In this document: in pieces, positions 1 to 64,000 of the stretch
Layout: each line of letters starts with the position of its first letter
Numbering within the stretch: position 1 is the stretch's first letter
IMG/VR virus record: IMGVR_UViG_3300010160_000003
Location: 1 to 64,000 of that record
Origin: a virus
DNA: 64,000 nt
Strand: one strand, 5' to 3'
Program-made: the position numbers and the translations under genes
Notes under the pieces: generated by a model
Seen by the model: the letters and a program-made list of their open reading frames with translations, nothing else
Told to the model about the DNA's origin: nothing
Databases searched by the model: none

Positions 1-897
1 AGTTGTAGGGTGAACGTGGTCTGACCTAGCAGGAACAGTTGCAGTACCTGCTGAGGCTGAAGCGGCCAAAGCCGTACCTGTAGTAGCCGTTAATAGTGAA
101 CCAGCAAGGCCAGATGCGGAGATTGTTGATGTGGTAGATAACGCTCCTGCACCAGTTAAAGTTGCAGATAAAGTAGTTCCGCCATACCATTTAAATGAAT
201 GAGATGCTGAAGTAGGTACAGATACCCAATGTGTAAATCCCTCAACACCAATTGCATGGTCAACTGAAGCAGCAGCAACTGCTGGATATAAAACAATTTT
301 AGTTCCTGCTGAACGAGTAGTAAATGCGGGTGGTGCGCTACCATTTGTGTTAAAATCAATTCTATTACCAGTAGTGCCATTAAGGTAAATTTGACCACCA
401 GCATCTGCTGTGTTATTAGCAAGCGTTGATTGAACTTGACCAGTAAAAGTAGCACCAGCAGTTGCAGCCCTTGAAGTATCTGTTGGGTGTACGTGATCTC
501 CTCGTGCTGCAGTAGTTCCTGTTCCAACTGCTGCAGTCCCGTCTACTAAAGGTGTTGTTGAACTCAAACCTGTAATACTGTTAAAAGAAGTACCTGTTGC
601 TACACCTAATCCTGTATTTGCGTGAACGTGGTCTGCTCTAGCAACTGTAACTCCCGTCCCAACTGCTGCAGTTCCAAGGGCTGCTGGAGTTGTTGAACTG
701 AGTCCAGTAATAGAGTTAAATGAAGTTCCAGTAGCAACACCAAGAACGGGAGTTACTAAAGTAGGACTTGTTAAAGTTTTATTAGTTAAAGTAGATGTAG
801 AACTTTCAGTGACAACGTTTGAACTATTAACGGTGGCAGTTGCACCTTCTACTACTAGTCCATTTTTGACTATAAAATCTTTATTAGTTGTTGCCAC
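1..897 (-). CDS. Tail fibre protein, N-terminal part (runs off window)
   Basis: Open frame from a GTG start at 897 to the window edge, so the C-terminus is missing. The first ~30 residues (VATTNKDFIVKNGLVVEG) closely match the start of the next gene upstream (930-3002), which supports this GTG. The body is rich in Gly, Thr, Ala and Ser and repeats GTSFNSITGLSS units and the DHVHP motif, both typical of phage tail-fibre shafts. No catalytic motif is seen. It probably forms a trimeric fibre at the virion tip that contacts the host envelope. Function is inferred from composition, repeats and neighbours. Confidence 0.75.
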   Translation of the reverse strand, partial: MATTNKDFIVKNGLVVEGATATVNSSNVVTESSTSTLTNKTLTSPTLVTPVLGVATGTSFNSITGLSSTTPAALGTAAVGTGVTVARADHVHANTGLGVATGTSFNSITGLSSTTPLVDGTAAVGTGTTAARGDHVHPTDTSRAATAGATFTGQVQSTLANNTADAGGQIYLNGTTGNRIDFNTNGSAPPAFTTRSAGTKIVLYPAVAAASVDHAIGVEGFTHWVSVPTSASHSFKWYGGTTLSATLTGAGALSTTSTISASGLAGSLLTATTGTALAASASAGTATVPARSDHVHPTT

Positions 898-929
898 CGA
901 AGTTCCCTATCCCCTCGGGTATATCAAGA

Positions 930-3002
930 TTATGCTTCGATCAGCGTCTTGTATACCTTTACATCAGTACTTGCTGCTGCAGCAGTTACTTGAAGAAGAA
1001 CGTCTCCAGCACTGTAAATAGCATTAGTAGTTCCTAGTTGAGCATTGCTTATTACATCTGCATATTCTGTTAAATAAACATTGTTTGATCCATCAACTGT
1101 AACAAGTAGTTCAATTACCTCAATATCAGTACCTTTTTTCATTTGTACAATATATTTAGCAGATGAATAAGTAGTTGCTGACCATGTATCAATTGTAGTT
1201 GCTGAAGTTCCAGCAGTTGCTAGGGCAGAACCAACAAGGACATCTGCAAAAGTAACGCTTGTTGCTGCTGCTACACCAAGAGTTGGTGTAACAAAAGTTG
1301 GGCTAGTAGTAAATGCTACTGTTGAACTTCCTGATTCATCAGTTAATGCTGATGCAAGGTTTGCAGAAGAAGGAGTGGCTAAGAATGTTGCTACTCCAGT
1401 TCCAAGACCAGATACACCAGTTGAGATTGGAAGACCAGTTACATTTGTCATAACACCTGATGCTGGAGTTCCAAGAGCAGGAGTTACAAGAGTTGGACTA
1501 GTAGCAAATACTAATGCGCCAGTTCCAGTTTCATCTGTAATTGCTGAAATTAAGTTAGAACTAGATGGTGTTGCAAGGAATGTTGCTACACCAGTTCCAA
1601 GACCAGAAACATCGTTTCCAATTCTTACTGTAAGTGTATTACTTGCACCATTAATTGTCTTGTTTGTTAGAGTCTGTGTTGCTGCTGTCTCTAAGGTACC
1701 GTTTAGATAAAAAGCCTTACCAGAAGCAAGGTTAATATGATCAGAGAATGTCCATGCATCGGTTGCATCTACCCAGTTAATAGTCTTATCTGTAGCACCC
1801 TTAAGAGTAATACCACCACCATCAGCACCTGCATCTGTTGGGGTTGCTACTGAACCAAGTGTAATGTTCTTATCATCAACTGTGATTTCTGTTGAGTTAA
1901 TTGTAGTTGTTGTACCATTAACTGTTAAGTCCCCTGAAAGAGTCAAAGATGTACCAGTAGCAGCACCAATATCTGGTGTTACAAGTGTTGGGGTATTAGC
2001 AAAAACAAGTGCTCCAGAACCAGTCTCATCTGATAGTACTCCAGCAAGTTCTGCTGAAGAGGTTGCTGCAAAAGCACTTAACTTGTTATTTGTAAGAGCA
2101 ACAGTACCTGTAGCATCTGGGAAAGTAATAGTACGATCTGCTGTTGGATCTGTTACTGTAAGTGTTGTCTCAGATCCATCTGCAGTTGCACCTTCAAGAA
2201 CAATTGAACCATCTGAAAGATAAAGTCCTGAAACTGTTGGGCTTGTAAGTGTCTTATTTGTAAGAGTTTGTGTTGCACTATTTGTAGTAACTTCAACACC
2301 TTCAATAGTTACAACACCAGCACCAGATCTAGCAATAGTTGTATCTGATGCATGACCTAATTGAATACTTCCAAGGCCTAGTGCTGTAGTTGTTGATGAA
2401 GTAATTCCGCTAACTGGTAATCCAGTAGCATTGGTAAGTGTTCCAGAGGCTGGTGTTCCAAGTGCTGGAGAAGTAAAAGTTGGAGATGTAAGAGTTTTGT
2501 TTGTAAGAGTTTCTGTACCTGTAAGTGAAACAAAATCATCACCTGATAATGCTGTATTAAATTCAGCAAGTGTTCCTGAAACTGTGTTTGTTGTTAATGA
2601 AATAGATTTGTTTGTAAGTGTGTCAGTTGTATCTTTAAGAACTACAGTTCCTGTTGCATCTGGGAATGTAATTGTACGATCTGCTGCTGGATCTGTTACT
2701 GTAAGTGTTGTTTCAAAAGCGTCTGCAGTTGCACCTTCAAATATAATTGAAGTTTCAAATGAACCAGCAACTGGTGCTGGCGACCATTTTACTCCTGCTG
2801 CTTCTCCTGAATCTGCTGTAAGAACATATGTATTTGTTCCTACTGCTAATCTGACAACTGTGTTATCTGCGCTACCTACAAGCAAATCACCTTTTGCATC
2901 TACTTTGGCTTCTGTAAGAATATTTGAGTCATTAACAGTAGCAGTACTGCCTTCAACTACTAAGCCATGCTTAATCCGAAAATCTTTATTCACTGTTGCC
3001 AT
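930..3002 (-). CDS. Tail fibre / appendage protein with repeated shaft modules
   Basis: 690 residues, ATG start with AGGAG ribosome site. The N-terminus ([18 protein letters not shown]) is shared with the adjacent fibre gene and is probably the virion attachment part. The shaft repeats [30 protein letters not shown] and [21 protein letters not shown] units, which also occur in the fibre genes at 4598 and 7234. The last ~90 residues ([21 protein letters not shown] onward) form a non-repetitive beta-rich tip that resembles the C-terminus of the 145-aa protein at 3022, so this tip fold is reused. Structural virion role inferred; no enzyme motif. Confidence 0.8.
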
Positions 3003-3021
3003 AGTCTTTTCTCCTTTTATG

Positions 3022-3459
3022 CTAGGCTTTTAAGCCAGTCCTATAAAATCTGACAGTTATAGGACTGATTTGTGGTGTAACTCTCATACTGATTATACCA
3101 GAGTTTAGTGATGCTGTTATGATACCTATTTCTGACTCACTATTGGATACCGTTCCAAATTCTGTGATATTGGTATCCGTTCCATCAAAAACTACGACTA
3201 ACTCTGTGCTTTTAAACTTTTCAGTTGAGGTTTTTGACATTTGAATCAAATATTTAACTGTTCTAAACACCGATGTATCAATTGTGTCAAATGTGGTTAT
3301 ATTTTCTATGCCATTAATAGTAGATGAGTTATTTCCATCCGCACCTAAAGAATCTGCACTGAATGCCGTTGTATCAATTAAGTCTTCATAGTCTTGTTGA
3401 GATGGCCTATCCCCTGTCTGAAAAAGTGCTTTTAGGGTATTTATTGATATAATGGCCAT
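3022..3459 (-). CDS. Small tail-tip structural protein (145 aa)
   Basis: N-terminus [25 protein letters not shown] is a motif seen in small structural proteins next to phage fibres. The C-terminal half ([23 protein letters not shown]) resembles the tip of the 690-aa fibre encoded next, suggesting an assembly or receptor-facing beta domain shared by both. A TATAAT box ends seven bases before the ATG, so its mRNA may be leaderless. Exact function unknown. Confidence 0.65.
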
Positions 3460-3480
3460 ATCGTTGATTATATCATAACA

Positions 3481-3819
3481 TTAAAGTATATAGTTAGATA
3501 AACCAATTAATTGTATTCCAATTCCTGGGGGATTTGAAGGACTATATCCCTGAATACCAATATTAGTTATACTTACCATAAATGGCAATATTGATGTTGC
3601 CGTAATTGTTGCTGGATAGTCTGCAGTTGTTAAAGTTTCAACAGATCCTAGTGATATGTTTTGAACTGTTGGCAATATTGCAATTGTTGCCGCTGTAATT
3701 ATTAAACCAATATTTGAAATTAATGAAGAGTGCGTGGGTATTGCTGCTGCTGTTATTGTTGGTTTTATGTCAGATACAGTTTGGCTTCTGCCAATATCAG
3801 TTATATTGGTTGTTGCCAT
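3481..3819 (-). CDS. Hypothetical protein in fibre cluster (112 aa)
   Basis: Small Ile/Thr-rich protein without Cys, charged clusters or a recognisable motif; composition suggests beta structure. It lies two bases from the stop of the 153-aa baseplate-like gene and 21 bases from the 145-aa gene, so it is co-transcribed with tail genes and is probably a virion component. I do not recognise a family. Confidence 0.55.
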   Translation of the reverse strand: MATTNITDIGRSQTVSDIKPTITAAAIPTHSSLISNIGLIITAATIAILPTVQNISLGSVETLTTADYPATITATSILPFMVSITNIGIQGYSPSNPPGIGIQLIGLSNYIL

Positions 3820-3821
3820 AA

Positions 3822-4283
3822 TTAACTTACTTCGTCTTGTTCTGTAACTTCACCAATCATAATCATCTCGCCCTGACAAACCGTCCAAACACGAGAAAGA
3901 ACATCATCTCTTAATTGAATATCAAAGACATCACCTGTTCTTAAAACTTTAGACTGTGAAGGGGATAGCGTAACTGTAAACTCTCCAGGACCATCAAATT
4001 CTGTTTGGTCTGGGTAAATTGTAAAAAGTATATCGTCTCCAACGTTGTCAGAGTATCGTCTAAACTCTCCCTTAATGTCCCAACCAGTTATATCTCCAGT
4101 AGAGGTTGTATCATAGTCTAACTCCTCTCCTTCATCATCTTCAACATAAATTCTAAAAGAAGCACTATCGCCAACAACACAGGTCCAGTTAACAAGTGGA
4201 GGTATATTTCCAATACTGTATGTTGCAGGAGCAGTTGGTTGAGGATCTAATGAAGTCTCATTGGGGTTTCTATATGTAGCCAT
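3822..4283 (-). CDS. Baseplate/tail-associated beta-sandwich protein (153 aa)
   Basis: Contains a GDSASFRIYVEDDEGEELDYDT segment followed by alternating beta-strand sequence and RTGDVFDIQLRDD. The same pattern (VxGDT-x-hydrophobic, later Y-D-L-Q-x-D) is found in the proteins at 9798 and 10305, so three paralogous domains flank the fibres. Known relatives are upper-baseplate or LtfC/BppU-like domains of Gram-positive phages; this is a family resemblance, not proof. TATAAT lies six bases before the ATG, which predicts a leaderless message. Confidence 0.65.
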   Translation of the reverse strand: MATYRNPNETSLDPQPTAPATYSIGNIPPLVNWTCVVGDSASFRIYVEDDEGEELDYDTTSTGDITGWDIKGEFRRYSDNVGDDILFTIYPDQTEFDGPGEFTVTLSPSQSKVLRTGDVFDIQLRDDVLSRVWTVCQGEMIMIGEVTEQDEVS

Positions 4284-4308
4284 TGTTAAATTATACCATT
4301 AAGTAAGT

Positions 4309-4347
4309 TCATTTTTCAATACCCTCCCAAAGTTGTCTTGCCATCAT
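4309..4347 (-). CDS. Possible 12-residue peptide with strong ribosome site
   Basis: A perfect AAGGAGAT ribosome site precedes ATGATG and a 12-codon frame (MMARQLWEGIEK). It lies just upstream of the 153-aa gene. It may be a coupling leader or a chance frame; length alone gives no support. Confidence 0.25.
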   Translation of the reverse strand: MMARQLWEGIEK

Positions 4348-4365
4348 ATCTCCTTAGTATAATTA

Positions 4366-4437
4366 TTATTCTGTTTTATCTATGGCATCATCTATATCCC
4401 GCGCAAGCGGTACTAACTCAGTTAAGAGTGTGTCCAC
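4366..4437 (-). CDS. 23-residue ORF overlapping preceding stop (GTG start)
   Basis: Reads VDTLLTELVPLARDIDDAIDKTE from a GTG that overlaps the TAG of the 53-aa gene (TAGTG). A diverged copy of the same coding stretch lies after the Gly-rich fibre at 6347-6424, which argues that the peptide, not only the DNA, was once selected. It could also be the out-of-frame tail of the 53-aa protein reached by frameshifting; the upstream frame is open for only eight codons before a stop. Confidence 0.4.
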   Translation of the reverse strand: MDTLLTELVPLARDIDDAIDKTE

Positions 4438-4598
4438 TACTGTTGTTCGGCTGCTATTTGTTCAAGGCGCATTGTAGCCCAATTCAGGGCTGCTTCTTCA
4501 TACTCTTCAGGTGACAGTTGATATTCCTCACCGTTTATTGTTGCAGTCATTACTGGATGCTCTGCCTTGCATTGGGCAATTAGTTCTTCAAGTGTCAT
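4437..4598 (-). CDS. Small acidic protein after fibre gene (53 aa)
   Basis: MTLEELIAQCKAEHPVMTAT... ending in ...RLEQIAAEQQ. The ATG overlaps the stop of the 330-aa fibre (TAATG), so it is translationally coupled. Composition predicts helices with a short beta turn (INGEEYQLSPEEYE). Small acidic helical proteins often follow phage fibre genes as assembly helpers; this role is inferred from position only. Confidence 0.65.
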   Translation of the reverse strand: MTLEELIAQCKAEHPVMTATINGEEYQLSPEEYEEAALNWATMRLEQIAAEQQ

Positions 4599-5590
4599 TA
4601 TGCCGCCTCATAGTTAAAGTTGAATTGGAAAGCATCGTTTGTAGTCCAAGTCATCGGAGTAGTTGAGTTTGAATATGCTGAAGTTACATAAGTTCCAGCA
4701 GAGTTTTGAGCCTTCAAGCCCACCTGTGTTGTTGAGTTAAAGAACGCACTTCCCAAAAAGATGGTGGACGGCGATGCATCATAGATGCCAGCCGCGTAAT
4801 TGCCAATGTTAGATGTATTGGCTCCTGTTACGGGCAGAGATGCGTAAATGATTCCTGTTACTGAAGAAGTCGAACCAAGAGTAACTATAATGTTCACAAA
4901 TACAACTTTACCAATTTGTGCATAACGCGAAGTTACGCTGCCATTTCCAACGGTAAAGTTTGTCCAAGTTGGAGTGTAGTTTGCCCAAGCAGTACCTGTT
5001 TGAATATTAACACCTTCAATAGACACAACACCAGCAGAAACTCTAGCAATAGTTGTATCAGTAGCATGACCTAATTCAATACTACCTACTCCAATTGCTG
5101 CAGAAGTTGATGCAGTAATACCGCTTACTGGTAATCCTGTAGCATTTGTAAGTGTTCCAGAGGCTGGAGTTCCAAGTGCACCACCTGATACAAGTATATT
5201 GTTTCCTTCAATAGACACAACACCAGCAGAAACTCTAGCAATAGTGGTGTCAGTTGCGTGACCTAACTCAACACTTCCAACACCAAGGGCTGTCGTAGTT
5301 GAAGCAGTTAAGCCAGCAATAGGTAAGCCAGTTGCACTAGTTAATGTACCACTAGATGGTGTACCAAGTGCCCCACCGTTAACTACGGGAGCACCCGCAG
5401 TACCAACGTTAACGCCCAAGGCTGTAGCAACACCAGTACCTAGTCCTGAAATGCCAGTTGAGATTGGAATATCAGCATTTAAAACATTTTCTATACGTTC
5501 TGCTAATGACTGAATATCTTCATGTACATTTACAGGGTCAGTTAAAACGGGATAAGGAAAATTATAAGTTGTAGTTACACCAGTAGCCAT
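4598..5590 (-). CDS. Tail fibre with C-terminal receptor-type domain (330 aa)
   Basis: N-terminus YNFPYPVLTDPVNVHEDIQSLAERIE is a common start of Gram-positive phage fibre proteins (attachment helix). The middle carries two tandem copies of VGSxELGHATDTTIARVSAGVVSIEG separated by [18 protein letters not shown]. From about residue 200 a non-repetitive domain (YTPTWTNFTVGNGSVTSRYAQIGKVV onward) resembles C-terminal receptor-binding beta domains. It is followed by the coupled 53-aa gene. The fibre role is well supported; ligand unknown. Confidence 0.8.
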   Translation of the reverse strand: MATGVTTTYNFPYPVLTDPVNVHEDIQSLAERIENVLNADIPISTGISGLGTGVATALGVNVGTAGAPVVNGGALGTPSSGTLTSATGLPIAGLTASTTTALGVGSVELGHATDTTIARVSAGVVSIEGNNILVSGGALGTPASGTLTNATGLPVSGITASTSAAIGVGSIELGHATDTTIARVSAGVVSIEGVNIQTGTAWANYTPTWTNFTVGNGSVTSRYAQIGKVVFVNIIVTLGSTSSVTGIIYASLPVTGANTSNIGNYAAGIYDASPSTIFLGSAFFNSTTQVGLKAQNSAGTYVTSAYSNSTTPMTWTTNDAFQFNFNYEAA

Positions 5591-5655
5591 AATACTTATT
5601 ATTATACCACTTTCCCACGTAGAAATTAAAAGTTTACTAAAATGTTACCTAAAGT

Positions 5656-5685
5656 TTGACTTTGATGGCAAATTCATGTTATAAT
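5656..5685 (+). promoter_or_regulatory. Promoter of the lysozyme-like gene
   Basis: TTGACT at 5656 and TATAAT at 5680, spacer 18. The transcript would start near 5692 and begin with the hairpin at 5693-5710. Confidence 0.75.
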
Positions 5686-5692
5686 TAATATA

Positions 5693-5710
5693 TGCTACCA
5701 ACAGGTAGCA
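5693..5710 (+). other. 5'-terminal mRNA hairpin
   Basis: TGCTACC, loop AACA, GGTAGCA: a perfect 7-bp stem at the predicted 5' end of the lysozyme transcript. A terminal stem at this place usually stabilises mRNA; role inferred. Confidence 0.6.
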
Positions 5711-5736
5711 ATTTTACTCTCTAGGAGGTTATTATT

Positions 5737-6282
5737 ATGAGAAGAGATAAAAAGGCTTGGATTGGAATCCTAGCAATGGTTGGAGTTGTAGCACCATTTA
5801 GCAACTTTGCCAATGCATCAACTACTGAAAACAATTTACTAATTAAACAGGCTGAAAACCCTGATGCCACCCACAAGGTGGCTTTTGTTGTTTCTAAAGC
5901 AAAAATGTTAGAACGTTATGAAAATGAAACAAACCTTACGGATATTGAATTAAAGAAGTTGCTTTCTTTGGTGGGATTTAAAGGCAACGACTTAGTAGTA
6001 GCCTGGGCTATTGCTAAGAAAGAATCTAATGGTCGTCCCTTAGCATTTAATGGAAACCATAAGACTGGGGACTCCTCATATGGAATGTTCCAAATTAATA
6101 TGATTGATACATTGGGTCCAGATCGTAGAGATAAATTTGATCTTGATTCTAACGCTGAACTATTTAATCCCGTCAAAAATGCGGAGATTGCATACTATAT
6201 GTCTAATGGTGGGGACGACTGGTCTTCTTGGAAGGGCATTACTCCAAAGACAAAAGAATGGATGAAAAAGTTTCCTAAATAA
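5737..6282 (+). CDS. Secreted lysozyme / transglycosylase-like muralytic enzyme
   Basis: 181 residues with a signal peptide (basic MRRDKK, hydrophobic IGILAMVGVVAPF, cleavage near ANA-ST at about residue 28). The C-terminal ~110 residues carry WAIAKKESNGRP, with a likely catalytic Glu, then SYGMFQIN and AYYMSNGGDDWSSW, the pattern of lysozyme-superfamily transglycosylases. It should cut peptidoglycan outside the membrane. AGGAGG ribosome site, own promoter and own terminator; it sits on the opposite strand inside the fibre block, like a cargo gene. It could serve in lysis or weaken the wall; the separate CHAP endolysin at 44608 makes two muralytic enzymes. Confidence 0.8.
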   Translation: MRRDKKAWIGILAMVGVVAPFSNFANASTTENNLLIKQAENPDATHKVAFVVSKAKMLERYENETNLTDIELKKLLSLVGFKGNDLVVAWAIAKKESNGRPLAFNGNHKTGDSSYGMFQINMIDTLGPDRRDKFDLDSNAELFNPVKNAEIAYYMSNGGDDWSSWKGITPKTKEWMKKFPK

Positions 6283-6302
6283 CATTTTGTTATAAAAAAA
6301 AT

Positions 6303-6335
6303 ACCCTTACCTTTATGGTAGGGGTTATTTTTTAT
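6303..6335. terminator. Bidirectional intrinsic terminator
   Basis: Stem ACCCTTACC / GGTAGGGGT (9 bp, one G-T) with loop TTTAT, flanked by an A-tract on the left and TATTTTTTA on the right. It can end the plus-strand lysozyme message and the converging minus-strand fibre transcript. Confidence 0.85.
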
Positions 6336-6346
6336 GGTTTTAAGGT

Positions 6347-6424
6347 TTAAACTTTTGATATTTTATCTATATGATCATTTATATTATGCTCAAACGGGAC
6401 TAAATTAATTAAAAGTGTGTCTAC
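6347..6424 (-). pseudogene. Decayed copy of the 23-residue fibre-tail ORF
   Basis: Reads VDTLLINLVPFEHNINDHIDKISKV, aligned to the peptide at 4366-4437, but the GTG start has become GTA and no other start is in frame. It follows the Gly-rich fibre gene just as the intact copy follows the 330-aa fibre, so a fibre-end module was duplicated and this copy then lost its start. Confidence 0.55.
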
Positions 6425-6436
6425 TATTGATTTATA

Positions 6437-7234
6437 TTAATAAAATTGAATGTTACCTGTACCTGCAGTAAATGTTGTTACTTTAATATTCCCAGGAATC
6501 ATTGGTAGGGAAGTTGAACTAGTTAACCCATCTCCTATAGAAATTTTAAAATCATCTGAGTATCTAAGAATAACAACACCAGAACCACCATCGCCACCTG
6601 AACTAGAAGTAGAACCGCCACCACCGCCGCCAGTATTAGCAGTTCCAGCCGTACCAGCACCAAAACTACCACCAGCACCACCACCACCAGTGCCGCCAGT
6701 ACCACCAGTAAAGTTAGAAGCAGCACCACCACCACCTGCACGTGTTATGGAAGTACCAGTGATTGAGGAGGCTAGACCGTTACCACCGTTTTTACTACCA
6801 TCTACTCCTGCAGCACCAGCACCGCCACCACCGCCAGGAACTAGATAAGTGTTTCCACCGCCTACATTTCCTTGGCCAGAAGTTCCAGAACCAGGAGTTT
6901 GATTGGAACCACCACCGCCACCAGAACCACCGTTAACACCAGCAAGAGAATTACCTCCACCGCCACCGCCACCAACTGTAGATATAGTGTCAAATATAGA
7001 AGATTGGCCATTATTGCCAACACTGCCACTAGAGTTACCAGTACCACCAGCGCCAACTGTAACTGTATAGTTATTACCAGTTGTAATTGAATAACCTGTT
7101 GCTGTTAAATAACCACCACCACCACCACCACCACCAGTAGTACCGCCACCTTCACCACCACCTGCAATGACAAGGTATTCAAGTGTTGTTATTGTACGTG
7201 CACCTTTACTTGCTATGATTCCAAATATTGGCAT
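6437..7234 (-). CDS. Glycine-rich tail fibre / adhesin
   Basis: 265 residues from ATG 7234, which overlaps the stop of the 660-aa fibre (TAATG); a longer upstream frame exists but would overlap that gene. N-terminus MPIFGIIASKGARTITTLEYLVIAGGG leads into many Gly-rich repeats (GGGGGGGG, GGSGGGGG, AGGAGG), ending in a short beta tip (ISIGDGLTSSTSLPMIPGNIKVTTF). Poly-Gly sandwiches of this kind form receptor-binding tips in other phages (T4 gp38/S16-type adhesins). Function by analogy. Confidence 0.75.
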   Translation of the reverse strand: MPIFGIIASKGARTITTLEYLVIAGGGEGGGTTGGGGGGGGYLTATGYSITTGNNYTVTVGAGGTGNSSGSVGNNGQSSIFDTISTVGGGGGGGNSLAGVNGGSGGGGGSNQTPGSGTSGQGNVGGGNTYLVPGGGGGAGAAGVDGSKNGGNGLASSITGTSITRAGGGGAASNFTGGTGGTGGGGAGGSFGAGTAGTANTGGGGGGSTSSSGGDGGSGVVILRYSDDFKISIGDGLTSSTSLPMIPGNIKVTTFTAGTGNIQFY

Positions 7235-9216
7235 TAGACAATATCTCCAAACACATACCATGTATCTGTATTTGTTTTTAACAACGTAGCCGTTGAATAT
7301 GCAGTACGCATTTTAGGAGATGCAGCAGTTGCGCCATTGCTAAGTATACCTGTAGTACCAGGAGTTGTTGCTGTAACAGTTAACTGCCCTGTACCAGTTT
7401 GCATAATATGAATCTGTGTACCAATAGCAAATGCTACAGAAGCGTTAGTTGGAATGTTAATAGTTCCAGCAGTTGTACTGTTAGAAGCAAGAAGAAACTT
7501 ACCAGCATCTCCTACTACCAAAGTATAAACGTTAGTAGTAAATGTAGGAGCAGCGGTAGCCTGTGTTATTACAGGAGTAACTAAAGTTTTATTGCTAAGG
7601 CTGTTTGCTGCAGAAATAGTATCTACAGTAACGCCTTCAACAGATATAACACCAGCAGAAACCCTAGCAATGGTTGTATCAGTAGCATGTCCAAGTTCAA
7701 TGCTTCCAACACCAAGGGCTGTAGCAGTTGAAGCAACTAAACCAGCAATAGGTAAACCAGTAGCATTGGTAAGCGTTCCACCAGATGGTGTGCCAAGTGT
7801 ACCACCTGATACAAGTATATTGTTTCCTTCAATAGATACAACACCAGCAGAAACTCTAGCAATAGTTGTATCAGTAGCATGTCCTAATTCAATACTGCCT
7901 ACACCAAGTGCTGTTACGGTTGAAGCAACTAAACCAGCAATGGGAAGACCACTAGCATTAGTTAATGTACCGCTTGATGGTGTACCTAACGCTCCGCCAT
8001 TTATTACTGGAGCACCTGCAGTGCCTGTATTAACGGCAAGTGCTGTGGCAATACCAGTACCTAAACCAGTAATAGAACCAATTGCAAGAGAACTGGTGCT
8101 ATCATAATCCCAGTCAGCAGCGGTAGTTAATGTAGTACCAATACACGTAAATATTAATGATGCGTTTGAAGCAACCGTAGAAATAGTATTTAAACCAGAA
8201 GACTGTACAGTTACAGTACCAGTTGAATTATTAACAATACGATAACTCATACCCGTAACAAGTGTACTTGTAACTGGAAGAACTATTGTTTGTGTAGTGG
8301 TACCAGTAAAAAATTGTTGATTGGCAGAGGCAGATGTTAAAGTTGTTGTACCAGCAGCAGTTGCTGTAGTTGCATATCCTAGTTTTAAGTTGTTAATTAC
8401 TGGAAGAGTAATTGTAGGACCTGTTCCAAGAACAATTCCGCCTGAGCCAGTAACGGCTACGCCAAGTGCAGTAACTACACCAGTACCAGCAGAAGCAAGG
8501 TTTCCAACAGTGTAACCAGTAGTGTTAGTTAGAGTACCTGATGTTGGTGTTCCCAAGACAGCACCATTAGGGATAGTTACTGTTCCAGTAAATGTAGGAC
8601 TAGCCAGTGGTGCCCTAGATGTATCGCTTGGGTGAACGTGGTCTGCTTTAGCAACTGTTGTTAGAGAACCAATTGCAGCAGTTCCATCCATAACAGGTGT
8701 TGTTGAACTTAATGCAGTAATGCTATTAAATGAAGTTCCTGTTGCAACACCAAGAGAAGGTCCTATCAAAACAGGATTAGTATCAACGACAAACTTAGTA
8801 CCAGTACCAGTCTGAGATGCAATAGATGTGGCTGCACCAACAGATGTAATTGGACCAGTTAAGTTGGTAGGAGCAGCCCATTTAACTCCAAGAGTTTGAG
8901 TTGAGTCTGCAGTAAGCACATAGTTATTTGATCCAACTGTAAGATTATCTACTGCATTATTTGCGGAACCAATAAGTAAATCACCTTTTGCATCAATGAT
9001 ATTAACATCTACTGGAGTAATAGCAGTAATTTGAGTTTGCAGATTGTTTAATGTATATGCAATTGATGGGTTTACAAGGTTTGCAACATTTGTATTTGTG
9101 GTGTCATATGTTGCAGATCCATAATGATATAATCTAAGTGCTACTTGAACGTCGGCATTATCAGCATATCCTGGTATTTTTGTGGAATAAATTGCTCCAA
9201 TAGATTCTATTGCCAT
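7234..9216 (-). CDS. Large tail fibre (660 aa) with shared shaft repeats
   Basis: N-terminus MAIESIGAIYSTKIPGYADNADVQVALRLYHYG is a tail-attachment-like segment. It is followed by DAKGDLLIGSANNAVDNLTVG, STTPVMDGTAAIGSLTTVAKADHVHP, and two copies of GVGSIELGHATDTTIARVSAGV. About 110 C-terminal residues (TQATAAPTFTTNVYTLVVGDAGKFLLASN) form a tip domain. It shares modules with the fibres at 1, 930 and 4598, so the four genes probably recombine. Coupled to the Gly-rich gene downstream. Confidence 0.8.
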   Translation of the reverse strand: MAIESIGAIYSTKIPGYADNADVQVALRLYHYGSATYDTTNTNVANLVNPSIAYTLNNLQTQITAITPVDVNIIDAKGDLLIGSANNAVDNLTVGSNNYVLTADSTQTLGVKWAAPTNLTGPITSVGAATSIASQTGTGTKFVVDTNPVLIGPSLGVATGTSFNSITALSSTTPVMDGTAAIGSLTTVAKADHVHPSDTSRAPLASPTFTGTVTIPNGAVLGTPTSGTLTNTTGYTVGNLASAGTGVVTALGVAVTGSGGIVLGTGPTITLPVINNLKLGYATTATAAGTTTLTSASANQQFFTGTTTQTIVLPVTSTLVTGMSYRIVNNSTGTVTVQSSGLNTISTVASNASLIFTCIGTTLTTAADWDYDSTSSLAIGSITGLGTGIATALAVNTGTAGAPVINGGALGTPSSGTLTNASGLPIAGLVASTVTALGVGSIELGHATDTTIARVSAGVVSIEGNNILVSGGTLGTPSGGTLTNATGLPIAGLVASTATALGVGSIELGHATDTTIARVSAGVISVEGVTVDTISAANSLSNKTLVTPVITQATAAPTFTTNVYTLVVGDAGKFLLASNSTTAGTINIPTNASVAFAIGTQIHIMQTGTGQLTVTATTPGTTGILSNGATAASPKMRTAYSTATLLKTNTDTWYVFGDIV

Positions 9217-9234
9217 GTCATTTCACCGTATTCC

Positions 9235-9798
9235 TTATGTCACAACTGAAATAAATAAATGAACAGAAGTCTCTGCATCAAAGGCTCCCCATGTGCCATC
9301 ATATTCTGAGGCTTGAAGGTTAATAACAAGGTCTAATCCAGATATTTCAATTGAAAAAATAGATGAGGCTAAAGGGTTTGCATTGACTATTGAGTATTGT
9401 GCACTAAAGTTTTCTGCAGTTAAACCAGTAACGTCTGTTATATCTGTGATTGGAATTAAAATTGTTCCGCTTCCAATATCAGAACTTGTTCCTGATGCAA
9501 AAGTGACTGTATGTTTTTTTGAATAAATTGAGGTAGCAATTTTTAAAACCTCAATCCAAGTTTCTCCACCAGGCTCTGAAACATACTGATATAAATATCC
9601 ATACTCTGATCCCGTTGCTGAGTTAATATACAAATCACTTAATATTGGATCTAATGATCCATTTGAATTTGGATCTCCAACACCTACAAAAAACTTACTA
9701 CCTCTTGTTCCAGTTGGACCAATATCAACTAATAGTTCAATGACTTCTGGTCCAGATAAAACCGTTAGTTCATCATTTGATAATACTACATCTGGCAT
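9235..9798 (-). CDS. Minor tail protein with collagen-like GPTGTRGS element (187 aa)
   Basis: N-terminus LSNDELTVLSGPEVIELLVDIGPTGTRGSKFFVGVGDPN is a signature of small appendage proteins next to fibres in actinobacteriophages (short collagen-like turn then a beta domain). The rest is beta-rich without catalytic motifs. Its ATG overlaps the stop of the gene at 9798-10151. Probably a structural adaptor in the tail tip. Confidence 0.7.
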   Translation of the reverse strand: MPDVVLSNDELTVLSGPEVIELLVDIGPTGTRGSKFFVGVGDPNSNGSLDPILSDLYINSATGSEYGYLYQYVSEPGGETWIEVLKIATSIYSKKHTVTFASGTSSDIGSGTILIPITDITDVTGLTAENFSAQYSIVNANPLASSIFSIEISGLDLVINLQASEYDGTWGAFDAETSVHLFISVVT

Positions 9799-10151
9799 TA
9801 AACTGCTCCAGTTATATCATCTGTTACTGAAATTGATCCAGTCAGAAGTGTAAAAATAACACCTGATCCATTATCAATTTGAAGGTCATAAACATACGTT
9901 GTCCCAGGAGAAAGTTCTCTTCCCTGTGCTCCAGTAATTGTACAGGTAATAATATTATTTGTTGCGTCAATATCAGCAGTTGCGCCAATCTGAGTTCCAG
10001 TGCTACCACGCCTATTTGCTATTGTAAAGGTTTCGCTGCCTTCATAAGCAGCAAGGTCAAAGGCTTCTCCATTTTGACTTTTTGGACGGACAATAAATTG
10101 ATAAGTGTCGCCACGATAATAACTAAAACTATATGTACCTGGAAATGCCAT
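9798..10151 (-). CDS. Baseplate-like beta-sandwich protein (117 aa)
   Basis: YYRGDTYQFIVRPKSQNGEAFDL at the start and TYVYDLQIDNGSG near the end match the paralogues at 3822 and 10305. AGGAGGAA ribosome site and a TATAAT box upstream (10174 area). It is coupled to the collagen-like gene. Probable LtfC/BppU-type tail domain; virion location inferred. Confidence 0.65.
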   Translation of the reverse strand: MAFPGTYSFSYYRGDTYQFIVRPKSQNGEAFDLAAYEGSETFTIANRRGSTGTQIGATADIDATNNIITCTITGAQGRELSPGTTYVYDLQIDNGSGVIFTLLTGSISVTDDITGAV

Positions 10152-10221
10152 TATTCCTCCTAAGTTTATTATACCATTAAGACACGTTTACATACATACC
10201 TTTTTGACATAAATTATTTGA

Positions 10222-10308
10222 CTACTTTGATTGTGTTCTGTAAACCTTTGTTCCAACTTTAATTACAGGAGGTATATTTACTTGGGCTGGAGTTACTTTT
10301 ATTATCAT
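10222..10308 (-). CDS. 28-residue basic peptide in tail operon
   Basis: MIIKVTPAQVNIPPVIKVGTKVYRTQSK. Its ATG overlaps the TGA of the 138-aa gene (ATGA), which is good evidence for translation. Pro/Val/Lys-rich, no motif. Role unknown; perhaps a tail assembly peptide. Confidence 0.55.
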   Translation of the reverse strand: MIIKVTPAQVNIPPVIKVGTKVYRTQSK

Positions 10309-10721
10309 AACGTACCGCTGACATCGCCTATTACGCAAATTGTTCCAATAACGGGAGTCCACTTGCTAACTTCATCTCCACCACCACCTGAGACACCATC
10401 TCCAGGAATTGTGACCTGAAGATCAAACCTTAACTCTGCAACAACTGGTTTATATTTTCCAAGACCCCAGTTCTTTGTAATAGTGCTATTTGCAATAATA
10501 TAAACAACACCGTCTCCATAAGACTCTACCTTTAGTAAATCCAGAGCATCTGATACTGGATCATAGGATGTTGCTACAAATGCCCAAGCGGTAGTCTCAT
10601 ATGGGGTGACTTCATCATCTTCAAAAAACTCTACCTTAAGAGTTGCCGTATCTCCACGAACAACGTTCCATTGAATATTGGCTGGTGTTGCACCAAGTTT
10701 TTCGGTTGTAGTAGTACACAT
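10305..10721 (-). CDS. Baseplate-like beta-sandwich protein (138 aa)
   Basis: Contains WNVVRGDTATLKVEFFEDDEVTPYETTAW and later LRFDLQVTIPGDG followed by a Gly loop (SGGGG), the same domain plan as the proteins at 3822 and 9798. TATAAT lies eight bases before the ATG, so the message may be leaderless. Likely part of the tail tip; family assignment is by pattern only. Confidence 0.65.
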   Translation of the reverse strand: MCTTTTEKLGATPANIQWNVVRGDTATLKVEFFEDDEVTPYETTAWAFVATSYDPVSDALDLLKVESYGDGVVYIIANSTITKNWGLGKYKPVVAELRFDLQVTIPGDGVSGGGGDEVSKWTPVIGTICVIGDVSGTL

Positions 10722-10739
10722 AATATTAGATTATACCAT

Positions 10740-10801
10740 AATTAAAGGCTGGACACCCTTGATGCCGTTGGATGGGGGGGGTAGCAACCAAGAGTGCCAG
10801 C
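10740..10801 (-). ncRNA. Candidate hairpin small RNA with C8 loop
   Basis: Read on the minus strand, GCTGG-CACTCTTG-GTTG pairs with CAAC, CAAGGGTG and CCAGC (5+8+4 bp). The only non-Watson-Crick pair is U-G on this strand but C-A on the plus strand, so the minus strand is the RNA. The loop is CTACCCCCCCCATC. A TATAAT box at 10808-10813 puts the start at the stem base, and CTTTAATT follows the stem. C-rich loops resemble the actinobacterial 6C RNA idea; homology not shown. Confidence 0.5.
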
Positions 10802-10842
10802 ACAAGAATTATAACATTAATTTATACCAGTAGATAAAGGTT

Positions 10843-10880
10843 TATAACAAAAAGTTATATACTCCATAACAAAAAGTTAT
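10843..10880. repeat. Two operator-like palindromes ATAAC-A5-GTTAT
   Basis: Perfect 15-bp inverted repeats at 10844-10858 and 10866-10880, 22 bp apart (two helical turns). A third copy is at 11901-11915. Each abuts a -10-like TATACT or TATAAT, as expected for a repressor site over a promoter. The binding protein is unknown. Confidence 0.6.
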
Positions 10881-11042
10881 AATCCAGGTAAGTATAAAAG
10901 AGTTATCAAATTGTTATAATCATCTATGTCCGTTTTGTAACTATAAGTCCAATATGCCAGGTATTGAATAGTGTATACTAAATATATATAAGAAAAGAGA
11001 ATACTGTAGTTAAGGTTTTTAAAGATAGTTTATATATAGTAG
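10881..11042. other. AT-rich non-coding stretch
   Basis: No gene found. It holds a further TATAAT (10915 area) after a degenerate ATAAC/GTTAT half-site and short AT repeats. With the hairpin RNA and palindromes to its left it completes the 320-base gene-free region between the 138-aa and 94-aa genes. Confidence 0.5.
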
Positions 11043-11327
11043 TTATTTAGAACGAGAAACATAATCTAATAACACTTCATACATATGATCTAGTTTATCA
11101 CTAGTTGCCTTACGCTTTTCTCTAGCGTTTTCTTGCTCAAGTTTAATTGATTTAATTTCATCACGCATTGAGGTTCCGCCGTTGGTTTTAGTCTCGGCAC
11201 GAATATCTTCTACGGCATCGGCGATAGGTTTAACTTGAACCTTTATGTACCAGCGAATTGCACTAATTATAATTGCGCCAATTGAAAGCAAAGCAAGAAT
11301 AAATTGTGCCCAATCAGTTGCTGTCAT
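11043..11327 (-). CDS. Membrane-anchored coiled-coil protein (94 aa)
   Basis: Starts MTATDWAQFILALLSIGAIIISAIRWYIKVQVKPIADAVEDI: one membrane helix (~residues 7-28) followed by a charged coiled coil. I chose ATG 11327 because TATAAT lies nine bases upstream; an ATG at 11345 overlaps that box. Similar small proteins sit near lysis genes in actinophages and are often called holin-like or DUF2746-like; function unproven. Confidence 0.65.
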   Translation of the reverse strand: MTATDWAQFILALLSIGAIIISAIRWYIKVQVKPIADAVEDIRAETKTNGGTSMRDEIKSIKLEQENAREKRKATSDKLDHMYEVLLDYVSRSK

Positions 11328-11446
11328 AATAACACTATTATACATTATATTTATTTAATTTTGGCGGTATACGAATCAAGCCAAAAATAGAGTACAAACC
11401 TCCCCCTGACAACATAAGAGTAATATACTCTAATAATGTCAAACAC

Positions 11447-11475
11447 TGGACATATACTCTAGAATCTGCTATAAT
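11447..11475 (+). promoter_or_regulatory. Class I (leaderless) promoter
   Basis: TGGACA-N17-TATAAT-N6-ATG. The start codon of the 63-aa gene at 11482 falls at the expected transcription start. Confidence 0.8.
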
Positions 11476-11481
11476 CATATT

Positions 11482-11673
11482 ATGGAAATTACAACAACTA
11501 AAGATGTTCTAGTGCAAAACCTTACTAAGTTTTTTACTACTGACCTGTCCGAGAATTTGGATAAGTCTGGTTTGGACAAAGAAGAAAAAGATGCAAACAT
11601 GGTTTTAGCCAGAAAGAAAATTGCTGCTGATGCAGAAAATGTTGCTTTGATGGTTTTTAAATCATTTGAGTAA
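11482..11673 (+). CDS. Small hypothetical protein (63 aa)
   Basis: MEITTTKDVLVQNLTKFFTTDLSEN..., predicted all-helical, acidic/basic mix, no motif. It has no ribosome site but a good promoter whose -10 ends six bases before ATG, so it should be translated from a leaderless mRNA. First gene of the rightward small-gene block; pairs with the zinc protein two bases downstream. Confidence 0.65.
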   Translation: MEITTTKDVLVQNLTKFFTTDLSENLDKSGLDKEEKDANMVLARKKIAADAENVALMVFKSFE

Positions 11674-11675
11674 TT

Positions 11676-11876
11676 ATGTCTGATGAAGATGTTAAGCCTT
11701 GGGATTTGTTTAATGGATCCCCGAGGTCGCCAGAGGAAGTTGCTCAATACCGTTTAGAAATATGCAAAGGTTGCGACTTCTTTAGACCAAGGACTCAAAC
11801 CTGCAAGAAGTGTGGATGCTTTATGGCTGCTAAGTCTATGTTGTTAAATGCTAAGTGTCCTATTGGGAAATGGTAG
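11676..11876 (+). CDS. Small zinc-binding protein (66 aa)
   Basis: Spacing ICKGCDFFRPRTQTCKKCGCFMAAKSMLLNAKCPIGKW gives CxxC, CxxCxC and a final CPxGKW. This cysteine pattern is widespread in phages (small DUF6171-like proteins, often beside structural genes) and should bind zinc. Two bases after the 63-aa gene, so co-transcribed. Biochemical role unknown. Confidence 0.75.
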   Translation: MSDEDVKPWDLFNGSPRSPEEVAQYRLEICKGCDFFRPRTQTCKKCGCFMAAKSMLLNAKCPIGKW

Positions 11877-12233
11877 TTTATATACCGTTGAATTTTATAT
11901 ATAACAAAAAGTTATAGTATAAAACCTTTTATTATGGTTTGTGATCAAATGAGGTTTGACAAGAGCATCCATTGCAACAGGTTTCTGAAAAAACCTTTAT
12001 CTCCAGAGAAGATGGTTCTGTTTCAAATAGTGGATATTCGTTATCTAGGTTGTTTAGTATGGCGATGGTTTTATTCTATCATATACCGTGAAAATCTGAA
12101 AAATTTTGTATGTGAGGTTTGACAAAAATCTGAATATTTTCTATAAGTGTATGATACATATAATTCTGTAAAAAATGTATTTTAATTATAGCGCACACTA
12201 CACCACCCCCAAAAGATCTTATACTGGTACGCC
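11877..12233. other. Non-coding spacer between converging small operons
   Basis: Holds the third ATAAC-A5-GTTAT palindrome (11901-11915) and a TTGACA-N17-TATAAG promoter-like pair (12119-12146). A 62-codon frame at 11934 has no ribosome site or promoter at leaderless spacing and runs through promoter-like sequence, so I do not call it a gene. Motif ATACCGTgAAAA recurs here and before small genes at 27.5 and 29.5 kb. Confidence 0.5.
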
Positions 12234-12332
12234 CTAATCTTTCCAACACTTAGGACACGTGATAGCATCATCACTAGCAAAGTTTTCACTTGACATTTTT
12301 GTATCGCATAGGCGACATGATAGTGTAATCAT
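12234..12332 (-). CDS. 32-residue zinc-finger peptide
   Basis: MITLSCRLCDTKMSSENFASDDAITCPKCWKD: two CxxC knuckles, so a one-zinc ribbon. Start is directly after the stop of the 30-aa gene (TAAATG). Last gene of a four-gene leftward operon from the promoter at 12827-12848. Function unknown. Confidence 0.65.
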   Translation of the reverse strand: MITLSCRLCDTKMSSENFASDDAITCPKCWKD

Positions 12333-12425
12333 TTAATCGCTCTCTTTCTTAATATATTTGTAATTGCAGAAACTACAGACATAGTCACCATCATAGACAT
12401 GACCGAAGGTGTCGCATGGATTCAT
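12333..12425 (-). CDS. 30-residue zinc-ribbon-like peptide
   Basis: MNPCDTFGHVYDGDYVCSFCNYKYIKKESD: Cys4, His9 and CxxC (17,20) could form one zinc site. Its ATG follows the TAA of the 57-aa gene without a gap, as in coupled translation. Function unknown. Confidence 0.6.
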   Translation of the reverse strand: MNPCDTFGHVYDGDYVCSFCNYKYIKKESD

Positions 12426-12599
12426 TTAGTTATTCTCCTCTAAACTTGATTCGTAATCGTTAATGCCTACGCTATAGGCTATTGGGTCGCACTCTTTTAG
12501 TGCTCTGGAGGTATCGTATTCGTACCCTGCAATAATTACAGTTCCATAGACATCATTTAGCATTTCGTCATATGCTTGTTCTAATTCATATTGATTCAT
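12426..12599 (-). CDS. Conserved small phage protein (57 aa)
   Basis: MNQYELEQAYDEMLNDVYGTVIIAGYEYDTSRALKECDPIAYSVGINDY...: the DEMLNDVYG / YDTSRALKE / DPIAY pattern is common in small phage proteins of unknown function. ATG overlaps the TGA of the 58-aa gene upstream (ATGA). No catalytic motif. Confidence 0.7.
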   Translation of the reverse strand: MNQYELEQAYDEMLNDVYGTVIIAGYEYDTSRALKECDPIAYSVGINDYESSLEENN

Positions 12600-12772
12600 T
12601 TGATTTGTCCTCTCTTGCGTAGGATAGCCTCAACCTGCGCTAGTTGTTCAGGTGTAGATGTGCGATAGGCTTGCACACTTTCTCTAATCCAAGGGGATTG
12701 AGTCATAGCCTTTTCATGGGCTTCATGGCGAGCAATAGTTTGCTCTGTTTGTATTCTGTTTAGTGTATTCAT
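12596..12772 (-). CDS. Small helical protein (58 aa)
   Basis: MNTLNRIQTEQTIARHEAHEKAMTQSPWIRES..., predicted helical with a basic C-terminus. AAAGG ribosome site, first gene of the leftward operon. No recognised family. Confidence 0.65.
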   Translation of the reverse strand: MNTLNRIQTEQTIARHEAHEKAMTQSPWIRESVQAYRTSTPEQLAQVEAILRKRGQIK

Positions 12773-12826
12773 TAGATGAGTACCTTTCTTTTTTTAGTAG
12801 TTAAACTTTAACTATCTAATACTGTA

Positions 12827-12848
12827 AGTATAGCACCGACCACTGACA
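12827..12848 (-). promoter_or_regulatory. Class II promoter, minus strand
   Basis: TGTCAG-N10-TATACT on the minus strand, the same arrangement as ten plus-strand copies; drives the 58-aa gene operon. Confidence 0.75.
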
Positions 12849-13041
12849 TTTTTGCCCTATTCTCGGGCGTGTCGGTAAACTATTTTTGTGATGTTTATCA
12901 CATAAAATTTCCCCGGCCAATTTTGTCAAGTCAACACACCGATAAACCTCATATCGTTACGTAATCGTTATAATTCCCCATATAATGTGATGTACTTCAC
13001 AGTCGCAAATGTCCGTTTTATACCGATACTAGCCAGTAGAA

Positions 13042-13063
13042 TGTCAGACCCCCCTGCTATAAT
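13042..13063 (+). promoter_or_regulatory. Class II promoter
   Basis: TGTCAG (13042-13047), N10 with a C-tract, TATAAT (13058-13063). Precedes the operon at 13119. Confidence 0.8.
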
Positions 13064-13082
13064 ACTACTATAAAGAAAAACA

Positions 13083-13101
13083 AGCGGTAAAGAAATCCGC
13101 T
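13083..13101 (+). other. Leader hairpin, conserved loop
   Basis: AGCGG / CCGCT with 9-nt loop TAAAGAAAT between promoter and first gene. A second leader at 13875-13893 keeps loop and stem length but changes all outer pairs (TCAGG / CCTGA), so pairing is conserved by covariation. Confidence 0.65.
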
Positions 13102-13118
13102 AAAGAAAGGTCATAAAA

Positions 13119-13211
13119 ATGACACTACAAGAATATAAAGAAATGGTAGAGGCTCAGCGTAAAGCAAGCCTAGCCGTAGCCCTATCCGTACTAAAGAAAG
13201 AGGTCAAATAA
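13119..13211 (+). CDS. 30-residue helical peptide
   Basis: MTLQEYKEMVEAQRKASLAVALSVLKKEVK, one amphipathic helix. AAAGG ribosome site behind the class II promoter; stop overlaps next start (TAATG). Function unknown. Confidence 0.6.
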   Translation: MTLQEYKEMVEAQRKASLAVALSVLKKEVK

Positions 13212-13384
13212 TGACTATAAAAAATCTAATCCATGAGCATAATCCTATGCTCTCCGCTATCTCATCAGTAGGAGATGAGCAATTTACTTTCTGCCAAGAT
13301 TGCGAGCAGAATATCTCTCGCTACTATGGCGACCACGACCCTGAGCGGTTACCTATGTGGACAGATTGGTATTTAACTAAATGA
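13211..13384 (+). CDS. Small CxxC protein (57 aa), paralogue of the 13914 gene
   Basis: HEHNPMLSAISSVGDEQFTFCQDCEQNISRYY...MWTDWYLTK aligns along its length with the 60-aa protein at 13914 (EHNPKYSAIS, YTFCQNCENNI, QWSEWAVTK). The CxxC plus His residues suggest a zinc site. Two adjacent operons thus begin with duplicated genes. Role unknown. Confidence 0.7.
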   Translation: MTIKNLIHEHNPMLSAISSVGDEQFTFCQDCEQNISRYYGDHDPERLPMWTDWYLTK

Positions 13385-13521
13385 GTATTTTTAATTTTGA
13401 GTTATTCGTAACCGTTGAGGCAGATGATTTTGAGTCTGCACTTTCTTGGTTAAAAGTTTCACCCCTTGAAAATCAAATTGATTTTGAGGTTATTGACTAC
13501 ACAGAACTTAAAGGAGAATAA
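13381..13521 (+). CDS. Small acidic protein (46 aa)
   Basis: MSIFNFELFVTVEADDFESALSWLKVSPLEN...: beta strand followed by a helix with VEADDFESAL, similar in plan to the 54-aa protein at 16814 (FIDVEAESYDEAID). ATGA overlap with the gene before. Function unknown. Confidence 0.65.
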   Translation: MSIFNFELFVTVEADDFESALSWLKVSPLENQIDFEVIDYTELKGE

Positions 13522-13525
13522 ATAA

Positions 13526-13627
13526 ATGGAAAAAGATATTTTTGGATTTGCTGAAGCAATTGAATTAGATAATCTTAGCGATAAAGATTTAAAAATTGTT
13601 GAATTAATTTTTAAAGATTTTAAATAA
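13526..13627 (+). CDS. 33-residue acidic helical peptide
   Basis: MEKDIFGFAEAIELDNLSDKDLKIVELIFKDFK; AAGGAGAA ribosome site in the end of the preceding gene. Amphipathic helices, no motif. Confidence 0.55.
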   Translation: MEKDIFGFAEAIELDNLSDKDLKIVELIFKDFK

Positions 13628-13666
13628 CTAAAAAAGTTTTTTAGAGAATATCAAAACTCTAAAAAA
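13628..13666 (+). terminator. Two mutually exclusive hairpins after the operon
   Basis: CTAAAAAA/TTTTTTAG (13628-13644) and TTTTTTAGAG/CTCTAAAAAA (13637-13666, 10 perfect pairs) share the same T-run, so only one can form. Likely a 3' end or attenuator-like switch; it lies next to the GC block at 13670. Confidence 0.5.
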
Positions 13667-13913
13667 TAACCGGGCCGTTTTGTCAAATCGACACGCCGAT
13701 CTTTTTAAGATTGTTACGTAATTGTTATAATTTCCCCTAGTTATCCACAGAAGTTATCCACAGTTTTGAAAGTGTGACATAAAACACACGAAAAATCGTC
13801 TCACTATTTGGATTTACTGGCTAGTAATGTCATAAATGTCAGACCCCCCTGCTATAATTGCAGTATAAAGAAAATCAGGTACAGAAATCCTGAATTGAAA
13901 GGTAGGTCACTAA
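13667..13913. promoter_or_regulatory. Control region with two DnaA boxes and class II promoter
   Basis: GC block CCGGGCCG (13670-13677), TTACGTAA, two perfect TTATCCACA boxes (13741-13749, 13754-13762), a near-perfect TGTGA-N6-ACACA site (13773-13788), class II promoter 13837-13858 and covarying leader hairpin 13875-13893. No coding frame. Confidence 0.7.
13837..13858 (+). promoter_or_regulatory. Class II promoter
   Basis: TGTCAG-N10-TATAAT preceding the 60-aa gene at 13914; an extra AATGTCAT lies just upstream. Confidence 0.8.
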
Positions 13914-14096
13914 ATGACTACAATAAGTAAAACAACAGTATGCGTAGAGCATAACCCTAAATATTCTGCTATCTCAGAAGTATCAGATACACAATACACT
14001 TTCTGCCAAAATTGTGAAAACAATATAGACCGATTTTGGTTAGACTTTGGCTTAGAGCGTATGCCTCAATGGTCAGAGTGGGCGGTGACTAAATGA
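13914..14096 (+). CDS. Small CxxC protein (60 aa), paralogue of 13211 gene
   Basis: CVEHNPKYSAISEVSDTQYTFCQNCENNIDRFW...; aligned with the 57-aa protein of the previous operon. Probable zinc-binding. Ribosome site AAAGGTAGG. First gene of a six-gene coupled operon. Confidence 0.7.
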   Translation: MTTISKTTVCVEHNPKYSAISEVSDTQYTFCQNCENNIDRFWLDFGLERMPQWSEWAVTK

Positions 14097-14260
14097 GTAT
14101 TTGGACTAGGCTTGCTACTGTAAACGATTACCCTAAAGGCATGATGAACTTATGCCCTTGCGGTCAAGTGGTATTAGCCCCTGCGCTATACCATGAGGGG
14201 CAGTCATACATGACTAACCCTAATAAATGTAAAGAATTATTTGAAGGAGAAAATAAATGA
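14093..14260 (+). CDS. Small CxC protein (55 aa)
   Basis: MSIWTRLATVNDYPKGMMNLCPCGQVVLAPALYHEG...PNKCKELF: Cys21, Cys23 and a later Cys could bind metal. Coupled by ATGA overlaps on both sides. Function unknown. Confidence 0.65.
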   Translation: MSIWTRLATVNDYPKGMMNLCPCGQVVLAPALYHEGQSYMTNPNKCKELFEGENK

Positions 14261-14421
14261 GTACCTACGTACCAATTAAATCAGTATGCGGTGCAACTAG
14301 CACCAGCATAGATATCTATGACTTAGACCTTAACCCTCATGGGGTTATCTGTTGTGATAATTGCAAGTCTATCGTGTTGTGCCGTAAGGCATGGGACTTT
14401 CTATACAAGGGGGTTAAGTAA
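14257..14421 (+). CDS. Small zinc-ribbon protein (54 aa)
   Basis: ...NPHGVICCDNCKSIVLCRKAWDFLYKGVK: CCxxC plus CRK Cys suggests a zinc knuckle. ATGA overlap upstream, TAATG overlap downstream. Function unknown. Confidence 0.65.
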   Translation: MSTYVPIKSVCGATSTSIDIYDLDLNPHGVICCDNCKSIVLCRKAWDFLYKGVK

Positions 14422-14615
14422 TGGCTACAATTACAATAGGCGGATTAGGGCAAAAAATTGCTGTTTACTGTTTCGTGTGTTCTGGTAAAATGTCACACTG
14501 GGCGATTGCTTCAAATGGCGTTCGCTATGAGTGGCAGTGTAAAGATTGCGAAATCTCTATAAAATCAGATAGATTTGGAAATGCTAAATTACTAAAAGAA
14601 ATGGAGAATAAATAA
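14421..14615 (+). CDS. Small two-CxxC zinc protein (64 aa)
   Basis: IAVYCFVCSGKMSHWAIASNGVRYEWQCKDCEISIKSDR: two CxxC pairs about 22 residues apart, the classic zinc-ribbon spacing. Coupled to its neighbours. Could be a nucleic-acid or protein-binding adaptor; unproven. Confidence 0.7.
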   Translation: MATITIGGLGQKIAVYCFVCSGKMSHWAIASNGVRYEWQCKDCEISIKSDRFGNAKLLKEMENK

Positions 14616-14705
14616 ATGAAAACACTTAAAGAAAAGTTAGATGCAGTAGCGTTAGAGTTAGAGCCAGTACTATGGGATTTACTAAATGAAATTGAGGAGA
14701 AATAA
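14616..14705 (+). CDS. 29-residue acidic helical peptide
   Basis: MKTLKEKLDAVALELEPVLWDLLNEIEEK, a single amphipathic helix; start directly follows the TAA of the preceding gene. Function unknown. Confidence 0.55.
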   Translation: MKTLKEKLDAVALELEPVLWDLLNEIEEK

Positions 14706-14707
14706 AA

Positions 14708-14803
14708 ATGGATCTATCTTTTTTTTATAGTGGAAATGCACTTTTGTTTTTATCTCTTGGGTTAATTGCTTATGGTTTTATTCTCTTTGCAAAGGGGGAA
14801 TAA
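14708..14803 (+). CDS. 31-residue membrane peptide
   Basis: MDLSFFYSGNALLFLSLGLIAYGFILFAKGE: one membrane helix with short tails. GAGGAGA ribosome site lies in the previous gene. Small hydrophobic phage peptides may alter host membranes; role unknown. Confidence 0.55.
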   Translation: MDLSFFYSGNALLFLSLGLIAYGFILFAKGE

Positions 14804-14950
14804 AATTTGCCCGGCCCGTTTTTTGACTGGTCAAACCTTTTACGTACGATGTGATTTTTCTCACATGCGACACGCCGTGTTTAGATTTGACTTTTTGACT
14901 TTTTTTTGCTATACTTGCAGTATAACAATTAAATAAGAACAGACAAGGCA

Positions 14951-15001
14951 ATGAGCCTAGCAAATAAGTGTGATGAGTATCACAATGAGCCTAGCAAATA
15001 A
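14951..15001 (+). CDS. Possible 16-residue leader peptide
   Basis: MSLANKCDEYHNEPSK after an AAGG ribosome site and behind the promoter at 14887-14915. The frame is built on two copies of an 18-base direct repeat with a CRP-like palindrome between them, so it may be regulatory DNA rather than a gene. Confidence 0.25.
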   Translation: MSLANKCDEYHNEPSK

Positions 15002-15012
15002 ATGCCCTAAAA

Positions 15013-15034
15013 TGTCAGCCCTCAATGGTAAGAT
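15013..15034 (+). promoter_or_regulatory. Class II promoter
   Basis: TGTCAG-N10-TAAGAT before the 61-aa gene at 15068. Confidence 0.65.
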
Positions 15035-15067
15035 AGTCTTATCACTAAAACGAAAGGAAGTCACTAA

Positions 15068-15253
15068 ATGACTTACACTATAAAACTAGAAACCTACTCA
15101 GGTTCAATAAAAAATATCCCCCTATCCACTAAAGGACAGGTTGCAGATTTTATCTCTAACTATCCTAATGCGTTACCCGTTGGCGTGTCCGTAAAAATAT
15201 CCTGCGACTTGCTCGGTATTCGCGGAACACTACGCGGAAAGGCAATTCTCTAA
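15068..15253 (+). CDS. Small hypothetical protein (61 aa)
   Basis: MTYTIKLETYSGSIKNIPLSTKGQVADFISNYPNALPVGVSVKIS...: beta-rich start, AAAGGAAG ribosome site. The stop overlaps the next start (TAATG). No family recognised. Confidence 0.65.
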   Translation: MTYTIKLETYSGSIKNIPLSTKGQVADFISNYPNALPVGVSVKISCDLLGIRGTLRGKAIL

Positions 15254-15402
15254 TGATAAATTCAGTAATGACAATACCTTGCGAGGAGTGCCACTCAACA
15301 GGTTTAATTTTTTTTGGCGATAACGATAATTTTGATACCGAAACTTGCGAGTGCGATTTTGGTATTGAACAAGACTTATATTTTTTCAACAACAACAACT
15401 AA
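15253..15402 (+). CDS. Small CxxC/CxC protein (49 aa)
   Basis: MINSVMTIPCEECHSTGLIFFGDNDNFDTETCECDFGIEQD...: CEECHSTG is a CxxC knuckle like those of DnaJ-type zinc turns, with CEC later. Ends in an Asn run (NNNN). Coupled to the 61-aa gene. Confidence 0.6.
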   Translation: MINSVMTIPCEECHSTGLIFFGDNDNFDTETCECDFGIEQDLYFFNNNN

Positions 15403-15421
15403 CGAATAGGAAATAAAAAAA

Positions 15422-15631
15422 ATGACAGTATCAATTAAACACAATCTCGCTTTTGTAACTGAAGTAGACGAAACTCATCCAGTAGGTATTCGCCTGCTTG
15501 CACTCCCTGATGAAATGCGAATCCTTATGCTTGAATCAATGCTAAAGGAATTCCTTATCCCAGCACTTGGGCCAGTAATTGATAAAATTAACGAAAATGG
15601 CTCATACGCAATTCTTAAGGTAGTGGAATAA
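15422..15631 (+). CDS. Hypothetical protein (69 aa)
   Basis: HNLAFVTEVDETHPVGIRLLALPDEMRILMLESMLKEFLIPALGPVIDKINENG...; amphipathic helices, acidic. GAATAGGAA ribosome site. Stop immediately followed by the next ATG. No motif. Confidence 0.65.
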   Translation: MTVSIKHNLAFVTEVDETHPVGIRLLALPDEMRILMLESMLKEFLIPALGPVIDKINENGSYAILKVVE

Positions 15632-15814
15632 ATGATGACACGCAAGGACTATGTAGCAACTGCTGAAATTCTAAATGGATTCAAAGATATAATCTTAGAT
15701 GAAATTACTTTTGCTGATTTGGTAGATGAATTTTCTCTAATGTTTGAAAGTGATAATCCAAAATTCTCACCAACAATTTTTGAAACCGCTTGCTATAAAA
15801 ATGCAGATGAATAA
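15632..15814 (+). CDS. Hypothetical protein (60 aa)
   Basis: MMTRKDYVATAEILNGFKDIILDEITFADLVDEFSLMFESDNPKFSPTIFETAC...: the RKDYVATAEIL...F..MF..DNP.F....F..AC pattern is common in small phage proteins across tailed phages; function unknown. Last gene before the stem-loop terminator. Confidence 0.7.
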   Translation: MMTRKDYVATAEILNGFKDIILDEITFADLVDEFSLMFESDNPKFSPTIFETACYKNADE

Positions 15815-15829
15815 ATAAAATAAAAGACC

Positions 15830-15862
15830 TGAGCAAGTCTGTGCAAAACTGCTCACTTTTTT
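15830..15862 (+). terminator. Conserved CCTGAGCA stem-loop terminator, copy 1
   Basis: TGAGCA (15830-15835) pairs with TGCTCA (15850-15855), followed by CTTTTTT. One of five related stem-loops (others near 19077, 19578, 20803, 22041) with AAAC before the right arm. Confidence 0.75.
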
Positions 15863-16070
15863 ATTGCAAAAAAACCCGGCCCGTTTTCCACAGGTTTATC
15901 CACAGGCAGGTTTAAGATACGCTTACGACACGCCCGAGATCTTGTGAGATTAATCACACCGAAAATGTATCCACATTGTGAGATTTATCCTCTACGATTT
16001 GAAAATGTCACCCGTATCTGATAGGATTACATAGTAATAATAAATTAACTAAAGAAAGAGGTTGCCCCCT
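15863..16070. promoter_or_regulatory. Control region with DnaA box and class II promoter
   Basis: GC block CCCGGCCCG (15875-15883), TTATCCACA (15896-15904), TGTGA-N6-TCACA (15943-15958), a half site, and class II promoter TGTCAC-N10-TAGGAT (16006-16027) with TTGAAA at -35. Confidence 0.65.
16006..16027 (+). promoter_or_regulatory. Class II promoter (variant)
   Basis: TGTCAC-N10-TAGGAT, with TTGAAA 17 bp before the -10. Leads the eight-gene operon from 16071. Confidence 0.6.
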
Positions 16071-16298
16071 ATGGCTACTAAAGCATATTCTATCGTAGAT
16101 TTACTTGAAGGTAAATACTATCGCTCACACTCCCGTTATATTGACGGACTAATCACTTACGCAGAAAAGCGTGACTCAGTTTACTATGGCGAAGGCTTTG
16201 AGGCTTACCTTGTAAAAGTACGCCCTACCTATAAGGGATTCCCTGATTTGCCCAAAGCAGATTTTTATGCTACGATTGCAGTAAAGGTTGGAGAATAA
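16071..16298 (+). CDS. Hypothetical protein (75 aa)
   Basis: MATKAYSIVDLLEGKYYRSHSRYIDGLITYAEKRDSVYYGEGFEAYLVKVRPTYKGF...: beta-rich, basic. The ATG at 16071 is chosen over an in-frame TTG at 16062 because AAAGAGG lies at the right distance and CCCCC-T-ATG is shared with other class II leaders. No family recognised. Confidence 0.7.
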   Translation: MATKAYSIVDLLEGKYYRSHSRYIDGLITYAEKRDSVYYGEGFEAYLVKVRPTYKGFPDLPKADFYATIAVKVGE

Positions 16299-16300
16299 TA

Positions 16301-16411
16301 ATGGACTTCTATGATGACTACTATGAAACAGATATGATACGCCCAGATGTAAAAGATTGCTATTGCAAACTTCACTCAATTTGTACTAACTGCATGAAGG
16401 GATATAACTAA
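16301..16411 (+). CDS. Small Cys-rich peptide (36 aa)
   Basis: MDFYDDYYETDMIRPDVKDCYCKLHSICTNCMKGYN: CxC, His, CxxC, enough for one zinc. Stop overlaps the next start. Resembles a zinc finger after an acidic Tyr-rich tail. Confidence 0.6.
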   Translation: MDFYDDYYETDMIRPDVKDCYCKLHSICTNCMKGYN

Positions 16412-16599
16412 TGGGAAACTTATTTGATGAGATTGGCACTTGCTACACTTGCTATGATGAAGGACTAATAATGAAAGATGAGTTTATTACAGATTTTTGC
16501 AACGATTGTGAAAAAGGCTCAGTCCTTGCTAATGAGTATGCTATATGGTATGCTGAAAATGAAATGAACGAATACACTAAAGAAATGGAAAATGCATAA
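16411..16599 (+). CDS. Small zinc-ribbon protein (62 aa)
   Basis: GTCYTCYDEGLIMKDEFITDFCNDCEKGSVLANEYA...: two CxxC pairs about 20 residues apart, then an acidic helix. TAATG coupling on both ends. Function unknown. Confidence 0.7.
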   Translation: MGNLFDEIGTCYTCYDEGLIMKDEFITDFCNDCEKGSVLANEYAIWYAENEMNEYTKEMENA

Positions 16600-16814
16600 T
16601 GGAATATCTATACGCAATAACAGTATCCTATGACGGCAACACACCTCATTGGACAGGTCGCTACTCAGACGCACTAACCGCCGTTGATGAGTTTAATAAG
16701 CATATTGATTGGGGATTTGCAGATGAATACGCAACAGTTAATTTATCTGAGCCAAGTGGAAAGATGCACACACGCACTTTCTATCGTGAAGGCAGAAGGG
16801 TTGTGACTAAGTAA
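16599..16814 (+). CDS. Hypothetical protein (71 aa)
   Basis: MEYLYAITVSYDGNTPHWTGRYSDALTAVDEFNKHIDWGFADEYATVNLSEPSGKMHTRTFYREG...: alpha-beta pattern with SDALTAVDEF helix. Such proteins recur in actinophage early regions; function unknown. Confidence 0.65.
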   Translation: MEYLYAITVSYDGNTPHWTGRYSDALTAVDEFNKHIDWGFADEYATVNLSEPSGKMHTRTFYREGRRVVTK

Positions 16815-16978
16815 TGGAAATTTTTGAGTTTAATACTTTCATAGATGTCGAGGCAGAGTCGTATGATGAAGCCATTGATGTCTTTCAATTCCAATTAAAG
16901 TATGGAATAAATAAAGATAATGTCTATGTCGCAGACATAAAGCAATTAACTAACAACAACGAAAGCGTAGAGGTATAA
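16814..16978 (+). CDS. Small acidic protein (54 aa)
   Basis: MEIFEFNTFIDVEAESYDEAIDVFQFQLKYGINKDNVYVADIKQL...: beta-helix-beta plan similar to the 46-aa protein at 13381 (VEADDFESAL), suggesting a small paralogous family. TAATG overlap upstream. Confidence 0.65.
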   Translation: MEIFEFNTFIDVEAESYDEAIDVFQFQLKYGINKDNVYVADIKQLTNNNESVEV

Positions 16979-16981
16979 ATA

Positions 16982-17269
16982 ATGGGAAGCGTAACAGCAA
17001 TTGGATTAGCAGATAGCGTATTAGATTTAGAAACTCAATTACTCTATCACTTGAAGGGTAATCACTATCCACCAGTACCAGCAGAAATGGTAACACCATG
17101 CATTGAAGCCATTGATGCAGCCTATGATGAAGATTTTAACCGCATGATTGACATGCCAAAGGTCGGTGACTTTCAGATTCTCTATAAAGACTCAACGCAA
17201 GCACCAGCGTGGGCAATTATTGAACAACACCACTTGGATTGGTTTATCACACCAACAGAGGAGGACTAA
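16982..17269 (+). CDS. Conserved phage protein (95 aa)
   Basis: DSVLDLETQLLYHLKGNHYPPVPAEMVTPCIEAIDAAYDEDFNRMIDMP...: the LxGNHYPPVPxxMVxPCIEAIDA motif is frequent in actinobacteriophage proteins of unknown function. Coupled to the 24-aa gene. Confidence 0.7.
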   Translation: MGSVTAIGLADSVLDLETQLLYHLKGNHYPPVPAEMVTPCIEAIDAAYDEDFNRMIDMPKVGDFQILYKDSTQAPAWAIIEQHHLDWFITPTEED

Positions 17270-17343
17270 TGACAGATTTTTATATTCCCCACTCAAAGTA
17301 TTGTGATTGCAACGAATGCCTAACTATTGAGGAGAATGAATAA
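17269..17343 (+). CDS. 24-residue Cys-containing peptide
   Basis: MTDFYIPHSKYCDCNECLTIEENE: CxCxxC with His8. ATG overlaps the TAA before it and its TAA abuts the next ATG, so translation is likely despite its size. Confidence 0.5.
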   Translation: MTDFYIPHSKYCDCNECLTIEENE

Positions 17344-17577
17344 ATGTCTGATACAATAAAAAACGTGGAACTTAGATTTGCTGATAACTTAACACCCTCT
17401 CAACTTATGCCAGGAGATCTAGTCAAGGTTGATGGTGAGTGTGTAACTATTGAAACCCTTACAGAAAATAAACACGGGTTTAATATTTATGCTAGAGATG
17501 ATTTTAACGAAGAGGTTCATTTTTATTTATTTGATGATGAAACTATTGAGTGGTATGTATTTTTTGAAGAAGAATAA
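17344..17577 (+). CDS. Small acidic beta protein (77 aa)
   Basis: ...LTPSQLMPGDLVKVDGECVTIETLTENKHGFNIYARDDFNEEVHFYLFDDETIEWYVFFEEE: the PGDLVKVDGE..V motif resembles intein-hint-like or SH3-like small barrels. Ends the operon. Function unknown. Confidence 0.65.
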   Translation: MSDTIKNVELRFADNLTPSQLMPGDLVKVDGECVTIETLTENKHGFNIYARDDFNEEVHFYLFDDETIEWYVFFEEE

Positions 17578-17658
17578 TCACTAAACTAATTTTTAATCCT
17601 TCCCATCACAAAAAACCGCCCGGCACATTTTTTATAGAATGTCAAGTATTTACGTAAT

Positions 17659-17687
17659 TTGACATTTTTCCCCATGTATGCTAAGAT
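17659..17687 (+). promoter_or_regulatory. Class I (leaderless) promoter
   Basis: TTGACA-N17-TAAGAT, then six bases to ATG 17694. GC block GCCCGGCAC at 17618-17626 and TTTACGTAA lie upstream. Confidence 0.8.
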
Positions 17688-17693
17688 TAATTT

Positions 17694-17855
17694 ATGAAAA
17701 CAAGAAAAAACCCCGAGGAATTGCGTAGACTTATGGAATTACGCCGTAGTAATGCAGCCTCAGCCGTACCCTCAAAGAAAAACTATTCTAGAAAAAATAA
17801 ATGTCAGTCCCTTATGCTAGAATTAAAGAAAGAAAGCGAGTCCCCTAATGACTAA
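17694..17855 (+). CDS. Small basic protein (53 aa), leaderless
   Basis: MKTRKNPEELRRLMELRRSNAASAVPSKKNYSRKNK...: Arg/Lys-rich helix, possibly nucleic-acid binding. No ribosome site but ideal leaderless spacing. Its 3' third contains the class II promoter of the next gene and its end overlaps that gene by eight bases, so the reading may be partly incidental. Confidence 0.5.
   Translation: MKTRKNPEELRRLMELRRSNAASAVPSKKNYSRKNKCQSLMLELKKESESPND
17802..17823 (+). promoter_or_regulatory. Class II promoter inside the 53-aa ORF
   Basis: TGTCAG-N10-TAGAAT upstream of the Gp88-like gene at 17848. Confidence 0.7.
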
Positions 17856-18570
17856 ACTACTAAGAAGCAAAGATAGAAAAGTAACTAATGCCGTATCCCC
17901 TAATGGTAAGACTGCCACTATTGCTAATACTTTTGGTCTTCCCGCAGGAAAAGCATATTCATGTCCTGGAGCCACAACAGTATGCGAAAGTGTATGCTAT
18001 GCAGGAAAGTTAGAAAAAATATTCCCTAGTGTTAAAGTTAATCTATTACACAATTGGGATTTACTAAAAAATGCAGACGGTGTTACTATGACAACACTAC
18101 TTAATGAAATGATAGATGAGTTTATTGTTGATTGTGAAAAGAAAAATGCAGAAAAGTTATTCCGTATCCACTGGGACGGAGATTTTTTCAATGACACTTA
18201 TGCAATGGCATGGCGTGAGGTTATTCTTAATTATCCTACCGTTCAATTCTGGGTATACACTAGAGTTTCATCTGCGGCTCTTATTCTAAAGGGAATACAA
18301 AACCTATCTCTCTATTTTTCTGCAGATAGCGAAAATATCAAAACTGCCGTTGACTTAAAATTAAATAATGGTATTCGCATGGCGTACCTTGCTAAGACAT
18401 TCGCAATAGGACAAGCAGACATAAAAGAAATGATAGGTAAGCCTAGTGCTAAGTGTCCTGAGAATAATAAACAAATTCCGCTAATCTCAACCAAAGGTTC
18501 GGCTTGCGTTTCTTGCTCATTGTGTGTATACTCTAAGAGTGACATAATTTTTTCTAGTAGTAAGAAGTGA
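17848..18570 (+). CDS. Gene product 88-family protein (240 aa)
   Basis: The start (KVTNAVSPNGKTATIANTFGLPAGKAYSCPGATTVCESVCYAGK) matches the mycobacteriophage Gp88 family: an N-terminal Cys cluster CPGATxxCxxxCYAGK, a central HWDGDFFN segment and a C-terminal CxxCxLC cluster (ACVSCSLCVYSKSD). The Cys clusters suggest metal or Fe-S binding. Biochemical function of the family is unknown to me. Own class II promoter and CCCC-ATG leader. Confidence 0.8.
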   Translation: MTKLLRSKDRKVTNAVSPNGKTATIANTFGLPAGKAYSCPGATTVCESVCYAGKLEKIFPSVKVNLLHNWDLLKNADGVTMTTLLNEMIDEFIVDCEKKNAEKLFRIHWDGDFFNDTYAMAWREVILNYPTVQFWVYTRVSSAALILKGIQNLSLYFSADSENIKTAVDLKLNNGIRMAYLAKTFAIGQADIKEMIGKPSAKCPENNKQIPLISTKGSACVSCSLCVYSKSDIIFSSSKK

Positions 18571-18576
18571 GATAAA

Positions 18577-18642
18577 ATGGAAGGCTATAAAATATTTTTA
18601 TTTTTTTTATTATTTTTATTTATTTTATTTTTAAACCAGTGA
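18577..18642 (+). CDS. 21-residue hydrophobic membrane peptide
   Basis: MEGYKIFLFFLLFLFILFLNQ: nearly pure Phe/Leu/Ile helix, long enough to span a membrane. Six bases after the Gp88-like stop with GAAGTGAG upstream. The coding DNA is a T-run, so chance cannot be excluded. Confidence 0.4.
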   Translation: MEGYKIFLFFLLFLFILFLNQ

Positions 18643-18895
18643 AAACTGGCCCGGCACAAAAATATTTAAAAGTCAAATTTTAACCTTTAAGAAGATCAAT
18701 TTATTTCCCCGATTACGTATGAGATTAATCACACCCAAAAACCTCACTAGGATTTGCTTTTATGACATTTTTATGTCATACTTAGGGTATAAACAAATAA
18801 CAATTCCAAATAGTGAGATTTTTAGGTATTCAACTTGAAAATGTCAGTAGGAAATGTTATACTTAAAATATCAACTAAACAGAAAAGAGAAAATC
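18643..18895. promoter_or_regulatory. Control region before the 54-aa gene
   Basis: Hairpin CCAGT-GAAA-ACTGG (18636-18649), GC block GGCCCGGCAC (18648-18657), near-perfect CRP-like site (18718-18733), then class II promoter TGTCAG-N10-TATACT (18842-18863) with TTGAAA at -35. Confidence 0.65.
18842..18863 (+). promoter_or_regulatory. Class II promoter
   Basis: TGTCAG-N10-TATACT with TTGAAA 17 bp before the -10; drives the 54-aa gene at 18896. Confidence 0.75.
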
Positions 18896-19060
18896 ATGTC
18901 AGTAGCAACCGCAACTTATCGTGTAGGAGATACCTATACAACACAGAAGTCAAAAGTAACAGGAGTCATTGAGGAAATCACAACTCTTGCAAATGGTAAT
19001 GTTCGTGTTAAGTTAAATGTAGAAGGCAACACTCGCTACACAACTTGGACAGCAAAGTAA
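18896..19060 (+). CDS. Small beta protein (54 aa)
   Basis: MSVATATYRVGDTYTTQKSKVTGVIEEITTLANGNVRVKLNVEGNTRYTTWTAK: SH3-like beta strands. Start at 18896 follows AAAAGAGAA; a longer frame from 18854 lacks a ribosome site and begins in the promoter. Repeats of this type often bind nucleic acids; unproven. Confidence 0.7.
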   Translation: MSVATATYRVGDTYTTQKSKVTGVIEEITTLANGNVRVKLNVEGNTRYTTWTAK

Positions 19061-19076
19061 TCTAATTACTTATTCC

Positions 19077-19099
19077 TGAGTATGAAATAAAACTACTCA
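19077..19099 (+). other. CCTGAGTA stem-loop, copy 2
   Basis: TGAGTA pairs with TACTCA; compared with other copies the C-G pair has become T-A on both arms, which is covariation. No T-run follows, so it may be a processing or stability element. Confidence 0.65.
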
Positions 19100-19141
19100 C
19101 GCAATACCCCCTAATAATCCACCAAAGAAAAGAGAAAACAA

Positions 19142-19564
19142 ATGGCTAGAGCAAAAGCAATAAATGTAAAAATCCCAACAGTACGAGTAATCGCAGGACT
19201 AGAGGAAGCACTCGCTACCCTAGAAGCAGACTACGCAACACAATCAGCAAAAGAAGCAAAGTACGAAATTGCTCGCAAGGCTTGGCAAAAAGAAGTTCAG
19301 GACTTTGCTATCGCAAACATCAGCAAGGCAGAAAACTTCCGCACCAACTTCCGTTCTTGGTCAAACAATCTCAACATTGACTTTGACTTGACAGTATTAG
19401 AAAAGGACTTGCCTAAAGAGCCTGAGCAGGACTACGAAGTAATCCATCAGCACACTTATCGTGAGTCAAAGAAAGAAATCACAAACGCAATTCGTCTGTT
19501 AAAAATGACAGATGAGGAAACAGTAAGCACAAGCACTTACAATGCTATTGCTCAGTATCTCTAA
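19142..19564 (+). CDS. Hypothetical helical protein (140 aa)
   Basis: MARAKAINVKIPTVRVIAGLEEALATLEADYATQSAKEAKYEIARKAWQKEVQDFA...: long charged helices (residues ~20-60) then HQHTYRESKKEITNAIRLLKMTDEETVSTSTYN. No membrane or metal motif. AAAAGAGAAAA ribosome region. Bracketed by stem-loops 2 and 3. Function unknown. Confidence 0.65.
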   Translation: MARAKAINVKIPTVRVIAGLEEALATLEADYATQSAKEAKYEIARKAWQKEVQDFAIANISKAENFRTNFRSWSNNLNIDFDLTVLEKDLPKEPEQDYEVIHQHTYRESKKEITNAIRLLKMTDEETVSTSTYNAIAQYL

Positions 19565-19577
19565 ATAATCCAACACC

Positions 19578-19600
19578 TGAGTATGTGTATAAACTGCTCA
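19578..19600 (+). other. CCTGAGTA stem-loop, copy 3
   Basis: TGAGTA with TGCTCA (one G-T pair), AAAC before the right arm; 14 bases after the stop of the 140-aa gene. Confidence 0.6.
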
Positions 19601-19611
19601 CACAATTAAAT

Positions 19612-19718
19612 GATGGTCTGTCCGTTCCGACGGCATAGGTAAGAGTGTGACCCTTTAACCAAAGGGTATTGAGTCATAACGGCACACCGCCATCCACCCC
19701 TCCCCAGGATCCAGGGAA
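19612..19718 (+). ncRNA. Candidate structured RNA
   Basis: GC-richer than its surroundings. CCGT-TCCG-ACGG (19622-19633), ACCCTTT-AACC-AAAGGGT (7 perfect pairs, 19650-19667) enclosed by GTGTG/CACAC (19645-19649, 19683-19687), and TCCC/GGGA near 19701-19716. No coding frame. Strand follows neighbours; function unknown. Confidence 0.4.
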
Positions 19719-19727
19719 ATTGACAAA

Positions 19728-19749
19728 TGTCAGACCCTCATAGTATAAT
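19728..19749 (+). promoter_or_regulatory. Class II promoter
   Basis: TGTCAG-N10-TATAAT with TTGACA 18 bp before the -10. Confidence 0.8.
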
Positions 19750-19777
19750 TAATATAACCAACAAGAAGGAGCCCCAA

Positions 19778-20275
19778 ATGGGATTAGATATGTACCTTAG
19801 TGCAAGAAAGCACTTAGAAAAAATCAACTGGAAAGCACTACAAGGAAATGATGAACTATCTTATTCATCTCCTGAAGCCGTATATCCTAAGTTTAATGAC
19901 CTAATGGAAATCACACAACTATCAGATGTTGCTACAGATATTTATGGAGCAGAGGTATCAGTTACTTGTGCCTACTGGCGCAAGGCTAATCAGATACACA
20001 ACTGGTTCGTTACAAATGTTCAAGGCGATAACGATAACTGCGGAGAATACTATGTATCACAAGATAAACTAACAGAATTAATGGTTTTATGCGAACACGC
20101 ACTTGAAAATAAAGACCCAGCACTACTACCCCCACAAGAAGGATTTTTCTTTGGGGGCACAGATATTGATGAGTGGTATTGGAATCAACTAAAGAATACT
20201 ATTACTCAGTTAAAGCGTATCTTTGCTTTCCCTGAAATTAATAATCTCTCATTCTACTATAACTCATCTTGGTAA
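19778..20275 (+). CDS. Conserved phage protein of the MGLDMYL type (165 aa)
   Basis: MGLDMYLSARKHLEK..., AYWRKANQIHNWFVTNVQGDNDNCGEYYVSQDKLTELMVLCEHAL and GFFFGGTDIDEWYW are hallmarks of a family often found in phages and bacteria, sometimes mislabelled phosphoglycerate kinase. Start at 19778 follows AAGGAG-CCCC; a frame from 19727 begins in the promoter. No proven activity. Confidence 0.8.
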   Translation: MGLDMYLSARKHLEKINWKALQGNDELSYSSPEAVYPKFNDLMEITQLSDVATDIYGAEVSVTCAYWRKANQIHNWFVTNVQGDNDNCGEYYVSQDKLTELMVLCEHALENKDPALLPPQEGFFFGGTDIDEWYWNQLKNTITQLKRIFAFPEINNLSFYYNSSW

Positions 20276-20283
20276 TTGACAAT

Positions 20284-20305
20284 TGTCAGTACCCTGCGAT
20301 ATACT
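20284..20305 (+). promoter_or_regulatory. Class II promoter
   Basis: TGTCAG-N10-TATACT with TTGACA 18 bp before the -10. Confidence 0.8.
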
Positions 20306-20337
20306 TAAACTAACCAACTAACAGAAAGAGGCCCCCA

Positions 20338-20751
20338 ATGGAGCAAACAGTAATACCAGCAACAACGCAAGAATTTCTACAATCTCAGGTATCAATTAAA
20401 GATGAGCGTATTGCTCAACTAGAAGAGCATATCCAAAAACTAACACAACGTTCATATACAGATTCTGCAGAGCGCAACCGTATGGTTGAGGGTATGCAAG
20501 AGTGGACACTTAATGAACTAGAAAATGAAGACATAACAGAAGAGCAAGCAGAAGCAATTGCTGAAATTATGGGCTTTGAACTTACAAAAGAGTTTGAGGT
20601 TGAAGTTACTGTTCTTTATTCTGTTACAGTTAATGCACGTAATGAGGAGCAGGCTACTAATGCAATTCACGATATTGATTTTGATACCGTTGACTATAAC
20701 TCAGACTCAATTCAATACTTGTCATCATCAATTGATAGAGTAGATATTTAG
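20338..20751 (+). CDS. Coiled-coil protein (137 aa)
   Basis: Residues ~15-60 form a coiled coil (SIKDERIAQLEEHIQKLTQRSYTDSAERNRM); the C-terminal half is beta-rich (FEVEVTVLYSVTVNARNEEQATNAIHDI), a small ferredoxin-like plan also seen in the 46- and 54-aa proteins. AAAGAGG-CCCCC-AATG leader. Function unknown. Confidence 0.65.
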   Translation: MEQTVIPATTQEFLQSQVSIKDERIAQLEEHIQKLTQRSYTDSAERNRMVEGMQEWTLNELENEDITEEQAEAIAEIMGFELTKEFEVEVTVLYSVTVNARNEEQATNAIHDIDFDTVDYNSDSIQYLSSSIDRVDI

Positions 20752-20785
20752 TAGGGGGCTACTAATAGACATGCCGAATGTCTAT
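20749..20785 (+). other. Two tandem hairpins starting at the stop codon
   Basis: TAGTAG-GGGG-CTACTA (20749-20764, including the TAG stop) and ATAGACAT-GCCGA-ATGTCTAT (20765-20785, 8 perfect pairs), directly followed by the terminator stem. A compact three-hairpin 3' UTR. Confidence 0.6.
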
Positions 20786-20800
20786 AAACTAGGCAAGGGA

Positions 20801-20837
20801 CCTAAGCATTGTCCACGTAAACTGCTTATTTTTTTTA
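20801..20837 (+). terminator. CCTAAGCA stem-loop terminator, copy 4
   Basis: TAAGCA (20803-20808) pairs with TGCTTA (20823-20828), then TTTTTTTTTA. Both arms differ from copy 1 at the same pair (G-C to A-T), supporting RNA function. Confidence 0.75.
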
Positions 20838-21012
20838 TTTATTCAGTTGCATAAAATGTGGGCCGGGGCAGTTGTGATCAATATCACATTGTGAATTACG
20901 ACACAGTTACGATATGCCCGAATTGCCCCATGTCTGCTTATACGATTTGACTTTGTCAGCCCTGTCTGCTAAACTTAGTATAACAATCAAACAGAAAAGG
21001 AAAAATAAACTC
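20838..21012. promoter_or_regulatory. Control region of the DUF932 gene
   Basis: GC block GGGCCGGGGC (20860-20869), TGTGA-N6-TCACA (20873-20888) and class II promoter TGTCAG-N10-TAAACT (20954-20975) with TTGACT at -35. Confidence 0.7.
20954..20975 (+). promoter_or_regulatory. Class II promoter
   Basis: TGTCAG-N10-TAAACT with TTGACT 17 bp before the -10; drives the DUF932 gene at 21013. Confidence 0.75.
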
Positions 21013-22029
21013 ATGGCACATGAACTAGAAACACAAAATGGAGTAGCCTCTTTCGCTTCATTTCGTGAACCTGCTTGGCATGGATTGGGTACTGTATTCA
21101 CAGAGGAAAAATCTACATCAGAAATGTTGGCTTCTGCCAATCTTAATGGTTGGAACGTTCGTCTAGAGGATTTAGTGACCCCTTCACATTTATCAAGCGA
21201 CAAAGAATATCAGTATGTCGTTCGCACTAACCCTACTGATAATTCTCAAACCGATATTCTTGGTGTTGTCGGTGAGCGATACCATGTAATGCAAAATGAG
21301 GATTTATTCTCATTTGGAGATAATATCCTAGACGGCGGTGGTCGTTGGGAAACTGCTGGCTCAATCAAGGGTGGTCGTGTTGTATTTGGTGCGTTAGCAC
21401 TAGAGCGTGAAACTATCCTAGACCCTAATGGTGTTGCTGATAAGGTAAAAACTTATTTACTTATTAACACTTCCCATGACGGTTCTATTGCAATTCAAGC
21501 AAGCATAACACCCGTTCGTGTTGTGTGTGCTAATACTCTCAATATGGCACTCAACACTACAAAAAAGAAAAATGGTATCAAGCAATCTTTCAAGATTCGC
21601 CATACGCAAACCGCACAAGGTAAAGTGCAAGTGGCTCGTGAAACTCTTGGGCTTGCTAATGCATACATGGATTCATTTGACATCATGGCAAAAACTTTAT
21701 TTGCTACTGAGGTCAATGCTAAAATGTTCAATGAGATTATTCTCGCTTCATATCCTAAGCCTGAAAAAGATGCTAAGGGTGCAATTAAAAAGTGGGAAAA
21801 TAAAGTTGATACTATCAACGACATTTACACAGGCGAGTTTAACGGCATGATTGCTGGTAATGCTTGGGGTGCGTTCAATGCACTAACTGAGCGACTAGAC
21901 TGGTATCGTTCTGCTCGTGGTGGTTCTAACGAGTCAATTCTTGCAAGTGCAAGTGGATTTGACCCTGCAATTAACGCAGAGAAAAATCGTTTGCTCAAAG
22001 TTGTAAAAAATGTAATGCAACTCGCATAA
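21013..22029 (+). CDS. DUF932 phage/plasmid-like protein (338 aa)
   Basis: MAHELETQNGVASFASFREPAWHGLGTVF at the start, ILGVVGERYHVMQNEDLFSFGDNIL, and HDGSIAIQASITPVRVVCANTLNMAL are signature segments of DUF932 (TIGR03299 type). Family members occur beside mobile-element and early phage genes; some are thought to act in DNA metabolism or anti-defence, but activity is unproven. I chose ATG 21013 (AAAAGGAAA upstream) over an earlier frame inside the promoter. Single-gene operon ending at stem-loop 5 and tRNA-Asp. Confidence 0.85.
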   Translation: MAHELETQNGVASFASFREPAWHGLGTVFTEEKSTSEMLASANLNGWNVRLEDLVTPSHLSSDKEYQYVVRTNPTDNSQTDILGVVGERYHVMQNEDLFSFGDNILDGGGRWETAGSIKGGRVVFGALALERETILDPNGVADKVKTYLLINTSHDGSIAIQASITPVRVVCANTLNMALNTTKKKNGIKQSFKIRHTQTAQGKVQVARETLGLANAYMDSFDIMAKTLFATEVNAKMFNEIILASYPKPEKDAKGAIKKWENKVDTINDIYTGEFNGMIAGNAWGAFNALTERLDWYRSARGGSNESILASASGFDPAINAEKNRLLKVVKNVMQLA

Positions 22030-22040
22030 CAAAATAATCC

Positions 22041-22062
22041 TGAGCATGATTGAAAACTGCTC
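22041..22062 (+). other. CCTGAGCA stem-loop, copy 5, abutting tRNA-Asp
   Basis: GAGCA pairs with TGCTC; a direct repeat GCATGATTG spans the stem-loop and the tRNA start. It may separate the DUF932 message from the tRNA. Confidence 0.6.
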
Positions 22063-22067
22063 CGCAT

Positions 22068-22144
22068 GATTGCGTAGAATAGTTGGTTAATTCGCTAGCC
22101 TGTCACGCTAGAGATCGTGGGTTCAAGTCCCATCGCAATCGCCA
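22068..22144 (+). tRNA. tRNA-Asp (anticodon GTC), CCA encoded
   Basis: Acceptor GATTGCG/CGCAATC (7 pairs), D arm GAAT..ATTC, anticodon arm CTAGC-CTGTCAC-GCTAG, T arm GTGGG-TTCAAGT-CCCAT, discriminator G and encoded CCA. All arms pair. Reads GAC/GAU. Confidence 0.95.
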
Positions 22145-22287
22145 ATAAAATGGGCCGGGTCCGTAACATTTTGTTATAAAACCAATTACGATAGATGACA
22201 TTTTTCCCCAAACCTTATTAAGAAGAACTTGACATTTCCCCCAAACCATGCAATAATTAATACATAACCCACTAACAAAGGAATTTC
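22145..22287. promoter_or_regulatory. Control region of the 140-aa gene
   Basis: GC block GGGCCGGG (22152-22159), AACATTTTGTTAT, TTACGA, TTTTTCCCC, and promoter TTGACA-N17-AATAAT (22229-22257). Ribosome site AAAGGAA. Confidence 0.65.
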
Positions 22288-22710
22288 ATGAGAGAACGCA
22301 CAACAGGATATATAGGTAATATTTTAGACGGAAAGAAACTAGCCAAGATTGCCAATAAAATTTACAAAGCGCAATATAACAGTGTTAGTGAATGTACAAT
22401 AGATAACTTACTACTAATTGAACTTGAAGAGAAGAATGTTTTTGGAGATTCAAAGTATGCCGTTGTATGTACAGAGGGTGTTGGCTGGGAGCAAGATAGT
22501 TATGGTTGTCTTGAAATCCCGACAAATGTTGGTGCTATGGGTAACTGGAATGGCCGTGTATTCATATCAGTAGAGGTAATTGGACAATGTTTAACAGGAC
22601 AAACACAGGATATCTCAAAATACATTCGTACCTTTGGAGATAGATTAGATAATAACTGTTACCTATGGCAATGTAAAATGTCAGTCCTACCTAGTACAAT
22701 ATCAGTATGA
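22288..22710 (+). CDS. Hypothetical protein (140 aa)
   Basis: MRERTTGYIGNILDGKKLAKIANKIYKAQYNSVSECTIDNLLLIELEEKN...: helical N-terminal third, then beta-rich GVGWEQDSYGCLEIPTNVGAMGNWNGRV. Its last codons contain a class II promoter (22679-22700). Not recognised. Confidence 0.65.
   Translation: MRERTTGYIGNILDGKKLAKIANKIYKAQYNSVSECTIDNLLLIELEEKNVFGDSKYAVVCTEGVGWEQDSYGCLEIPTNVGAMGNWNGRVFISVEVIGQCLTGQTQDISKYIRTFGDRLDNNCYLWQCKMSVLPSTISV
22679..22700 (+). promoter_or_regulatory. Class II element at leaderless distance
   Basis: TGTCAG-N10-TACAAT inside the end of the 140-aa gene, six bases before ATG 22707: it combines both promoter classes. Confidence 0.6.
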
Positions 22711-22868
22711 CCCAAACAACATTCAAACCATACACAATATCAGAACTCGTAGATGAAATCTACAACGACAACTACTCACATCTTGAATTCATGGATAACA
22801 TGGGTGGAGATTGTGACTGCGTAATCCATACTACTATGCAAACCATCTTAGAATACTGGGGAGAATAA
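22707..22868 (+). CDS. Small acidic protein (53 aa)
   Basis: MTQTTFKPYTISELVDEIYNDNYSHLEFMDNMGGDCDCVIHTTMQTILEYWGE; CDC with His. ATGA overlap with the 140-aa gene and TAATG overlap with the next. It can be made by coupling or from its own leaderless message. Function unknown. Confidence 0.65.
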   Translation: MTQTTFKPYTISELVDEIYNDNYSHLEFMDNMGGDCDCVIHTTMQTILEYWGE

Positions 22869-23062
22869 TGTGGACTACCTATAGTTATGTTTGTACTAAC
22901 TGTGATGCATTGATCCAGGTCACTACTCAAGTTACCCCTGAAGAAAATGCATCCTGTACTTGTATGCGTGGGGCCTGGGTAACTCGTACTGCCATGGAAC
23001 CTAATGTGAGCAAGGTCACACCTCCAAAACTTGTAAAAATCAACACCAACCCGTATAATTAA
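22868..23062 (+). CDS. Small zinc-ribbon protein (64 aa)
   Basis: MWTTYSYVCTNCDALIQVTTQVTPEENASCTCMRGAWVTRTAMEPN: CxxC and CxC about 20 apart, a short zinc ribbon. The coding DNA contains a perfect TGTGA-N6-TCACA (23005-23020) just upstream of the next leaderless promoter. Confidence 0.7.
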   Translation: MWTTYSYVCTNCDALIQVTTQVTPEENASCTCMRGAWVTRTAMEPNVSKVTPPKLVKINTNPYN

Positions 23063-23065
23063 TAT

Positions 23066-23221
23066 ATGGACCTAAGTACACTAACCGAATATCTAAAGAT
23101 ACACCTAATCAGTATCCAACAGGACTATGATAAGTTACCTGACGGAGACACACATTCTGTTGCCCACCTTAATGGACAACAACTAGCCATTAACCATATA
23201 CTAAGAGTAATCAATGACTGA
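23066..23221 (+). CDS. Small helical protein (51 aa), leaderless
   Basis: MDLSTLTEYLKIHLISIQQDYDKLPDGDTHSVAHLNGQQLAINHILRVIND. TATAAT ends six bases before ATG. Shares the L/F-x-G-hydrophobic helix plan with the next two proteins, so the three may be paralogues. Unknown function. Confidence 0.65.
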   Translation: MDLSTLTEYLKIHLISIQQDYDKLPDGDTHSVAHLNGQQLAINHILRVIND

Positions 23222-23450
23222 GAAGTATCCTTTCATACCCGAATATTTGACAAAGGCTTTAGAAGATACATCTATACCTCTAATTGACCTAATGCACGGC
23301 TACCTTAAACAAGAAATGCTGGACACTGAAGAACTAATGAAAGATAACAATGACAGATTTTTTCAGGGATATATAGAAGCCTTGACAAACTGCTATGTCA
23401 TGACCTATAATTTATCTATAGACCGTAAAAACATAGAGGAGACCCAATGA
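23214..23450 (+). CDS. Helical hypothetical protein (78 aa)
   Basis: MTEKYPFIPEYLTKALEDTSIPLIDLMHGYLKQEMLDTEELMKDNNDRFFQGYIEALTNCYVMTYNL...; all-helical. Overlaps the previous gene by eight bases and the next by four. Possibly paralogous to its neighbours. Confidence 0.65.
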   Translation: MTEKYPFIPEYLTKALEDTSIPLIDLMHGYLKQEMLDTEELMKDNNDRFFQGYIEALTNCYVMTYNLSIDRKNIEETQ

Positions 23451-23656
23451 CACCACAAGAAATGTTAGAACAGATGATTGACAAGGCTACTTTAGATTTC
23501 TTGGAGATAACCAAGGAAGAAGAAGACGGCGACTTTGGAGATGCAATGCTATCTATGGAACGCACAGAGGCTAATGGTTTTCTAGAAGGTTTGTCAGTGG
23601 CATACCATATAATCTTTGATAAGGTATATACCTCACCAGTAGGATTGGATAACTAA
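23447..23656 (+). CDS. Helical hypothetical protein (69 aa)
   Basis: MTPQEMLEQMIDKATLDFLEITKEEEDGDFGDAMLSMERTEANGFLEGLSVAYHIIFDKVY...; ends with a FxxGLxxAYxxIxD helix like the neighbours. Coupled translation on both sides. Unknown function. Confidence 0.65.
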   Translation: MTPQEMLEQMIDKATLDFLEITKEEEDGDFGDAMLSMERTEANGFLEGLSVAYHIIFDKVYTSPVGLDN

Positions 23657-23835
23657 TGCCTAAGTGTTTAGATTGCAATAACACCACAAGATTTTGGTAT
23701 CAGGAATTAGGAAATAAACTTGGTATCTATAATGAAGACGGTACCCTTGATGATGTAGAGGACGACTACTACGATGAAGTAGAAGGTGGCACTTGTGCTG
23801 AATGTGAATCTGCAAACATTGAGGGGAAGTTATAA
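23656..23835 (+). CDS. Small acidic zinc-ribbon protein (59 aa)
   Basis: MPKCLDCNNTTRFWYQELGN...DDVEDDYYDEVEGGTCAECESANIEGKL: CxxC at each end with an acidic centre. TAATG overlaps both sides. Zinc binding likely; role unknown. Confidence 0.7.
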   Translation: MPKCLDCNNTTRFWYQELGNKLGIYNEDGTLDDVEDDYYDEVEGGTCAECESANIEGKL

Positions 23836-24266
23836 TGGATAACTTTATTGAAATGACAGAAGACGAATGGATTGCTACATACAAACCAATCAAAAATCAT
23901 ATAGATACAAATGCTTCTTTTAATGGAGAGATGTTTGAGACATATGGAGAAGAAGTAGAGTTTGTTAAAGCCCAAGATGAGAATCGCATTTGGATGTATG
24001 GAGACGGAGACGACGGTGGGGGATATGTATGGTCTGGTTGGGGATTTGTAAATAGAATAGGATACTTTATCACTGAGGTTCCTTTCCCTGATAATACTAC
24101 TATACAGGTTCAACTTACCATACCGTTTTATTGTTGTGAGAATTGTGACTCAGAACTAGAAGACCCTGATAATCTAATTAGAGATGCCTTTGATGAGGCA
24201 GACTTGCAAAAATGCCCTAAATGTGCTACGATTGATGAAATGACCCTAGTTGAATTGGAGAAGTAA
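23835..24266 (+). CDS. Conserved acidic protein with C-terminal zinc ribbon (143 aa)
   Basis: MTEDEWIATYKPIKNH at the start and GDGDDGGGYVWSGWGFVNRIGYFITEVPF in the middle are recurring phage features; the C-terminal third has CCENC...CPKC, a zinc ribbon. Small-molecule or DNA role cannot be told. Adjacent start follows its stop without gap. Confidence 0.7.
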   Translation: MDNFIEMTEDEWIATYKPIKNHIDTNASFNGEMFETYGEEVEFVKAQDENRIWMYGDGDDGGGYVWSGWGFVNRIGYFITEVPFPDNTTIQVQLTIPFYCCENCDSELEDPDNLIRDAFDEADLQKCPKCATIDEMTLVELEK

Positions 24267-24590
24267 ATGATAGAAGGACTCGAAATAGCAGGATATTTTT
24301 CAGTAGACTCAGGACAAGCAATGGTAGGCGACCCCTGCTATCTAGATGATTGGGATACTAATAAAAATGATGAATGGAATCTAGAAGGTAAAGAAGGAGA
24401 GTATTCTTATCATGGTTCTAGTGCTACTACACTAACAGACTCATTCGGACAACTAGGCAACTCTACTGCCGTAGTATTTCAAACGGGATATGGAGACGGA
24501 CTCTACCCTGTATATGTTAAGTTAAATGATGATAATCGTGTTTCAATGGTTGTCATTGACTTTGAGGATAATGTAGAGGTAAACAACTAA
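24267..24590 (+). CDS. DUF4241-like protein (107 aa)
   Basis: GYFSVDSGQAMVGDPCYLDDWDT, YSYHGSSATTLTDSFGQLGNSTAVVFQTGYGDGLYPVYV: the SGQ-hydrophobic-hydrophobic-GDPCYL start and TGYGDGLYPV end match a small family known from actinophages and annotated DUF4241-like. Beta-sandwich expected. Function unknown. Confidence 0.7.
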   Translation: MIEGLEIAGYFSVDSGQAMVGDPCYLDDWDTNKNDEWNLEGKEGEYSYHGSSATTLTDSFGQLGNSTAVVFQTGYGDGLYPVYVKLNDDNRVSMVVIDFEDNVEVNN

Positions 24591-24952
24591 TGGGGGCACG
24601 TATTAACTTTGTCTTCAAAGACCGTGAGGGCCGCCCTGCAGTAGTCTTATACAGTCACTGGGGCCAAGATGAATGGCAACGAGACATAGCAATGGCCCTA
24701 GACCATGCCCGTCCTAGATGGGGTGATGAGTCTTACTGTACACGTATGATTATTAGTTATTTAATGCAAGATAGCATTCTAGATGAAACTGGATTTGGTA
24801 TTTATGCTATTAATGATACATTATCTACCCTAGGAGATCAAACCGTTATAATTGATATCATTCAAGAAACTATTATTGACGGTAATACTAAGGTAGACTG
24901 GGACTTATTTGTACAGGCATACAAGCCTGTCGCTGCGCTAGTGGGGGGGTAG
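24590..24952 (+). CDS. Hypothetical phage protein (120 aa)
   Basis: MGARINFVFKDREGRPAVVLYSHWGQDEWQRDIAMALDHARPRWGDESYCTRMIISYLMQD...: starts with F-x-D-x-x-G-x-P-A-V-V-L-Y-S-H-W-G, a motif of a common phage family. Overlaps the DUF4241-like gene by one base. Ends the operon before a strong terminator. Confidence 0.7.
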   Translation: MGARINFVFKDREGRPAVVLYSHWGQDEWQRDIAMALDHARPRWGDESYCTRMIISYLMQDSILDETGFGIYAINDTLSTLGDQTVIIDIIQETIIDGNTKVDWDLFVQAYKPVAALVGG

Positions 24953-24970
24953 GGTCACTCTCGCACTTAC

Positions 24971-25014
24971 GGTGGGGGGCCAACTGTGGTGGGTTGCTCC
25001 CCACCTTCTTTTTT
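24971..25014 (+). terminator. Strong intrinsic terminator
   Basis: GGTGGGG / CCCCACC (24971-24977, 24999-25005) with inner CAAC/GTTG, followed by TTCTTTTTT. Confidence 0.9.
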
Positions 25015-25039
25015 GGTATAATAGTAAAGAGAGGAACTC

Positions 25040-25276
25040 ATGTATAAAATTACTAGAAATAATGTAGCCACTAATGAAGAAAAGATTGCTAAAAAAATAT
25101 CGGTACTTTTATCAGATTTCACTATTGACTTAGAAAAGGTTGGATACTATTTAGCAAGAGCGACACCCTATTTACTTTTTTGCAGAAGCCTAGAAGTATT
25201 AGAGTCAGCACAATTTCAGAAAGACACCATTGAACAACAGAGAATAGGATATGATAATGACAGACTTTTTTATTAA
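25040..25276 (+). CDS. Hypothetical protein (78 aa)
   Basis: MYKITRNNVATNEEKIAKKISVLLSDFTIDLEKVGYYLARATPYLLFCRSLEVLESAQ...; helical. TATAAT just after the terminator and GAGAGGAA ribosome site. Not recognised. Confidence 0.65.
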   Translation: MYKITRNNVATNEEKIAKKISVLLSDFTIDLEKVGYYLARATPYLLFCRSLEVLESAQFQKDTIEQQRIGYDNDRLFY

Positions 25277-25514
25277 GTGTCAGATTTTAGGGGAACTATA
25301 TGAAAACTATAAAGAAGAGTTTGAAGATTTAATTGAAATAAATGACATTGGTTTTCCAATAGCATATCTAAATACACAAAACCTAGTTATACCAACTTCT
25401 CCAGGAATGAGATATGTAGAAGAGGCATGGGATATGCTATTACTAGACCTTGTGGTTGAAGATAAAGGTTTTGAAGATTTAGATGATTTGTTGGTTTTTG
25501 CAAACTATGAATGA
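25257..25514 (+). CDS. Hypothetical protein (85 aa), paralogue of 25636 gene
   Basis: MTDFFIKCQILGELYENYKEEFEDLIEINDIGFPIAYLNTQNLV...YVEEAWDMLLLDLVV aligns along its length with the 93-aa protein at 25636 (FETVCGILGELHFNY, DLGLPLAFL). That alignment fixes the start at 25257 rather than 25251. A recent duplication; function unknown. Confidence 0.75.
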   Translation: MTDFFIKCQILGELYENYKEEFEDLIEINDIGFPIAYLNTQNLVIPTSPGMRYVEEAWDMLLLDLVVEDKGFEDLDDLLVFANYE

Positions 25515-25520
25515 AATCTA

Positions 25521-25543
25521 GCCCTGCGGGGCCGGGATTTTTT
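25521..25543 (+). terminator. Short GC hairpin with T-run
   Basis: GCCC-TGCG-GGGC then CGGGATTTTTTAT. It contains one of nine CCGGG-type GC blocks. Confidence 0.6.
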
Positions 25544-25635
25544 ATAAAATTTTAAACCATCAAACCATATTTCCTAAAACCTTATTACGAAGCATCCAAA
25601 TTTTTTCCCCAAACCTCATCTGCTATACTTGAACT

Positions 25636-25917
25636 ATGGCTAATTTTGAAACGGTATGTGGAATTCTAGGTGAACTACACTTTAACTATGGTGATAGTAA
25701 AGACTTTAGAGGTTTTGTAGAGTTTAATGATCTTGGCCTTCCCCTGGCTTTTTTAATAAATGAAGGTTTGGTAGTAGAGTTATCAGATGATGGACGCAGG
25801 TATGTTATAGATACCTTTGATATGTTTGTTGCTTCCCTCAAAGTAGATCCTGATGACATCATGGACGGCATGACGCTTGATGAACTTTTGGAAATCGCTG
25901 CAGCATCCCAAACATAA
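25636..25917 (+). CDS. Hypothetical protein (93 aa), leaderless
   Basis: MANFETVCGILGELHFNYGDSKDFRGFVEFNDLGLPLAFLINEGLVVELSDDGRRYVIDTFDMFVASL...: paralogue of the 85-aa protein. TATACT ends six bases before ATG and there is no ribosome site. Last gene before the origin-like region. Confidence 0.75.
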   Translation: MANFETVCGILGELHFNYGDSKDFRGFVEFNDLGLPLAFLINEGLVVELSDDGRRYVIDTFDMFVASLKVDPDDIMDGMTLDELLEIAAASQT

Positions 25918-26039
25918 AACCTTACAAGACATTACGAAGCCCTAAAAACTTTTCCCCAATCATCGACAAACCTTCAAACCTTCATGCCAGGATATAAGGT
26001 TTGTTATTCCTATAGAGGTATTACGAACTCTCTTTATTT

Positions 26040-26093
26040 ATCCCCCGCCCTGCAATCAATCTAAGGATATTCAAACATTCTGCAGCGGGGGAT
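26040..26093. repeat. GC-rich inverted repeat
   Basis: ATCCCCCGC / GCGGGGGAT (9 perfect pairs) plus inner TGCA/TGCA, loop 26 bases, in otherwise AT-rich DNA. No T-run, so not a simple terminator. Confidence 0.7.
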
Positions 26094-26237
26094 CAAAAGA
26101 TATACCAAACCACACAGTATAAAACACATTACGAATAACATATATTTTTCCCTGGTTTTCTAGATATTTATCAAACCTTTCAAACCTTTATATGATTTAA
26201 TTGGACATTTTCTCCACATTTGTGTAGGGTTTTAGAG

Positions 26238-26266
26238 TTGACAAATGGAAGGTTTGGGAGTATAAT
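26238..26266 (+). promoter_or_regulatory. Consensus promoter firing into the DnaA-box array
   Basis: TTGACA-N17-TATAAT, both hexamers perfect. No gene starts for about 370 bases, so it may make a primer or an untranslated transcript. Confidence 0.8.
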
Positions 26267-26311
26267 GCCAGGGTTTGTAAGGTTTGACAATGTAAAGGTT
26301 TTATGATAGGA

Positions 26312-26355
26312 GGTTTTGGGGTGTGAGGTTTGAAGGTTTTGGGGTGTGAGGTTTG
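26312..26355. repeat. 23-bp G-rich tandem repeat
   Basis: Two adjacent copies of a unit GGTTTTGGGGTGTGAGGTTTG plus AA. G-runs could form a quadruplex; contains the AAGGTTTG iteron core. Confidence 0.75.
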
Positions 26356-26454
26356 TCCGTTAGACATTACGAACGCATCTGTATAAATGCTCCATTCCCC
26401 ACTTCACTCCACTTTCCTCCACTTTAAGATAAATCTAAAAAATATCAGTAACAT

Positions 26455-26600
26455 TTATCCTGTGGATAACTATCCTAAACCTGTGGATAACTCTATCAAA
26501 CCACGCCTTCCTCCTGTGGATAACTTCATCAAACCTCTGCATAAACCTGTGGATAACTATCAAACATATGTAATAGATATGTTCTATAACCTGTGGATAA
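26455..26600. other. Array of five perfect DnaA boxes
   Basis: TGTGGATAA at 26461, 26482, 26515, 26548 and 26592, all in one direction; the first lies in TTATCC-TGT-GGATAA. Spacings 21, 33, 33 and 44 bp put the boxes on nearly one helix face. TTATCCACA is the conserved bacterial DnaA box. Confidence 0.85.
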
Positions 26601-26641
26601 CTCCTAGAGTTACTCTGATAACTTTGTGATATTATGGGTAT

Positions 26642-26728
26642 ATGAAACCTTTTCTGATCATTATGCTTGGCCTATTTCTATTCTTAAATTACATGGCTTA
26701 TCTCCAACAAATCCGTATGAGTGGATAA
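26642..26728 (+). CDS. 28-residue membrane peptide, leaderless
   Basis: MKPFLIIMLGLFLFLNYMAYLQQIRMSG: one membrane helix. TATTAT lies six bases before the ATG. Small membrane peptides next to origins may anchor DNA or toxify; no evidence for either. Confidence 0.45.
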   Translation: MKPFLIIMLGLFLFLNYMAYLQQIRMSG

Positions 26729-26822
26729 AACCAGGGTATATAAACCTCTGGCTATCTGGCATATGGGGCTATAAGGCTATCTGGCTATAGGGTTTGTATC
26801 TTATACTGGGGATTATGATGTC

Positions 26823-26851
26823 TTGACTTTCCCCCGATTTTTTGATATGAT
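26823..26851 (+). promoter_or_regulatory. Class I (leaderless) promoter
   Basis: TTGACT-N17-TATGAT, six bases to ATG 26858; the spacer carries the TTCCCCC tract. Confidence 0.8.
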
Positions 26852-26857
26852 GGTTTA

Positions 26858-27484
26858 ATGAAGCAATGGAAGCAAAGAACCTGGTTTCAGGCTCCCGATG
26901 GCACAAAAGGATCTAATGCCTTAGTTGCTAAAGAGGCTGGAGTTACTACTGGAACAGTTACCAATGTATTTAGTTATCCTGAAAAAGTAATACCAGAGAC
27001 TAAAAAAAGGGTTTTAGAGGCAGTTAAAAAACTTAACTATACCTACAATGTAATGCCAACAATGAAAATGTGTACTGTCTGTAAGGTTGCCAAACCATTT
27101 GAAGATTTTTATGATGGCTATAAAGCCAAGAAACAAAGAGATGTTACAAATAAAAAATATCTTCATTCTAGATGTAAAGATTGCGATCATGCCAGAGTTA
27201 AGGTCTATCATAAAAATAATAGGGTTAAAGTTAGAAAACAACAGTTAATTTCTCATAGACGTAGAGAGTATGGGCTAACTGAAGAAGAATACAATAATAT
27301 GGTTTTGTCTCAAAATAACATGTGCGCTATCTGCAATAAGCCTAATGATAGAACCTTACATATAGACCATGAGCATGTAACAGGCAAGGTTAGGGGCTTG
27401 CTATGCTCTAACTGTAACCTAGGTATAGGACTGCTTCAAGAAGATCTTATTATTCTTAATAGGGCTATTAAGTACTTATCTTGA
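26858..27484 (+). CDS. LacI-type HTH fused to endonuclease VII (208 aa)
   Basis: Residues ~20-64 (ALVAKEAGVTTGTVTNVF, then PEKVIPETKKRVLEAVKKLNY) form a LacI-family DNA-binding headpiece. Residues ~70-110 hold CTVCKVAKPFEDF and RCKDC, the zinc part, and ~140-208 (LTEEEYNNMVLSQNNMCAICNKP, IDHEHVTGKVRGLLCSNCN) form a recombination endonuclease VII / HNH domain. So a sequence-specific binder is joined to a nuclease, as in some homing or regulator-like nucleases. Leaderless. Directly right of the origin-like region. Fusion is visible; target unknown. Confidence 0.85.
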   Translation: MKQWKQRTWFQAPDGTKGSNALVAKEAGVTTGTVTNVFSYPEKVIPETKKRVLEAVKKLNYTYNVMPTMKMCTVCKVAKPFEDFYDGYKAKKQRDVTNKKYLHSRCKDCDHARVKVYHKNNRVKVRKQQLISHRRREYGLTEEEYNNMVLSQNNMCAICNKPNDRTLHIDHEHVTGKVRGLLCSNCNLGIGLLQEDLIILNRAIKYLS

Positions 27485-27573
27485 TATACCGTGCAAAAGT
27501 AGGCTGTTAACCAATGGTGCCCGTGTAGGGCAGTGGAAGGTTTGTTACTCTATTATCGCCGAACATTAAAAAC
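27485..27573. other. Short spacer with GCCC hairpin
   Basis: GCCC-GTGTA-GGGC hairpin near 27520 and an ATACCGTGCAAAA motif; no gene. Confidence 0.4.
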
Positions 27574-27602
27574 TTGACAACTTATCCTCCAAATGGTATG
27601 AT
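27574..27602 (+). promoter_or_regulatory. Class I (leaderless) promoter
   Basis: TTGACA-N17-TATGAT, six bases to ATG 27609. Confidence 0.8.
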
Positions 27603-27608
27603 AGATAT

Positions 27609-27833
27609 ATGACACACGATGAATTGCTCGAATTCATAAATAGCCCAACCTGTCGGAATAGTCGAACCTTAGAGACTCCATACGCAGCCCTTCGTGCAGT
27701 AGTGGAATTGCATAAGCCTTCTTTGGTAAATGCCGAAGAGTGCGAAACTTGCACACTACACACAGATTATTCTGACAGGTATATTGCTTATCCTTGCGAA
27801 ACCATTCAAGCCATAGAAAAGGAGTTAACGTGA
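27609..27833 (+). CDS. Small protein (74 aa), leaderless
   Basis: MTHDELLEFINSPTCRNSRTLETPYAALRAVVELHKPSLVNAEECETCTLHTDYSDRYIAYPCETIQAIEKEL: CETC with His and Cys later (possible zinc site) within helices. The pattern PYAALRAVVELHKP is frequent in actinophage small proteins. Coupled to the next gene by GTGA. Confidence 0.65.
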   Translation: MTHDELLEFINSPTCRNSRTLETPYAALRAVVELHKPSLVNAEECETCTLHTDYSDRYIAYPCETIQAIEKELT

Positions 27834-28015
27834 GTAGCATAGATACTTGCTGGAATTGCGGTAACTCTGATATTGAAGCAATAGAAAAAGTTGCTCTGGC
27901 AATTCAACAAAGACATGATAATGGATCTTACTTTGATAAGCAATGGTCAAACCATCATGGACTAATGCGTTGCGATTGTGTTGAATTAATACGATTTATA
28001 AGGAACTTAAAATGA
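27830..28015 (+). CDS. Small two-CxxC protein (61 aa), GTG start
   Basis: VSSIDTCWNCGNSDIEAIEKVALAIQQRH...MRCDCVELIRFIRNLK. GTG chosen because AAAGGAG precedes it and it overlaps the TGA before (GTGA); an upstream TTG frame overlaps the 74-aa gene. CxxC plus CxC likely bind zinc. Confidence 0.65.
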   Translation: MSSIDTCWNCGNSDIEAIEKVALAIQQRHDNGSYFDKQWSNHHGLMRCDCVELIRFIRNLK

Positions 28016-28152
28016 AACTACACTATGGGAAAATGACTGCCAACTATTCTTTTGGGGTATATGTTCATGACTGGGGATACCCTATTAAACATGAATGGGA
28101 AATTGGCTTATACCTGTTCCATTGGTATATAGGAATAGACTTTTTTAAATGA
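28012..28152 (+). CDS. Small aromatic-rich protein (46 aa)
   Basis: MKLHYGKMTANYSFGVYVHDWGYPIKHEWEIGLYLFHWYIGIDFFK: beta pattern with many Trp/Tyr/His. ATGA overlaps both ends. Not recognised. Confidence 0.6.
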   Translation: MKLHYGKMTANYSFGVYVHDWGYPIKHEWEIGLYLFHWYIGIDFFK

Positions 28153-28286
28153 CCTGTACAAAATATGGCTGTAACTATGAACTAGACCTTGATGGTAAGG
28201 TAACTTGTACTGTATGTGGTGCAATGGATGATGATATGAGTCCAACAACATTAGATATGTTTGAGGCTCAGGTAGATTTTGAATGA
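28149..28286 (+). CDS. Small zinc-ribbon protein (45 aa)
   Basis: MTCTKYGCNYELDLDGKVTCTVCGAMDDDMS...: four Cys in C-x4-C...C-x2-C form, a minimal zinc ribbon. Coupled both sides. Confidence 0.65.
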   Translation: MTCTKYGCNYELDLDGKVTCTVCGAMDDDMSPTTLDMFEAQVDFE

Positions 28287-28447
28287 AGCGTTGTATACAT
28301 GTATATAAAATTGTGCATGAAGACATATGTTCACTATGTGGTAGGGACACCCATGAAACAAACTGGGTACAAGAATTAAAATATAGACGAGAGTATGTAG
28401 AAAAAGTGGGCTTATTCTATAAACGTTCTGTGTGGTGGAGTATATAG
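28283..28447 (+). CDS. Small zinc-finger protein (54 aa)
   Basis: MKRCIHVYKIVHEDICSLCGRDTHETNWVQELKYRREYVEKVGLFYKRSVWWSI: C-x-H...CxxC...H could hold zinc; RD-H-x-x-x-W motif is known from other small phage proteins. ATGA overlap upstream. Confidence 0.65.
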   Translation: MKRCIHVYKIVHEDICSLCGRDTHETNWVQELKYRREYVEKVGLFYKRSVWWSI

Positions 28448-28461
28448 GTTATAATAGGCTT

Positions 28462-28515
28462 ATGCCATGTATACATTATAAAGCAATTAGTGTGGTAGAA
28501 TGTATATATGAATGA
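28462..28515 (+). CDS. Possible 17-residue leaderless peptide
   Basis: MPCIHYKAISVVECIYE from an ATG six bases after TATAAT. It overlaps the start of the Dps gene and holds that gene's -10, so it may be only a leader or chance. Confidence 0.3.
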   Translation: MPCIHYKAISVVECIYE

Positions 28516-28960
28516 AAAATTAATTGAACTATTAAAGGCTCTTCTTGCAGATACTGTAGCCTTAAAGTTTAAAGCACATGGATACCATTGGAATGTTGAA
28601 GGAGATGATTTTCCTCAAGCACATGCTTTTTTTGAAATGATTTATAATGATTATGAAGAAGCAATTGATGGCTTTGCAGAAAACCTTCGTCGTTTAGATA
28701 CATATGCTCCATTTAAACTTTCACGTTTTGTAGAACTATCAAAGAATGTAGCAGAAACTGATGTTAATTCTGATTTTGTAGTAATGGCTGGCGATCTTCT
28801 TATATCAAATGATGCAGTTTTAGTAGTTTTAAAAGATACATTTGATGTGGCTGATATGGCTCGTGAACAAGGTGTTGCAAACTTCCTTGCAGAACGTATT
28901 GATCAACATCAAAAATGGCATTGGCAACTTAAGGCAGTTACTAAGCCTTCAATGAATTAA
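28508..28960 (+). CDS. dps: Dps-like ferritin (DNA-protection / starvation protein)
   Basis: 150 residues, all-helical. Ferroxidase ligands fall at His27, His39, Asp54 and Glu58, the same spacing (12, 15, 4) as in E. coli Dps (His51, His63, Asp78, Glu82). Motif KAHGYHWNVEGDDF is typical. Dps forms dodecamers that oxidise and store iron and can protect DNA from peroxide. In a phage it could guard phage DNA or sequester iron during infection. Leaderless start (TAGAAT six bases upstream), followed by the HAD gene. Confidence 0.85.
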   Translation: MNEKLIELLKALLADTVALKFKAHGYHWNVEGDDFPQAHAFFEMIYNDYEEAIDGFAENLRRLDTYAPFKLSRFVELSKNVAETDVNSDFVVMAGDLLISNDAVLVVLKDTFDVADMAREQGVANFLAERIDQHQKWHWQLKAVTKPSMN

Positions 28961-28965
28961 TAATT

Positions 28966-29334
28966 ATGTCTACAATAGTAGATATTGATGGAACACTACT
29001 AAGTAACGGTACACAACCTATTCAAAGAGTAATTGATTATGTAAATTCACTTCCAGGTTCATTAATAATTGTAACTGGAAGAAATGAATCTCAAAGGTCA
29101 GAAACAGTTAAAGCATTACGAGCAGCAGGTGTTAAGTACTCTCGTCTTATTATGAATCCTGGTTCTAGTTCTGATACCGCTAAATATAAATATGAAGTAG
29201 GTCTAAAACTTAAAGGATCAGTTAATCTTGCTATTGATAATAATCCTACTATGAGAGCAGCATATGCTAAAGCAGGCATACCTACAAAAGATCCAGCAAC
29301 TTTACCAGATATGAAGAAGTTTTGGACAATCTAA
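28966..29334 (+). CDS. HAD-superfamily phosphatase-like protein (122 aa)
   Basis: VDIDGTLLSNG is the catalytic DxDGT motif I (Asp6, Asp8), LIIVTGRNE motif II (Thr), and LAIDNNPTMRAAY motif IV region. Length fits small HAD enzymes of the polynucleotide-kinase-3'-phosphatase or nucleotidase type found in phages. Substrate unknown. Five bases after dps. Confidence 0.8.
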   Translation: MSTIVDIDGTLLSNGTQPIQRVIDYVNSLPGSLIIVTGRNESQRSETVKALRAAGVKYSRLIMNPGSSSDTAKYKYEVGLKLKGSVNLAIDNNPTMRAAYAKAGIPTKDPATLPDMKKFWTI

Positions 29335-29502
29335 TTGTCTTTGTCTAAAAAAGAAACACAGGCTCTTCAACAACAATATTTCAATAAAGTAAAATTAAAT
29401 AATAAAGAACAATGGAGCCTATGCTATATATGCTCTAAGCCTAGATATAACTTTACTACTGTAGAAAATATATCTATGCCTGTGTGTGAGGAACATTCTT
29501 GA
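29335..29502 (+). CDS. Small CxxC protein (55 aa), probable TTG start
   Basis: (M)SLSKKETQALQQQYFNKVKLNNKEQWSLCYICSKPRYNFTTVENISMPVCEEHS: CxxC...CxxH forms a zinc site. No ATG is in frame upstream of the domain; TTG 29335 directly follows the HAD stop. No clear ribosome site, so start is uncertain. Confidence 0.55.
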   Translation: MSLSKKETQALQQQYFNKVKLNNKEQWSLCYICSKPRYNFTTVENISMPVCEEHS

Positions 29503-29527
29503 CATACCGTTCAAAAATTGGTAGACT
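29499..29527 (+). promoter_or_regulatory. Class I (leaderless) promoter
   Basis: TTGACA-N17-TAGACT, six bases to ATG 29534. Confidence 0.8.
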
Positions 29528-29533
29528 TAGTAT

Positions 29534-30004
29534 ATGCAAACTTTTTTGCCAGATAAAGATTATAAACTCTCTGCCCAAACCCTAGATAATAAGCGACTCA
29601 ATAAACAGATCCTAGAGGGCTATCAGATACTCAAAGTATTATCAGGTGCAACAGAGTCAGGGGCTTGGCGTAATCACCCTGCAGTGCTCATGTGGAAGGG
29701 CTCAGAGACCCATCTTATGAACTATGTCAACCATATGGTAAATGAGGCAGACATTCGTGGCATCAAGACAGTTAACAATGTATTAAACCTAAAAATTTTA
29801 AAAGCGGGGTTTGGAAAAATGTGGGGTAAAAATAAACCTATTTGGCAAAAACCAGAACATATCTCTCGTGTTATAGAAAGCCATAGGGCTAATCTTTATA
29901 GGAAAGATTCTATTATCTATGCCGAGTATCAACTCAATACCGCCGATCCATGCTGCGAAAAGTGTTTATATTATTGGCCTACTCATAAAGAAAGACAAAC
30001 TTGA
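29534..30004 (+). CDS. Pyrimidine-dimer DNA glycosylase-like protein (MSMEG_6728 type)
   Basis: 156 residues. MQTFLPDKDYKLSAQTLDNKRLNKQILEGYQILKVLSG and WRNHPAVLMWKGSETHLMNYVNHMVNEADIRG match the MSMEG_6728 / Pyr_excise family related to T4 endonuclease V. The C-terminal half has GKMWGKNKPIWQKPEHISRVIESHRANLYRKD and a terminal DPCCEKC. It may start repair of UV dimers in phage or host DNA, useful for a surface-water phage. Enzyme activity inferred from family. Leaderless. Confidence 0.8.
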   Translation: MQTFLPDKDYKLSAQTLDNKRLNKQILEGYQILKVLSGATESGAWRNHPAVLMWKGSETHLMNYVNHMVNEADIRGIKTVNNVLNLKILKAGFGKMWGKNKPIWQKPEHISRVIESHRANLYRKDSIIYAEYQLNTADPCCEKCLYYWPTHKERQT

Positions 30005-30029
30005 CAAACTTGTTATCAAACTGTATAAT
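30001..30029 (+). promoter_or_regulatory. Class I (leaderless) promoter
   Basis: TTGACA-N17-TATAAT (both perfect), six bases to ATG 30036; begins inside the stop region of the glycosylase gene. Confidence 0.85.
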
Positions 30030-30035
30030 GGATAT

Positions 30036-30215
30036 ATGAGCATAGACGAAATGACATTACGAGAAGAGATTGCCAAGGCTATTGAAAATATTTCTTTGGG
30101 AGAAGATAATGACCAACTAAATGCATTAGGTATGCGTATGCTTGCAGCAAAAGTTGCAAGGGGAGAAAATAACTACATGACAAACATGTTTAAAAGCAAA
30201 AATGACTTTGAATAA
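30036..30215 (+). CDS. Small helical protein (59 aa), leaderless
   Basis: MSIDEMTLREEIAKAIENISLGEDNDQLNALGMRMLAAKVARGENNYMTNMF...; helical. A longer frame from 29919 overlaps the glycosylase gene and lacks signals. Unknown function. Confidence 0.65.
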   Translation: MSIDEMTLREEIAKAIENISLGEDNDQLNALGMRMLAAKVARGENNYMTNMFKSKNDFE

Positions 30216-30324
30216 AAACGAATGCTTAAAGTGTGAAATATCATACAAAGATCCTCTATTCTGGGAAACTCATCAAACAATGAGCGATAACAAAATTTGG
30301 TGTGCATATGCCAAAAGAATGTAA
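30202..30324 (+). CDS. Small Cys-containing protein (40 aa)
   Basis: MTLNKNECLKCEISYKDPLFWETHQTMSDNKIWCAYAKRM: CxxC, His, Cys, a possible zinc finger. Overlaps both neighbours in other frames. Confidence 0.55.
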   Translation: MTLNKNECLKCEISYKDPLFWETHQTMSDNKIWCAYAKRM

Positions 30325-30403
30325 CCATACTTGGTATATGCGTGAACTTGGTATACAGTGTACTAAGTGTTTAATTCTTTGGGAGAACAATGAAAGAACC
30401 TAA
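30308..30403 (+). CDS. 31-residue zinc-finger peptide
   Basis: MPKECNHTWYMRELGIQCTKCLILWENNERT: C-x-H and CxxC make one zinc site, similar to many tiny phage zinc fingers (C-x-H-x-W-x-x...C-x-x-C). Overlaps neighbours. Confidence 0.55.
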   Translation: MPKECNHTWYMRELGIQCTKCLILWENNERT

Positions 30404-30515
30404 GATAATCCAAATGGATTGGCGATCATTAGGCTATTGGCCTGTTTGGAAAAATGGAAAGAAAGTGTGGGTACCTAAAAATGATGAATCATTCAACAAA
30501 GATTCAAAGAACTAA
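30390..30515 (+). CDS. Small Trp-rich protein (41 aa)
   Basis: MKEPKIIQMDWRSLGYWPVWKNGKKVWVPKNDESFNKDSKN. GGGAGAAC ribosome site. Not recognised. Confidence 0.5.
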   Translation: MKEPKIIQMDWRSLGYWPVWKNGKKVWVPKNDESFNKDSKN

Positions 30516-30801
30516 GATATGGCCATTACGATGGATAGGTAATTTTCTTGGTGGCTATGCAGTTAATCATTTAGTTAAATGTTTTGATTACGATGAAGAT
30601 GATAAATTGGAGTTTGCTTATAAATACCACGCAAAAATGTGGAAGTACCTCAATAAACCTTATGAACGTTGGGGAACATACTATAAACTAGACTTGGACG
30701 GCTGGAAGAAAGAACTAGATAAGATAAAAGAAAATGTACAGAATCAGAATTGGGATGACTATGATGAAGATGGCATAGCATATTGGGAAAAAGATGAGTA
30801 G
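30481..30801 (+). CDS. Hypothetical protein (106 aa)
   Basis: MMNHSTKIQRTKIWPLRWIGNFLGGYAVNHLVKCFDYDEDDKLEFAYKYHAKMWKYLNKPYERWGTYYKLD...: basic start, acidic helical end rich in Trp/Tyr. First possible ATG at 30481 overlaps the preceding gene; an upstream TTG frame is less likely. Not recognised. Confidence 0.55.
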   Translation: MMNHSTKIQRTKIWPLRWIGNFLGGYAVNHLVKCFDYDEDDKLEFAYKYHAKMWKYLNKPYERWGTYYKLDLDGWKKELDKIKENVQNQNWDDYDEDGIAYWEKDE

Positions 30802-30898
30802 AACACTTATTTGTCCAACCTGTAATAAAGAATGGGAACTTCGTTGGGGAATCTTTGCCCATGAATCATTATCTAGACATATGAGGGAACATGATTAA
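30794..30898 (+). CDS. 34-residue C2H2-like zinc finger
   Basis: MSRTLICPTCNKEWELRWGIFAHESLSRHMREHD: CxxC followed by His spaced like a C2H2 finger. Overlaps the neighbours by 8 bases each. Possibly DNA binding. Confidence 0.6.
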   Translation: MSRTLICPTCNKEWELRWGIFAHESLSRHMREHD

Positions 30899-31097
30899 TC
30901 TTGAGATCCCTGATCCATTTGAAACTTTTGTATCAAAAAAATATATTAATTATAAAGGGTATGTACATGATTTTTTTATTAGAGAATGGTCTTATAGGTG
31001 TTTAACTTGTAAGGATAATATGTCTGCTCCATCCCGCAAAATTATGACAAAGATTAGATTATTTCATACAAGAAATGAGTGCACGGGTGGATATTAA
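30891..31097 (+). CDS. Small zinc-binding protein (68 aa)
   Basis: ...SYRCLTCKDNMSAPSRKIMTKIRLFHTRNECTGGY: CxxC...H...C. Start overlaps the finger peptide. Function unknown. Confidence 0.6.
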   Translation: MINLEIPDPFETFVSKKYINYKGYVHDFFIREWSYRCLTCKDNMSAPSRKIMTKIRLFHTRNECTGGY

Positions 31098-31152
31098 TTA
31101 CTTTATTGCAATAAACCTTCAAACCTGATAGAATGGATACATAAGGAGAAGT

Positions 31153-31254
31153 ATGTTTTGTAATTATTGCGGGAATAGATTAGAACACGGTGATTGTAAT
31201 TATTGTAATGATAATAACAATGCCCTTAGAGAATTTGAGGAAGAAGATGATTAA
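31153..31254 (+). CDS. 33-residue zinc ribbon peptide
   Basis: MFCNYCGNRLEHGDCNYCNDNNNALREFEEEDD: two CxxC pairs with ideal zinc-ribbon spacing, then an acidic tail. AAGGAG ribosome site and a TAGAAT box upstream. Confidence 0.65.
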   Translation: MFCNYCGNRLEHGDCNYCNDNNNALREFEEEDD

Positions 31255-31330
31255 TGCTTTAGTTTTAATCCCTGCATTTATTGCTGGGTATGTAGCATGT
31301 TATTTTGTTATGACCTATAAGGTCAAATAA
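31247..31330 (+). CDS. 27-residue membrane peptide
   Basis: MINALVLIPAFIAGYVACYFVMTYKVK: one membrane helix with a Lys end. Overlaps the zinc peptide. Its TAA is followed in the same frame, without gap, by the endonuclease VII-like frame. Confidence 0.55.
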   Translation: MINALVLIPAFIAGYVACYFVMTYKVK

Positions 31331-31693
31331 ATTAAGGTTTGTAGCAAATGTGGGCTTAACTTAGATAAGTCCTTTTTCTCTCCATCTTCTGGTGGGAAAT
31401 ATTTAAGGCCAGAGTGTAGGTCTTGTGCTTCCAAATTAGCAAAGCAAAGGCTAGAACTAAGGAAGGTTTGGGGATATCCAGAAGAAGATCACATATGCCC
31501 TATTTGTTTAAAAAATGAACAAGAACTCAAGGGTACTGGAGGAAATGCTAGTATCTGGGTAGTAGATCATGACCACATAACAAATAGTTTTAGAGGACAT
31601 ATATGCCACAATTGTAATCGTGGTCTTGGTGTATTCCAGGATAATGTTGATAGATTAGAAAGAGCAATTAGTTATCTAAGTTCGGAGCGGTAG
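31331..31693 (+). CDS. Endonuclease VII / HNH-like nuclease without normal start codon
   Basis: Open frame of 120 codons: IKVCSKCGLNLDKSFF, RPECRSCASK, then ICPICLKNEQEL, VVDHDHITNSFRGHICHNCNRGLGVFQDN, a full endonuclease VII domain similar to residues 70-208 of the fusion at 26858. No ATG, GTG or TTG is in frame before the domain. ATT at 31331 takes the place of the usual Met (MKxCxKCG) and AAGG lies eight bases upstream, so an AUU start is plausible; otherwise the gene has lost its start or is read through from the membrane peptide. Stop TAG lies inside tRNA-Ile. Confidence 0.65.
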   Translation: MKVCSKCGLNLDKSFFSPSSGGKYLRPECRSCASKLAKQRLELRKVWGYPEEDHICPICLKNEQELKGTGGNASIWVVDHDHITNSFRGHICHNCNRGLGVFQDNVDRLERAISYLSSER

Positions 31694-31756
31694 CCAAGTG
31701 GTAAAGGCATCAGCCTTATATGCTGAAGATCGTGAGTTCAACCCTCACCCGCTCTA
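31684..31756 (+). tRNA. tRNA-Ile (anticodon TAT), reads AUA
   Basis: Acceptor GGAGCGG/CCGCTCT (one G-U), D arm GCC/GGC, anticodon arm TCAGC-CTTATAT-GCTGA with U33 and A37, T arm GTGAG-TTCAACC-CTCAC, discriminator A, no CCA. UAU anticodons are rare in bacteria, which usually read AUA with a lysidine-modified CAU tRNA. AUA is common in this AT-rich genome. Overlaps the stop of the nuclease gene. Confidence 0.9.
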
Positions 31757-31757
31757 C

Positions 31758-31833
31758 CCCTAAGTATGCCCTGCGGTTTCTACCCGCTTGAAAGGCTAAC
31801 GGATACATGCAGGTTCAATCCCTGTCTTAGGGA
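31758..31833 (+). tRNA. tRNA-like element, possible Arg (anticodon TCT), non-canonical
   Basis: 76 bases. Perfect acceptor CCCTAAG/CTTAGGG, T arm GCAGG-TTCAATC-CCTGT, discriminator A. An anticodon-type hairpin GCGG-TTTCTAC-CCGC (U33, UCU, A37) sits only eight bases after position 9, leaving no normal D arm and a 21-base region before the T arm that contains a D-loop-like AACGGATA. Either a D-arm-less tRNA-Arg for AGA, or a rearranged relic. Confidence 0.5.
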
Positions 31834-31866
31834 CTTTGGTTCAAATCTATATGATATAATTAAACT

Positions 31867-32211
31867 ATGCCATATAAAGATCCAGAAAAACAAAAAGCAG
31901 CGCAGAGTGCTTGGTATAAAAAAAATAAAGAATTAACATATTCAAGATCTTTAAATAGCAAAGAAAAACGTAAAAACATAGTTAGAGAAATAAAAGAATC
32001 TTCTCCGTGTAAAGATTGTAATATTTTCTATCCATACTATATTATGCATTTTGACCATATGGATTCATCAAAAAAGATTGATAAAATTTCTTCAATTATT
32101 CATACATCCAGTTTAAGTAGTATTTTAAAAGAAATAGAAAAGTGTGAACTTGTCTGTTCAAATTGTCACTCTAAAAGAACATGGAAGCGTCAGCACGGAC
32201 TGATGCTATAA
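31867..32211 (+). CDS. HNH endonuclease (114 aa), leaderless
   Basis: Basic N-terminus MPYKDPEKQKAAQSAWYKKNKE (typical of free-standing phage HNH genes), CKDCN, MHFDHMDSSKK (first His) and CELVCSNCHSKRTWKR (zinc Cys and last His). It matches the HNH gene at 45428. TATAAT six bases before ATG. Probably a homing-type nuclease. Confidence 0.8.
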   Translation: MPYKDPEKQKAAQSAWYKKNKELTYSRSLNSKEKRKNIVREIKESSPCKDCNIFYPYYIMHFDHMDSSKKIDKISSIIHTSSLSSILKEIEKCELVCSNCHSKRTWKRQHGLML

Positions 32212-32230
32212 TAGATAAAACAAAGGGGTA

Positions 32231-33190
32231 ATGTTGGCTAACATAGTTTTTTTAGGTAATTTTGAAGTGTCTTATAGTAGTGAGAATCATCATGCTAGTA
32301 GTCTAGAGTCTTTAGGCCATACCGTGACAAAACTGCAGGAGCGTAAGGCTAAGACACAAACCATCCTAGAAAAAGCATTAGACTCTGACCTATTTATCTG
32401 GGTACACACACATGGCTGGGAAACTAGTGGAAACATCACAATGGATCAAGTTCTTAACAAACTTAACTCTACTGGCATTATTACTATGACATACCACTTA
32501 GACTTATGGTTTGGCCTTGATAGACAAAATGATCTTAAGCATGATAGTTTCTATAGAACTATTGGTCACTTCTTTACTGTAGATAAACTTATGGCTGATT
32601 GGTTTGATCACAATACCGCCGTGAAAGGCCACTTCATGCCTGCAGGTGTATACGATAAGGAATGTTACATACACCCAGACTATAATACACAAGGCTTTGA
32701 GTATGATGTTATTTTTGTCGGTAGCAAAAGATATCACCATGAACATAAGTATCGCCCAGAACTAATTGACTTCTTAAGAAAGACATACGGCAAAAGATTT
32801 CTTCATGTTGGTGGAGATGGAGATACTGGAACTATTCGTGGAGATGCATTAAACCGTGTCTATGCTAAAAGTAAGATTGCTGTTGGAGATAGCCTTAACA
32901 TAGGTTTTGAGTATCCTTACTATACTAGCGATAGGTTATTTGAAAGTACTGGTCGTGGTGGGTTTACTATCTACCCAGAAATTAAGGGGCTAGATCAATA
33001 CTTTGCACCCGATGAAGTTGTATTCTATAAGCATGGAGACTTTCATGATTTAAGAGATAAGATAGATCAGTATCTTGAAAATTCTTTGGTAAGAGAAAGA
33101 ATTAGAGTAAATGGTCATACCCGTACAAAGAAAGAACACACATATGTACATAGATGGACCGCAATCTTAGAAGAGTTGGGCATTAAATGA
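32231..33190 (+). CDS. Glycosyltransferase, CgeB/GT4-like (319 aa)
   Basis: LANIVFLGNFEVSYSSENHHASSLESLGHTV at the start is a GT-B N-terminal strand-loop; the C-terminal half (DVIFVGSKRYHHEHKYRPELIDFL, SDRLFESTGRGGFTIYPEIKGLDQYF, VFYKHGDFHDL) matches the spore-maturation CgeB-like glycosyltransferase family with a nucleotide-sugar-binding E. AAAGGGG ribosome site and TATAAT upstream. First gene of an eight-gene glycan operon with four-base overlaps. Confidence 0.8.
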   Translation: MLANIVFLGNFEVSYSSENHHASSLESLGHTVTKLQERKAKTQTILEKALDSDLFIWVHTHGWETSGNITMDQVLNKLNSTGIITMTYHLDLWFGLDRQNDLKHDSFYRTIGHFFTVDKLMADWFDHNTAVKGHFMPAGVYDKECYIHPDYNTQGFEYDVIFVGSKRYHHEHKYRPELIDFLRKTYGKRFLHVGGDGDTGTIRGDALNRVYAKSKIAVGDSLNIGFEYPYYTSDRLFESTGRGGFTIYPEIKGLDQYFAPDEVVFYKHGDFHDLRDKIDQYLENSLVRERIRVNGHTRTKKEHTYVHRWTAILEELGIK

Positions 33191-34071
33191 ATTGTTTAGT
33201 AACTGGAGGAGCAGGATTTATTGGATCCAATCTTGTTGATAAACTTATAGACCTTGGTCATAATGTTATCTGTATAGATAATGAGTCAGCAGAGTGTCAT
33301 GAGCAATTTTATTGGAATTCAAAAGCAAATAATTATAAATATGATATATGTGATTATGACCAGATAGAGCATTTATTTAATGGAGTTGACTATGTCTTCC
33401 ATATTGCATCTGATGCAAGAATTCAACCAGCAATCCTAAATCCTAAAAAATCTATTGAGTCAAACTCAGTTGGAACTGCTAATGTACTGGAACTATCTCG
33501 CTTAGCAAAAGTAAAGAAGTTTATTTATTCTAGTACATCTTCTGCATATGGCAAGAAAGCAATACTTCCAAATATAGAAACTCAGGCATCTGATCCACTA
33601 ACACCATACTCTGCTGCAAAAGTCTTTGGTGAAAACCTTGCAAGAGTTTACTACAATCTTTATGGTCTTGAAACTATATCACTTAGATATTTTAATGTTT
33701 ATGGAGATAGGCAGCCATTAAAGGGTCAGTATGCACCAGTAATAGGTTTATTTTTAAAGCAATACCACGAAGGAAAACCATTAACAGTTGTTGGAGATGG
33801 ATCTCAGCGCAGAGACTTTACACATATATCTGATATTGTAGAAGCAAATATCCTTTCATCTGAAGCAAGTCATGGTTTTGGTGAAGTATATAACATAGGG
33901 TATGGAAGTAACCACTGTATACTTGATCTTGCTAATATGATTTCAAATGATGTTAAGTTTATCCCGTCAAGAATTGGTGAAGTACAAGAAACTCTTGCAT
34001 CTAACGAAAAGTTTAAAAGTTTAACTGGTTGGACTGCAAAAATATCTTTAATGGATTGGATACAAAAATGA
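33187..34071 (+). CDS. NAD-dependent sugar epimerase/dehydratase (294 aa)
   Basis: Extended SDR fold: TGGAGFIGS (residues 6-14) binds NAD, SSTSSAYG and catalytic Y141-x3-K145 (YSAAK), SLRYFNVYGDRQ. Closest in style to UDP-glucose 4-epimerase / dTDP-glucose dehydratase. It would supply the activated sugar used by the neighbouring transferases. ATGA overlaps on both sides. Exact sugar unknown. Confidence 0.85.
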   Translation: MNCLVTGGAGFIGSNLVDKLIDLGHNVICIDNESAECHEQFYWNSKANNYKYDICDYDQIEHLFNGVDYVFHIASDARIQPAILNPKKSIESNSVGTANVLELSRLAKVKKFIYSSTSSAYGKKAILPNIETQASDPLTPYSAAKVFGENLARVYYNLYGLETISLRYFNVYGDRQPLKGQYAPVIGLFLKQYHEGKPLTVVGDGSQRRDFTHISDIVEANILSSEASHGFGEVYNIGYGSNHCILDLANMISNDVKFIPSRIGEVQETLASNEKFKSLTGWTAKISLMDWIQK

Positions 34072-34577
34072 ATATAAACTTTGGTTGTGGAAGCATTCAG
34101 CCTTCTGATTGGACTAATATAGATATTGATCCTGAATATAAAACAGAACACAAAAATTTACATTTAATTCCAGATAATTCATGTGATATTTTAGTTTCAC
34201 ATGCAACGATATGTGGAATATCTTATAATGAAATAAAACCAACATTATTAGAATTTAAAAGAGTATTAAAACCTTCAGGGATTGTAAGAATTAGTTTGCC
34301 AGATATACTTTCTGGATTTGATGCATATAAAAATAACAATATTAACTTTTTCCCAAATTCTGAAGATAGTTTAGATAGACGGTTTTCTGCTTGGTTGACA
34401 TGGTACTCAACATCAAAATCTTTATTAACATATAAAGCATTAGAATATAAGTTACATGATAGTGGATTTAAAAATATAACAAAAGTAAAATATAAAGAAA
34501 CTACATTATTAAACCCTAAAGTTTATGAACTTGATACTAGAGAACATGAATTCTATTTTATGGAGGCAATAAAATGA
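34068..34577 (+). CDS. SAM-dependent methyltransferase (169 aa)
   Basis: MNINFGCGSIQPSDWTNIDIDPE is motif I with the acidic SAM-ribose residue; VSHATICGISYNEIKPTLLEFKRVLKPSGIVRISLPD is motif III-IV of sugar or lipid methyltransferases. Start at 34068 overlaps the epimerase TGA. Probably methylates a sugar in the glycan. Confidence 0.75.
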   Translation: MNINFGCGSIQPSDWTNIDIDPEYKTEHKNLHLIPDNSCDILVSHATICGISYNEIKPTLLEFKRVLKPSGIVRISLPDILSGFDAYKNNNINFFPNSEDSLDRRFSAWLTWYSTSKSLLTYKALEYKLHDSGFKNITKVKYKETTLLNPKVYELDTREHEFYFMEAIK

Positions 34578-35281
34578 CAGAAATGATTAAAGCAACAGTT
34601 AATGGTGAATTTGATATAATTCTTCCAAAACATCGTGCAGATAGACCAGATTGGTACCAACCTAATGGATGGGAAAAATTAAGGCTAAAATCAATGCACA
34701 ATAATATTGGTAAAGGAGATGTTGTTTACTATGTTGGTGCAGAAGAAGGAGAGTTTCCAGCCCTATGTCAAATGTGGGGTGCAGAAGTTGTATTGTTTGA
34801 ACCAAACCCTAAAGTATGGTCACACTTTCCTATAACTTGGTCTGCTAATAATCTAGAACTTCCAATGGTATGTATTCCTGGATTTGCATCTGATAAGATA
34901 AACAATCTTTCACGAATTTATTATAATGAGTGGCCACCAGAAGTTAACAATGTAATTGAAGCAGCACATGGATTTAAAGAATTATATCTTGAAGGAGATA
35001 CATATGGTCAGATAACTATAGACTCTTGTGTTTATGATCATGGGATTAAGCCACCTACTGCTATTTCATTAGACGTAGAGGGTAGCGAATGGAGGGTGTT
35101 AGGAGGGGCTGAGAGGGTGCTTAGAGAGTATAAACCAAAGATTTGGTTATCTGGACACCCTGAGTTTATGCTACAGCAGTGGAATGAAGCATTGCATGAT
35201 CTTAGACAATGGATAAAAGGATTAGGATATAATGAAACTCTTTTAGATTATCAACATGAGGTACATTTATTTTATGAGTAA
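34574..35281 (+). CDS. FkbM-type methyltransferase (235 aa)
   Basis: DVVYYVGAEEGEFPALCQMWGAEVVLFEPNPKVW (motif I and II), then ISLDVEGSEWRVLGGAERVLREYKPKIWLSGHPEF, the diagnostic FkbM pattern (DVEGSE...L). FkbM enzymes O-methylate sugars. Two methyltransferases in the operon imply a heavily decorated glycan. Confidence 0.8.
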   Translation: MTEMIKATVNGEFDIILPKHRADRPDWYQPNGWEKLRLKSMHNNIGKGDVVYYVGAEEGEFPALCQMWGAEVVLFEPNPKVWSHFPITWSANNLELPMVCIPGFASDKINNLSRIYYNEWPPEVNNVIEAAHGFKELYLEGDTYGQITIDSCVYDHGIKPPTAISLDVEGSEWRVLGGAERVLREYKPKIWLSGHPEFMLQQWNEALHDLRQWIKGLGYNETLLDYQHEVHLFYE

Positions 35282-35894
35282 TTTAATTTTTTGTCCACAT
35301 ACAGATGATGCAATTTTTTCTTTAGGTGATTACATTATTGATAACCCAAATGATGTTTTTACAATTGCATCAGCATTTGCTGGTATACCAAAAGATGAAG
35401 TTGGATATAAAAAACATACCATATTAAGACAAGAGCACGATGAAGCATGTGCCATGATAAATGCTAAGGTTATTAATAGTGATCTATTAGATGATGTTTA
35501 TGGAAAACAAAATGAAAATGATTTAATAGATTGGATAAAATCTATAATTGTAGATTTTGATAATATATATATTCCACTAGGAATACATCATCCAGATCAT
35601 GTCTTATTATCTGAGACATTGCTTAATTTAATAGAGTCTTTGAATAAAACATATTTTATTTATGCAGAACTTCCATATAAAATTGCATATCCAGAACTAT
35701 ATCAATCAAGATTAAATAAGTTTAAGTCTATTCATAATCTACAAAATATTTCTATTAACTTTACAAAAAATAAAATAAATGCAATAAAAAAATATAACTC
35801 ACAAATAACTTTTTTTTCTAATAAAACAATAATAGATGAAGATCTAATCAATAACATTGTTGTAGAAGAAAAACTTTGGAAGGTATTAAATTGA
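35274..35894 (+). CDS. PIG-L family deacetylase (206 aa)
   Basis: FCPHTDDAIFSLG (residues 6-18) is the zinc-binding H-x-D-D motif and GIHHPDH near residue 108 supplies the second His pair. PIG-L / LmbE enzymes remove acetyl groups from N-acetylglucosamine-type sugars. Start 35274 overlaps the stop before it. Same-operon sugar processing fits. Confidence 0.8.
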   Translation: MSNLIFCPHTDDAIFSLGDYIIDNPNDVFTIASAFAGIPKDEVGYKKHTILRQEHDEACAMINAKVINSDLLDDVYGKQNENDLIDWIKSIIVDFDNIYIPLGIHHPDHVLLSETLLNLIESLNKTYFIYAELPYKIAYPELYQSRLNKFKSIHNLQNISINFTKNKINAIKKYNSQITFFSNKTIIDEDLINNIVVEEKLWKVLN

Positions 35895-36739
35895 TATCTG
35901 CATACTTGTATTCTCATGATGGACAAAACTATGCAAATGACAAATGGGATTATGGATTATTAAAAGAAATATTTGATAAGCATGAAGTAGATCAAATAAG
36001 GGTTACAGAAATTCCAAAAGGTGATAAAGCCTTTGTTGTAATTCCTGGACCACAAACTGCTGGCAATGAAGAATTGTTATCTAATGAATTGAATAAACTT
36101 TCTAGAGTTGTTTTATTTATTAATGGAGACGAGAATGCTAGGTTTGATGTAAGTAAAATTAGACATTCTAATATTGAAATATGGATTCAATACCCTCATG
36201 AAAAGCATGATCAATATAACAAGATGCCAATTGGAGTTCCACAACACTTAAAAGATAACGTTCCAGAGTATAAAGAAAAAGAGTATGATGTATATTTTGG
36301 GGGACAGATAACGCATCAAAGAAGAAAAGAATTATCCTTAATTATGCCAAAACTAAAAAATTCACTCTATGGACCAACAAAGGGATTTTCCCTAGGAGAT
36401 ACACCAAAAGATTATTATGCTAAACTTGCAAGTGTAAAGATTGCTCCTTGCCCATCTGGGGCAGCAGTAATAGATACATTTAGATTTTTTGAGGCAATAG
36501 AATTATTGACACTTCCAATTGCAGACAAACTAGATCCATCAATGACAGAAACAAAATTTTATATTAAAATGTTTGGTCCTGAATTTCCTGTTGAATCTGT
36601 AGACAATTGGAATAATATTGAAAAACTTCTTCCAGAATTATTAGAAAATTATCCAAACAATATGCATAGAGTTGTTTCTTGGTGGATTAAATATAAAAGA
36701 GATCTGGGTATTAAAATAATGGAGCAATTAAATGCATAA
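35891..36739 (+). CDS. Putative glycosyltransferase (282 aa), TTG start
   Basis: Starts LISAYLYSHDGQNYAND from TTG 35891, which overlaps the TGA before it and has GGAAGG at the right distance. KEKEYDVYFGGQITHQRRKEL and KIAPCPSGAAVIDTFRFFEAIELLTLPIAD resemble exostosin/GT-B catalytic halves (conserved E). Part of the glycan operon. Confidence 0.65.
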   Translation: MISAYLYSHDGQNYANDKWDYGLLKEIFDKHEVDQIRVTEIPKGDKAFVVIPGPQTAGNEELLSNELNKLSRVVLFINGDENARFDVSKIRHSNIEIWIQYPHEKHDQYNKMPIGVPQHLKDNVPEYKEKEYDVYFGGQITHQRRKELSLIMPKLKNSLYGPTKGFSLGDTPKDYYAKLASVKIAPCPSGAAVIDTFRFFEAIELLTLPIADKLDPSMTETKFYIKMFGPEFPVESVDNWNNIEKLLPELLENYPNNMHRVVSWWIKYKRDLGIKIMEQLNA

Positions 36740-37490
36740 AAGAGATATAACTATTGTTTTAGTAACCTCTGTCTTGCCATCTCACCCAAATACAGACATC
36801 ATTGATGAAACAATTAAGTCTATTAGATTTCATTTTCCAGATAATGAAATAATTATGCAGATTGATGGATTAAGAAGAGAACAAAATCACCGCAAAGCAG
36901 ACTATAATGAATATAAGAGTCGTATTTTGTGGAAATGTTTGCATGAATATAAAAATGTTCTGCCAATGGTTTTTGAAAGTCACATCCACCAAACAGGAAT
37001 GATGAGACTAACAATGCCAGAAATAAAAACATCATTGATTCTTTATATTGAGGGAGATGCTCCTCTTACACTTGACCCCATTGATTGGGAAAAGTGTTTA
37101 GATATGATTGAATATGGCAAAGCAAATACTATTCGTTTTCATTTTGAGGCTTTCATTCCAGAACCTCACAAACATTTAATGCTTGGTTTAGAAGATGGGT
37201 TCTTGAAGACTGCTCAATGGAGCCAACGTCCACACCTAACAACAAGAAGTTATTATAGAGATATTGTTTTGCCATCATGTGACAAATTCTTTTTTATAGA
37301 AGACACTTTTCATGGAGTAGTTCAAGATGATATTTTGCCATATGGAATTTTTAATAAAAATGGATGGGATATACATAAGTTATGGATTTATCATCCTGAG
37401 ATAAACATTAAAAGATCTTATCACTTAGATGGTCGTGATGGTCATAAAAAATTTACTACAGATGATAATTTTTGGGGATATAAAGAATGA
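36732..37490 (+). CDS. Putative glycosyltransferase, GT-A like (252 aa)
   Basis: DITIVLVTSVLPSHPNTDIIDETIKSIRFHFPDNEIIMQIDG begins like GT2 enzymes; LILYIEGDAPLTLDPIDWEK gives the D-x-D-like acidic site (EGD), and later IEDTFHGVVQDD. Overlaps neighbours by 8 and 4 bases. Substrate unknown. Confidence 0.65.
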   Translation: MHKRDITIVLVTSVLPSHPNTDIIDETIKSIRFHFPDNEIIMQIDGLRREQNHRKADYNEYKSRILWKCLHEYKNVLPMVFESHIHQTGMMRLTMPEIKTSLILYIEGDAPLTLDPIDWEKCLDMIEYGKANTIRFHFEAFIPEPHKHLMLGLEDGFLKTAQWSQRPHLTTRSYYRDIVLPSCDKFFFIEDTFHGVVQDDILPYGIFNKNGWDIHKLWIYHPEINIKRSYHLDGRDGHKKFTTDDNFWGYKE

Positions 37491-38518
37491 GACTAGGAAT
37501 TATAGCAAGATCTGATAATACTGGCCTTGGTAATCAAACCAGAGAACTGGTAAATATGCTAAACCCTGACAAAATTTTACTCATTAACTCAAGTTTTTTT
37601 AATCAAAATGAACAGCATCCCGAGTGGTATGCAGGCTATAACTGCATTACGACAGACAGAGGATTTCCTAGACAGGGGGAAATAAAAGCATTTTTACAAA
37701 ACCTTGATGTTGTTATTAGTTGTGAAACATTTTACTCACAACAGTTTATTGATATGGCTAGGTTTGCTGGTATAAAAACTATTCTTCAATATAACTATGA
37801 ATTTTTAGGTAATTTACAACATCAAGACTGGTCATTACCCGATGTATTATTGGCTCCAAGTACTTGGCATATAAATGATATTAAAAATTTATATGGTGAT
37901 AGATGTGAAATTATTCATCTACCGCCGCCGACTGACGCAGAGTTATTTAAAGATGTAAGAAATATAAATGCACAAGACCATAAAAGAATTCTTCATGTTG
38001 CTGGCAAGGCAGCAGTTAAGGATCGTAACGGAACAGAAACCGTTATTAAGATGCTTAATTATTCACGGGAAGATTATAAATTAGTTATTAAAACACAAAC
38101 ACCGTTAGAGATTAAATCAACAGATGAAAGAATCATTATACAAACCGATAATGTTGTAAACAGGCAGGATCTATACTCTGGTTATGATGCAATGGTATTG
38201 CCTAGAAGGTATGCTGGTTTATGTCTACCAATGAATGAGGCATTAATGAGTGGTTTACCAGTCTTTATGCCTAGGGTTTCTCCAAACACAACTGTATTGC
38301 CAGATGAATGGACACTAGAGGCTGAAAAAATTGATATGTTTAAGGCTAAAGCAACTGTAAATGTTTGGTCAGTTAATCCTAAATCACTTGCTAAACTTAT
38401 TGATAACTATATTGTTAGTGATAAAGAAGCAATAAAAACAAAAGCCTTTGAGTTGGGGTTTGAACATTTTTCAAGAGAATCACTAAAAGAAAAATATATA
38501 AATATAATTAACTCTTAA
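37487..38518 (+). CDS. Glycosyltransferase family 4-like (343 aa)
   Basis: MRLGIIARSDNTGLGNQTRELVNML is a GT-B N-terminus with the Gly loop; HVAGKAAVKDRNGTETVIKML and AMVLPRRYAGLCLPMNEALMSGLPVFMP (E-x7-E donor site) define GT4. Last gene of the glycan operon, ending at a terminator shared with the converging genes. Confidence 0.8.
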   Translation: MRLGIIARSDNTGLGNQTRELVNMLNPDKILLINSSFFNQNEQHPEWYAGYNCITTDRGFPRQGEIKAFLQNLDVVISCETFYSQQFIDMARFAGIKTILQYNYEFLGNLQHQDWSLPDVLLAPSTWHINDIKNLYGDRCEIIHLPPPTDAELFKDVRNINAQDHKRILHVAGKAAVKDRNGTETVIKMLNYSREDYKLVIKTQTPLEIKSTDERIIIQTDNVVNRQDLYSGYDAMVLPRRYAGLCLPMNEALMSGLPVFMPRVSPNTTVLPDEWTLEAEKIDMFKAKATVNVWSVNPKSLAKLIDNYIVSDKEAIKTKAFELGFEHFSRESLKEKYINIINS

Positions 38519-38524
38519 AACAAA

Positions 38525-38555
38525 AAAGCCAGCCTATTTCTAGACTGGCAATTCT
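38525..38555. terminator. Bidirectional terminator between convergent operons
   Basis: GCCAG (38528-38532) / CTGGC (38545-38549) with inner CTA/TAG, preceded by an A-run and followed by AATTCTG. Confidence 0.8.
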
Positions 38556-38566
38556 GTAAGTAAATA

Positions 38567-38836
38567 TTACTTCTTTGGTGCTGCTTTCTTAGCAACCTTC
38601 TTAGCGGGTGCCTTAGCAGCCTTCAGAGCCATGCCTACGGCCTTAGCATCTGGCAATAGACCAAAAGCCTTGTCGTTAGGATTGATTGCTCTAATTGCAA
38701 CGGGTGCAATTGCTGCAACAAGTGCAGTCCAAAGATCCTTTGGATCCGTCACTCCTGCCATGTATAGTGCAAGGCCTGATGCAAGGACTGAACGTCCGTA
38801 TGACGCAAGTAATGCCTTTAATTGTTCTGTGTTCAT
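38567..38836 (-). CDS. Small membrane protein, holin-like (89 aa)
   Basis: MNTEQLKALLASYGRSVLASGLALYMAGVTDPKDLWTALVAAIAPVAIRAINPNDKAFG...: two short hydrophobic segments and a Lys/Ala-rich tail (KKVAKKAAPKK). Similar small proteins accompany lysis genes in environmental phages. AGGAGGAAAA ribosome site. Holin role is a guess. Confidence 0.6.
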   Translation of the reverse strand: MNTEQLKALLASYGRSVLASGLALYMAGVTDPKDLWTALVAAIAPVAIRAINPNDKAFGLLPDAKAVGMALKAAKAPAKKVAKKAAPKK

Positions 38837-38844
38837 TTTTCCTC

Positions 38845-39003
38845 CTAGGATAGAACTTTAATTAGTATAGCATATCCAGCCCATAGCCCTACAATTCCTG
38901 CGACTCCCGCAAAAACTGGTGGTGCTGGTACTGGCAATTTGAATGCAGCAAATATTATGCCACATCCAAAACCTGTTAGTATTGATAATAATATATCTTT
39001 CAT
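38845..39003 (-). CDS. XapX-domain membrane protein (52 aa)
   Basis: MKDILLSILTGFGCGIIFAAFKLPVPAPPVFAGVAGIVGLWAGYAILIKVLS: two membrane helices around the P-x-P-A-P-P turn that defines XapX. ATGA overlap with the upstream gene. Function of XapX proteins is unknown; here it may belong to the lysis group. Confidence 0.75.
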   Translation of the reverse strand: MKDILLSILTGFGCGIIFAAFKLPVPAPPVFAGVAGIVGLWAGYAILIKVLS

Positions 39004-39431
39004 TGTTTTATTTCATCCTCTGGAAGTAGTGTTTTTAATTCTTTATATGCTTTTGAAATATTTTTCATAGAAGGATAGTCTGGCCTTGACATAGATAGTA
39101 CCTCTCCATATTCATCAAAATGTGATACATCTGCATCAACATCATTAACAAACTTAGTTAATCCTTTTTGTACATTTTCAATATATGAAAAAGCCCAATC
39201 CCGTGAGTCAGAAAGAAATTTAATAAAGTTTTCTTTATGTATTGATTCATCTGAGTCTTCTTTTGTTTTTATAGATTTTGTTAAATCAACATATTCTTGA
39301 AGCAAAGTATTTTCAATAAAAAGTTTTGCAATATCTTTTTTAAGTTTAACAGATTGTCTTAAAACTAAGAAATATGACAATGCAAAGCAAACTGACAATG
39401 TTATAAAAACAACAATAAAAATATCTTTCAT
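39000..39431 (-). CDS. Membrane-anchored helical protein (143 aa)
   Basis: MKDIFIVVFITLSVCFALSYFLVLRQSVKLKKDIAKLF: N-terminal membrane helix, then a coiled cytoplasmic part. ATG 39431 chosen for its GGGGAT ribosome site. Spanin-like or holin-partner roles are possible but not shown. Confidence 0.6.
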   Translation of the reverse strand: MKDIFIVVFITLSVCFALSYFLVLRQSVKLKKDIAKLFIENTLLQEYVDLTKSIKTKEDSDESIHKENFIKFLSDSRDWAFSYIENVQKGLTKFVNDVDADVSHFDEYGEVLSMSRPDYPSMKNISKAYKELKTLLPEDEIKQ

Positions 39432-39466
39432 ATCCCCACTCCACATGTTTTAAGTATATCCTAATA

Positions 39467-40381
39467 CTACAGTTTTGTCAAACTATAAAAATCTTTAAAG
39501 TTAGTATTAGTAAAGATCTCATACTCTGCAAGAGATCTAATGTTCCCAGCACCAAAAATTCCCTCTTCTTCACCACAAAGTATTCTTTTTTGTTTCTTAT
39601 ATGATATTTCTTCTAACTCTTTCCAAGATAAACCTCTTAGATTTCTATCTCCCCAAATCTTATAGTATCCACCACGAGAATAAAAATGATAAACAATATT
39701 TTTTGCAGGAGAATAAATATCCCAGCCTCTAGTCCAAGCCCTCATAGCAAAACAAATTTCTTCACCAAAGAAACTTAGATCTGGATCGTATGGAAGTTCA
39801 TTAACCATTGCACCATAAGAAAACATAAAACCACCAAGAACGGTCTCTGATATTTCTGGATATTCTTTTATTCTATTTGCAAACTCAACTCTTTCTGCTG
39901 TCCATTGATGTTTTCTATTTAATGCTATTTTCTGTCTAGTTGGATATGACTTTATCTTTGGATGTTTTTTTATTAAATGCATACCGCCATTACTTTCTGG
40001 CTCATATGGAGCAGGGAAATATGAAAGAATGACAGATGAGTGACCAGAAATATTTTTAGCCTTTTCTAGTTGATCAATAGATATAAGGTCCCAGTCTTTT
40101 TGAAACCTTGTATGTGAGTCAACTTGAAGGAAATAGTCTTGATTGGAGTATAGTTCCATGGCTTTTGCTCTTGCATACCCAGCACCTCTGGCTTCTTTAG
40201 AGTGCATAGTTACTAGAGATAAGTTTGGAACTGAGTCAAAGTTTGGCATTTCTAGTGGCAAGCCCTGATAAATAACACCAAAGTATAGGTTTTCTGGATT
40301 GCTGGCATTGTCAATAGCACTTTTAATAGTCCATTCAAGTTCTGGATCACGAAAAGATGCTATAGATATAAAGATTGTCAT
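39467..40381 (-). CDS. GlcNAc-transferase-like glycosyltransferase (304 aa)
   Basis: IFISIASFRDPELEWTIKSAIDNASNPENLYFGVIYQ is the signature start of the UDP-GlcNAc transferase family related to Skp1 GlcNAc transferases; FLQVDSHTRFQKDWD gives the D-x-D-x-H metal site, and SFFGEEICFAMRAWTRGWDIYSPAKNIVYHFYSR follows. It may glycosylate virion or host proteins and links to the plus-strand glycan operon across the terminator. Confidence 0.85.
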   Translation of the reverse strand: MTIFISIASFRDPELEWTIKSAIDNASNPENLYFGVIYQGLPLEMPNFDSVPNLSLVTMHSKEARGAGYARAKAMELYSNQDYFLQVDSHTRFQKDWDLISIDQLEKAKNISGHSSVILSYFPAPYEPESNGGMHLIKKHPKIKSYPTRQKIALNRKHQWTAERVEFANRIKEYPEISETVLGGFMFSYGAMVNELPYDPDLSFFGEEICFAMRAWTRGWDIYSPAKNIVYHFYSRGGYYKIWGDRNLRGLSWKELEEISYKKQKRILCGEEEGIFGAGNIRSLAEYEIFTNTNFKDFYSLTKL

Positions 40382-40608
40382 TTAATAGCCTCTCTTGTAA
40401 CTAACACTATTGCGCCTTCCATTTCTAATGCTTTTTTTGCATTTAATACATATTGTAATGCCTGTATTTTGTCATCATGAACCATCTTTGCAAATACATA
40501 TTCATCTAATTTAATTGTTAAAAAATGTTCATTATCAATTAACTCTACCTTAAAGTTCTTTGGAGGAAGAATAGAATGAAAAGCCCTACGCATTTGATCT
40601 GTGTACAA
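40378..40608 (-). CDS. Hypothetical protein (76 aa), TTG start
   Basis: MYTDQMRRAFHSILPPKNFKVELIDNEHFLTIKLDEYVFAKMVHDDKIQALQYVLNAKKALEMEGAIVLVTREAIK: alpha-beta. TTG 40608 follows the WhiB stop directly with GGAG upstream; ATG 40593 is the alternative. Confidence 0.6.
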   Translation of the reverse strand: MYTDQMRRAFHSILPPKNFKVELIDNEHFLTIKLDEYVFAKMVHDDKIQALQYVLNAKKALEMEGAIVLVTREAIK

Positions 40609-40893
40609 TTATGTCTCCATTGTCAATGATTGCCATGTATTAGCCCAATCTTGCTTTGTTTTATGTTTATTAAATTCTCTAGATATATTTCCTAATTCAA
40701 GAAATACACCACCCCAAACACCATATTCTTTGCCAGAAACACCAACAGCAAAACATGTTGTTGATACTGGACATCTTTGGCACATTGAGTCTACAATTGA
40801 ACGGACATCAATGACTTCTTCATACTTATCAAAAAATATATTAGTATCAAGGCCAAGGCAGGCTGCTTCATCTTTCCATAAATGTTGTTTCAT
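40609..40893 (-). CDS. whiB: WhiB-family [4Fe-4S] regulator
   Basis: 94 residues with four Cys (12, 38, 41, 47) in the WhiB order C...CxxC...C and the GVWGG turn. WhiB proteins are iron-sulfur regulators restricted to Actinobacteria and their phages; they bind sigma factor region 4. It probably redirects host transcription or blocks superinfection, as TM4 WhiB does. Strong evidence for the host phylum. Confidence 0.9.
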   Translation of the reverse strand: MKQHLWKDEAACLGLDTNIFFDKYEEVIDVRSIVDSMCQRCPVSTTCFAVGVSGKEYGVWGGVFLELGNISREFNKHKTKQDWANTWQSLTMET

Positions 40894-41103
40894 TTACTGA
40901 CCGTATTTGTTTGGAATATCCCAACCATTACGATTAAGGTTAAAGGTTTTTTGTAGATACCATGCATTTTTTACACGTACCCCGCTTGGCGATGTTCTGG
41001 CAAGATCTGACCTCTTACGCTCTACAACATCCCAACCTATCCATGCTAGTTCTTTATTTTTTGAAACAATTTTTTCCATATGTGCTAATGAATTGATTAT
41101 CAT
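40894..41103 (-). CDS. Conserved phage protein (69 aa)
   Basis: ...KNKELAWIGWDVVERKRSDLARTSPSGVRVKNAWYLQKTFNLNRNGWDIPNKYGQ: the GWDVVERxxSDxARTSPxGVRVxxxWYxxKxFxxxxxGWxIP pattern is widespread in phages near WhiB-type genes. ATG 41103 follows AGAAAGAG. Function unknown. Confidence 0.7.
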   Translation of the reverse strand: MIINSLAHMEKIVSKNKELAWIGWDVVERKRSDLARTSPSGVRVKNAWYLQKTFNLNRNGWDIPNKYGQ

Positions 41104-41116
41104 GATACTCTTTCTA

Positions 41117-41467
41117 TTAATAACGGAATATTCCAACTTCTACATTTTTTAATTCTGCAGAATGGACTAATTTTGATACAGATTGTTTTGGTTTACTTAA
41201 GAATGCAAAATAGTTTATTTGTTCCATATTTTCTTGAACCCAAGATTCTGGAACTTTATAAAACTTTATTTTACGACCCCTGGCTTTCATGCCTCGTTCT
41301 GAAAGGTTTGAGAATTCTGAAACAAAAGAATTAATTCTTACAGGCCCAACGGAATAAATTGTAAATTCTTTTTCATCACTTTTCATTCCCGATAGGGCAA
41401 CGCTCATTGCACGAAGAAATAAGTTGTAGTCATCAAACTCGTTAGTTCCTTGCACCGCCACTATCAT
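41117..41467 (-). CDS. Hypothetical protein (116 aa), Rossmann-like
   Basis: MIVAVQGTNEFDDYNLFLRAMSVALSGMKSDEKEFTIYSVGPVRINSFVSEFSNLSERGMKARGRKIKFYKVPESWVQEN...: the VQGTNEF.DY..FLRAM start resembles DprA/SLOG-type nucleotide-binding folds. GGGAG ribosome site supports 41467; overlaps the membrane gene upstream. Function unknown. Confidence 0.65.
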   Translation of the reverse strand: MIVAVQGTNEFDDYNLFLRAMSVALSGMKSDEKEFTIYSVGPVRINSFVSEFSNLSERGMKARGRKIKFYKVPESWVQENMEQINYFAFLSKPKQSVSKLVHSAELKNVEVGIFRY

Positions 41468-41858
41468 TTTTTCTCCCACCATTTAAGTTATCCAGGATGA
41501 ATAACATTTTATTTACTTCTTTTTGAGACATTGTTGATATGTCTATTGGTTTTCCAGTCTCTGGTTTAACTTGACCATTATCTGTATCACCAACATAGAA
41601 CATATTATTAGATACCCAATATGCTTTTTGATCTATTATAAGAAACTTGGTTGTTTTTTTATCTTTCCAAATTTTAGATTGGGAAGAAACAGCCTCGTTA
41701 TCAAAAATATCTCTAAAGAAAAATTCTTTTAACATATTGTGCATATCACTTTGACGATACAATGTTTTATTAAAAGATTTTTTTTCTTTTTTACCTATTA
41801 TTATAAGTATAGAGGAAAACATAGCCAATGTCAAGCCAACAATTAAGGCAATCTCCAT
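41442..41858 (-). CDS. Membrane-anchored hypothetical protein (138 aa)
   Basis: MEIALIVGLTLAMFSSILIIIGKKEKKSFNK: N-terminal membrane helix, then a soluble domain of ~105 residues (KFLIIDQKAYWVSNNMFYVGD). No motif. Ribosome site GGAGAAAC. Confidence 0.6.
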   Translation of the reverse strand: MEIALIVGLTLAMFSSILIIIGKKEKKSFNKTLYRQSDMHNMLKEFFFRDIFDNEAVSSQSKIWKDKKTTKFLIIDQKAYWVSNNMFYVGDTDNGQVKPETGKPIDISTMSQKEVNKMLFILDNLNGGRKNDSGGARN

Positions 41859-41874
41859 TGTTTCTCCTAATTAT

Positions 41875-42039
41875 TTAGTTATTTTTTTTGGGAATATTAT
41901 TTTTTTCTAATGCTGGCTCTGTAGGCAAAACCCTAGTAAGTTTTAACTGTGCTTGTAACAAGTTAAACTCCAGATCTGTTGCCCTTTGTTTATAAAATAT
42001 AACTAACTGTTTTACTTCTTCAATTGTTAAATCTTCCAT
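41875..42039 (-). CDS. Small coiled-coil protein (54 aa)
   Basis: MEDLTIEEVKQLVIFYKQRATDLEFNLLQAQLKLTRVLP...: one long coiled-coil helix with a basic tail. Overlooked by a 60-codon cut-off. GGGGGAAA ribosome region. Function unknown. Confidence 0.65.
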   Translation of the reverse strand: MEDLTIEEVKQLVIFYKQRATDLEFNLLQAQLKLTRVLPTEPALEKNNIPKKNN

Positions 42040-42042
42040 AAT

Positions 42043-42411
42043 TTATTTCCCCCTTATGCTAAATGGACTTCCTTGCCATAGTTTTTCTGTCTTACTTTTT
42101 TCTCTGTTTACTATTGCCCTACTCCAAGCAAACCCTGCATCTCCACCCCAGGCTAACCACATGATCTTCCCATTAGATGGATTCTCTGCATTATCAAAAT
42201 CTTTTCCTTTTTTATCTACTTCGTGACGGGAAAAAAACGAATACATTCTTTTAACTGTATCAAGAGACATGGATGCACCATTTACAATATCTGTTGCTCT
42301 ACCCCAACCTACTGGAGTTCCAGCACCTGTTGCTTTACCATCTTCTTTATACTTTAAGGCACGTCTTGCAGCGGCCTTCATTCCATCATTAGGAGAGTAT
42401 GTATCTGCCAT
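42043..42411 (-). CDS. Conserved phage protein of head-morphogenesis type (122 aa)
   Basis: YSPNDGMKAAARRALKYKEDGKATGAGTPVGWGRATDIVNGASMSLDTVKRMYSFFSRHEVDKKGKD... and IMWLAWGGDAGFAWSRAIV: this GWGRATDI / MxSFFxRHExDK / WLAWGGDxGxxWS pattern occurs alone or fused to capsid protease / MuF-type proteins in many phages. Possibly head-associated. Coupled by TAATG to the 44-aa gene. Confidence 0.7.
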   Translation of the reverse strand: MADTYSPNDGMKAAARRALKYKEDGKATGAGTPVGWGRATDIVNGASMSLDTVKRMYSFFSRHEVDKKGKDFDNAENPSNGKIMWLAWGGDAGFAWSRAIVNREKSKTEKLWQGSPFSIRGK

Positions 42412-42545
42412 TATTTATCCTTCTTTGGATGTTTTACTTCATATGGACCAAGAATAGATTTAATTGTACCGTTTTTGTTCATGCGTACAATCTTTCCGTC
42501 CTTAATTTGTGTTGCATTAAATGATTGTGCTTTTTTCTTTGGCAT
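42411..42545 (-). CDS. Small basic protein (44 aa)
   Basis: MPKKKAQSFNATQIKDGKIVRMNKNGTIKSILGPYEVKHPKKDK: Lys-rich ends with a short beta core, probably nucleic-acid binding. TAATG overlap both ends. Confidence 0.6.
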   Translation of the reverse strand: MPKKKAQSFNATQIKDGKIVRMNKNGTIKSILGPYEVKHPKKDK

Positions 42546-43150
42546 TATTTTAAAAATCCATTCCAAAAATTATCTGATCCTAATTCTTTTTCAGACTTAT
42601 ATGTTCCACCACGACGTTTATATTCAGCAACTACCCAAGCATTTGCATAGGCAGATGGATAAACATCAAACTTATCTTTTGCTGCCTGTACAACTCTTGC
42701 ATAAAGTTTTGGATTTGATGGATTGCTACCACCACTGCGTGGTTTAATAATATTTTCATAGTTTGGCTTTGCTTTGCCAATTGATGAATCATACATTGCC
42801 ATTGCAACTTCTGAATTCATAGAATTATTATTTTGAAGATCTGGAATAAATAATGGTTCAATTTTTGTTACCATAGAGGCCTTTACACCAATTAAATATT
42901 CAGTTTCATCCCAACCATAGTCTTCCTCAAATTCAAGAATACGGACTAAGACTACTGGCTCTTCTGTTGAGGCTTTTAATGAATAGTCAGAGTATTCTAT
43001 TCCAAACATGCCATCCACCATCACATACTGAATAATTCCAACATATGTTTCATCTTCTCCTGTTGTAATAACAAAATCACCTTCTACAGGCATTGACTTT
43101 TCTAGGCTTGTAATAACCCTATATTCTCCTACTGGCTTACCTACTGGCAT
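42545..43150 (-). CDS. Conserved phage protein with DUF5872-like C-terminus (201 aa)
   Basis: N-terminal ~100 residues are beta-rich (ITSLEKSMPVEGDFVITTGEDETYVGIIQYV). The C-terminal part YARVVQAAKDKFDVYPSAYANAWVVAEYKRRGGTY is a widespread helical motif (DUF5872-like) found on many phage structural or DNA-packaging proteins. Function unknown. Confidence 0.7.
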   Translation of the reverse strand: MPVGKPVGEYRVITSLEKSMPVEGDFVITTGEDETYVGIIQYVMVDGMFGIEYSDYSLKASTEEPVVLVRILEFEEDYGWDETEYLIGVKASMVTKIEPLFIPDLQNNNSMNSEVAMAMYDSSIGKAKPNYENIIKPRSGGSNPSNPKLYARVVQAAKDKFDVYPSAYANAWVVAEYKRRGGTYKSEKELGSDNFWNGFLK

Positions 43151-43188
43151 AGCAATCCTCCTAGTTTATACATTGATTATATCAGACT

Positions 43189-43518
43189 TTACTTTAGTAA
43201 TAATCGCTTGACTTCTTCTAATGCCCAGATTTCAGGCTTAGTAAGTTTAGAAATCTCATTTTTATCTAGTCCTTTTTCAGATATAGTCACTATTGGATCT
43301 GGTAATAAAAGGTCAATATTTACATACCCTTTTTCCCATAAATTTAATAGATTATCATTGACTGTCTTAAGATGATCTTCATATAAATCTGGCATAACTT
43401 CTTTCATTTTAGAGGTTATAGCATAAAGAAATTCTCCATTTTCAGAGTCTAGTCCAGCAACCTCTAAGGCCCCTTTAAGTATAAGATTATTTATTAAATC
43501 ATCTTCGTTGTTATTCAT
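43189..43518 (-). CDS. Hypothetical protein (109 aa)
   Basis: MNNNEDDLINNLILKGALEVAGLDSENGEFLYAITSKMKEVMPDLYEDHLKTVNDNLLNLWEKGYVNIDL...; helical, with a winged-helix-like KGYVNIDLLLPDPIVTISEKG end. Overlaps the thioredoxin gene by 8 bases. Not recognised. Confidence 0.65.
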   Translation of the reverse strand: MNNNEDDLINNLILKGALEVAGLDSENGEFLYAITSKMKEVMPDLYEDHLKTVNDNLLNLWEKGYVNIDLLLPDPIVTISEKGLDKNEISKLTKPEIWALEEVKRLLLK

Positions 43519-43768
43519 ATTTAATTAATTCCTCTAACTGTTGCCTTGTCTTTGCACCAGTTACACGGTGAATTTCTTTGTTATTTTTCATTACTACAAA
43601 AGTAGGAACAGATTTAATCTCAAAATCTTGAGCCATCTCAATTTCTAAATCAACATCAATAATAAAAAATTTAGCCATTGTTTGTTCACGATTTAAGTCT
43701 TCAACGATTGGCTTTGTTTGTTTACACGGACCACACCAATCAGCAGTAAAATAAAGAATAATATTCAT
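43511..43768 (-). CDS. trx: Thioredoxin (85 aa)
   Basis: Catalytic WCGPC at residues 11-15 and cis-Pro in SVPTFVV near residue 55. Length is at the short end for thioredoxins (lacking the first helix). It reduces disulfides in the cytoplasm and may feed ribonucleotide reductase or keep WhiB/zinc proteins reduced. One-base overlap with the nuclease gene. Confidence 0.9.
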   Translation of the reverse strand: MNIILYFTADWCGPCKQTKPIVEDLNREQTMAKFFIIDVDLEIEMAQDFEIKSVPTFVVMKNNKEIHRVTGAKTRQQLEELIKYE

Positions 43769-44175
43769 TACTTACCTGATTTTAATCTAGCCTTTTTAAG
43801 TGCCTGGAAATCTTTAACTTTAGTATCGCCAAGGTAACCCCAAGCATAACCATCATTAATCATTTTATCATTGATAGATATTGTATCTCCATTAACATAT
43901 ACCCAGCCTAAGATACGACCATACTTTTCAGATGAGTCCATTTTTTCAGTCTTAATTACAACAGACTTAGCATCCTTTAGAGCCTTCTTAAGGTACTCTT
44001 TGGCCTCAAGACCAAGAGCCTTTTCAGCAAGATCCTTTGTCCTAGACTCAGGGGTATCAATACCAGCCAATCTTACACGGGACTGAAATAAAATATCAAA
44101 CCCTAAATCAATAAGAACGTCAATGGTATCTCCATCTACTACGTTCTCTACTTTTCTAACATAATACTCATACAT
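43768..44175 (-). CDS. Staphylococcal-nuclease-like thermonuclease (135 aa)
   Basis: SNase motifs in order: VVDGDTIDVLIDLG (Ca-binding Asp), RVRLAGIDTPESR (catalytic Arg and Asp), EKYGRILGWVYV (second Arg), DGYAWGY. No signal peptide, so cytoplasmic; likely degrades host DNA/RNA or phage competitors' DNA. Coupled to thioredoxin. Confidence 0.9.
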   Translation of the reverse strand: MYEYYVRKVENVVDGDTIDVLIDLGFDILFQSRVRLAGIDTPESRTKDLAEKALGLEAKEYLKKALKDAKSVVIKTEKMDSSEKYGRILGWVYVNGDTISINDKMINDGYAWGYLGDTKVKDFQALKKARLKSGK

Positions 44176-44425
44176 AATCTTTATCCTTTAATTTATTTTG
44201 AACCAATTTATCTCGTTCGTCTATAACCGTAAGAGCAAAAGACATCATCTTTTTATATCCACCTGAATCATTCATAATCTTATTATAGTGATGCCCACAA
44301 AACATTAAATCTCCAGATATTCCAGTTACTTTAACCAGTGCTTCTGATGGACAAGAATCACAACGATCTGTTGCTTTTAATAGCCATTCTTTTTCTGCAA
44401 CATCTTCTGTAATTGTCATATTCAT
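44168..44425 (-). CDS. DUF7455-like small zinc protein (85 aa)
   Basis: TDRCDSCPSEALVKVTGISGDLMFCGHHYNKIM: the CDSCPxEAxV...L-x-FCGHH pattern is a family common in Actinobacteria (DUF7455) and their phages; CxxC plus CxHH bind zinc. Function unknown. Supports an actinobacterial host. Confidence 0.75.
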   Translation of the reverse strand: MNMTITEDVAEKEWLLKATDRCDSCPSEALVKVTGISGDLMFCGHHYNKIMNDSGGYKKMMSFALTVIDERDKLVQNKLKDKDYV

Positions 44426-44434
44426 ATTATACTG

Positions 44435-44608
44435 CTACTTTCTGTTGTCGGTTGAGTAAAATCCAGTACCGTTAAATATAGCGGTAGGTGCAGACCATTG
44501 CCTTGTCATTGTTTGATTACAACATGATGGTTCTATATCTTCACCATATTCTCTTTTGAATTCAGTAGATATTGAACACACTGTGCATTTATAATCATAA
44601 ACTGGCAT
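44435..44608 (-). CDS. FmdB-type zinc ribbon protein (57 aa)
   Basis: MPVYDYKCTVCSISTEFKREYGEDIEPSCCNQTMTRQWSAPTAIFNGTGFYSTDNRK: Y-x-Y-x-C-x-x-C start and the C-terminal F-x-G-x-G-F-Y-S-T-D match FmdB family regulatory proteins. TAATG overlap with the endolysin gene. Confidence 0.75.
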   Translation of the reverse strand: MPVYDYKCTVCSISTEFKREYGEDIEPSCCNQTMTRQWSAPTAIFNGTGFYSTDNRK

Positions 44609-45390
44609 TACTTGCTCTCTAATACTTTAAGTGTAATTGCGTCTACAATGCCATTTGCAGAAAGTTTTTTTGATAATTGAAAAACCTTAACAGCCTTTTC
44701 AGTACTTGGACCAAATTCACCATCTGACTTAATACCAAGAAGTGTTTGAACATTCTTTACTTCCTGACCTTTTGATCCAAACTTTAATGGTTTAAATGGT
44801 TGTGGTGCAGACTTCTTTACAGGAGCAGACGTTTTTGCTACAGGTGCTACATTACGTTTTGAGAGCAATGGGGAGTTCTCTTCACCAGCATATACTGGAC
44901 GGCCCCAGCCAACAACGGCATTAATTAATTTCTTCTTGTTATCTTTTACATAACCACGAGTTTTTTCAACACACATTCCTCCATTGCGTTGATCTCCCTT
45001 TGCAGTTCCTGAAGTGTTTCCTTCAATAACTTGGATTGTTCCATCACCATTATTTTTAATGCAAATACCAACATGTGAAATACGATTTACACCATCATCT
45101 GGAAAATCAAAATAAATCCAGTCTCCTGCTTGTGGATCATCATTACGTGCATCTGACCAACGACCTTCTTTTTTAAACTGATCTGATGCTGCTACTGTTG
45201 ACGCAGACTTTGGGAACTTTGAAACTCCCGCTGACATTGCACACCAAGAAACAAATGATTGGCACCATGGTTGAAAGTTAACCTTAATCCATGCACCGTA
45301 CTTTGTTTCGTTATCTTTAGGACCTTCAATGGTTCCTAACTCTTTCTTTGCAACCTCAATGATTGCTTCTAATGTACCTTTTTGTGTCAT
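44608..45390 (-). CDS. Endolysin: CHAP domain plus peptidoglycan-binding domain (260 aa)
   Basis: CHAP amidase/endopeptidase domain, residues ~10-165, with Cys43 (PWCQSF), His106 (RISHVG) and Glu123/Asn125 (VIEGNTS). A Pro/Lys linker leads to a C-terminal PG_binding_1 domain (LKFGSKGQEVKNVQTLLGIKSDGEFGPSTEKAVKVFQ). No signal peptide, so it needs a holin; holin-like genes lie at 47111-47568 and 38567. TATAAT (45419-45424) and AGGAGGAA precede it. Confidence 0.9.
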   Translation of the reverse strand: MTQKGTLEAIIEVAKKELGTIEGPKDNETKYGAWIKVNFQPWCQSFVSWCAMSAGVSKFPKSASTVAASDQFKKEGRWSDARNDDPQAGDWIYFDFPDDGVNRISHVGICIKNNGDGTIQVIEGNTSGTAKGDQRNGGMCVEKTRGYVKDNKKKLINAVVGWGRPVYAGEENSPLLSKRNVAPVAKTSAPVKKSAPQPFKPLKFGSKGQEVKNVQTLLGIKSDGEFGPSTEKAVKVFQLSKKLSANGIVDAITLKVLESK

Positions 45391-45427
45391 TATTCCTCCT
45401 GTTTAAATGCTACATTCTATTATATCA

Positions 45428-45703
45428 TTACGAGTCTTTAGATGTCAAACGGTTATATGTTCTTATCCTATGACAATTTGAGCAAACAACCTCACATTTT
45501 GCTATCTCTTTTTTAATTGCTGCCCAAGAAAAACCATCGTGAATCATTCTTGAAACATTATATTTTTTATTACTGAGATGATCAAAATCTAAAACAATAT
45601 GATTTTTTTCTCCACAATCAAAACAACCAGAAGACTCTTTTATTTCCTTTAAGCGTTGCTTAAATTGTTTCTTGCTATAACTTGCCAACTCTTTGTCAGT
45701 CAT
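45428..45703 (-). CDS. HNH endonuclease (91 aa)
   Basis: CFDCGEKNHIVLDFDHLSNKKYNVSRMI and CEVVCSNCHRIRTYNRL form the HNH site with two zinc CxxC pairs; homologous to the gene at 31867. Basic N-terminal helix YSKKQFKQRLKEIKESSG. TATAAT nine bases before ATG. Probable free-standing homing nuclease next to the ncRNA candidate. Confidence 0.8.
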   Translation of the reverse strand: MTDKELASYSKKQFKQRLKEIKESSGCFDCGEKNHIVLDFDHLSNKKYNVSRMIHDGFSWAAIKKEIAKCEVVCSNCHRIRTYNRLTSKDS

Positions 45704-45725
45704 ATTAATGCAATTATATCAGAAT

Positions 45726-45818
45726 AATTAAAAGCCCCACACAGGCAATTCACCTGACTTGCGCCACGGTCTCTATCCAATGGGTAACTAATCCATCACT
45801 AAGGTCCTGTGTGGGGAC
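45726..45818 (-). ncRNA. Candidate small RNA with 11-bp closing stem
   Basis: CCCCACACAGG (45735-45745) and CCTGTGTGGGG (45806-45816) pair perfectly and enclose 60 bases. Minus-strand TATAAT (45824-45829) puts the start at the stem base, and CTTTTAATTATT follows the 3' arm. Inner pairs ACCT/AGGT and GATGG/CCATT; the latter needs U-G on the minus strand but would be A-C on plus, so the minus strand is the RNA. No coding frame. Class unknown. Confidence 0.65.
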
Positions 45819-45829
45819 ATTCTATTATA

Positions 45830-46246
45830 CTACTTTATCTTAATTGTTTTTGGTTTCTTTTCTTCTGGAACAATACGATCTACATTAATATGTAGCATAC
45901 CATCCTTCATTTCTGCACCAGTTACTTCCATGTATTCTCCAAGAGCAAATGTACGAGTAAACTTTCTACCTGCAATTCCTTTGTGAACAATTTCAGCATC
46001 TATTACTTCTACAATTTCTCCTTTAATAATGAGTGTTGCATTATCTACTGAGAGATTAATATCTTCCTTTGAAAATCCAGCAATTGCTAAAGAAATTCTA
46101 TATGTATCTTCATCTAATTTAAGAAGATCATATGGAGGATATGATTGTGAATTTGTTTTATGTGCTGCATTTAATCGGACTAACTCTTTGTTAAATCCAA
46201 TAAAAAAAGGATCATTGAATAGATCCATATCTCGTGTTACTACCAT
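45830..46246 (-). CDS. Hsp20 / alpha-crystallin small heat-shock protein (138 aa)
   Basis: Alpha-crystallin domain, residues ~38-130: YPPYDLLKLDEDTYRISLAIAGFSKEDINLSVDNATLIIKGE and FTRTFALGEYMEV; a C-terminal KTIKIK (I-x-I-like) tail. Small HSPs hold unfolding proteins; phage copies (common in cyanophages) may help virion assembly. GGGGAAT ribosome site. Followed by the small RNA candidate that uses its stop region as a -10. Confidence 0.85.
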   Translation of the reverse strand: MVVTRDMDLFNDPFFIGFNKELVRLNAAHKTNSQSYPPYDLLKLDEDTYRISLAIAGFSKEDINLSVDNATLIIKGEIVEVIDAEIVHKGIAGRKFTRTFALGEYMEVTGAEMKDGMLHINVDRIVPEEKKPKTIKIK

Positions 46247-46307
46247 TTTATTCCCCTTTCAAGCGAATAAGTTAAATTAGTACCCCCTAACGGCAGGTAC
46301 ATAATAA

Positions 46308-46493
46308 TTATATCATAAGTCTTACAACATGCTCACACGGATCTCCGCCATCTTCCCACTCTTGAATTTCTTCTTCACTCATATACTGAGTTCCACCATC
46401 ATGAGTATGACAATAAGGGTCAGTTACCCAACCTCTTTCAATACCGTTTCTTAGCCAAATTCCAAACTCTAAGTCTTCTTCATCATTAATCAT
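46308..46493 (-). CDS. Conserved small phage protein (61 aa)
   Basis: MINDEEDLEFGIWLRNGIERGWVTDPYCHTHDGGTQYMSEEEIQEWEDGGDPCEHVVRLMI: FGxWLRxGxxxGWVxxPxCxTHDGxxxxxEExxxxExGxDPCxxVxRL is a recurring phage family; His/Cys could bind metal. Function unknown. Confidence 0.75.
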   Translation of the reverse strand: MINDEEDLEFGIWLRNGIERGWVTDPYCHTHDGGTQYMSEEEIQEWEDGGDPCEHVVRLMI

Positions 46494-46508
46494 ATTTTAA
46501 TTATACTC

Positions 46509-47033
46509 CTAAATGCTTACTATGTCAACTGGACCCATGCAGGATGGATTAAATTTGATAGCAGCGTTGACTGCTTGCATTACTCTATTTCTTGCATTTT
46601 TTTGTTTATCTGTTGCATATAAAACACCATAAGCGTACTCTGCTCCAGAACCCATAGCAAGATATGGCAAATTATATTTAGATAAAGACATATCTGAAGA
46701 ATTATGTTCATATATTTGTCCACGAATACAAATAATTAGTCCAAGATCTCCATCTTTTGATGTATCAATCCAGAACTCATTATAAAATTCTTTTAGTTCT
46801 TTAACAAACTTTGTTTGCATAAATCTATCTGTGTCTTTAATGTTAGGAGTAGTTGGTTTAAAGTTATAACGGATTCTTTCTCCGTCCATTGCACCTGCAT
46901 ACCCAATAAGATAAGGTCCTATTTTCCAAACTTTTGGTGATTCAAGTGCTAAGATAGTTTTATCATCTGATGCTCCACGATCTCCAGCCATATAAATTTT
47001 ATCTTCATGGCGGACAACAGCAATGCAAGTCAT
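46509..47033 (-). CDS. Ntn-hydrolase, proteasome/HslV-like protein (174 aa)
   Basis: MTCIAVVRHEDKIYMAGDRGASD: after Met removal Thr2 (or Cys3) could be the N-terminal nucleophile, and GDR follows as in HslV/proteasome beta. LIGYAGAMDGERIRY and LAMGSGAEYAYGVL complete the family pattern. Could be a phage protease or a self-compartmentalised hydrolase. It has its own strong promoter. Partner ATPase not seen here. Confidence 0.8.
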   Translation of the reverse strand: MTCIAVVRHEDKIYMAGDRGASDDKTILALESPKVWKIGPYLIGYAGAMDGERIRYNFKPTTPNIKDTDRFMQTKFVKELKEFYNEFWIDTSKDGDLGLIICIRGQIYEHNSSDMSLSKYNLPYLAMGSGAEYAYGVLYATDKQKNARNRVMQAVNAAIKFNPSCMGPVDIVSI

Positions 47034-47063
47034 GACAAACCCCTCCCAGACTAGGTATATTCA

Positions 47064-47092
47064 AGTATACCATTGCCTAGAAGGGGTGTCAA
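47064..47092 (-). promoter_or_regulatory. Strong consensus promoter (minus strand)
   Basis: TTGACA (47087-47092), N17, TATACT (47064-47069). The -10 lies in the palindrome GGTATA-CTTGAA-TATACC, a possible operator. Drives the Ntn-hydrolase gene with GGGAGGGG ribosome site. Confidence 0.9.
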
Positions 47093-47110
47093 GCAAGGTC
47101 TAAAATATGG

Positions 47111-47395
47111 CTAATTAGCCTTTTTGTCTACTGATTTAAATGCATCATTGATTTCTGACAATGATAGCCTTCCATCGTCCAAAAAAGCCCTTGCCAGCCT
47201 TTCAATAACAGTGGCTACTCCTAATAGTCCTGCTAATAATACAGCCTGCATAGTTTCAATTCCTACTACGGCTCCTGCTCCCAAGACTGATAGTCCTGAT
47301 GCTGCGAATACCGCAAGAATTCTCATTAGAATATTTGTTATTGCTTTCTGTGGGTGCTCCTGCTTTGGGGGTTCTACTATTTTTTTAGTTGCCAT
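47111..47395 (-). CDS. Small membrane protein, holin-like (94 aa)
   Basis: ILMRILAVFAASGLSVLGAGAVVGIETMQAVLLAGLLGVATVIERLARAFLDDG: two membrane helices with charged ends, fitting a class II holin shape. Coupled by TAATG to another small membrane protein. Role inferred from topology and nearby endolysin. Confidence 0.65.
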   Translation of the reverse strand: MATKKIVEPPKQEHPQKAITNILMRILAVFAASGLSVLGAGAVVGIETMQAVLLAGLLGVATVIERLARAFLDDGRLSLSEINDAFKSVDKKAN

Positions 47396-47568
47396 TATTC
47401 ATTATCTCTATTTCTAATTGGATACGTAACTGCCCATGCAATTAATGTACATACAATTGCATAACCAACTATTGTTTTTGCAGAGCCATCTAGAACTACC
47501 CAAGCAATAAACATACCTAGAAGTGTCCAAAGTTGGTCTATCATATCTTGCATTATTTTCTTTATCAT
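47395..47568 (-). CDS. Small membrane protein (57 aa)
   Basis: MIKKIMQDMIDQLWTLLGMFIAWVVLDGSAKTIVGYAIVCTLIAWAVTYPIRNRDNE: two membrane helices with a short loop, positive C-terminus; also holin-shaped. ATGA and TAATG overlaps with both neighbours, so it is clearly translated with them. Confidence 0.7.
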   Translation of the reverse strand: MIKKIMQDMIDQLWTLLGMFIAWVVLDGSAKTIVGYAIVCTLIAWAVTYPIRNRDNE

Positions 47569-49667
47569 GGTTTTCTTCTCCTTATTCCCTTGGAATCGCC
47601 AGAGGCTCCTCCGCCACTTGATCCTCCAGAATTACCTCCTGTGGATCCTCCAGTGGTTCCTGCTGCAGCACCAACAGCACTTAATGCTGCTCCTGTTGCA
47701 ATAACTGTTGCGACAACCATTTTAGTTGCCTCTTCTCTTTCTCCTGGAGTCATGTCTGCTCCAATGCTTCCAATTGCAGCAAGGGCTGCACCTGGGTCTG
47801 TAAATACTGCTTCTAATAGTGCTCCTGCATCTGTAACCAATTCTACATTTGCAGCAACTTCTGCAGTAATAACAAGTGCCTCTCCAGATTCAGAAATTCT
47901 AATCTCAATTGGAGTTTCTGGTGGAAGGTCTGAATATGAAACTCCAGATGCTTTAACTTCTTCTGCAGAGATTGATTCTCCTGGTTCTAAATCTGCTATT
48001 AATGATGTAACAACTGCAATAATTTCTTCATTTGATAATTCTTTTCCTTGTTTTGCTTCTTCTGCAATCTTAGCAAGTTTTTCCTCTTGAGCCTTATTTG
48101 CTTCCTCTTCTGCTTTAGCCTTCTCATCTTCTGCCTTTGCTTTTGCTTCTTCAGCAGCCTTTTGCTCTGCTAATTTATTAGCCTCTTCTTCTGCTTTGGC
48201 TTTAGCCTCTTGTTCTGTTTTTAGTTGTTCCTCTTCTGCAAGCCTATCTTTTTCTTTTTGTTCTTCCACTGCTTTTTCAGCAGCAATTTTTTCTGCTTCA
48301 AGTCTTGCATCTTCTTCTGCCTTTAGTTTTGCTTCTTCTGCAATTCTTGCTTCTTCTTCAGCCTTTTGTGTAGCCAACTCTGCAGCAATTCTTTTTTCTT
48401 CTGCAATCTTTGCAGCAGCCTCTGCTTCTAAACGATCAGCCTCTGCTTTTGCTGCTGCCTCTGCAGCGATGACTGCTAATCTTTCTGATTCAATTCGTGC
48501 TGCCTCTTCAATCGCAGCAAGTCTTGCTTCTTCTTGTTCTGCTATTATACGGTCTGCTTCTTGCTGGGCTGCTAACAATGCTGCTGCTTCTCTTTCAAGT
48601 CTTGCAACTTCTTCTAATCTAACAATTTCTGCTAACCTAGCAATTTCTGCTAATCTTGCTTCTTCAGCAAGTCTTGCAATTTCTGCTAATCTTGCTATTT
48701 CAACAGCAACTGCTGCTAATCTTGCATTTTCTGCATCTATAATTGCTTGTGCTGCTGCTACTTCCGCAGCAACTTCTTCTGCAGTCTTTCCAATTTTAAG
48801 TGTAACAACATTTGAGTTTTCAGAGTAAAGGGCTAATGTATCGTTGTCTGACCTAATATGAAATGACCATATGGTTCCACTTGGCATTAAACTTTCAAGT
48901 AGTGAATGATCAATTGTTATTGTTGTATTTAAAGAATTAGGACCTCCAACATTTCCAGTCGCAATTCCCCAGCCATTACACCCAGAACAATTAAAACTTA
49001 TTGCATATCTTTCTGGCTGAGTATTACCCGTATCTGGAGCATCCCAATCTAAAACTGTTGCAGTTGAACCATCAACCACGGTCAAATTTCTTGGAGCACC
49101 TATAGTTTTTACTATTGGGGCTGCTACTGAGGTAAATGCTTCTGCTGGAATAACTTGCATTGATCCAGACTGATCCCATAATAATTGAACCCAAGCACCC
49201 CCACCATTTTCATAATATATTAGTTCTATAGTTTTAGGGACTCCTGCTGTAAATGATACTGGAGAACTTGTAGTTCCTCCACCACCTTTATCAGTCCAGT
49301 CATTTGTTATTAGATTCCCGTCAAGGTAGAGTTTAGTTCCGTCATCTGCTTGTGCTAAAAATGAGATATTTTGTGTAGTATTACTAATGATTGATCCTGT
49401 ATACCTAACTATTACATCTTCAGTATTAGATGTACCTAAGATACCGCCACTTCCCCACTGGAAGTCAATATTTGGAACATTGGTAGTTAGTATAGGAGAA
49501 GCCCCCTGTGGTATATAAGGAGCATTATTTTGTCCCAGTACATCATAGACTTCAGCAGTTAAACCTTCTGCTGCATGTGCTTTATCAATACCTACAAGCA
49601 GTGGAAATAAAACAAATGATAGTATTAAAATTATGCGTAATAATTTGTTCAAGTAGGGGCCTTTCAT
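47565..49667 (-). CDS. Secreted PA14-domain protein with long Ala/Glu coiled coil (700 aa)
   Basis: Signal peptide (residues 1-32, cleavage near AHA-AE). PA14 carbohydrate-binding domain ~35-185 (FLAQADDGTKLYLDGNLITNDW). Fn3-like domain ~190-295 (APRNLTVVDGSTATVLDWDAPDTG). Residues ~296-560 are an extended coiled coil of EEARLAEIARL and AEEEANK repeats, then a short acidic domain, a hydrophobic segment (VVATVIATGAALSAVGAAAG) and a Gly/Ser tail with terminal RRRKP. Exported surface or virion adhesin. Leaderless start; lies between holin-like genes and terminase. Confidence 0.8.
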   Translation of the reverse strand: MKGPYLNKLLRIILILSFVLFPLLVGIDKAHAAEGLTAEVYDVLGQNNAPYIPQGASPILTTNVPNIDFQWGSGGILGTSNTEDVIVRYTGSIISNTTQNISFLAQADDGTKLYLDGNLITNDWTDKGGGGTTSSPVSFTAGVPKTIELIYYENGGGAWVQLLWDQSGSMQVIPAEAFTSVAAPIVKTIGAPRNLTVVDGSTATVLDWDAPDTGNTQPERYAISFNCSGCNGWGIATGNVGGPNSLNTTITIDHSLLESLMPSGTIWSFHIRSDNDTLALYSENSNVVTLKIGKTAEEVAAEVAAAQAIIDAENARLAAVAVEIARLAEIARLAEEARLAEIARLAEIVRLEEVARLEREAAALLAAQQEADRIIAEQEEARLAAIEEAARIESERLAVIAAEAAAKAEADRLEAEAAAKIAEEKRIAAELATQKAEEEARIAEEAKLKAEEDARLEAEKIAAEKAVEEQKEKDRLAEEEQLKTEQEAKAKAEEEANKLAEQKAAEEAKAKAEDEKAKAEEEANKAQEEKLAKIAEEAKQGKELSNEEIIAVVTSLIADLEPGESISAEEVKASGVSYSDLPPETPIEIRISESGEALVITAEVAANVELVTDAGALLEAVFTDPGAALAAIGSIGADMTPGEREEATKMVVATVIATGAALSAVGAAAGTTGGSTGGNSGGSSGGGASGDSKGIRRRKP

Positions 49668-49712
49668 TGTTATTATTATACCAAACTATTTAATTAAATA
49701 TAAAATTATAAC

Positions 49713-49740
49713 AAAAAAGGGAGCCAAATTAATGACTCCC
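49713..49740 (-). terminator. Intrinsic terminator of the Ig-like surface-protein gene
   Basis: On the minus strand GGGAG...CTCCC (49736-49740, 49719-49723) is followed by TTTTTT. Confidence 0.85.
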
Positions 49741-49756
49741 CCAGTTGTTGGATTAA

Positions 49757-50950
49757 TTACTTAAGAAGTGCAATTTTGGCTTTTGGATGAGCCTTATTCC
49801 ACTTAGTAGCAAGATAGTTATACTTTGCTTTGTATGTTGCTGCAGCGATTGCTGCAGTTGCAGCAGCATCTGCTTTAACTTTTTCAACTTCTGTTGTATG
49901 AGAAGCAAGTGCATCTACAAGTGCTTTTGCACTAGCAGACTTTACAGAAGCAAGTTCAGCATCTGCGGTAGCCTTTGCATTTGCTAGAGCCTTATCTGAG
50001 GCAACCTTTGCATCCGCTAAAGCATTATCTGAAACAACCTTAGCATCTGCTAAAGCCTTATCTGAGGCAGTCTTAGCATCGGCTAATACTTTTGCATTTG
50101 CAAACTTAGTTGCTTCATGAGCAGACTTCTCTGCAGCCAATTCAGCCTTTAATCCAGCAATAGTTGCTGAAAGATCAGAAACTGTAAACTTAGAAATTAC
50201 AGACTTAATTGGTGCTGATAAACCTGGAACTGCAGTAACTGCAGAAAGCCCTGTTGCAACAATTGTTACTTCACCAGCAACTGCTGCTGAAAGTGTTGCT
50301 GTACCAGTTCCAATGAGTGCACCTGTTGCAGCATTAGTTACTGCTGATGTTGTAATCAATGAAGAAACAGCACCGCCAGTAAATGTTGAGCCGATCAATG
50401 TTACTGTTGCTCCATCTGAAACTGGGTTATTAAAAACGTCAGTTGTTAAAAGTGCAATTGTTGGAACATTTCCAACTGCCGTTGTTGATGGAACAGATAG
50501 TGCTAAATTATAAGCAGGACCTGCGATTCCAGCAACATATACAATTGTTGAATATGCTCCATTAGTTACTGTAACTGATCCGACTGCTGTTGAAGTTGTG
50601 TAAGCATAAACAGTAATTGTTACGCCTGTTGATGTTCCTGAAATTGAAGCGACACCGCTTGCAACTGTTTTTGGAGCATCTACTGTGCTAAGTGCTGAAA
50701 CTAATTTTACTCCGTTTGCAACAAATGTTACTGTTGTTCCGTTGTCTGCTGTTGCAGCGATTGCTACAGTATTACCTGCACCAATTACGTTTGTTGATGG
50801 AACTGCAACTGTAGCAGGTACTGATGGTGTTGTCGTATTAGCAACAATACCAACATTAACTGCAAGAGGTGCAGCATTTGCTGTAGTTGAAAGTCCTACC
50901 AAAGCCATTGCTGCAGCAGTGACTAGAGCGATCTTTTTAAATGAATTCAT
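49757..50950 (-). CDS. Secreted surface protein with Ig-like domains and coiled coil (397 aa)
   Basis: ATG 50950 follows AAGGAG. Signal peptide MNSFKKIALVTAAAMALVGLSTTANA, cleaved before APLAV. Residues ~27-240 are Ala/Thr/Val-rich beta repeats like invasin/Ig-like domains (GNVPTIALLTTDVFNNPVSDGATVTL). Residues ~245-370 form a coiled coil with repeats of DKALADAK, and the end is YNYLATKWNKAHPKAKIALLK. This plan looks like host cell-surface or S-layer-type proteins of freshwater actinobacteria, so host origin is likely. Own terminator. Role may be surface remodelling or exclusion. Confidence 0.75.
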   Translation of the reverse strand: MNSFKKIALVTAAAMALVGLSTTANAAPLAVNVGIVANTTTPSVPATVAVPSTNVIGAGNTVAIAATADNGTTVTFVANGVKLVSALSTVDAPKTVASGVASISGTSTGVTITVYAYTTSTAVGSVTVTNGAYSTIVYVAGIAGPAYNLALSVPSTTAVGNVPTIALLTTDVFNNPVSDGATVTLIGSTFTGGAVSSLITTSAVTNAATGALIGTGTATLSAAVAGEVTIVATGLSAVTAVPGLSAPIKSVISKFTVSDLSATIAGLKAELAAEKSAHEATKFANAKVLADAKTASDKALADAKVVSDNALADAKVASDKALANAKATADAELASVKSASAKALVDALASHTTEVEKVKADAAATAAIAAATYKAKYNYLATKWNKAHPKAKIALLK

Positions 50951-50997
50951 TTTTTTATTTCTCCTTATTGTTTTCCCCAACCACAATTGGATTGGCT

Positions 50998-52782
50998 TTA
51001 TAGTAAATTAAACGTATCAAGGAAATCCTTGACATCTTCGGGCATTTGCCTGTTATTCAATTCTACCATACTCCTGTCCTTTTCTGCAAGTCGTGCAGAA
51101 GAAGACCAAGTATGGACTTCTATCTCTGTATTATTATTCTTTGGTGTGTGTGATATTGCTCCAAATACCGCACCAGTTACGGCATCTGCTAAATCTTTAG
51201 ATTTTTTACGTGGATGGTCAACACGATTACCCTTCATAATTTTAAGTTCTGACATTTCTTCTAATAGGATAGGTATTCTTGGAATAGACACACGCTCTTC
51301 ATAAATCATCATAGCAAGATCTTCATAGTGCTTTTTTGCAACAGACACTGTCTCAGTCCTAATACCAACAGCCTGTAACTCATTCTGAATATCAAATGAT
51401 TGCCAACGGTCAAATGAAACCATTCCAATATTAAAACCTTGTCTGCGTAAGTTCATAATCCATTGCTTAACTTCAGATAAATTAACTGGACCTTCTGCTC
51501 TTGGCTCCCACCAAGCAACTGCATCTACTACCACTATGGGTGCTACTTGTTCGTAATCTTTAATTACCTGAATATTTACCCATTTATCTACGTGAGCAAT
51601 AGCAACAGCACACTTATCATGCTTTTGTGCAAGGTCAGCGTGTATGTAATATGTTTTTTCTGGATCTGGAATAAAGGTTTCATCAAACCTTCTAAATGAA
51701 TCTATTGGATTTCTTGTGTTCATACACTTCTCAACCTTATCAATTTGTTTAAAGAAGGCATCAGATGAGTATGTTGGCATACAGGCGAAGCGCATCATGG
51801 CATCACCAAGATCAGTATAGAATGCTAGTTTAAAGTCTTCTATCTTACGTGTAGGGTTTACTTCCCATGTTGGTCTTTTAAATGCGTATACCCTTGGAAT
51901 TTTGTATTGAAGAATATTATCCTCATCCCACGAAATCTGAAATTGATTTCCTGGATCAGTATGAGGCAAGTCTTCGTTCATGATAAATGTATGTGTTCGT
52001 TCAATTGTTTCTTTATCTGCAATAACTGATTCATACCTTTGTGAAATAAAGTCACCCTGATATCTAGGAAAAGAAAGCAAAACAACTTTTCCAAGGTCTG
52101 GGAAACGAGAGTCTACTGATCCACGAAATGCTTTATAAATGTTGTCAGCAGTTTTACCTTGCTCATTTCCAGATGCTACCTCGCTTACAAAGCCAGAAAT
52201 TTCATCAAGTACTGCCATTAGCAAGTTCAAACCTTCATGAGATTCTCTTTCTGAGTGTCCAGAGTAGACGGTAATTGCTTTATCAAATTCAACTGAGTCA
52301 GCCTTAGCATTATACTTTCCAGCAAACCAAGGGGACTTTTCAATCTTTGTTTTAAAACCTTTAAAGAAAACGTTCTTTGCTTGTTGTGCGTTAACTGCAA
52401 CGTTAATAATATCAATAGCATCTCCTGCAGGTTTACCGTAATAAATTGCAGGGTCTTTAAGGCATAACAGTTTATACACTACATATGCACAGGCTACTGT
52501 TGATATAAAGTCTTTACCACTACCCTTGCCAAGTTGAAGAATTAATTCATTTTTTGTATACTTAGCAAAATGCCTTGAGCCTTCAAGATCACCCATGATA
52601 TCAATTAAATCTTCTTTACGGTATATCTGACTCATTGCTTCAACAATTTCATATTGAATATCAGATAAAATTGGTTGTCCAAGATATTCTGGAGACTGTA
52701 CAAATGTCTTTACATCAACAGGCTTCTCATTAAAATGATTTTCTTTTAATACTTCAATAAAATCATTGAACATCGTGGACAA
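50998..52782 (-). CDS. terL: Terminase large subunit
   Basis: 594 residues. Walker A GKGSGKD at 85-91, Walker B hydrophobic-DE (VLDE 191-194), and a C-terminal RNase H-like nuclease with YIHADLAQKHDKCAVAIAH (first metal Asp) near residue 385 and KSKDLADAVTGAVFGAI near the end (last Asp). It cuts concatemers and pumps DNA into the head. Overlaps the small subunit gene; the usual portal neighbour is absent, replaced by two secreted protein genes. Confidence 0.95.
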   Translation of the reverse strand: MSTMFNDFIEVLKENHFNEKPVDVKTFVQSPEYLGQPILSDIQYEIVEAMSQIYRKEDLIDIMGDLEGSRHFAKYTKNELILQLGKGSGKDFISTVACAYVVYKLLCLKDPAIYYGKPAGDAIDIINVAVNAQQAKNVFFKGFKTKIEKSPWFAGKYNAKADSVEFDKAITVYSGHSERESHEGLNLLMAVLDEISGFVSEVASGNEQGKTADNIYKAFRGSVDSRFPDLGKVVLLSFPRYQGDFISQRYESVIADKETIERTHTFIMNEDLPHTDPGNQFQISWDEDNILQYKIPRVYAFKRPTWEVNPTRKIEDFKLAFYTDLGDAMMRFACMPTYSSDAFFKQIDKVEKCMNTRNPIDSFRRFDETFIPDPEKTYYIHADLAQKHDKCAVAIAHVDKWVNIQVIKDYEQVAPIVVVDAVAWWEPRAEGPVNLSEVKQWIMNLRRQGFNIGMVSFDRWQSFDIQNELQAVGIRTETVSVAKKHYEDLAMMIYEERVSIPRIPILLEEMSELKIMKGNRVDHPRKKSKDLADAVTGAVFGAISHTPKNNNTEIEVHTWSSSARLAEKDRSMVELNNRQMPEDVKDFLDTFNLL

Positions 52783-53299
52783 CAGTAATCACTTCTCCTT
52801 CTTTTGCAATGGTAGAAAGTCTTTTCATAATAATATCACGAACTTGTGGATGTTCTGAAGCAATATCTCTTAAAATTCCAACAAGAACTTCTTGTCGTCT
52901 TTCAATTTCAACCATTTCTTCTGCTAGTTCTTTGTTCTCAAGAAGACCAGCCTTTTGTAGCATATCAATTCTTCTTGATTCAATATCTAAAACTAATTTA
53001 ATTCCAGCAGTTTTAGCACTAAGGTTTGTTGACAGGCTTGCTTCATCAATAACTTCATAAGCCTTTGTAATTAATTTTGTATAGTGTGTGTCTGCTCCAA
53101 CCAAAGCCTCTTTTGCACGGGCACGAATAGCATCATTTGCAGATGCCATAACCTTCCACTCATTGATTAAAGACACAACACGAGTACGTGGAATTTCTAA
53201 TTCTTTAGAAATAACTGTTGGATCATTACCTTTAAGATATTCTGTTACTACTTGATTTACTTCATCAAGATGTTGAATAAGTTCTATCTCAGTTGACAT
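52763..53299 (-). CDS. Terminase small subunit-like protein
   Basis: 178 residues, helical. Residues ~10-50 form a helix-turn-helix (VTEYLKGNDPTVISKELEIPRTRVVSLINEW); the centre ASANDAIRARAKEALVGADTHYTKLITKAYEVIDEA is an oligomerisation core typical of TerS-like proteins. Position directly before terL supports DNA recognition for packaging. Confidence 0.75.
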   Translation of the reverse strand: MSTEIELIQHLDEVNQVVTEYLKGNDPTVISKELEIPRTRVVSLINEWKVMASANDAIRARAKEALVGADTHYTKLITKAYEVIDEASLSTNLSAKTAGIKLVLDIESRRIDMLQKAGLLENKELAEEMVEIERRQEVLVGILRDIASEHPQVRDIIMKRLSTIAKEGEVITVVHDVQ

Positions 53300-53531
53300 A
53301 CTTTCCCTCTAGTCTATTTATTTCATCTTTAATATAAAAAATGGCCTTTTCTAAATCTTGAATGGTTTTTGCTTCATCTTTAAGTCCTGCTCTCCACAAG
53401 TACTTAAAGGCATTACCAATGTTAAAGTTACGATGACGAGTAATTTGAATTGCTTCTATACCACTAGGGTCAGAAGTATAGTGAACGGGATGATTAACCT
53501 GGTCAACTGTAATGTTAAACTTTTCACTCAT
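53289..53531 (-). CDS. DUF3310 protein (80 aa)
   Basis: VNHPVHYTSDPSGIEAIQITRHRNFNIGNAFKYLWRAGLKDEAKTIQDLEKAIFYIKDEI: the VNHPxHY...GIExIxI...FNxGNAxKYxWRxGxK pattern is diagnostic for DUF3310 (sometimes called nucleotide-kinase-like). Start could be 53531 or 53537. Small regulator or enzyme; function unknown. Confidence 0.85.
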   Translation of the reverse strand: MSEKFNITVDQVNHPVHYTSDPSGIEAIQITRHRNFNIGNAFKYLWRAGLKDEAKTIQDLEKAIFYIKDEINRLEGKYVN

Positions 53532-53646
53532 CTTCATTCCAGTCTATATCAAAAGCATCTTCAAGATCTTTTAATGAAGAAAGTGCATAAGTAATTCCAA
53601 CTGCACCTACAATTGCTAGGGCTAGAATAATTTTCTTTTTATTCAT
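53524..53646 (-). CDS. Small membrane protein (40 aa)
   Basis: MNKKKIILALAIVGAVGITYALSSLKDLEDAFDIDWNEDE: one membrane helix then an acidic tail; the FDIDWNEDE end recurs in small phage membrane peptides. ATGA overlap with the HTH gene and overlap with DUF3310. Function unknown. Confidence 0.65.
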   Translation of the reverse strand: MNKKKIILALAIVGAVGITYALSSLKDLEDAFDIDWNEDE

Positions 53647-53798
53647 CGTTTAGACTTCCTTAGATTAAATTTAGCAAGGTATACGTAGATAGTCTCAACA
53701 CTGGCTCCGCACTCCTTTGCAATTTCTTCTGGGGTCTTCTTATCCACAAGATAACGCTTACGCATGAAAACTTCTGAAGTATACAGTTTAGCAGTCAT
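53643..53798 (-). CDS. Small helix-turn-helix protein (51 aa)
   Basis: MTAKLYTSEVFMRKRYLVDKKTPEEIAKECGASVETIYVYLAKFNLRKSKR: single HTH (TPEEIAKECGASVETIYVYLAKFNL) with basic tail, like sigma region 4 or TerS HTH. ATG 53798 preferred over a longer frame that overlaps the next gene. May regulate transcription or packaging. Confidence 0.75.
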   Translation of the reverse strand: MTAKLYTSEVFMRKRYLVDKKTPEEIAKECGASVETIYVYLAKFNLRKSKR

Positions 53799-53802
53799 AT
53801 TG

Positions 53803-54447
53803 TTATTTGTCAAGTTCTGTATCAATAACATCATAGTCATAAGCATTGGAGTCTTCAAGCATCCATTTATCGTAACTCTCAACATCCCATTTATTTGTAT
53901 TAATGAGTCTTTGTATAACTAGATCTTTTTTGGTAACAAATGAAGGTTCTTTTAGCCTTACCCGATTATTTGGCTGGATTGCAAAATTGCCATCGTCTCT
54001 TTGAATAACATGGCCACATTTATGCTGACCTGGATTTTCTGAATACCCGTCATCTAATATATTTGTCTCTGGGTTATGCCAATCCAGGGTAAATAAATAT
54101 GTTCCAGGAACGCTGGTCTTAGTTCTATCAAGATAGGACATCCTCATATTACTTAAGTTTTCAAACTTTGTTACTGAAACATATGGACTAAAAGAATTCC
54201 ATAAGACAAGATTTTGAATTGGTTCTTCTGGAACACCTGGCTTAGTGCAAAAAGCATTAATTGGCATTCTCCACCAGATACCACCATCCTCCATTAAGAA
54301 ATGGAACAAGGGGCTTCTACTTTTAATACTTGAAACACCAAATATGACGCATGGAAAATATTGGTCATGGCTATCTTCTTGGTCTCTTAAAAAGTTTCCA
54401 CGAACGTAGCACTCAATTGGTGGTATGTTTGCATTTAACTCTGGCAT
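53803..54447 (-). CDS. Conserved phage protein (214 aa)
   Basis: ECYVRGNFLRDQEDSHDQYFPCVIFGVSSIKSRSPLFHFLMEDGGIWWRMPINAFCTKPGVPE... and LFTLDWHNPETNILDDGYSENPGQHKCGHVIQRDDGNFAIQPNNRVRL: a widespread family in tailed phages with large genomes; no known activity. Coupled to the resolvase gene. Confidence 0.75.
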   Translation of the reverse strand: MPELNANIPPIECYVRGNFLRDQEDSHDQYFPCVIFGVSSIKSRSPLFHFLMEDGGIWWRMPINAFCTKPGVPEEPIQNLVLWNSFSPYVSVTKFENLSNMRMSYLDRTKTSVPGTYLFTLDWHNPETNILDDGYSENPGQHKCGHVIQRDDGNFAIQPNNRVRLKEPSFVTKKDLVIQRLINTNKWDVESYDKWMLEDSNAYDYDVIDTELDK

Positions 54448-55016
54448 TATTTATTATCTCCTATTGCTTTCTCCCAGTTTTTTATTGCCCAATGTCCAAT
54501 ACCACAGGCATCTGCAACATCATTATCAACTATATTTTTATCATACTGCATATTAATAAACCTAATAGTTTTTTGTTTTCTTATTTCTCTTTCATTTGAT
54601 TTGTGCCATGCTTCTGACTTACCTGGATTCTTTGATCTTATTAAAAACTTTTCATCTTTAGTTAATTTACCATTCCCTAAAAATATTTGCCAAGTAATTG
54701 GTGCAACCTTGCCAATGGCTTTTGTTCCAGACTGACCTGCTGCTCCAAGAATAGCACCCTGAACTAATGCAAGGTCTGCAGCGGTCTTGGGACTGTTCAT
54801 AAAGACAGTATGTTCAATTACTATTGCTTCAAAACCACTATAGTAATCAAAGAAAGCCTTAACCTTTTGCCCTGCATCCATAACTTTTTGGTATGTATCT
54901 TTACCTTCAAAGTTAATTTTTCCTATAGTTCCTAATGCTTTTTGTTGGGTATCAAACAAAGCAAAAGCAAGACTATTAGTACTAGCATCAATAGCACAAA
55001 TAGTTTTTGGCATCAT
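54447..55016 (-). CDS. RuvC-like Holliday-junction resolvase (189 aa)
   Basis: RNase H fold: PKTICAIDASTNSLAFALFD (first Asp), VIEHTVFMNSPKTAADLALVQGAILG (Glu), and NIVDNDVADACGIGHWA (Asp pair). Resolves branched DNA before packaging. Start at the first of two ATGs (55016/55013) after GGGG; a longer frame overlaps the zinc gene. Confidence 0.8.
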   Translation of the reverse strand: MMPKTICAIDASTNSLAFALFDTQQKALGTIGKINFEGKDTYQKVMDAGQKVKAFFDYYSGFEAIVIEHTVFMNSPKTAADLALVQGAILGAAGQSGTKAIGKVAPITWQIFLGNGKLTKDEKFLIRSKNPGKSEAWHKSNEREIRKQKTIRFINMQYDKNIVDNDVADACGIGHWAIKNWEKAIGDNK

Positions 55017-55029
55017 CTCTAATCCCCAT

Positions 55030-55320
55030 TTATTCTTGCTCATATTCAATATAACCTTTCAACTCTTTTAACATTTTTGTAACTGCCTTTTCGCTAACAT
55101 TACAGTTAGCACAAAATCCAGAATCGTTATAAATAGATAATTCTTGTCCACACCCTCCAAGACAAAGACGTACCTTGTTTTTTCTTTTTTGTCTTTTTGT
55201 GACAGCATATCTTTCTGCAATTTTTTCTTTAGTTGCAAGGTCTCTACAAACCTTGCTACAATAAATTTGATAACTTACTGCAGCCTTAAAAGATGAGTGG
55301 CAGATGCTACATAGTTTCAC
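55030..55320 (-). CDS. Small multi-Cys zinc protein (96 aa)
   Basis: MKLCSICHSSFKAAVSYQIYCSKVCRDLATKEKI (CxxC...CxxxC zinc knuckle) and LCLGGCGQELSIYNDSGFCANC (second knuckle) around a basic helix. Overlaps the Cas4-like gene by 14 bases. Possibly a nuclease or recombination partner. Confidence 0.7.
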   Translation of the reverse strand: MKLCSICHSSFKAAVSYQIYCSKVCRDLATKEKIAERYAVTKRQKRKNKVRLCLGGCGQELSIYNDSGFCANCNVSEKAVTKMLKELKGYIEYEQE

Positions 55321-56092
55321 GCAGTTCCTCCAGGGATGCTATCTTTATTACGCCCACCCCTGCTTCTCCGCAAGCCTTCTTAATAGGACAGTTCTTGCAG
55401 ATTTTTGAATTAGATCTATAGTTTTTTGTAGGAAGAGTTTTATCTTCCCATGCCTTACGAACATCACGCATCCACTGAAAAGCCATGTCAATCCACGCTC
55501 TATAGTGATCGTTTACTTCTACTGGAATAATTAATAGTTCATGATTATTTTTATTTTCATAAACTAGAATACCTTTGGATTTTTTAAGAACCTTCATATA
55601 AATAAGCAACTGAACTACGTGACCCATTTTTGGTTTGTTTGTACGCTTGCGGTACTCAAATACCTCATTGTTTGTTGTCTTAACTTCAACAACAATCTCA
55701 TCGCCCTTCCATTGAATAAAGTTATCCACATACCCAAAAATTGGTGGGTCATCATGGAATAACTTAAATTCAGAGTTAATTGAAATACCAGAGTTTTTAA
55801 ACGCTGCTTCAATTCGGCTATGAGAAAGAGTACCATTAGTCATGTTTGCTACCGCATAGGCATCTGAGTTATCTTCAAAAACTGCACCCTCAAAAGCAAG
55901 ATACCAGTATCTTGGACATTCACCATGACCGTATGCAATTGTAGACGGACCAAAAGTCTTTTTTTGTTTATGCTCAGGATCTCTTCCTACAAGATATCCT
56001 TGTTGAATAACATTAACTAATTCTTTTGCATCTATCTGTTCTGGTGTTTCAACTTCTTTAATCATTATTGTATGTAGTAAATTTTTTGTCAT
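55307..56092 (-). CDS. Cas4/RecB-like PD-(D/E)XK nuclease (261 aa)
   Basis: GECPRYWYLAF (first Cys of a 4Fe-4S site), GYVDNFIQWKGDEIVVEVKTT (Asp and E-x-K active site), QLLIYMKVL, and C-terminal CKNCPIKKACGE (three Cys). This is the Cas4-type exonuclease layout; phage copies act in recombination and end processing. No CRISPR array or other cas genes are present. Promoter TATACT and AAGGGG upstream. Confidence 0.85.
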   Translation of the reverse strand: MTKNLLHTIMIKEVETPEQIDAKELVNVIQQGYLVGRDPEHKQKKTFGPSTIAYGHGECPRYWYLAFEGAVFEDNSDAYAVANMTNGTLSHSRIEAAFKNSGISINSEFKLFHDDPPIFGYVDNFIQWKGDEIVVEVKTTNNEVFEYRKRTNKPKMGHVVQLLIYMKVLKKSKGILVYENKNNHELLIIPVEVNDHYRAWIDMAFQWMRDVRKAWEDKTLPTKNYRSNSKICKNCPIKKACGEAGVGVIKIASLEELRETM

Positions 56093-56129
56093 TATATCCC
56101 CTTGTTTATATAAGTATAGCAGGTTACGG

Positions 56130-56435
56130 TTATCGTATTAAATACTTAAGTGCTGAAACAAGAGAGTTAATTGATTCTGCTGCAGTATAATAAATGTTCT
56201 TTTTTGCTCTATTACTTTTGTCTACGTTGGCCATCCAAGTAGCCTTTAAAGCCATCTTAGCGGCTATAGCCTGGAGTCTAACAATTTCTAGACTTGCAAC
56301 CTGTATAGGGATATCTGGCTTAATGATAATCTTGGCAATCATTGTTAACGCTACTGTCAACTCTTCATCATCCATATACTCTGCAATTTCTGCTAATCCA
56401 TTGACCTGCTCAAGTGTTGTCTTTGTTGGTTCCAT
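56130..56435 (-). CDS. Helical protein (101 aa)
   Basis: LAEIAEYMDDEELTVALTMIAKIIIKPDIPIQVASLEIVRLQAIAAKMALKATWMANVDKSNRAKKNIYYTAAESINSLVSALKYLIR: conserved in phages next to recA-like genes; all helical. Function unknown. Overlaps the nuclease-like gene upstream. Confidence 0.7.
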   Translation of the reverse strand: MEPTKTTLEQVNGLAEIAEYMDDEELTVALTMIAKIIIKPDIPIQVASLEIVRLQAIAAKMALKATWMANVDKSNRAKKNIYYTAAESINSLVSALKYLIR

Positions 56436-56721
56436 TATTATTCTCCTTTATTAATTGTTCTAACATATCTAATTCTATTATAGCAAGGCGTACCTTTTGT
56501 GTCCCCTCGCCAAGCACGATAACCAAAGCAGGATCCATACTTTTCTTTAATGCATCAGTTGTGGCCTTAGCCCAAACATCTTGGTTTAATGTAAAAGATT
56601 TTGAACATTCTTTAAAGTCTATTACAAAATTATTCCAGGAAGCATCGCCTTTGGTGTTGTTGCGACCACTATTCTTATGTTGTTTGGCACCTATTCTTTT
56701 AGATTCTGATCTTTCACTCAT
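56410..56721 (-). CDS. Resolvase/nuclease-like small protein (103 aa)
   Basis: MSERSESKRIGAKQHKNSGRNNTKGDASWNNFVIDFKECSKSFTLNQDVWAKATTDALKKSMDPALVIVLGEG...VRLAIIE: the G-R...GDA / F-V-I-D-F-K / PALVIVLGEG order matches small PD-(D/E)XK Holliday-junction resolvase-like proteins (D-x-K core). ATG 56721 fits better than a longer frame overlapping the zinc gene. Confidence 0.7.
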   Translation of the reverse strand: MSERSESKRIGAKQHKNSGRNNTKGDASWNNFVIDFKECSKSFTLNQDVWAKATTDALKKSMDPALVIVLGEGTQKVRLAIIELDMLEQLIKENNNGTNKDNT

Positions 56722-56899
56722 CTTCAAAATCCCTTTTTTTCTTTTTAGATGGAATAAGACCAACTCTTGATACATGTTTTGATGTGCACATCCAAGTAGC
56801 ATCCCCCGTTTCAGACCAAAGCCTTAAAGAGGTAACTGGTAATTTGCATTTTTGACAAATAAACTCACCAGCAAAAACCTTAAAATCTCTTTCAGCCAT
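56714..56899 (-). CDS. Small zinc-binding protein (61 aa)
   Basis: MAERDFKVFAGEFICQKCKLPVTSLRLWSETGDATWMCTSKHVSRVGLIPSKKKKRDFEDE: CxxC...C...H zinc site with a Lys-rich tail. ATG 56899 overlaps the RecA stop. Function unknown. Confidence 0.65.
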   Translation of the reverse strand: MAERDFKVFAGEFICQKCKLPVTSLRLWSETGDATWMCTSKHVSRVGLIPSKKKKRDFEDE

Positions 56900-57905
56900 T
56901 GGCAAGTTTGTCCTTTAAACTTTTTTGTAAGTCAAGATCTTCTCTGACACGACTAATAAAACCTTCTCTGCCTTGAACCTTTGTGCCATCATCAAGTTGA
57001 TACCAAGCACCAGTACGATTAACAAGTCCTATTGATTCTGCTGTGTCAACCAAATCACCAATAGCATCAATACCAATATCGTCACCTCTAAAATAAAAAT
57101 CATACTCACCAGATTGAAATCCTGGAGAAGTTTTAGAAAATTGTAACTCCCAACGAATCTTTCTTCCAATCTTTTCTTCAATTAATTTATCGCCTATCTT
57201 AATTTTTCCCTTAATTGCTTGATTTTCGGACTCGGAACTAAATAACTTAATAATGCAAGAAGAATAAAACTTAGTAGCCTGACCACCAGAAGGCTGCTGG
57301 CTAGTATACATAGCATTAATATTATTACGAGACTGGGAAATAAGAACAAGAAGAGTAGGCTTAACCTTGTTATTAGCATAATTAAGCATTTTCCATGCAT
57401 TACTAAAGTCACGTGATTCTGCTCCAATCTGTTTTGTGTTTTCTAAAGCCTTCATATCATCAGTGTCTTTCTCAAAGTAAATTGCAGGAAGCATTGATGT
57501 AATAGAGTCTATCACGATAATATCTACTCCAGCATTAATAAGACCAACACCTACATCTACCATGTCGCTTATTGTTCTTGCTTGTGAATAAATTAATTTT
57601 GTTGGATCTACCCCAAGTTTTATTGCCCAGTCTTCAGAGTATGACATTTCAGAGTCGATCCACGCACATACCTTACCTTCTTTTTGTGCTAAAGCAATCA
57701 TTTGAAGGCACATAGATGACTTTGCAGAAGACTTACTTCCCCAAACTAATACCTGTCTGCCGTATGGTAGTCCTCCACCTAGTGCACGGTTTAATCCAAA
57801 ACTGGGTGTTGGTTGATGATCAAAGTTTATTCCAACACCACTCCCTAGCCTCTTTCTTAATTTAGGGTCTAGTTGTGCTAATACTTCTTCTATTGTTACT
57901 GACAT
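56892..57905 (-). CDS. recA: RecA/UvsX-like recombinase (337 aa)
   Basis: Walker A GSKSSAKSS (residues 56-64), a divergent P-loop that keeps A-K-S; Walker B VDIIVIDSITSMLP near 127-136; LLVLISQSRNN as the catalytic Gln region. About the length of bacterial RecA core. Forms filaments for strand exchange in replication and repair. One-base overlap with the MazG-like gene. Confidence 0.9.
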   Translation of the reverse strand: MSVTIEEVLAQLDPKLRKRLGSGVGINFDHQPTPSFGLNRALGGGLPYGRQVLVWGSKSSAKSSMCLQMIALAQKEGKVCAWIDSEMSYSEDWAIKLGVDPTKLIYSQARTISDMVDVGVGLINAGVDIIVIDSITSMLPAIYFEKDTDDMKALENTKQIGAESRDFSNAWKMLNYANNKVKPTLLVLISQSRNNINAMYTSQQPSGGQATKFYSSCIIKLFSSESENQAIKGKIKIGDKLIEEKIGRKIRWELQFSKTSPGFQSGEYDFYFRGDDIGIDAIGDLVDTAESIGLVNRTGAWYQLDDGTKVQGREGFISRVREDLDLQKSLKDKLANG

Positions 57906-58234
57906 TAAAATCGTACCCCGTGTTTTTCTGGTCTAGTTTTATTAAAGTTAATTTTTTCTTCCATTGCATAATCAAGGGATAACTTAGTATACCCTGCTTC
58001 AACCATTCCTGCATATAGATCAAGTGTGCGAATAATAATGTCTGCAAACTCTTTAGTAATTTCTTCTTCACCTTTATCTTTACGTACCGCTTCCATTACT
58101 TCTGTTACTTCAGAAACAATCATCATACATTGTTTTGCAATAAAAATATCATTAACCACTGCTGGCCAAAATCCTTTTTCAACTGCATTTTTGTGCAACT
58201 CTATTGCTAAATTGTCAAATACATTGTTATACAT
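57905..58234 (-). CDS. MazG-like nucleotide pyrophosphohydrolase (109 aa)
   Basis: MIVSEVTEVMEAVRKDKGEEEITKEFADIIIRTLDL: E-x-x-E and E-x-x-D helices of the all-alpha NTP pyrophosphatase family. May cleanse nucleotide pools or lower alarmone-like signals during infection. Overlaps the polymerase stop. Confidence 0.85.
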   Translation of the reverse strand: MYNNVFDNLAIELHKNAVEKGFWPAVVNDIFIAKQCMMIVSEVTEVMEAVRKDKGEEEITKEFADIIIRTLDLYAGMVEAGYTKLSLDYAMEEKINFNKTRPEKHGVRF

Positions 58235-61200
58235 TTATATCCTCCAGTGTTATTGTTCCATCTTTTGTTTTACCAAAACTAAATTTATATGCCTTGCCTT
58301 CTTCAATATTCATGTAGGCTTTTGGAAATGCCGTTGGAAATACTGTTATAGAGTGTAAGTCTCTGCTGGTATCTGCTAAAGTTAATGAAGCCATCTTCTT
58401 TCCAGCCTTTGTAATTCTAGGCTTAAAAGAAACTACAAACATTTCATTATCTTTATACGGTAGTTGTTTATATCCTAAGAATCTTACAAGAGCATTTGAA
58501 GATCCTTTTATTTCATCAACGGGGATTGCAGAAACAATCCTGTTATCATTTGCAAGAATAAGATAAGTACGACCTGTCTCAATGGTGGTTGCTTCTTCAT
58601 CAAATATACCAACGCTGCCCGTTTTATCTAGAATCTCAACTCGTGACCAACCCTTTCCTCGTTTAATTGCCTTGACCATTCCCATTAAAATAAATGATCC
58701 CTTCTCTTCAAAAGAATCAACATCCTGTATAAATGCGTAGTAGTGAGATGGAATTGTAATGTTAAACTCTGGAAGATTTAAGAACTCGTATAAGTTTTCT
58801 TTAATTTCTGCATCATTTCGTGGTTGATCTGAGAATGTTGCTCCACCAATAACACGTAATGCATTTAATGCACGGCTATTTACCCCATTGCCTTTTGTAA
58901 AAGTAAACTCTTCAAGTTGTTTATAGGATGTAAATGGACGAGCAGCAATATATTTTTCTGCAATGTTTGTTGATATAAACTTAATACCAGTCAAACCAAA
59001 ACGAATACCCTTGCCTTCAATCTTAAAATCTAAATCAGAATCATTAATGTGTGGAAGTTTAATCGGAATGTTCATTCTTTTTGCTTCAATTAGATACTCT
59101 GTTCTTGCATCCTTATCCTTTTCATTTTTTAAAAGGGCAAACATAAACTCAAGTGGATAATAATACTTTAGCCATGCTGTCCAATAGGATAGGGTTGAAT
59201 ATGCTACTGCGTGAGACTTATTAAATGAATACCCTGCATGAGCCTCAAAGTCATGCCATAAATCACGAGCATCATTAGGAGCAATATAAGCAGAGGCACC
59301 AGAAACAAACTGCTCTTTGTATACATCAAACTCTTTTGCGTTTTTCTTCTTACCAATAATCTTTCTAACCTTATCAGCATCCGACATTGACATACCACCA
59401 AGGTGTACGCAAGCCTGCATAACTTGTTCCTGGTATAAAATACACCCATATGTATCAGAAGTAAATGGCTTCATAATTTGATGACTATATGAAACATTTT
59501 GCTTTCCATGTTTACGAGCAATATAATCTTTACCAATTGTGTTCATTGCACCTGGACGAACTAAAGCATTAGATGCTGCAAGTTCATCAAAATTCTTTAC
59601 ACCCATTTTAACTAAAAGGTTTGTATATGGAGTTGCTTCGCATTGAAACACACCCTTTGTGTAACCATCAGAAAGCATTTCATAAACTTTTGGATCTGCC
59701 ATATCAATAGATAGTAATTCAATATCTTTATAATGATTTTGTTTAATCATTGATACTGCATCTTGAATAACGCTAAGAGTCTTAAGTCCTAGTGCATCTA
59801 TTTTTATAAGCCCGATGCGTTCAGCCTCTTCCATGTCGACACCAACCACAGGTATACGTTCATCAGACCCAGGAGAAGATCTCGTTTCCAACGGAGCAAA
59901 CCTAAAAATTGGATCTTTGCTAGTGACCACACCAGCAGCGTGTATACCAGTACCACGAATACGACCACGTAATTGTTCACCATAAACCTCCACCTCTGGA
60001 TATTTTTCTCTAAACTCTCTTGTTGACTTAGAACTACAGAAGTCTTCCCAAGTATCTACTAATTTTAAAACCTTGTTAACATCTGTTAAAGGAATATCTA
60101 AAACTCGTGCAACATCTCGCACAACTCCTTTGTCTTTAAATTGTAAGAAGGTGGCAATAGATGCAACATGTCGATATTGTCTAACTAAATAATCTTTAAC
60201 TTCATCACGGCGAGTATCTTGAATATCGGTATCAATATCAGGAAAGTCGTTGCGATCTGGGTTAATAAAACGGAAAAACAAAAGTCCATGTTTAATTGGA
60301 TCAATATCTGTAATACCAAGGCAATAACAAACCAAAGAACCAGCAGAAGACCCACGACCAGGACCAACCATAATTCCCTCTTTCTTTGCCCAAGCAATCA
60401 TGCTTTGAACTACAAGAAAGTATGGAGCAAACTTTTTATTTTTAATGATTTCAAGTTCTTCTTCAACTCTGGCAATATACTCTGGGTTATCTAAAAGGCC
60501 TCTGCTCTCCAAACCTTCATAAGCAATCTTTTTAAGTTCTTTGTCAGGGCTCTTGTACTGTACTGGCAGTAGGTTAAGACCTTCTTGAATGTCATAGTCT
60601 TCTACTGTATCTGCTAATAATAAAGTGTTTGAGTAGATGTCTGGTCGATCAATACCCTGCAATTCCATGGCTGATTTAATTTCTTTATAGGACAGAAGGT
60701 GTATATCAAACTTATTAAATGTTATTTGGCGGTCTTTACCATAAAGGTAATCAAGTCTATCCATCATAGAAGAATGCTTTGATGCCTTTGCAAATGTTGT
60801 TTCTTTAACAACCTTGGCGTGTGTATTCATTAAAAGTTTAAACTCTTGAATTTCTTTTTGTGAGGGATCAGAATGATGACAATCTGGTGTAACAATAACT
60901 TTAATATTAAACTCATCGGCAAGTTCTATAAGATATTTGTTAATGTGTGCTTCGGTGTGTGGCATTACCTCAATATAATAATCACTGCCAAAACGTTCTT
61001 TAAACCAAGTAATATATTTTTTGGCAAGAGCAAACTCTTCTTCTTCTAATGCTTTTACAAGAACGCTGCTTGGACATGCAGAAGAAACAATAATTCCTTC
61101 TTTATACTTTTCCAATATAGTAAAATCAAATCGTGGCTTTTTAAAGAAACCATCTGTCCAAGACAGTTCACTAATCTTGTTAAGGTTTTCTAAACCTATT

Positions 61201-61499
61201 TTATTCTTGGCTAGAAGGATAATGTGGTTATAGACAAGATCTTGTTGACCTTCTCTTTCAGACTTATCTCTTGTATCAGAGATATCTGCACACATGTATC
61301 CTTCTAGACCTAGAATTGGCTTAATGCCCTTTGCTTTTGCAACTCGGTACAGTTCCCTATGCCCAGATAATGTTCCGTGATCTGTGATAGCCAAGGCTGG
61401 CATACCAAGTTCAACTGCTCGGTCTATATATTCTTCTGGAGTAGCAATCCCATCAAACAAACTAAAATGGGTATGGACATGTAAGCCTACGTAGTTCAT
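58227..61499 (-). CDS. dnaE: DNA polymerase III alpha subunit, DnaE-type (1090 aa)
   Basis: N-terminal PHP domain (HVHTHFSLFDG residues 7-17, ITDHGTLSGH ~39-48), then the C-family polymerase with GPGRGSSAGSLVCYCLGI and PDIDTDIQD (catalytic Asp pair), YGCILYQEQVMQ, and AGYSFNKSHAVAYS finger motif. A C-terminal OB-like part follows. Start 61499 lies one base after the SSB stop; a longer frame overlaps SSB. Phage carries its own replicative polymerase of bacterial type. Confidence 0.95.
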   Translation of the reverse strand: MNYVGLHVHTHFSLFDGIATPEEYIDRAVELGMPALAITDHGTLSGHRELYRVAKAKGIKPILGLEGYMCADISDTRDKSEREGQQDLVYNHIILLAKNKIGLENLNKISELSWTDGFFKKPRFDFTILEKYKEGIIVSSACPSSVLVKALEEEEFALAKKYITWFKERFGSDYYIEVMPHTEAHINKYLIELADEFNIKVIVTPDCHHSDPSQKEIQEFKLLMNTHAKVVKETTFAKASKHSSMMDRLDYLYGKDRQITFNKFDIHLLSYKEIKSAMELQGIDRPDIYSNTLLLADTVEDYDIQEGLNLLPVQYKSPDKELKKIAYEGLESRGLLDNPEYIARVEEELEIIKNKKFAPYFLVVQSMIAWAKKEGIMVGPGRGSSAGSLVCYCLGITDIDPIKHGLLFFRFINPDRNDFPDIDTDIQDTRRDEVKDYLVRQYRHVASIATFLQFKDKGVVRDVARVLDIPLTDVNKVLKLVDTWEDFCSSKSTREFREKYPEVEVYGEQLRGRIRGTGIHAAGVVTSKDPIFRFAPLETRSSPGSDERIPVVGVDMEEAERIGLIKIDALGLKTLSVIQDAVSMIKQNHYKDIELLSIDMADPKVYEMLSDGYTKGVFQCEATPYTNLLVKMGVKNFDELAASNALVRPGAMNTIGKDYIARKHGKQNVSYSHQIMKPFTSDTYGCILYQEQVMQACVHLGGMSMSDADKVRKIIGKKKNAKEFDVYKEQFVSGASAYIAPNDARDLWHDFEAHAGYSFNKSHAVAYSTLSYWTAWLKYYYPLEFMFALLKNEKDKDARTEYLIEAKRMNIPIKLPHINDSDLDFKIEGKGIRFGLTGIKFISTNIAEKYIAARPFTSYKQLEEFTFTKGNGVNSRALNALRVIGGATFSDQPRNDAEIKENLYEFLNLPEFNITIPSHYYAFIQDVDSFEEKGSFILMGMVKAIKRGKGWSRVEILDKTGSVGIFDEEATTIETGRTYLILANDNRIVSAIPVDEIKGSSNALVRFLGYKQLPYKDNEMFVVSFKPRITKAGKKMASLTLADTSRDLHSITVFPTAFPKAYMNIEEGKAYKFSFGKTKDGTITLEDINV

Positions 61500-61500
61500 A

Positions 61501-62157
61501 CTACCAATCAGCGTTAGTTGATGAGGTAGTAGAAGGGCCATCAAAGCCCAAGTAGAACGCTTCTTGTTCCGCATATGGAATCTTCTTTAGTGCTGACTCC
61601 AATGGATATGGTTCGATTGTTCCCCAGTTAAATGGTTCTTTATCTGGTGCTGAAGGAATTAATGTGTAGTTGGTTTCAGTACCCTGACCATTACGCTTTA
61701 ACTTCCATAATACGTTTGAGATGCTTCCTGTTTCAAGTGCATACTCACGAATAGTATTAAATGATGACTGCTTACTAATTCCCATGTTCCAAATTGCAAC
61801 ATATGGTGCTTCAATTCCATCATCAACAAGTACGTTGCAATAGAAACGTAGACGGGCTCTCCAGCCAGCCTTCATATCTTTGCGGTGCATTTCTTCTGCC
61901 CAGTCACGACCTTCTGATTCCATTGTGTCTACAGCCTTGCGCTTATAGTCCTTTGGATTTGTGTGCTCCTTGACAACTAGTGCAAGGCCACGCTTTTCGT
62001 TATAGTTTGCTGAGTCTTCATCTAACTCCTCAACAAATCGAATCTTTACTGACTGACCGTCTGCAAGTTTTAACCACTTTACTTTTGGTCCATCATTTTC
62101 ATACTTTGGCTTTTCGAGCAGGGTTTCTATATTCTTTAATCCCTTTACAATGCTCAT
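61501..62157 (-). CDS. Single-stranded DNA-binding protein-like (218 aa)
   Basis: PKYENDGPKVKWLKLADGQSVKIRFVEELDEDS at the start, WRARLRFYCNVLVDDGIEAPYVAIWNMGISKQSSFNTIREYALETGSISNVLWKLKRNGQGTETNYTLIPSA in the core: an OB-type SSB of the kind next to phage polymerases (gp32-like layout). Acidic/aromatic tail. AAGGAG ribosome site. Confidence 0.8.
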   Translation of the reverse strand: MSIVKGLKNIETLLEKPKYENDGPKVKWLKLADGQSVKIRFVEELDEDSANYNEKRGLALVVKEHTNPKDYKRKAVDTMESEGRDWAEEMHRKDMKAGWRARLRFYCNVLVDDGIEAPYVAIWNMGISKQSSFNTIREYALETGSISNVLWKLKRNGQGTETNYTLIPSAPDKEPFNWGTIEPYPLESALKKIPYAEQEAFYLGFDGPSTTSSTNADW

Positions 62158-62183
62158 ATTTTATCTCCTTCGTGTTGTTTATA

Positions 62184-63110
62184 TTATTTTAGCATAGATG
62201 ATATAGATTTGTCAAACTGAAACTCAAGTTTCTTTATTTCTGCATCTTCCATATCGCCTATGTCTTTATAGTTTTTATTAAGCCGAATAACAGTAATTAA
62301 AGATCCAAGTTTTTCAATTAACTTGTCTTTCATTATGTTACCAGCATCATCGTTGTCTGCAATTAGTACAACATTTGTGAAGTACTTTTCTAATAATCTA
62401 GTTTGTGAATTAGATACATTAGCCCCAAGAGTTGCAACTGCTGGGAATCCTATTTGGTCTAGCCGAATTGCATCAAAAGATGATTCAACTACGTATACTG
62501 TACCAGATGATTTAACTCTGTGCAAGTTAAATAATATCTTACCTTTTGGTAATCCTGGAGTATTTTTAAAGTCTTTTCCTTCAATAGTTCTTGCAACAAA
62601 ACCAAGACACATTCCATCTGGAGAGTGCATTGGTACTGTTATCGAATCTTGTTTTTCTGAATATCCCAAAGAAAACTTTGACCATGATGTTGGTTCAATT
62701 TTTCTATACTTAAGATAATTCTTTGCCTTATCTGATACTGCAAGTTGGTTGTATAAACGCTTTAATATTAATTCATCATACTGAACAAACTCTGGTGGTG
62801 CAACTAGTGTTTTGTTAACAAGTTTTTCAATATCGTTTTCTGTTTCTTTGCTTTTAATATATCTAACTGCTTCAAAATATGTTCGTCCAGACATGTGCAT
62901 AATAAATTCTTCTAGGTTCTTTGTTGTCTGGCATCCAAAACAAAAGAACAGTCCGCTATCCTTAGCAACTTCTCCAGCAGGAGTTCTGTTGTTATTGTGA
63001 TATGGGCAAAAGATTATATAGTCATTGCCAAACTCTGCCTCAATATCCACTCCTGCACCTACAAGAACACGTTTAATCTGTTCTTGTGTATATATATTAT
63101 TTGTCTTCAT
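62184..63110 (-). CDS. dnaG: DNA primase with CHC2 zinc finger and Toprim domain (308 aa)
   Basis: Zinc finger CPYH (35-38) with C57 and C60 (FFCFGC), then Toprim motifs VYVVESSFDAIRL (Glu) and VVLIADNDDAGN (Asp-x-Asp). Start at 63110 overlaps the helicase end; an upstream ATG frame is less likely. Makes primers for the DnaE polymerase together with the helicase. Confidence 0.9.
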   Translation of the reverse strand: MKTNNIYTQEQIKRVLVGAGVDIEAEFGNDYIIFCPYHNNNRTPAGEVAKDSGLFFCFGCQTTKNLEEFIMHMSGRTYFEAVRYIKSKETENDIEKLVNKTLVAPPEFVQYDELILKRLYNQLAVSDKAKNYLKYRKIEPTSWSKFSLGYSEKQDSITVPMHSPDGMCLGFVARTIEGKDFKNTPGLPKGKILFNLHRVKSSGTVYVVESSFDAIRLDQIGFPAVATLGANVSNSQTRLLEKYFTNVVLIADNDDAGNIMKDKLIEKLGSLITVIRLNKNYKDIGDMEDAEIKKLEFQFDKSISSMLK

Positions 63111-64000
63111 AGTCTTTATAACGATAATAACCCTTGTCAAAATCTACTTGAACTAAAAAATCGCCCATGTATCCATTACGATTCTTGCGGAATACACATT
63201 CAATAATATCACTATTAGTTGCACGACCAAGAGCCATGACCCAGTCAGCATCATAGGCAATTTGTCTTGACCAAGCGGTTTGTCCAAGTGTTGGAGGACT
63301 TGATAAATCTTTTACATCGTCAGGGGTAGCAGAAGATATGGCAATAATAGGCACTTCTTCACTAATTGACATTAGTTTAAGTTCTCTTGAAAGGTTTTTC
63401 ATTCGTACCGTTTCAGAATCAGCCTTTTGGTTTGGAGACATAAGTTGTAGATAATCAACAACAACAAAGTCTGGACGGTACTGATCAATCTTTCCACGAA
63501 TAACAGAAGGTGTTACTTCTCCACCACTATCGTTAGAGATAATATGAAACTCTGGACGACCCTCAACCTTGTTATGGTGCCACTTTTTTAACATATCAAT
63601 TTCTACTTCACCATTAGATAATTTTCTGTGTGACCAAAGACCCTCACCCATAATAGCAAGAACACGGTTACGAACTTCTGTTTCACTCATTTCAAGTGAA
63701 ATAATCATTGGAGACTTACCTTGCTTCCATGCTTGTACTGCAAAGTAAAGAGCAAGCCAAGACTTTCCAATTCCTGGATATGCAAGAAACACACCCAATT
63801 GACCTGGCATAATTCCAGAAGGTAGGTAATTATCAAACCCTGGAAGCCCAGTCTTAATACCAACATGACCAAGTTCTTTTTGCTTCTGAACATTTTCAAA
63901 ATATGCAACGGCAGAGTCTAGATCTGTTGCATCAATGTCACGGATAGCAGAGGTATTCTTTTTTAATTCAGATGTCTTTGTTATTAGGTGTTCAAGTGCT
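63097..64000 (-). CDS. dnaB: DnaB-type replicative helicase, C-terminal part (runs off window)
   Basis: Open to the right edge. FENVQKQKELGHVGIKTGLPGFDNYLPSGI precedes Walker A GVFLAYPGIGKSW; SLEMSETEVRNRVLAIM is motif H1a and DFVVVDYLQLMSP Walker B with Gln sensor. DnaB/gp4-like RecA fold. Overlaps the primase gene by 14 bases, so the two work together at the fork. Confidence 0.9.
   Translation of the reverse strand, partial: ALEHLITKTSELKKNTSAIRDIDATDLDSAVAYFENVQKQKELGHVGIKTGLPGFDNYLPSGIMPGQLGVFLAYPGIGKSWLALYFAVQAWKQGKSPMIISLEMSETEVRNRVLAIMGEGLWSHRKLSNGEVEIDMLKKWHHNKVEGRPEFHIISNDSGGEVTPSVIRGKIDQYRPDFVVVDYLQLMSPNQKADSETVRMKNLSRELKLMSISEEVPIIAISSATPDDVKDLSSPPTLGQTAWSRQIAYDADWVMALGRATNSDIIECVFRKNRNGYMGDFLVQVDFDKGYYRYKDYEDK

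What the first reader, a model, noticed from the sequence alone, without database searches (positions are those of the whole stretch)
31758..31833. tRNA-like element with perfect ends but no normal D arm
Acceptor stem, T arm and discriminator are ideal, total length is 76, yet the only anticodon-type hairpin (UCU, U33, A37) comes eight bases after the acceptor. A D-loop-like AACGGATA lies after it, as if D and anticodon arms had exchanged places. AGA is frequent in this AT-rich phage, so a tRNA-Arg(UCU) would be useful. It may be a new tRNA shape or a decoy for tRNA-cutting defence nucleases.
Basis: partly seen in the sequence, partly recalled or inferred. Interest (0 to 1): 0.75.

Follow-up and report, generated by a model that had tools for sequence, protein, structure and literature searches.

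The report
Phage tRNAs with two arms swapped
Many bacterial viruses carry arginine and isoleucine transfer-RNA genes in which the D-arm and anticodon-arm segments come in the opposite order along the chain, yet every pairing and recognition base expected of a working tRNA is kept, and in several phages these genes sit exactly where relatives have the ordinary tRNA.

Summary
The element (31758-31833 +) is real and is one member of a large, previously unannotated phage RNA family. Pattern scans of viral contigs and phage isolates gave 215 distinct relatives that pass a structural filter. All share one nested structure: acceptor - [D 3' strand] - anticodon arm - GAAA linker - [D 5' strand] - D loop - T arm - acceptor. 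Canonical segments 10-21 and 22-43 have changed places, a non-circular permutation of tRNA.

18 of 19 pairs show double compensatory changes, including all three D-helix pairs; the elbow pair 19-56 also switches between G-C and A-U. Anticodons are only Arg or Ile (plus CAU and one Val). Base 20 is A in 101/101 Arg and U in 103/104 Ile members, as the synthetases require. In 12 Streptomyces phages each of four Arg tRNAs is present once, as either the ordinary or the permuted kind (48/48 slots). A crAss-like phage shows the same swap for tRNA-Ile(GAU).

Best reading: translation-competent tRNAs with a new backbone order. Many abut an HNH or endonuclease VII gene, so homing may spread them. No expression or charging data exist. 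No earlier description was found in the open-access library (preprints not held).

The parts
31758..31833 (+). whole permuted tRNA-Arg(UCU), 76 nt including discriminator A73
   Evidence: R1 model 84.2 bits; ordinary tRNAs in the same search score at most about 27
31758..31764 (+). acceptor stem, 5' strand (CCCTAAG)
   Evidence: 7/7 paired; all 7 pairs double-compensated in the family
31765..31767 (+). U8, A9 and N22-equivalent (TAT)
   Evidence: U8 A9 invariant in alignments A1 and A2
31768..31770 (+). D stem, strand equivalent to canonical 23-25 (GCC), now 5' of the anticodon arm
   Evidence: pairs with 31794-31796; 117/117 unbiased pattern hits pair 3/3, shuffles mean 46
31773..31787 (+). 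anticodon arm GCGG-TTTCTAC-CCGC; anticodon UCU at 31779-31781
   Evidence: 4/4 pairs, all double-compensated in the family
31788..31793 (+). linker TTGAAA joining the anticodon arm to the D 5' strand
   Evidence: GAAA invariant or nearly so
31794..31796 (+). D stem, strand equivalent to canonical 10-12 (GGC), now 3' of the anticodon arm
31798..31808 (+). D loop as single strand: A14 A15 .. G18 G19 A20 . A21 C A U48
   Evidence: A20 in 101/101 Arg members, U20 in 103/104 Ile members; position 19 covaries with 56
31809..31825 (+). T arm GCAGG-TTCAATC-CCTGT
31826..31833 (+). acceptor stem 3' strand CTTAGGG and discriminator A73 (CCA not encoded here; next bases CTT)
31684..31756 (+). ordinary tRNA-Ile(UAU), one base upstream, probably co-transcribed
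   Evidence: ARAGORN and Rfam RF00005, 70 bits
31331..31693 (+). endonuclease VII-like ORF running into tRNA-Ile
   Evidence: Pfam Endonuclease_7, 1.6e-14
31867..32211 (+). HNH endonuclease, same family as those abutting permuted tRNAs in other phages
   Evidence: PHROG 3106, 1.1e-22

Best explanation
The element is a working tRNA-Arg(UCU) whose chain runs through the tRNA fold in a different order: canonical segments [1-9][10-21][22-43][44-76] have become [1-9][22-43][NNGAAA][10-21][46-76]. The chain leaves the acceptor, enters the D stem by its 3' strand, makes the anticodon arm, returns through GAAA to form the D 5' strand, and continues as the D loop straight into the T arm. D stem, D loop-T loop elbow, anticodon and acceptor can therefore lie where they do in an ordinary tRNA. 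The host's RNase P, CCA enzyme, ArgRS (or IleRS for sisters), EF-Tu and ribosome would use it. It reads AGA, the phage's commonest Arg codon. Shown: gene family, secondary structure, elbow covariation, identity bases, same-slot replacement. Inferred: transcription, charging, decoding, L-shaped 3D fold. Why it spreads is inferred with lower confidence: adjacent HNH or endonuclease VII genes suggest homing cassettes.
For: (1) RNAalifold returns the permuted structure on two alignments. 18/19 pairs are double-compensated in A2, 98.6% of cells paired vs 60.8% shuffled, covariation 0.973 vs 0.215. (2) In 117 hits of patterns that do not constrain pairing, the D helix pairs 3/3 in 117 (shuffle mean 46, max 57). 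(3) Elbow pair 19-56 is G-C in 206, A-U in 9, never mixed, in the 215 filtered elements. (4) N20 is A in 101/101 Arg, U in 103/104 Ile; N73 is A in 104/104 Ile. The identity review gives A20 as the main bacterial Arg determinant and A73, U20, C4-G69 for Ile (PMC9976931). (5) Replacement: Arg ACG, UCG, UCU, CCU in 12 Streptomyces phages are filled by exactly one kind in 48/48 slots, 40 ordinary and 8 permuted. Mildred21 has permuted tRNAs in three slots that are ordinary in Jay2Jay. crAss-like 'tikkala' has permuted Ile(GAU) where crAss001 has the ordinary one. (6) CCA is encoded in 61/101 Arg members; 206/296 copies lie within 300 nt of an ordinary tRNA.
Against: No transcript, charging or structure data are available here. 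Single-sequence folding does not favour the permuted structure: the window 76-mer folds otherwise, and the median gap to the minimum free energy is 3.4 kcal/mol against 2.2 for ordinary tRNAs. Columns required by the scan patterns (for example TAA and GAAA) are conserved partly by construction. The Mildred21/G007 UCU elements fit poorly (D helix 2/3, anticodon stem 3/4, about 44 bits). The tallies ignore relatedness, and the 20-70 kb stretch of the eight genomes added was not read.
Confidence: 0.88

Rival explanations
1. Decoy: a tRNA mimic that soaks up host tRNA-cutting nucleases or modification enzymes and is never used in translation.
For: Phage tRNAs are known players against tRNA-targeting defences (PMC10264068, PMC11555353; listed), and Jay2Jay carries RNA ligase and PNK genes.
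Against: A decoy needs neither the D-loop determinant matched to its anticodon nor an encoded CCA, and would not be present exactly in the slots where the ordinary isoacceptor is missing.
Confidence: 0.05
2. Non-translational tRNA-like RNA, for example a Y RNA that binds the phage Ro protein or a regulatory RNA.
For: Bacterial Y RNAs mimic tRNA with a permuted order (PMC11472068), and BE-type Streptomyces phages carry a Ro-like gene.
Against: Y RNAs match tRNA by circular permutation, whereas here both ends are normal tRNA ends with discriminator and often CCA. The anticodon is kept and matched to N20 and N73. Copies occur for several isoacceptors.
Confidence: 0.03
3. Pseudogenes or debris of ordinary tRNA genes without function.
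For: Annotation tools miss or mislabel them.
Against: Compensatory change at 18/19 pairs and at the 19-56 tertiary pair, plus 100% D-helix pairing in an unbiased set, exclude neutral decay.
Confidence: 0.01
4. The transcript is cut and religated into ordinary tRNA order, as with circularly permuted tRNA genes of algae and archaea.
For: Genes in scrambled order that are restored after transcription are known (PMC3978253, listed).
Against: Here the 5' and 3' ends are already in place. Restoring the order would need three internal cuts and joins. No splicing motif is seen, and the encoded structure is itself fully paired and under selection as it stands.
Confidence: 0.03

Closest known systems
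Canonical elongator tRNA-Arg and tRNA-Ile
   Same: Acceptor stem, T arm, anticodon arm, D stem, U8, A14, A15/U48, G18 G19, N20 and N73 identity bases, optional CCA, place in phage tRNA clusters.
   Different: Order of the segments along the chain: D 3' strand plus anticodon arm precede D 5' strand plus D loop. There is no D hairpin; the variable loop is replaced by a GAAA linker plus CAU before the T stem.
Circularly permuted tRNA genes (algae, archaea)
   Same: tRNA parts encoded in an unusual order.
   Different: Those permute at the ends and are restored to ordinary tRNA by circularisation and cutting. Here the ends are normal, the swap is internal and non-circular, and no restoration is needed.
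Type-SGC hammerhead ribozyme (non-circular permutation, Eckert 2023, PMC10085705)
   Same: A non-circular permutation of a known RNA that keeps the contacts of the parent fold; the paper reports it as the first such natural RNA.
   Different: Ribozyme versus tRNA. The permuted tRNA is nested, without pseudoknots in its secondary structure.
Bacterial Y RNA and plant-virus tRNA-like structures (TYMV, BMV)
   Same: tRNA-like shapes reached with another backbone order (PMC11472068).
   Different: They are mimics within longer RNAs. Y RNA has no acceptor/CCA role, and viral TLSs use pseudoknotted or separate acceptor parts. Here a free-standing 76-79 nt gene has a true anticodon arm.
D-armless mitochondrial tRNAs and 8/4 or 9/3 allo-tRNAs
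   Same: Departures from the usual cloverleaf (from general knowledge).
   Different: They lose or resize arms but keep the segment order.

Membership tests
canonical tRNA (cloverleaf) | 7-bp acceptor stem, 5-bp T arm with TTC loop, single discriminator | tested here: met
   window 7/7 and 5/5 (with one G-U); acceptor 7/7 in 76 of 81, T 5/5 in 73 of 81
canonical tRNA (cloverleaf) | order acceptor - D hairpin - anticodon hairpin - variable - T | tested here: not met
   anticodon arm starts 8 nt after the acceptor and is enclosed by the D helix
canonical tRNA (cloverleaf) | recognised by tRNA models | tested here: not met
   ARAGORN 0/92 bare elements; Rfam RF00005 no match at E<=10 in the window
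functional tRNA-Arg / tRNA-Ile (works like) | synthetase determinants: Arg A20, C35, U/G36, A/G73; Ile A73, U20, A35, U36 | tested here: met
   A20 101/101 Arg, U20 103/104 Ile, A73 104/104 Ile; 17 of 101 Arg have U73, also listed in the review table
functional tRNA-Arg / tRNA-Ile (works like) | D loop-T loop elbow (18-55, 19-56) | tested here: met
   19-56 G-C 206, A-U 9, no other in 215
functional tRNA-Arg / tRNA-Ile (works like) | charged in vivo and used by ribosomes | not testable with these tools
   needs tRNA-seq, acid gel or aminoacylation assay
circularly permuted tRNA gene | 3' half encoded upstream of 5' half, BHB or leader-trailer splicing | tested here: not met
   both acceptor strands are at the true ends
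bacterial Y RNA | Rfam Y RNA match / tRNA-like module without acceptor-CCA end | tested here: not met
   no Rfam match other than tRNA in the window at gathering scores; element has acceptor, N73 and in relatives CCA

The most novel reading that the evidence does not exclude
The permuted tRNAs are the rescue half of a natural cleave-and-rescue (homing) element. A neighbouring HNH or endonuclease VII cuts the ordinary tRNA-Arg or tRNA-Ile gene of a co-infecting phage, and repair installs a block-swapped tRNA that keeps every base needed for function but no longer contains the cut site. This would explain same-slot replacement, the either/or pattern in Streptomyces phages, and HNH genes whose stop codon touches the first base of the permuted tRNA.
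Probability: 0.3. Interest if true: 0.97.

Novelty: categorically new. Interest (0 to 1): 0.95.

Why it matters
The order of the arms in tRNA has been treated as fixed across life. If these RNAs are charged and decode, the L-shape can be built from a different chain order. That would be a second natural case of non-circular RNA permutation and the first in a molecule of the core translation machinery. It gives a direct test of what synthetases, modification enzymes and the ribosome require of tRNA topology. It also shows that tRNA counts in phage genomes are incomplete: cultured Streptomyces phages that seemed to lack Arg tRNAs carry them in this form, and crAss-like gut phages and marine phages carry them too. 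A consistent guess for why only Arg and Ile (perhaps Val) occur: these are subclass Ia synthetase substrates, and a changed variable region may be tolerated there.

Tried and rejected
A canonical D arm by other pairings: only 8 nt lie between acceptor and anticodon stem, so none is possible. Reading CUUGAAA (31787-31793) as a Ser(UGA) anticodon loop: no flanking stem. Minimum free energy folding of the single sequence: gives another fold, z -1.16, not informative for tRNAs. Direct blastn of the window element against phage records: found only ordinary tRNAs or chance matches, because acceptor and T stems differ; consensus queries worked. Plasmids: only ordinary tRNA ends. Bacterial genomes: 2 contigs in 84,980 genomes for the GGY core; one is identical over 1.4 kb to a phage contig. 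Literature: ten searches found no earlier description. Pfam has no family for the HNH genes, PHROGs does.

Full report
What was checked. The host genome is a 100,390-bp virus record with 36% G+C. AGA is half of its Arg codons. Its DNA polymerase is closest to Streptomyces phages, at about 54% identity. It carries ordinary tRNA-Asp(GUC) and tRNA-Ile(UAU) and no ordinary tRNA-Arg.

A family. A scan of viral contigs with only the anticodon hairpin GCGGTTTCTACCCGC returned ordinary tRNA-Arg genes and about 15 copies of the odd element with different but fully paired acceptor and T stems. A second pattern from the conserved middle, which leaves the anticodon free, gave 103 loci. A structural filter over all fetched loci holds 215 distinct elements in 296 places. 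Environments and hosts include freshwater and marine contigs, Streptomyces, Microbacterium and Rhodococcus phages, a 462-kb uncultured phage and a crAss-like Bacteroides phage.

Structure. RNAalifold, given only the alignment, returns the same nested structure for two alignments: acceptor, then a 3-bp helix that encloses the 4-bp anticodon stem, then the T arm. In the 66-sequence gapless alignment A2, 98.6% of cells pair, against 60.8% after shuffling and 30-50% when partners are slid; 18 of 19 pairs show changes on both sides. The 3-bp helix is the decisive part. Its strands were CCC/GGG, CTC/GAG, ACC/GGT, GCC/GGC, CGG/CCG, CCG/CGG, TCC/GGA, CAC/GTG and others. In 117 distinct hits of patterns that impose no pairing, all 117 pair 3/3, against a shuffled mean of 46 and maximum of 57.

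Reading the fold. In canonical numbering the 3-bp helix is the D stem (10-12 with 23-25), entered from its 3' strand. The strand after the anticodon arm reads G-A-A-A, D 5' strand, U13, A14, A15, N16-17, G18, G19, N20, A21, C, A, U48, then the T stem. So the blocks 10-21 and 22-43 have changed places while 1-9 and 49-76 stay. U8, A14, A15 and U48 are constant (inferred 8-14 and 15-48 contacts). Base 19 and base 56, the elbow pair, are G-C in 206 and A-U in 9 of 215, with no mixed case (75, 5 and one odd case in the earlier set). The three new connections (9 to 22, 21 to 46-48, 43 to 10) join points that are close in known tRNA structures; this is inference from general knowledge, not a computation made here.

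Identity. Anticodons are ACG, UCU, UCG, CCU (Arg), GAU, UAU (Ile), nine CAU and one UAC, although the scans left the anticodon free. Base 20 is A in 101 of 101 Arg elements and U in 103 of 104 Ile elements (Fisher p about 4e-59, ignoring relatedness). N73 is A in all 104 Ile elements. The review of tRNA identity names A20 as the main determinant for bacterial ArgRS and A73, C4-G69 and U20 for IleRS (PMC9976931). The CAU elements have C4-G69 in 8 of 9 and U20, which fits tRNA-Ile2 rather than Met (inference). CCA is encoded in 61 of 101 Arg and 11 of 104 Ile elements.

Replacement of ordinary tRNAs. Streptomyces phage Jay2Jay has ordinary Arg(ACG), (UCG), (UCU) and (CCU). Mildred21 keeps only ordinary Arg(CCU) and has permuted genes for the other three, each in the matching gene neighbourhood. 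For the ACG slot the flanks align at 77-82% identity on both sides; for the other two the alignable flank is shorter. TunaTartare lacks ordinary UCG and has the permuted one. TomSawyer lacks CCU and has the permuted one. Two more genomes fit in the same way. In 12 genomes all 48 Arg slots are filled by exactly one kind, 40 ordinary and 8 permuted. Placing 8 genes at random into 48 slots would hit the 8 vacant ones with chance 2.7e-9, ignoring relatedness. For Ile(GAU) both kinds co-occur in six genomes, only the permuted in four, only the ordinary in two. In crAss-like phages, crAss001 has ordinary tRNA-Ile(GAU) between Trp and Met; 'tikkala' has a permuted Ile(GAU) there, at 95577-95653, unannotated.

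Why it was missed. ARAGORN calls none of 92 bare elements. Deposited annotations show gaps (Jay2Jay 75237-75313), 'tRNA-OTHER' (Trina, Mildred21), 'tRNA-Leu' (EGole) or 'tRNA-Phe' (Mildred21 91367-91442) at these places. The family's own covariance model separates the two kinds: nearly all permuted elements score above 60 bits, the most diverged 44-52, and ordinary tRNAs about 30 or less.

Neighbours. HNH or endonuclease VII-like ORFs lie within 30 nt of 15.4% of permuted but 3.2% of ordinary tRNAs in the same loci (p about 3e-13, ignoring relatedness). One HNH family (PHROG 2255/3106) abuts permuted tRNAs in Streptomyces, Microbacterium and marine phages, often with its stop codon directly before the first tRNA base. 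The window has an endonuclease VII gene just upstream of the tRNA pair and a member of the HNH family just downstream. This suggests, but does not show, spread by homing with the permuted tRNA as an uncuttable replacement.

Limits. All evidence is comparative. There are no RNA data, no charging data and no 3D model. Patterns fix some columns by construction. Relatedness inflates p values, although different D-helix sequences in the same slot, and two phage lineages with unrelated hosts, point to several independent replacements. The literature held is open-access papers without preprints, so an earlier description elsewhere cannot be excluded.

Noticed in passing
window 31331-31693 and 31684-31756: The endonuclease VII-like ORF runs into tRNA-Ile(UAU): its last codons are the tRNA acceptor strand, and its stop TAG is U8-A9-G10 of the tRNA.
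   Followed up: partly
L289, L253, L266, L281, L294, L302, L310, L311 (marine contigs): An HNH gene's stop codon directly precedes nucleotide 1 of a permuted tRNA-Ile(UAU), often with an ordinary tRNA-Arg(UCU) a little downstream; looks like a conserved module.
   Followed up: partly
EGole 75265-75341, Mildred21 91367-91442 and 86379-86453, Trina 104372-104450: Deposited annotations 'tRNA-Leu', 'tRNA-Phe(gaa)' and 'tRNA-OTHER' are permuted Ile(GAU), Arg(UCG), Arg(UCU) and Arg(ACG).
   Followed up: yes
Microbacterium phage A3Wally, L181: tRNA names in the record appear to be assigned by reading the anticodon as a codon (for example 'tRNA-Thr(acg)' is an Arg(ACG) gene by ARAGORN).
   Followed up: no
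Mildred21 86379-86453, G007 87161-87235, G009 86686-86763, Zooman 95033-95111: Diverged Arg(UCU) variants with a different linker or an imperfect D helix (44-52 bits); may be a second sub-class of the permuted tRNA.
   Followed up: partly
L259:4-80: Single permuted element with anticodon UAC (Val), with U20 and A73; the only member outside Arg/Ile/CAU.
   Followed up: no
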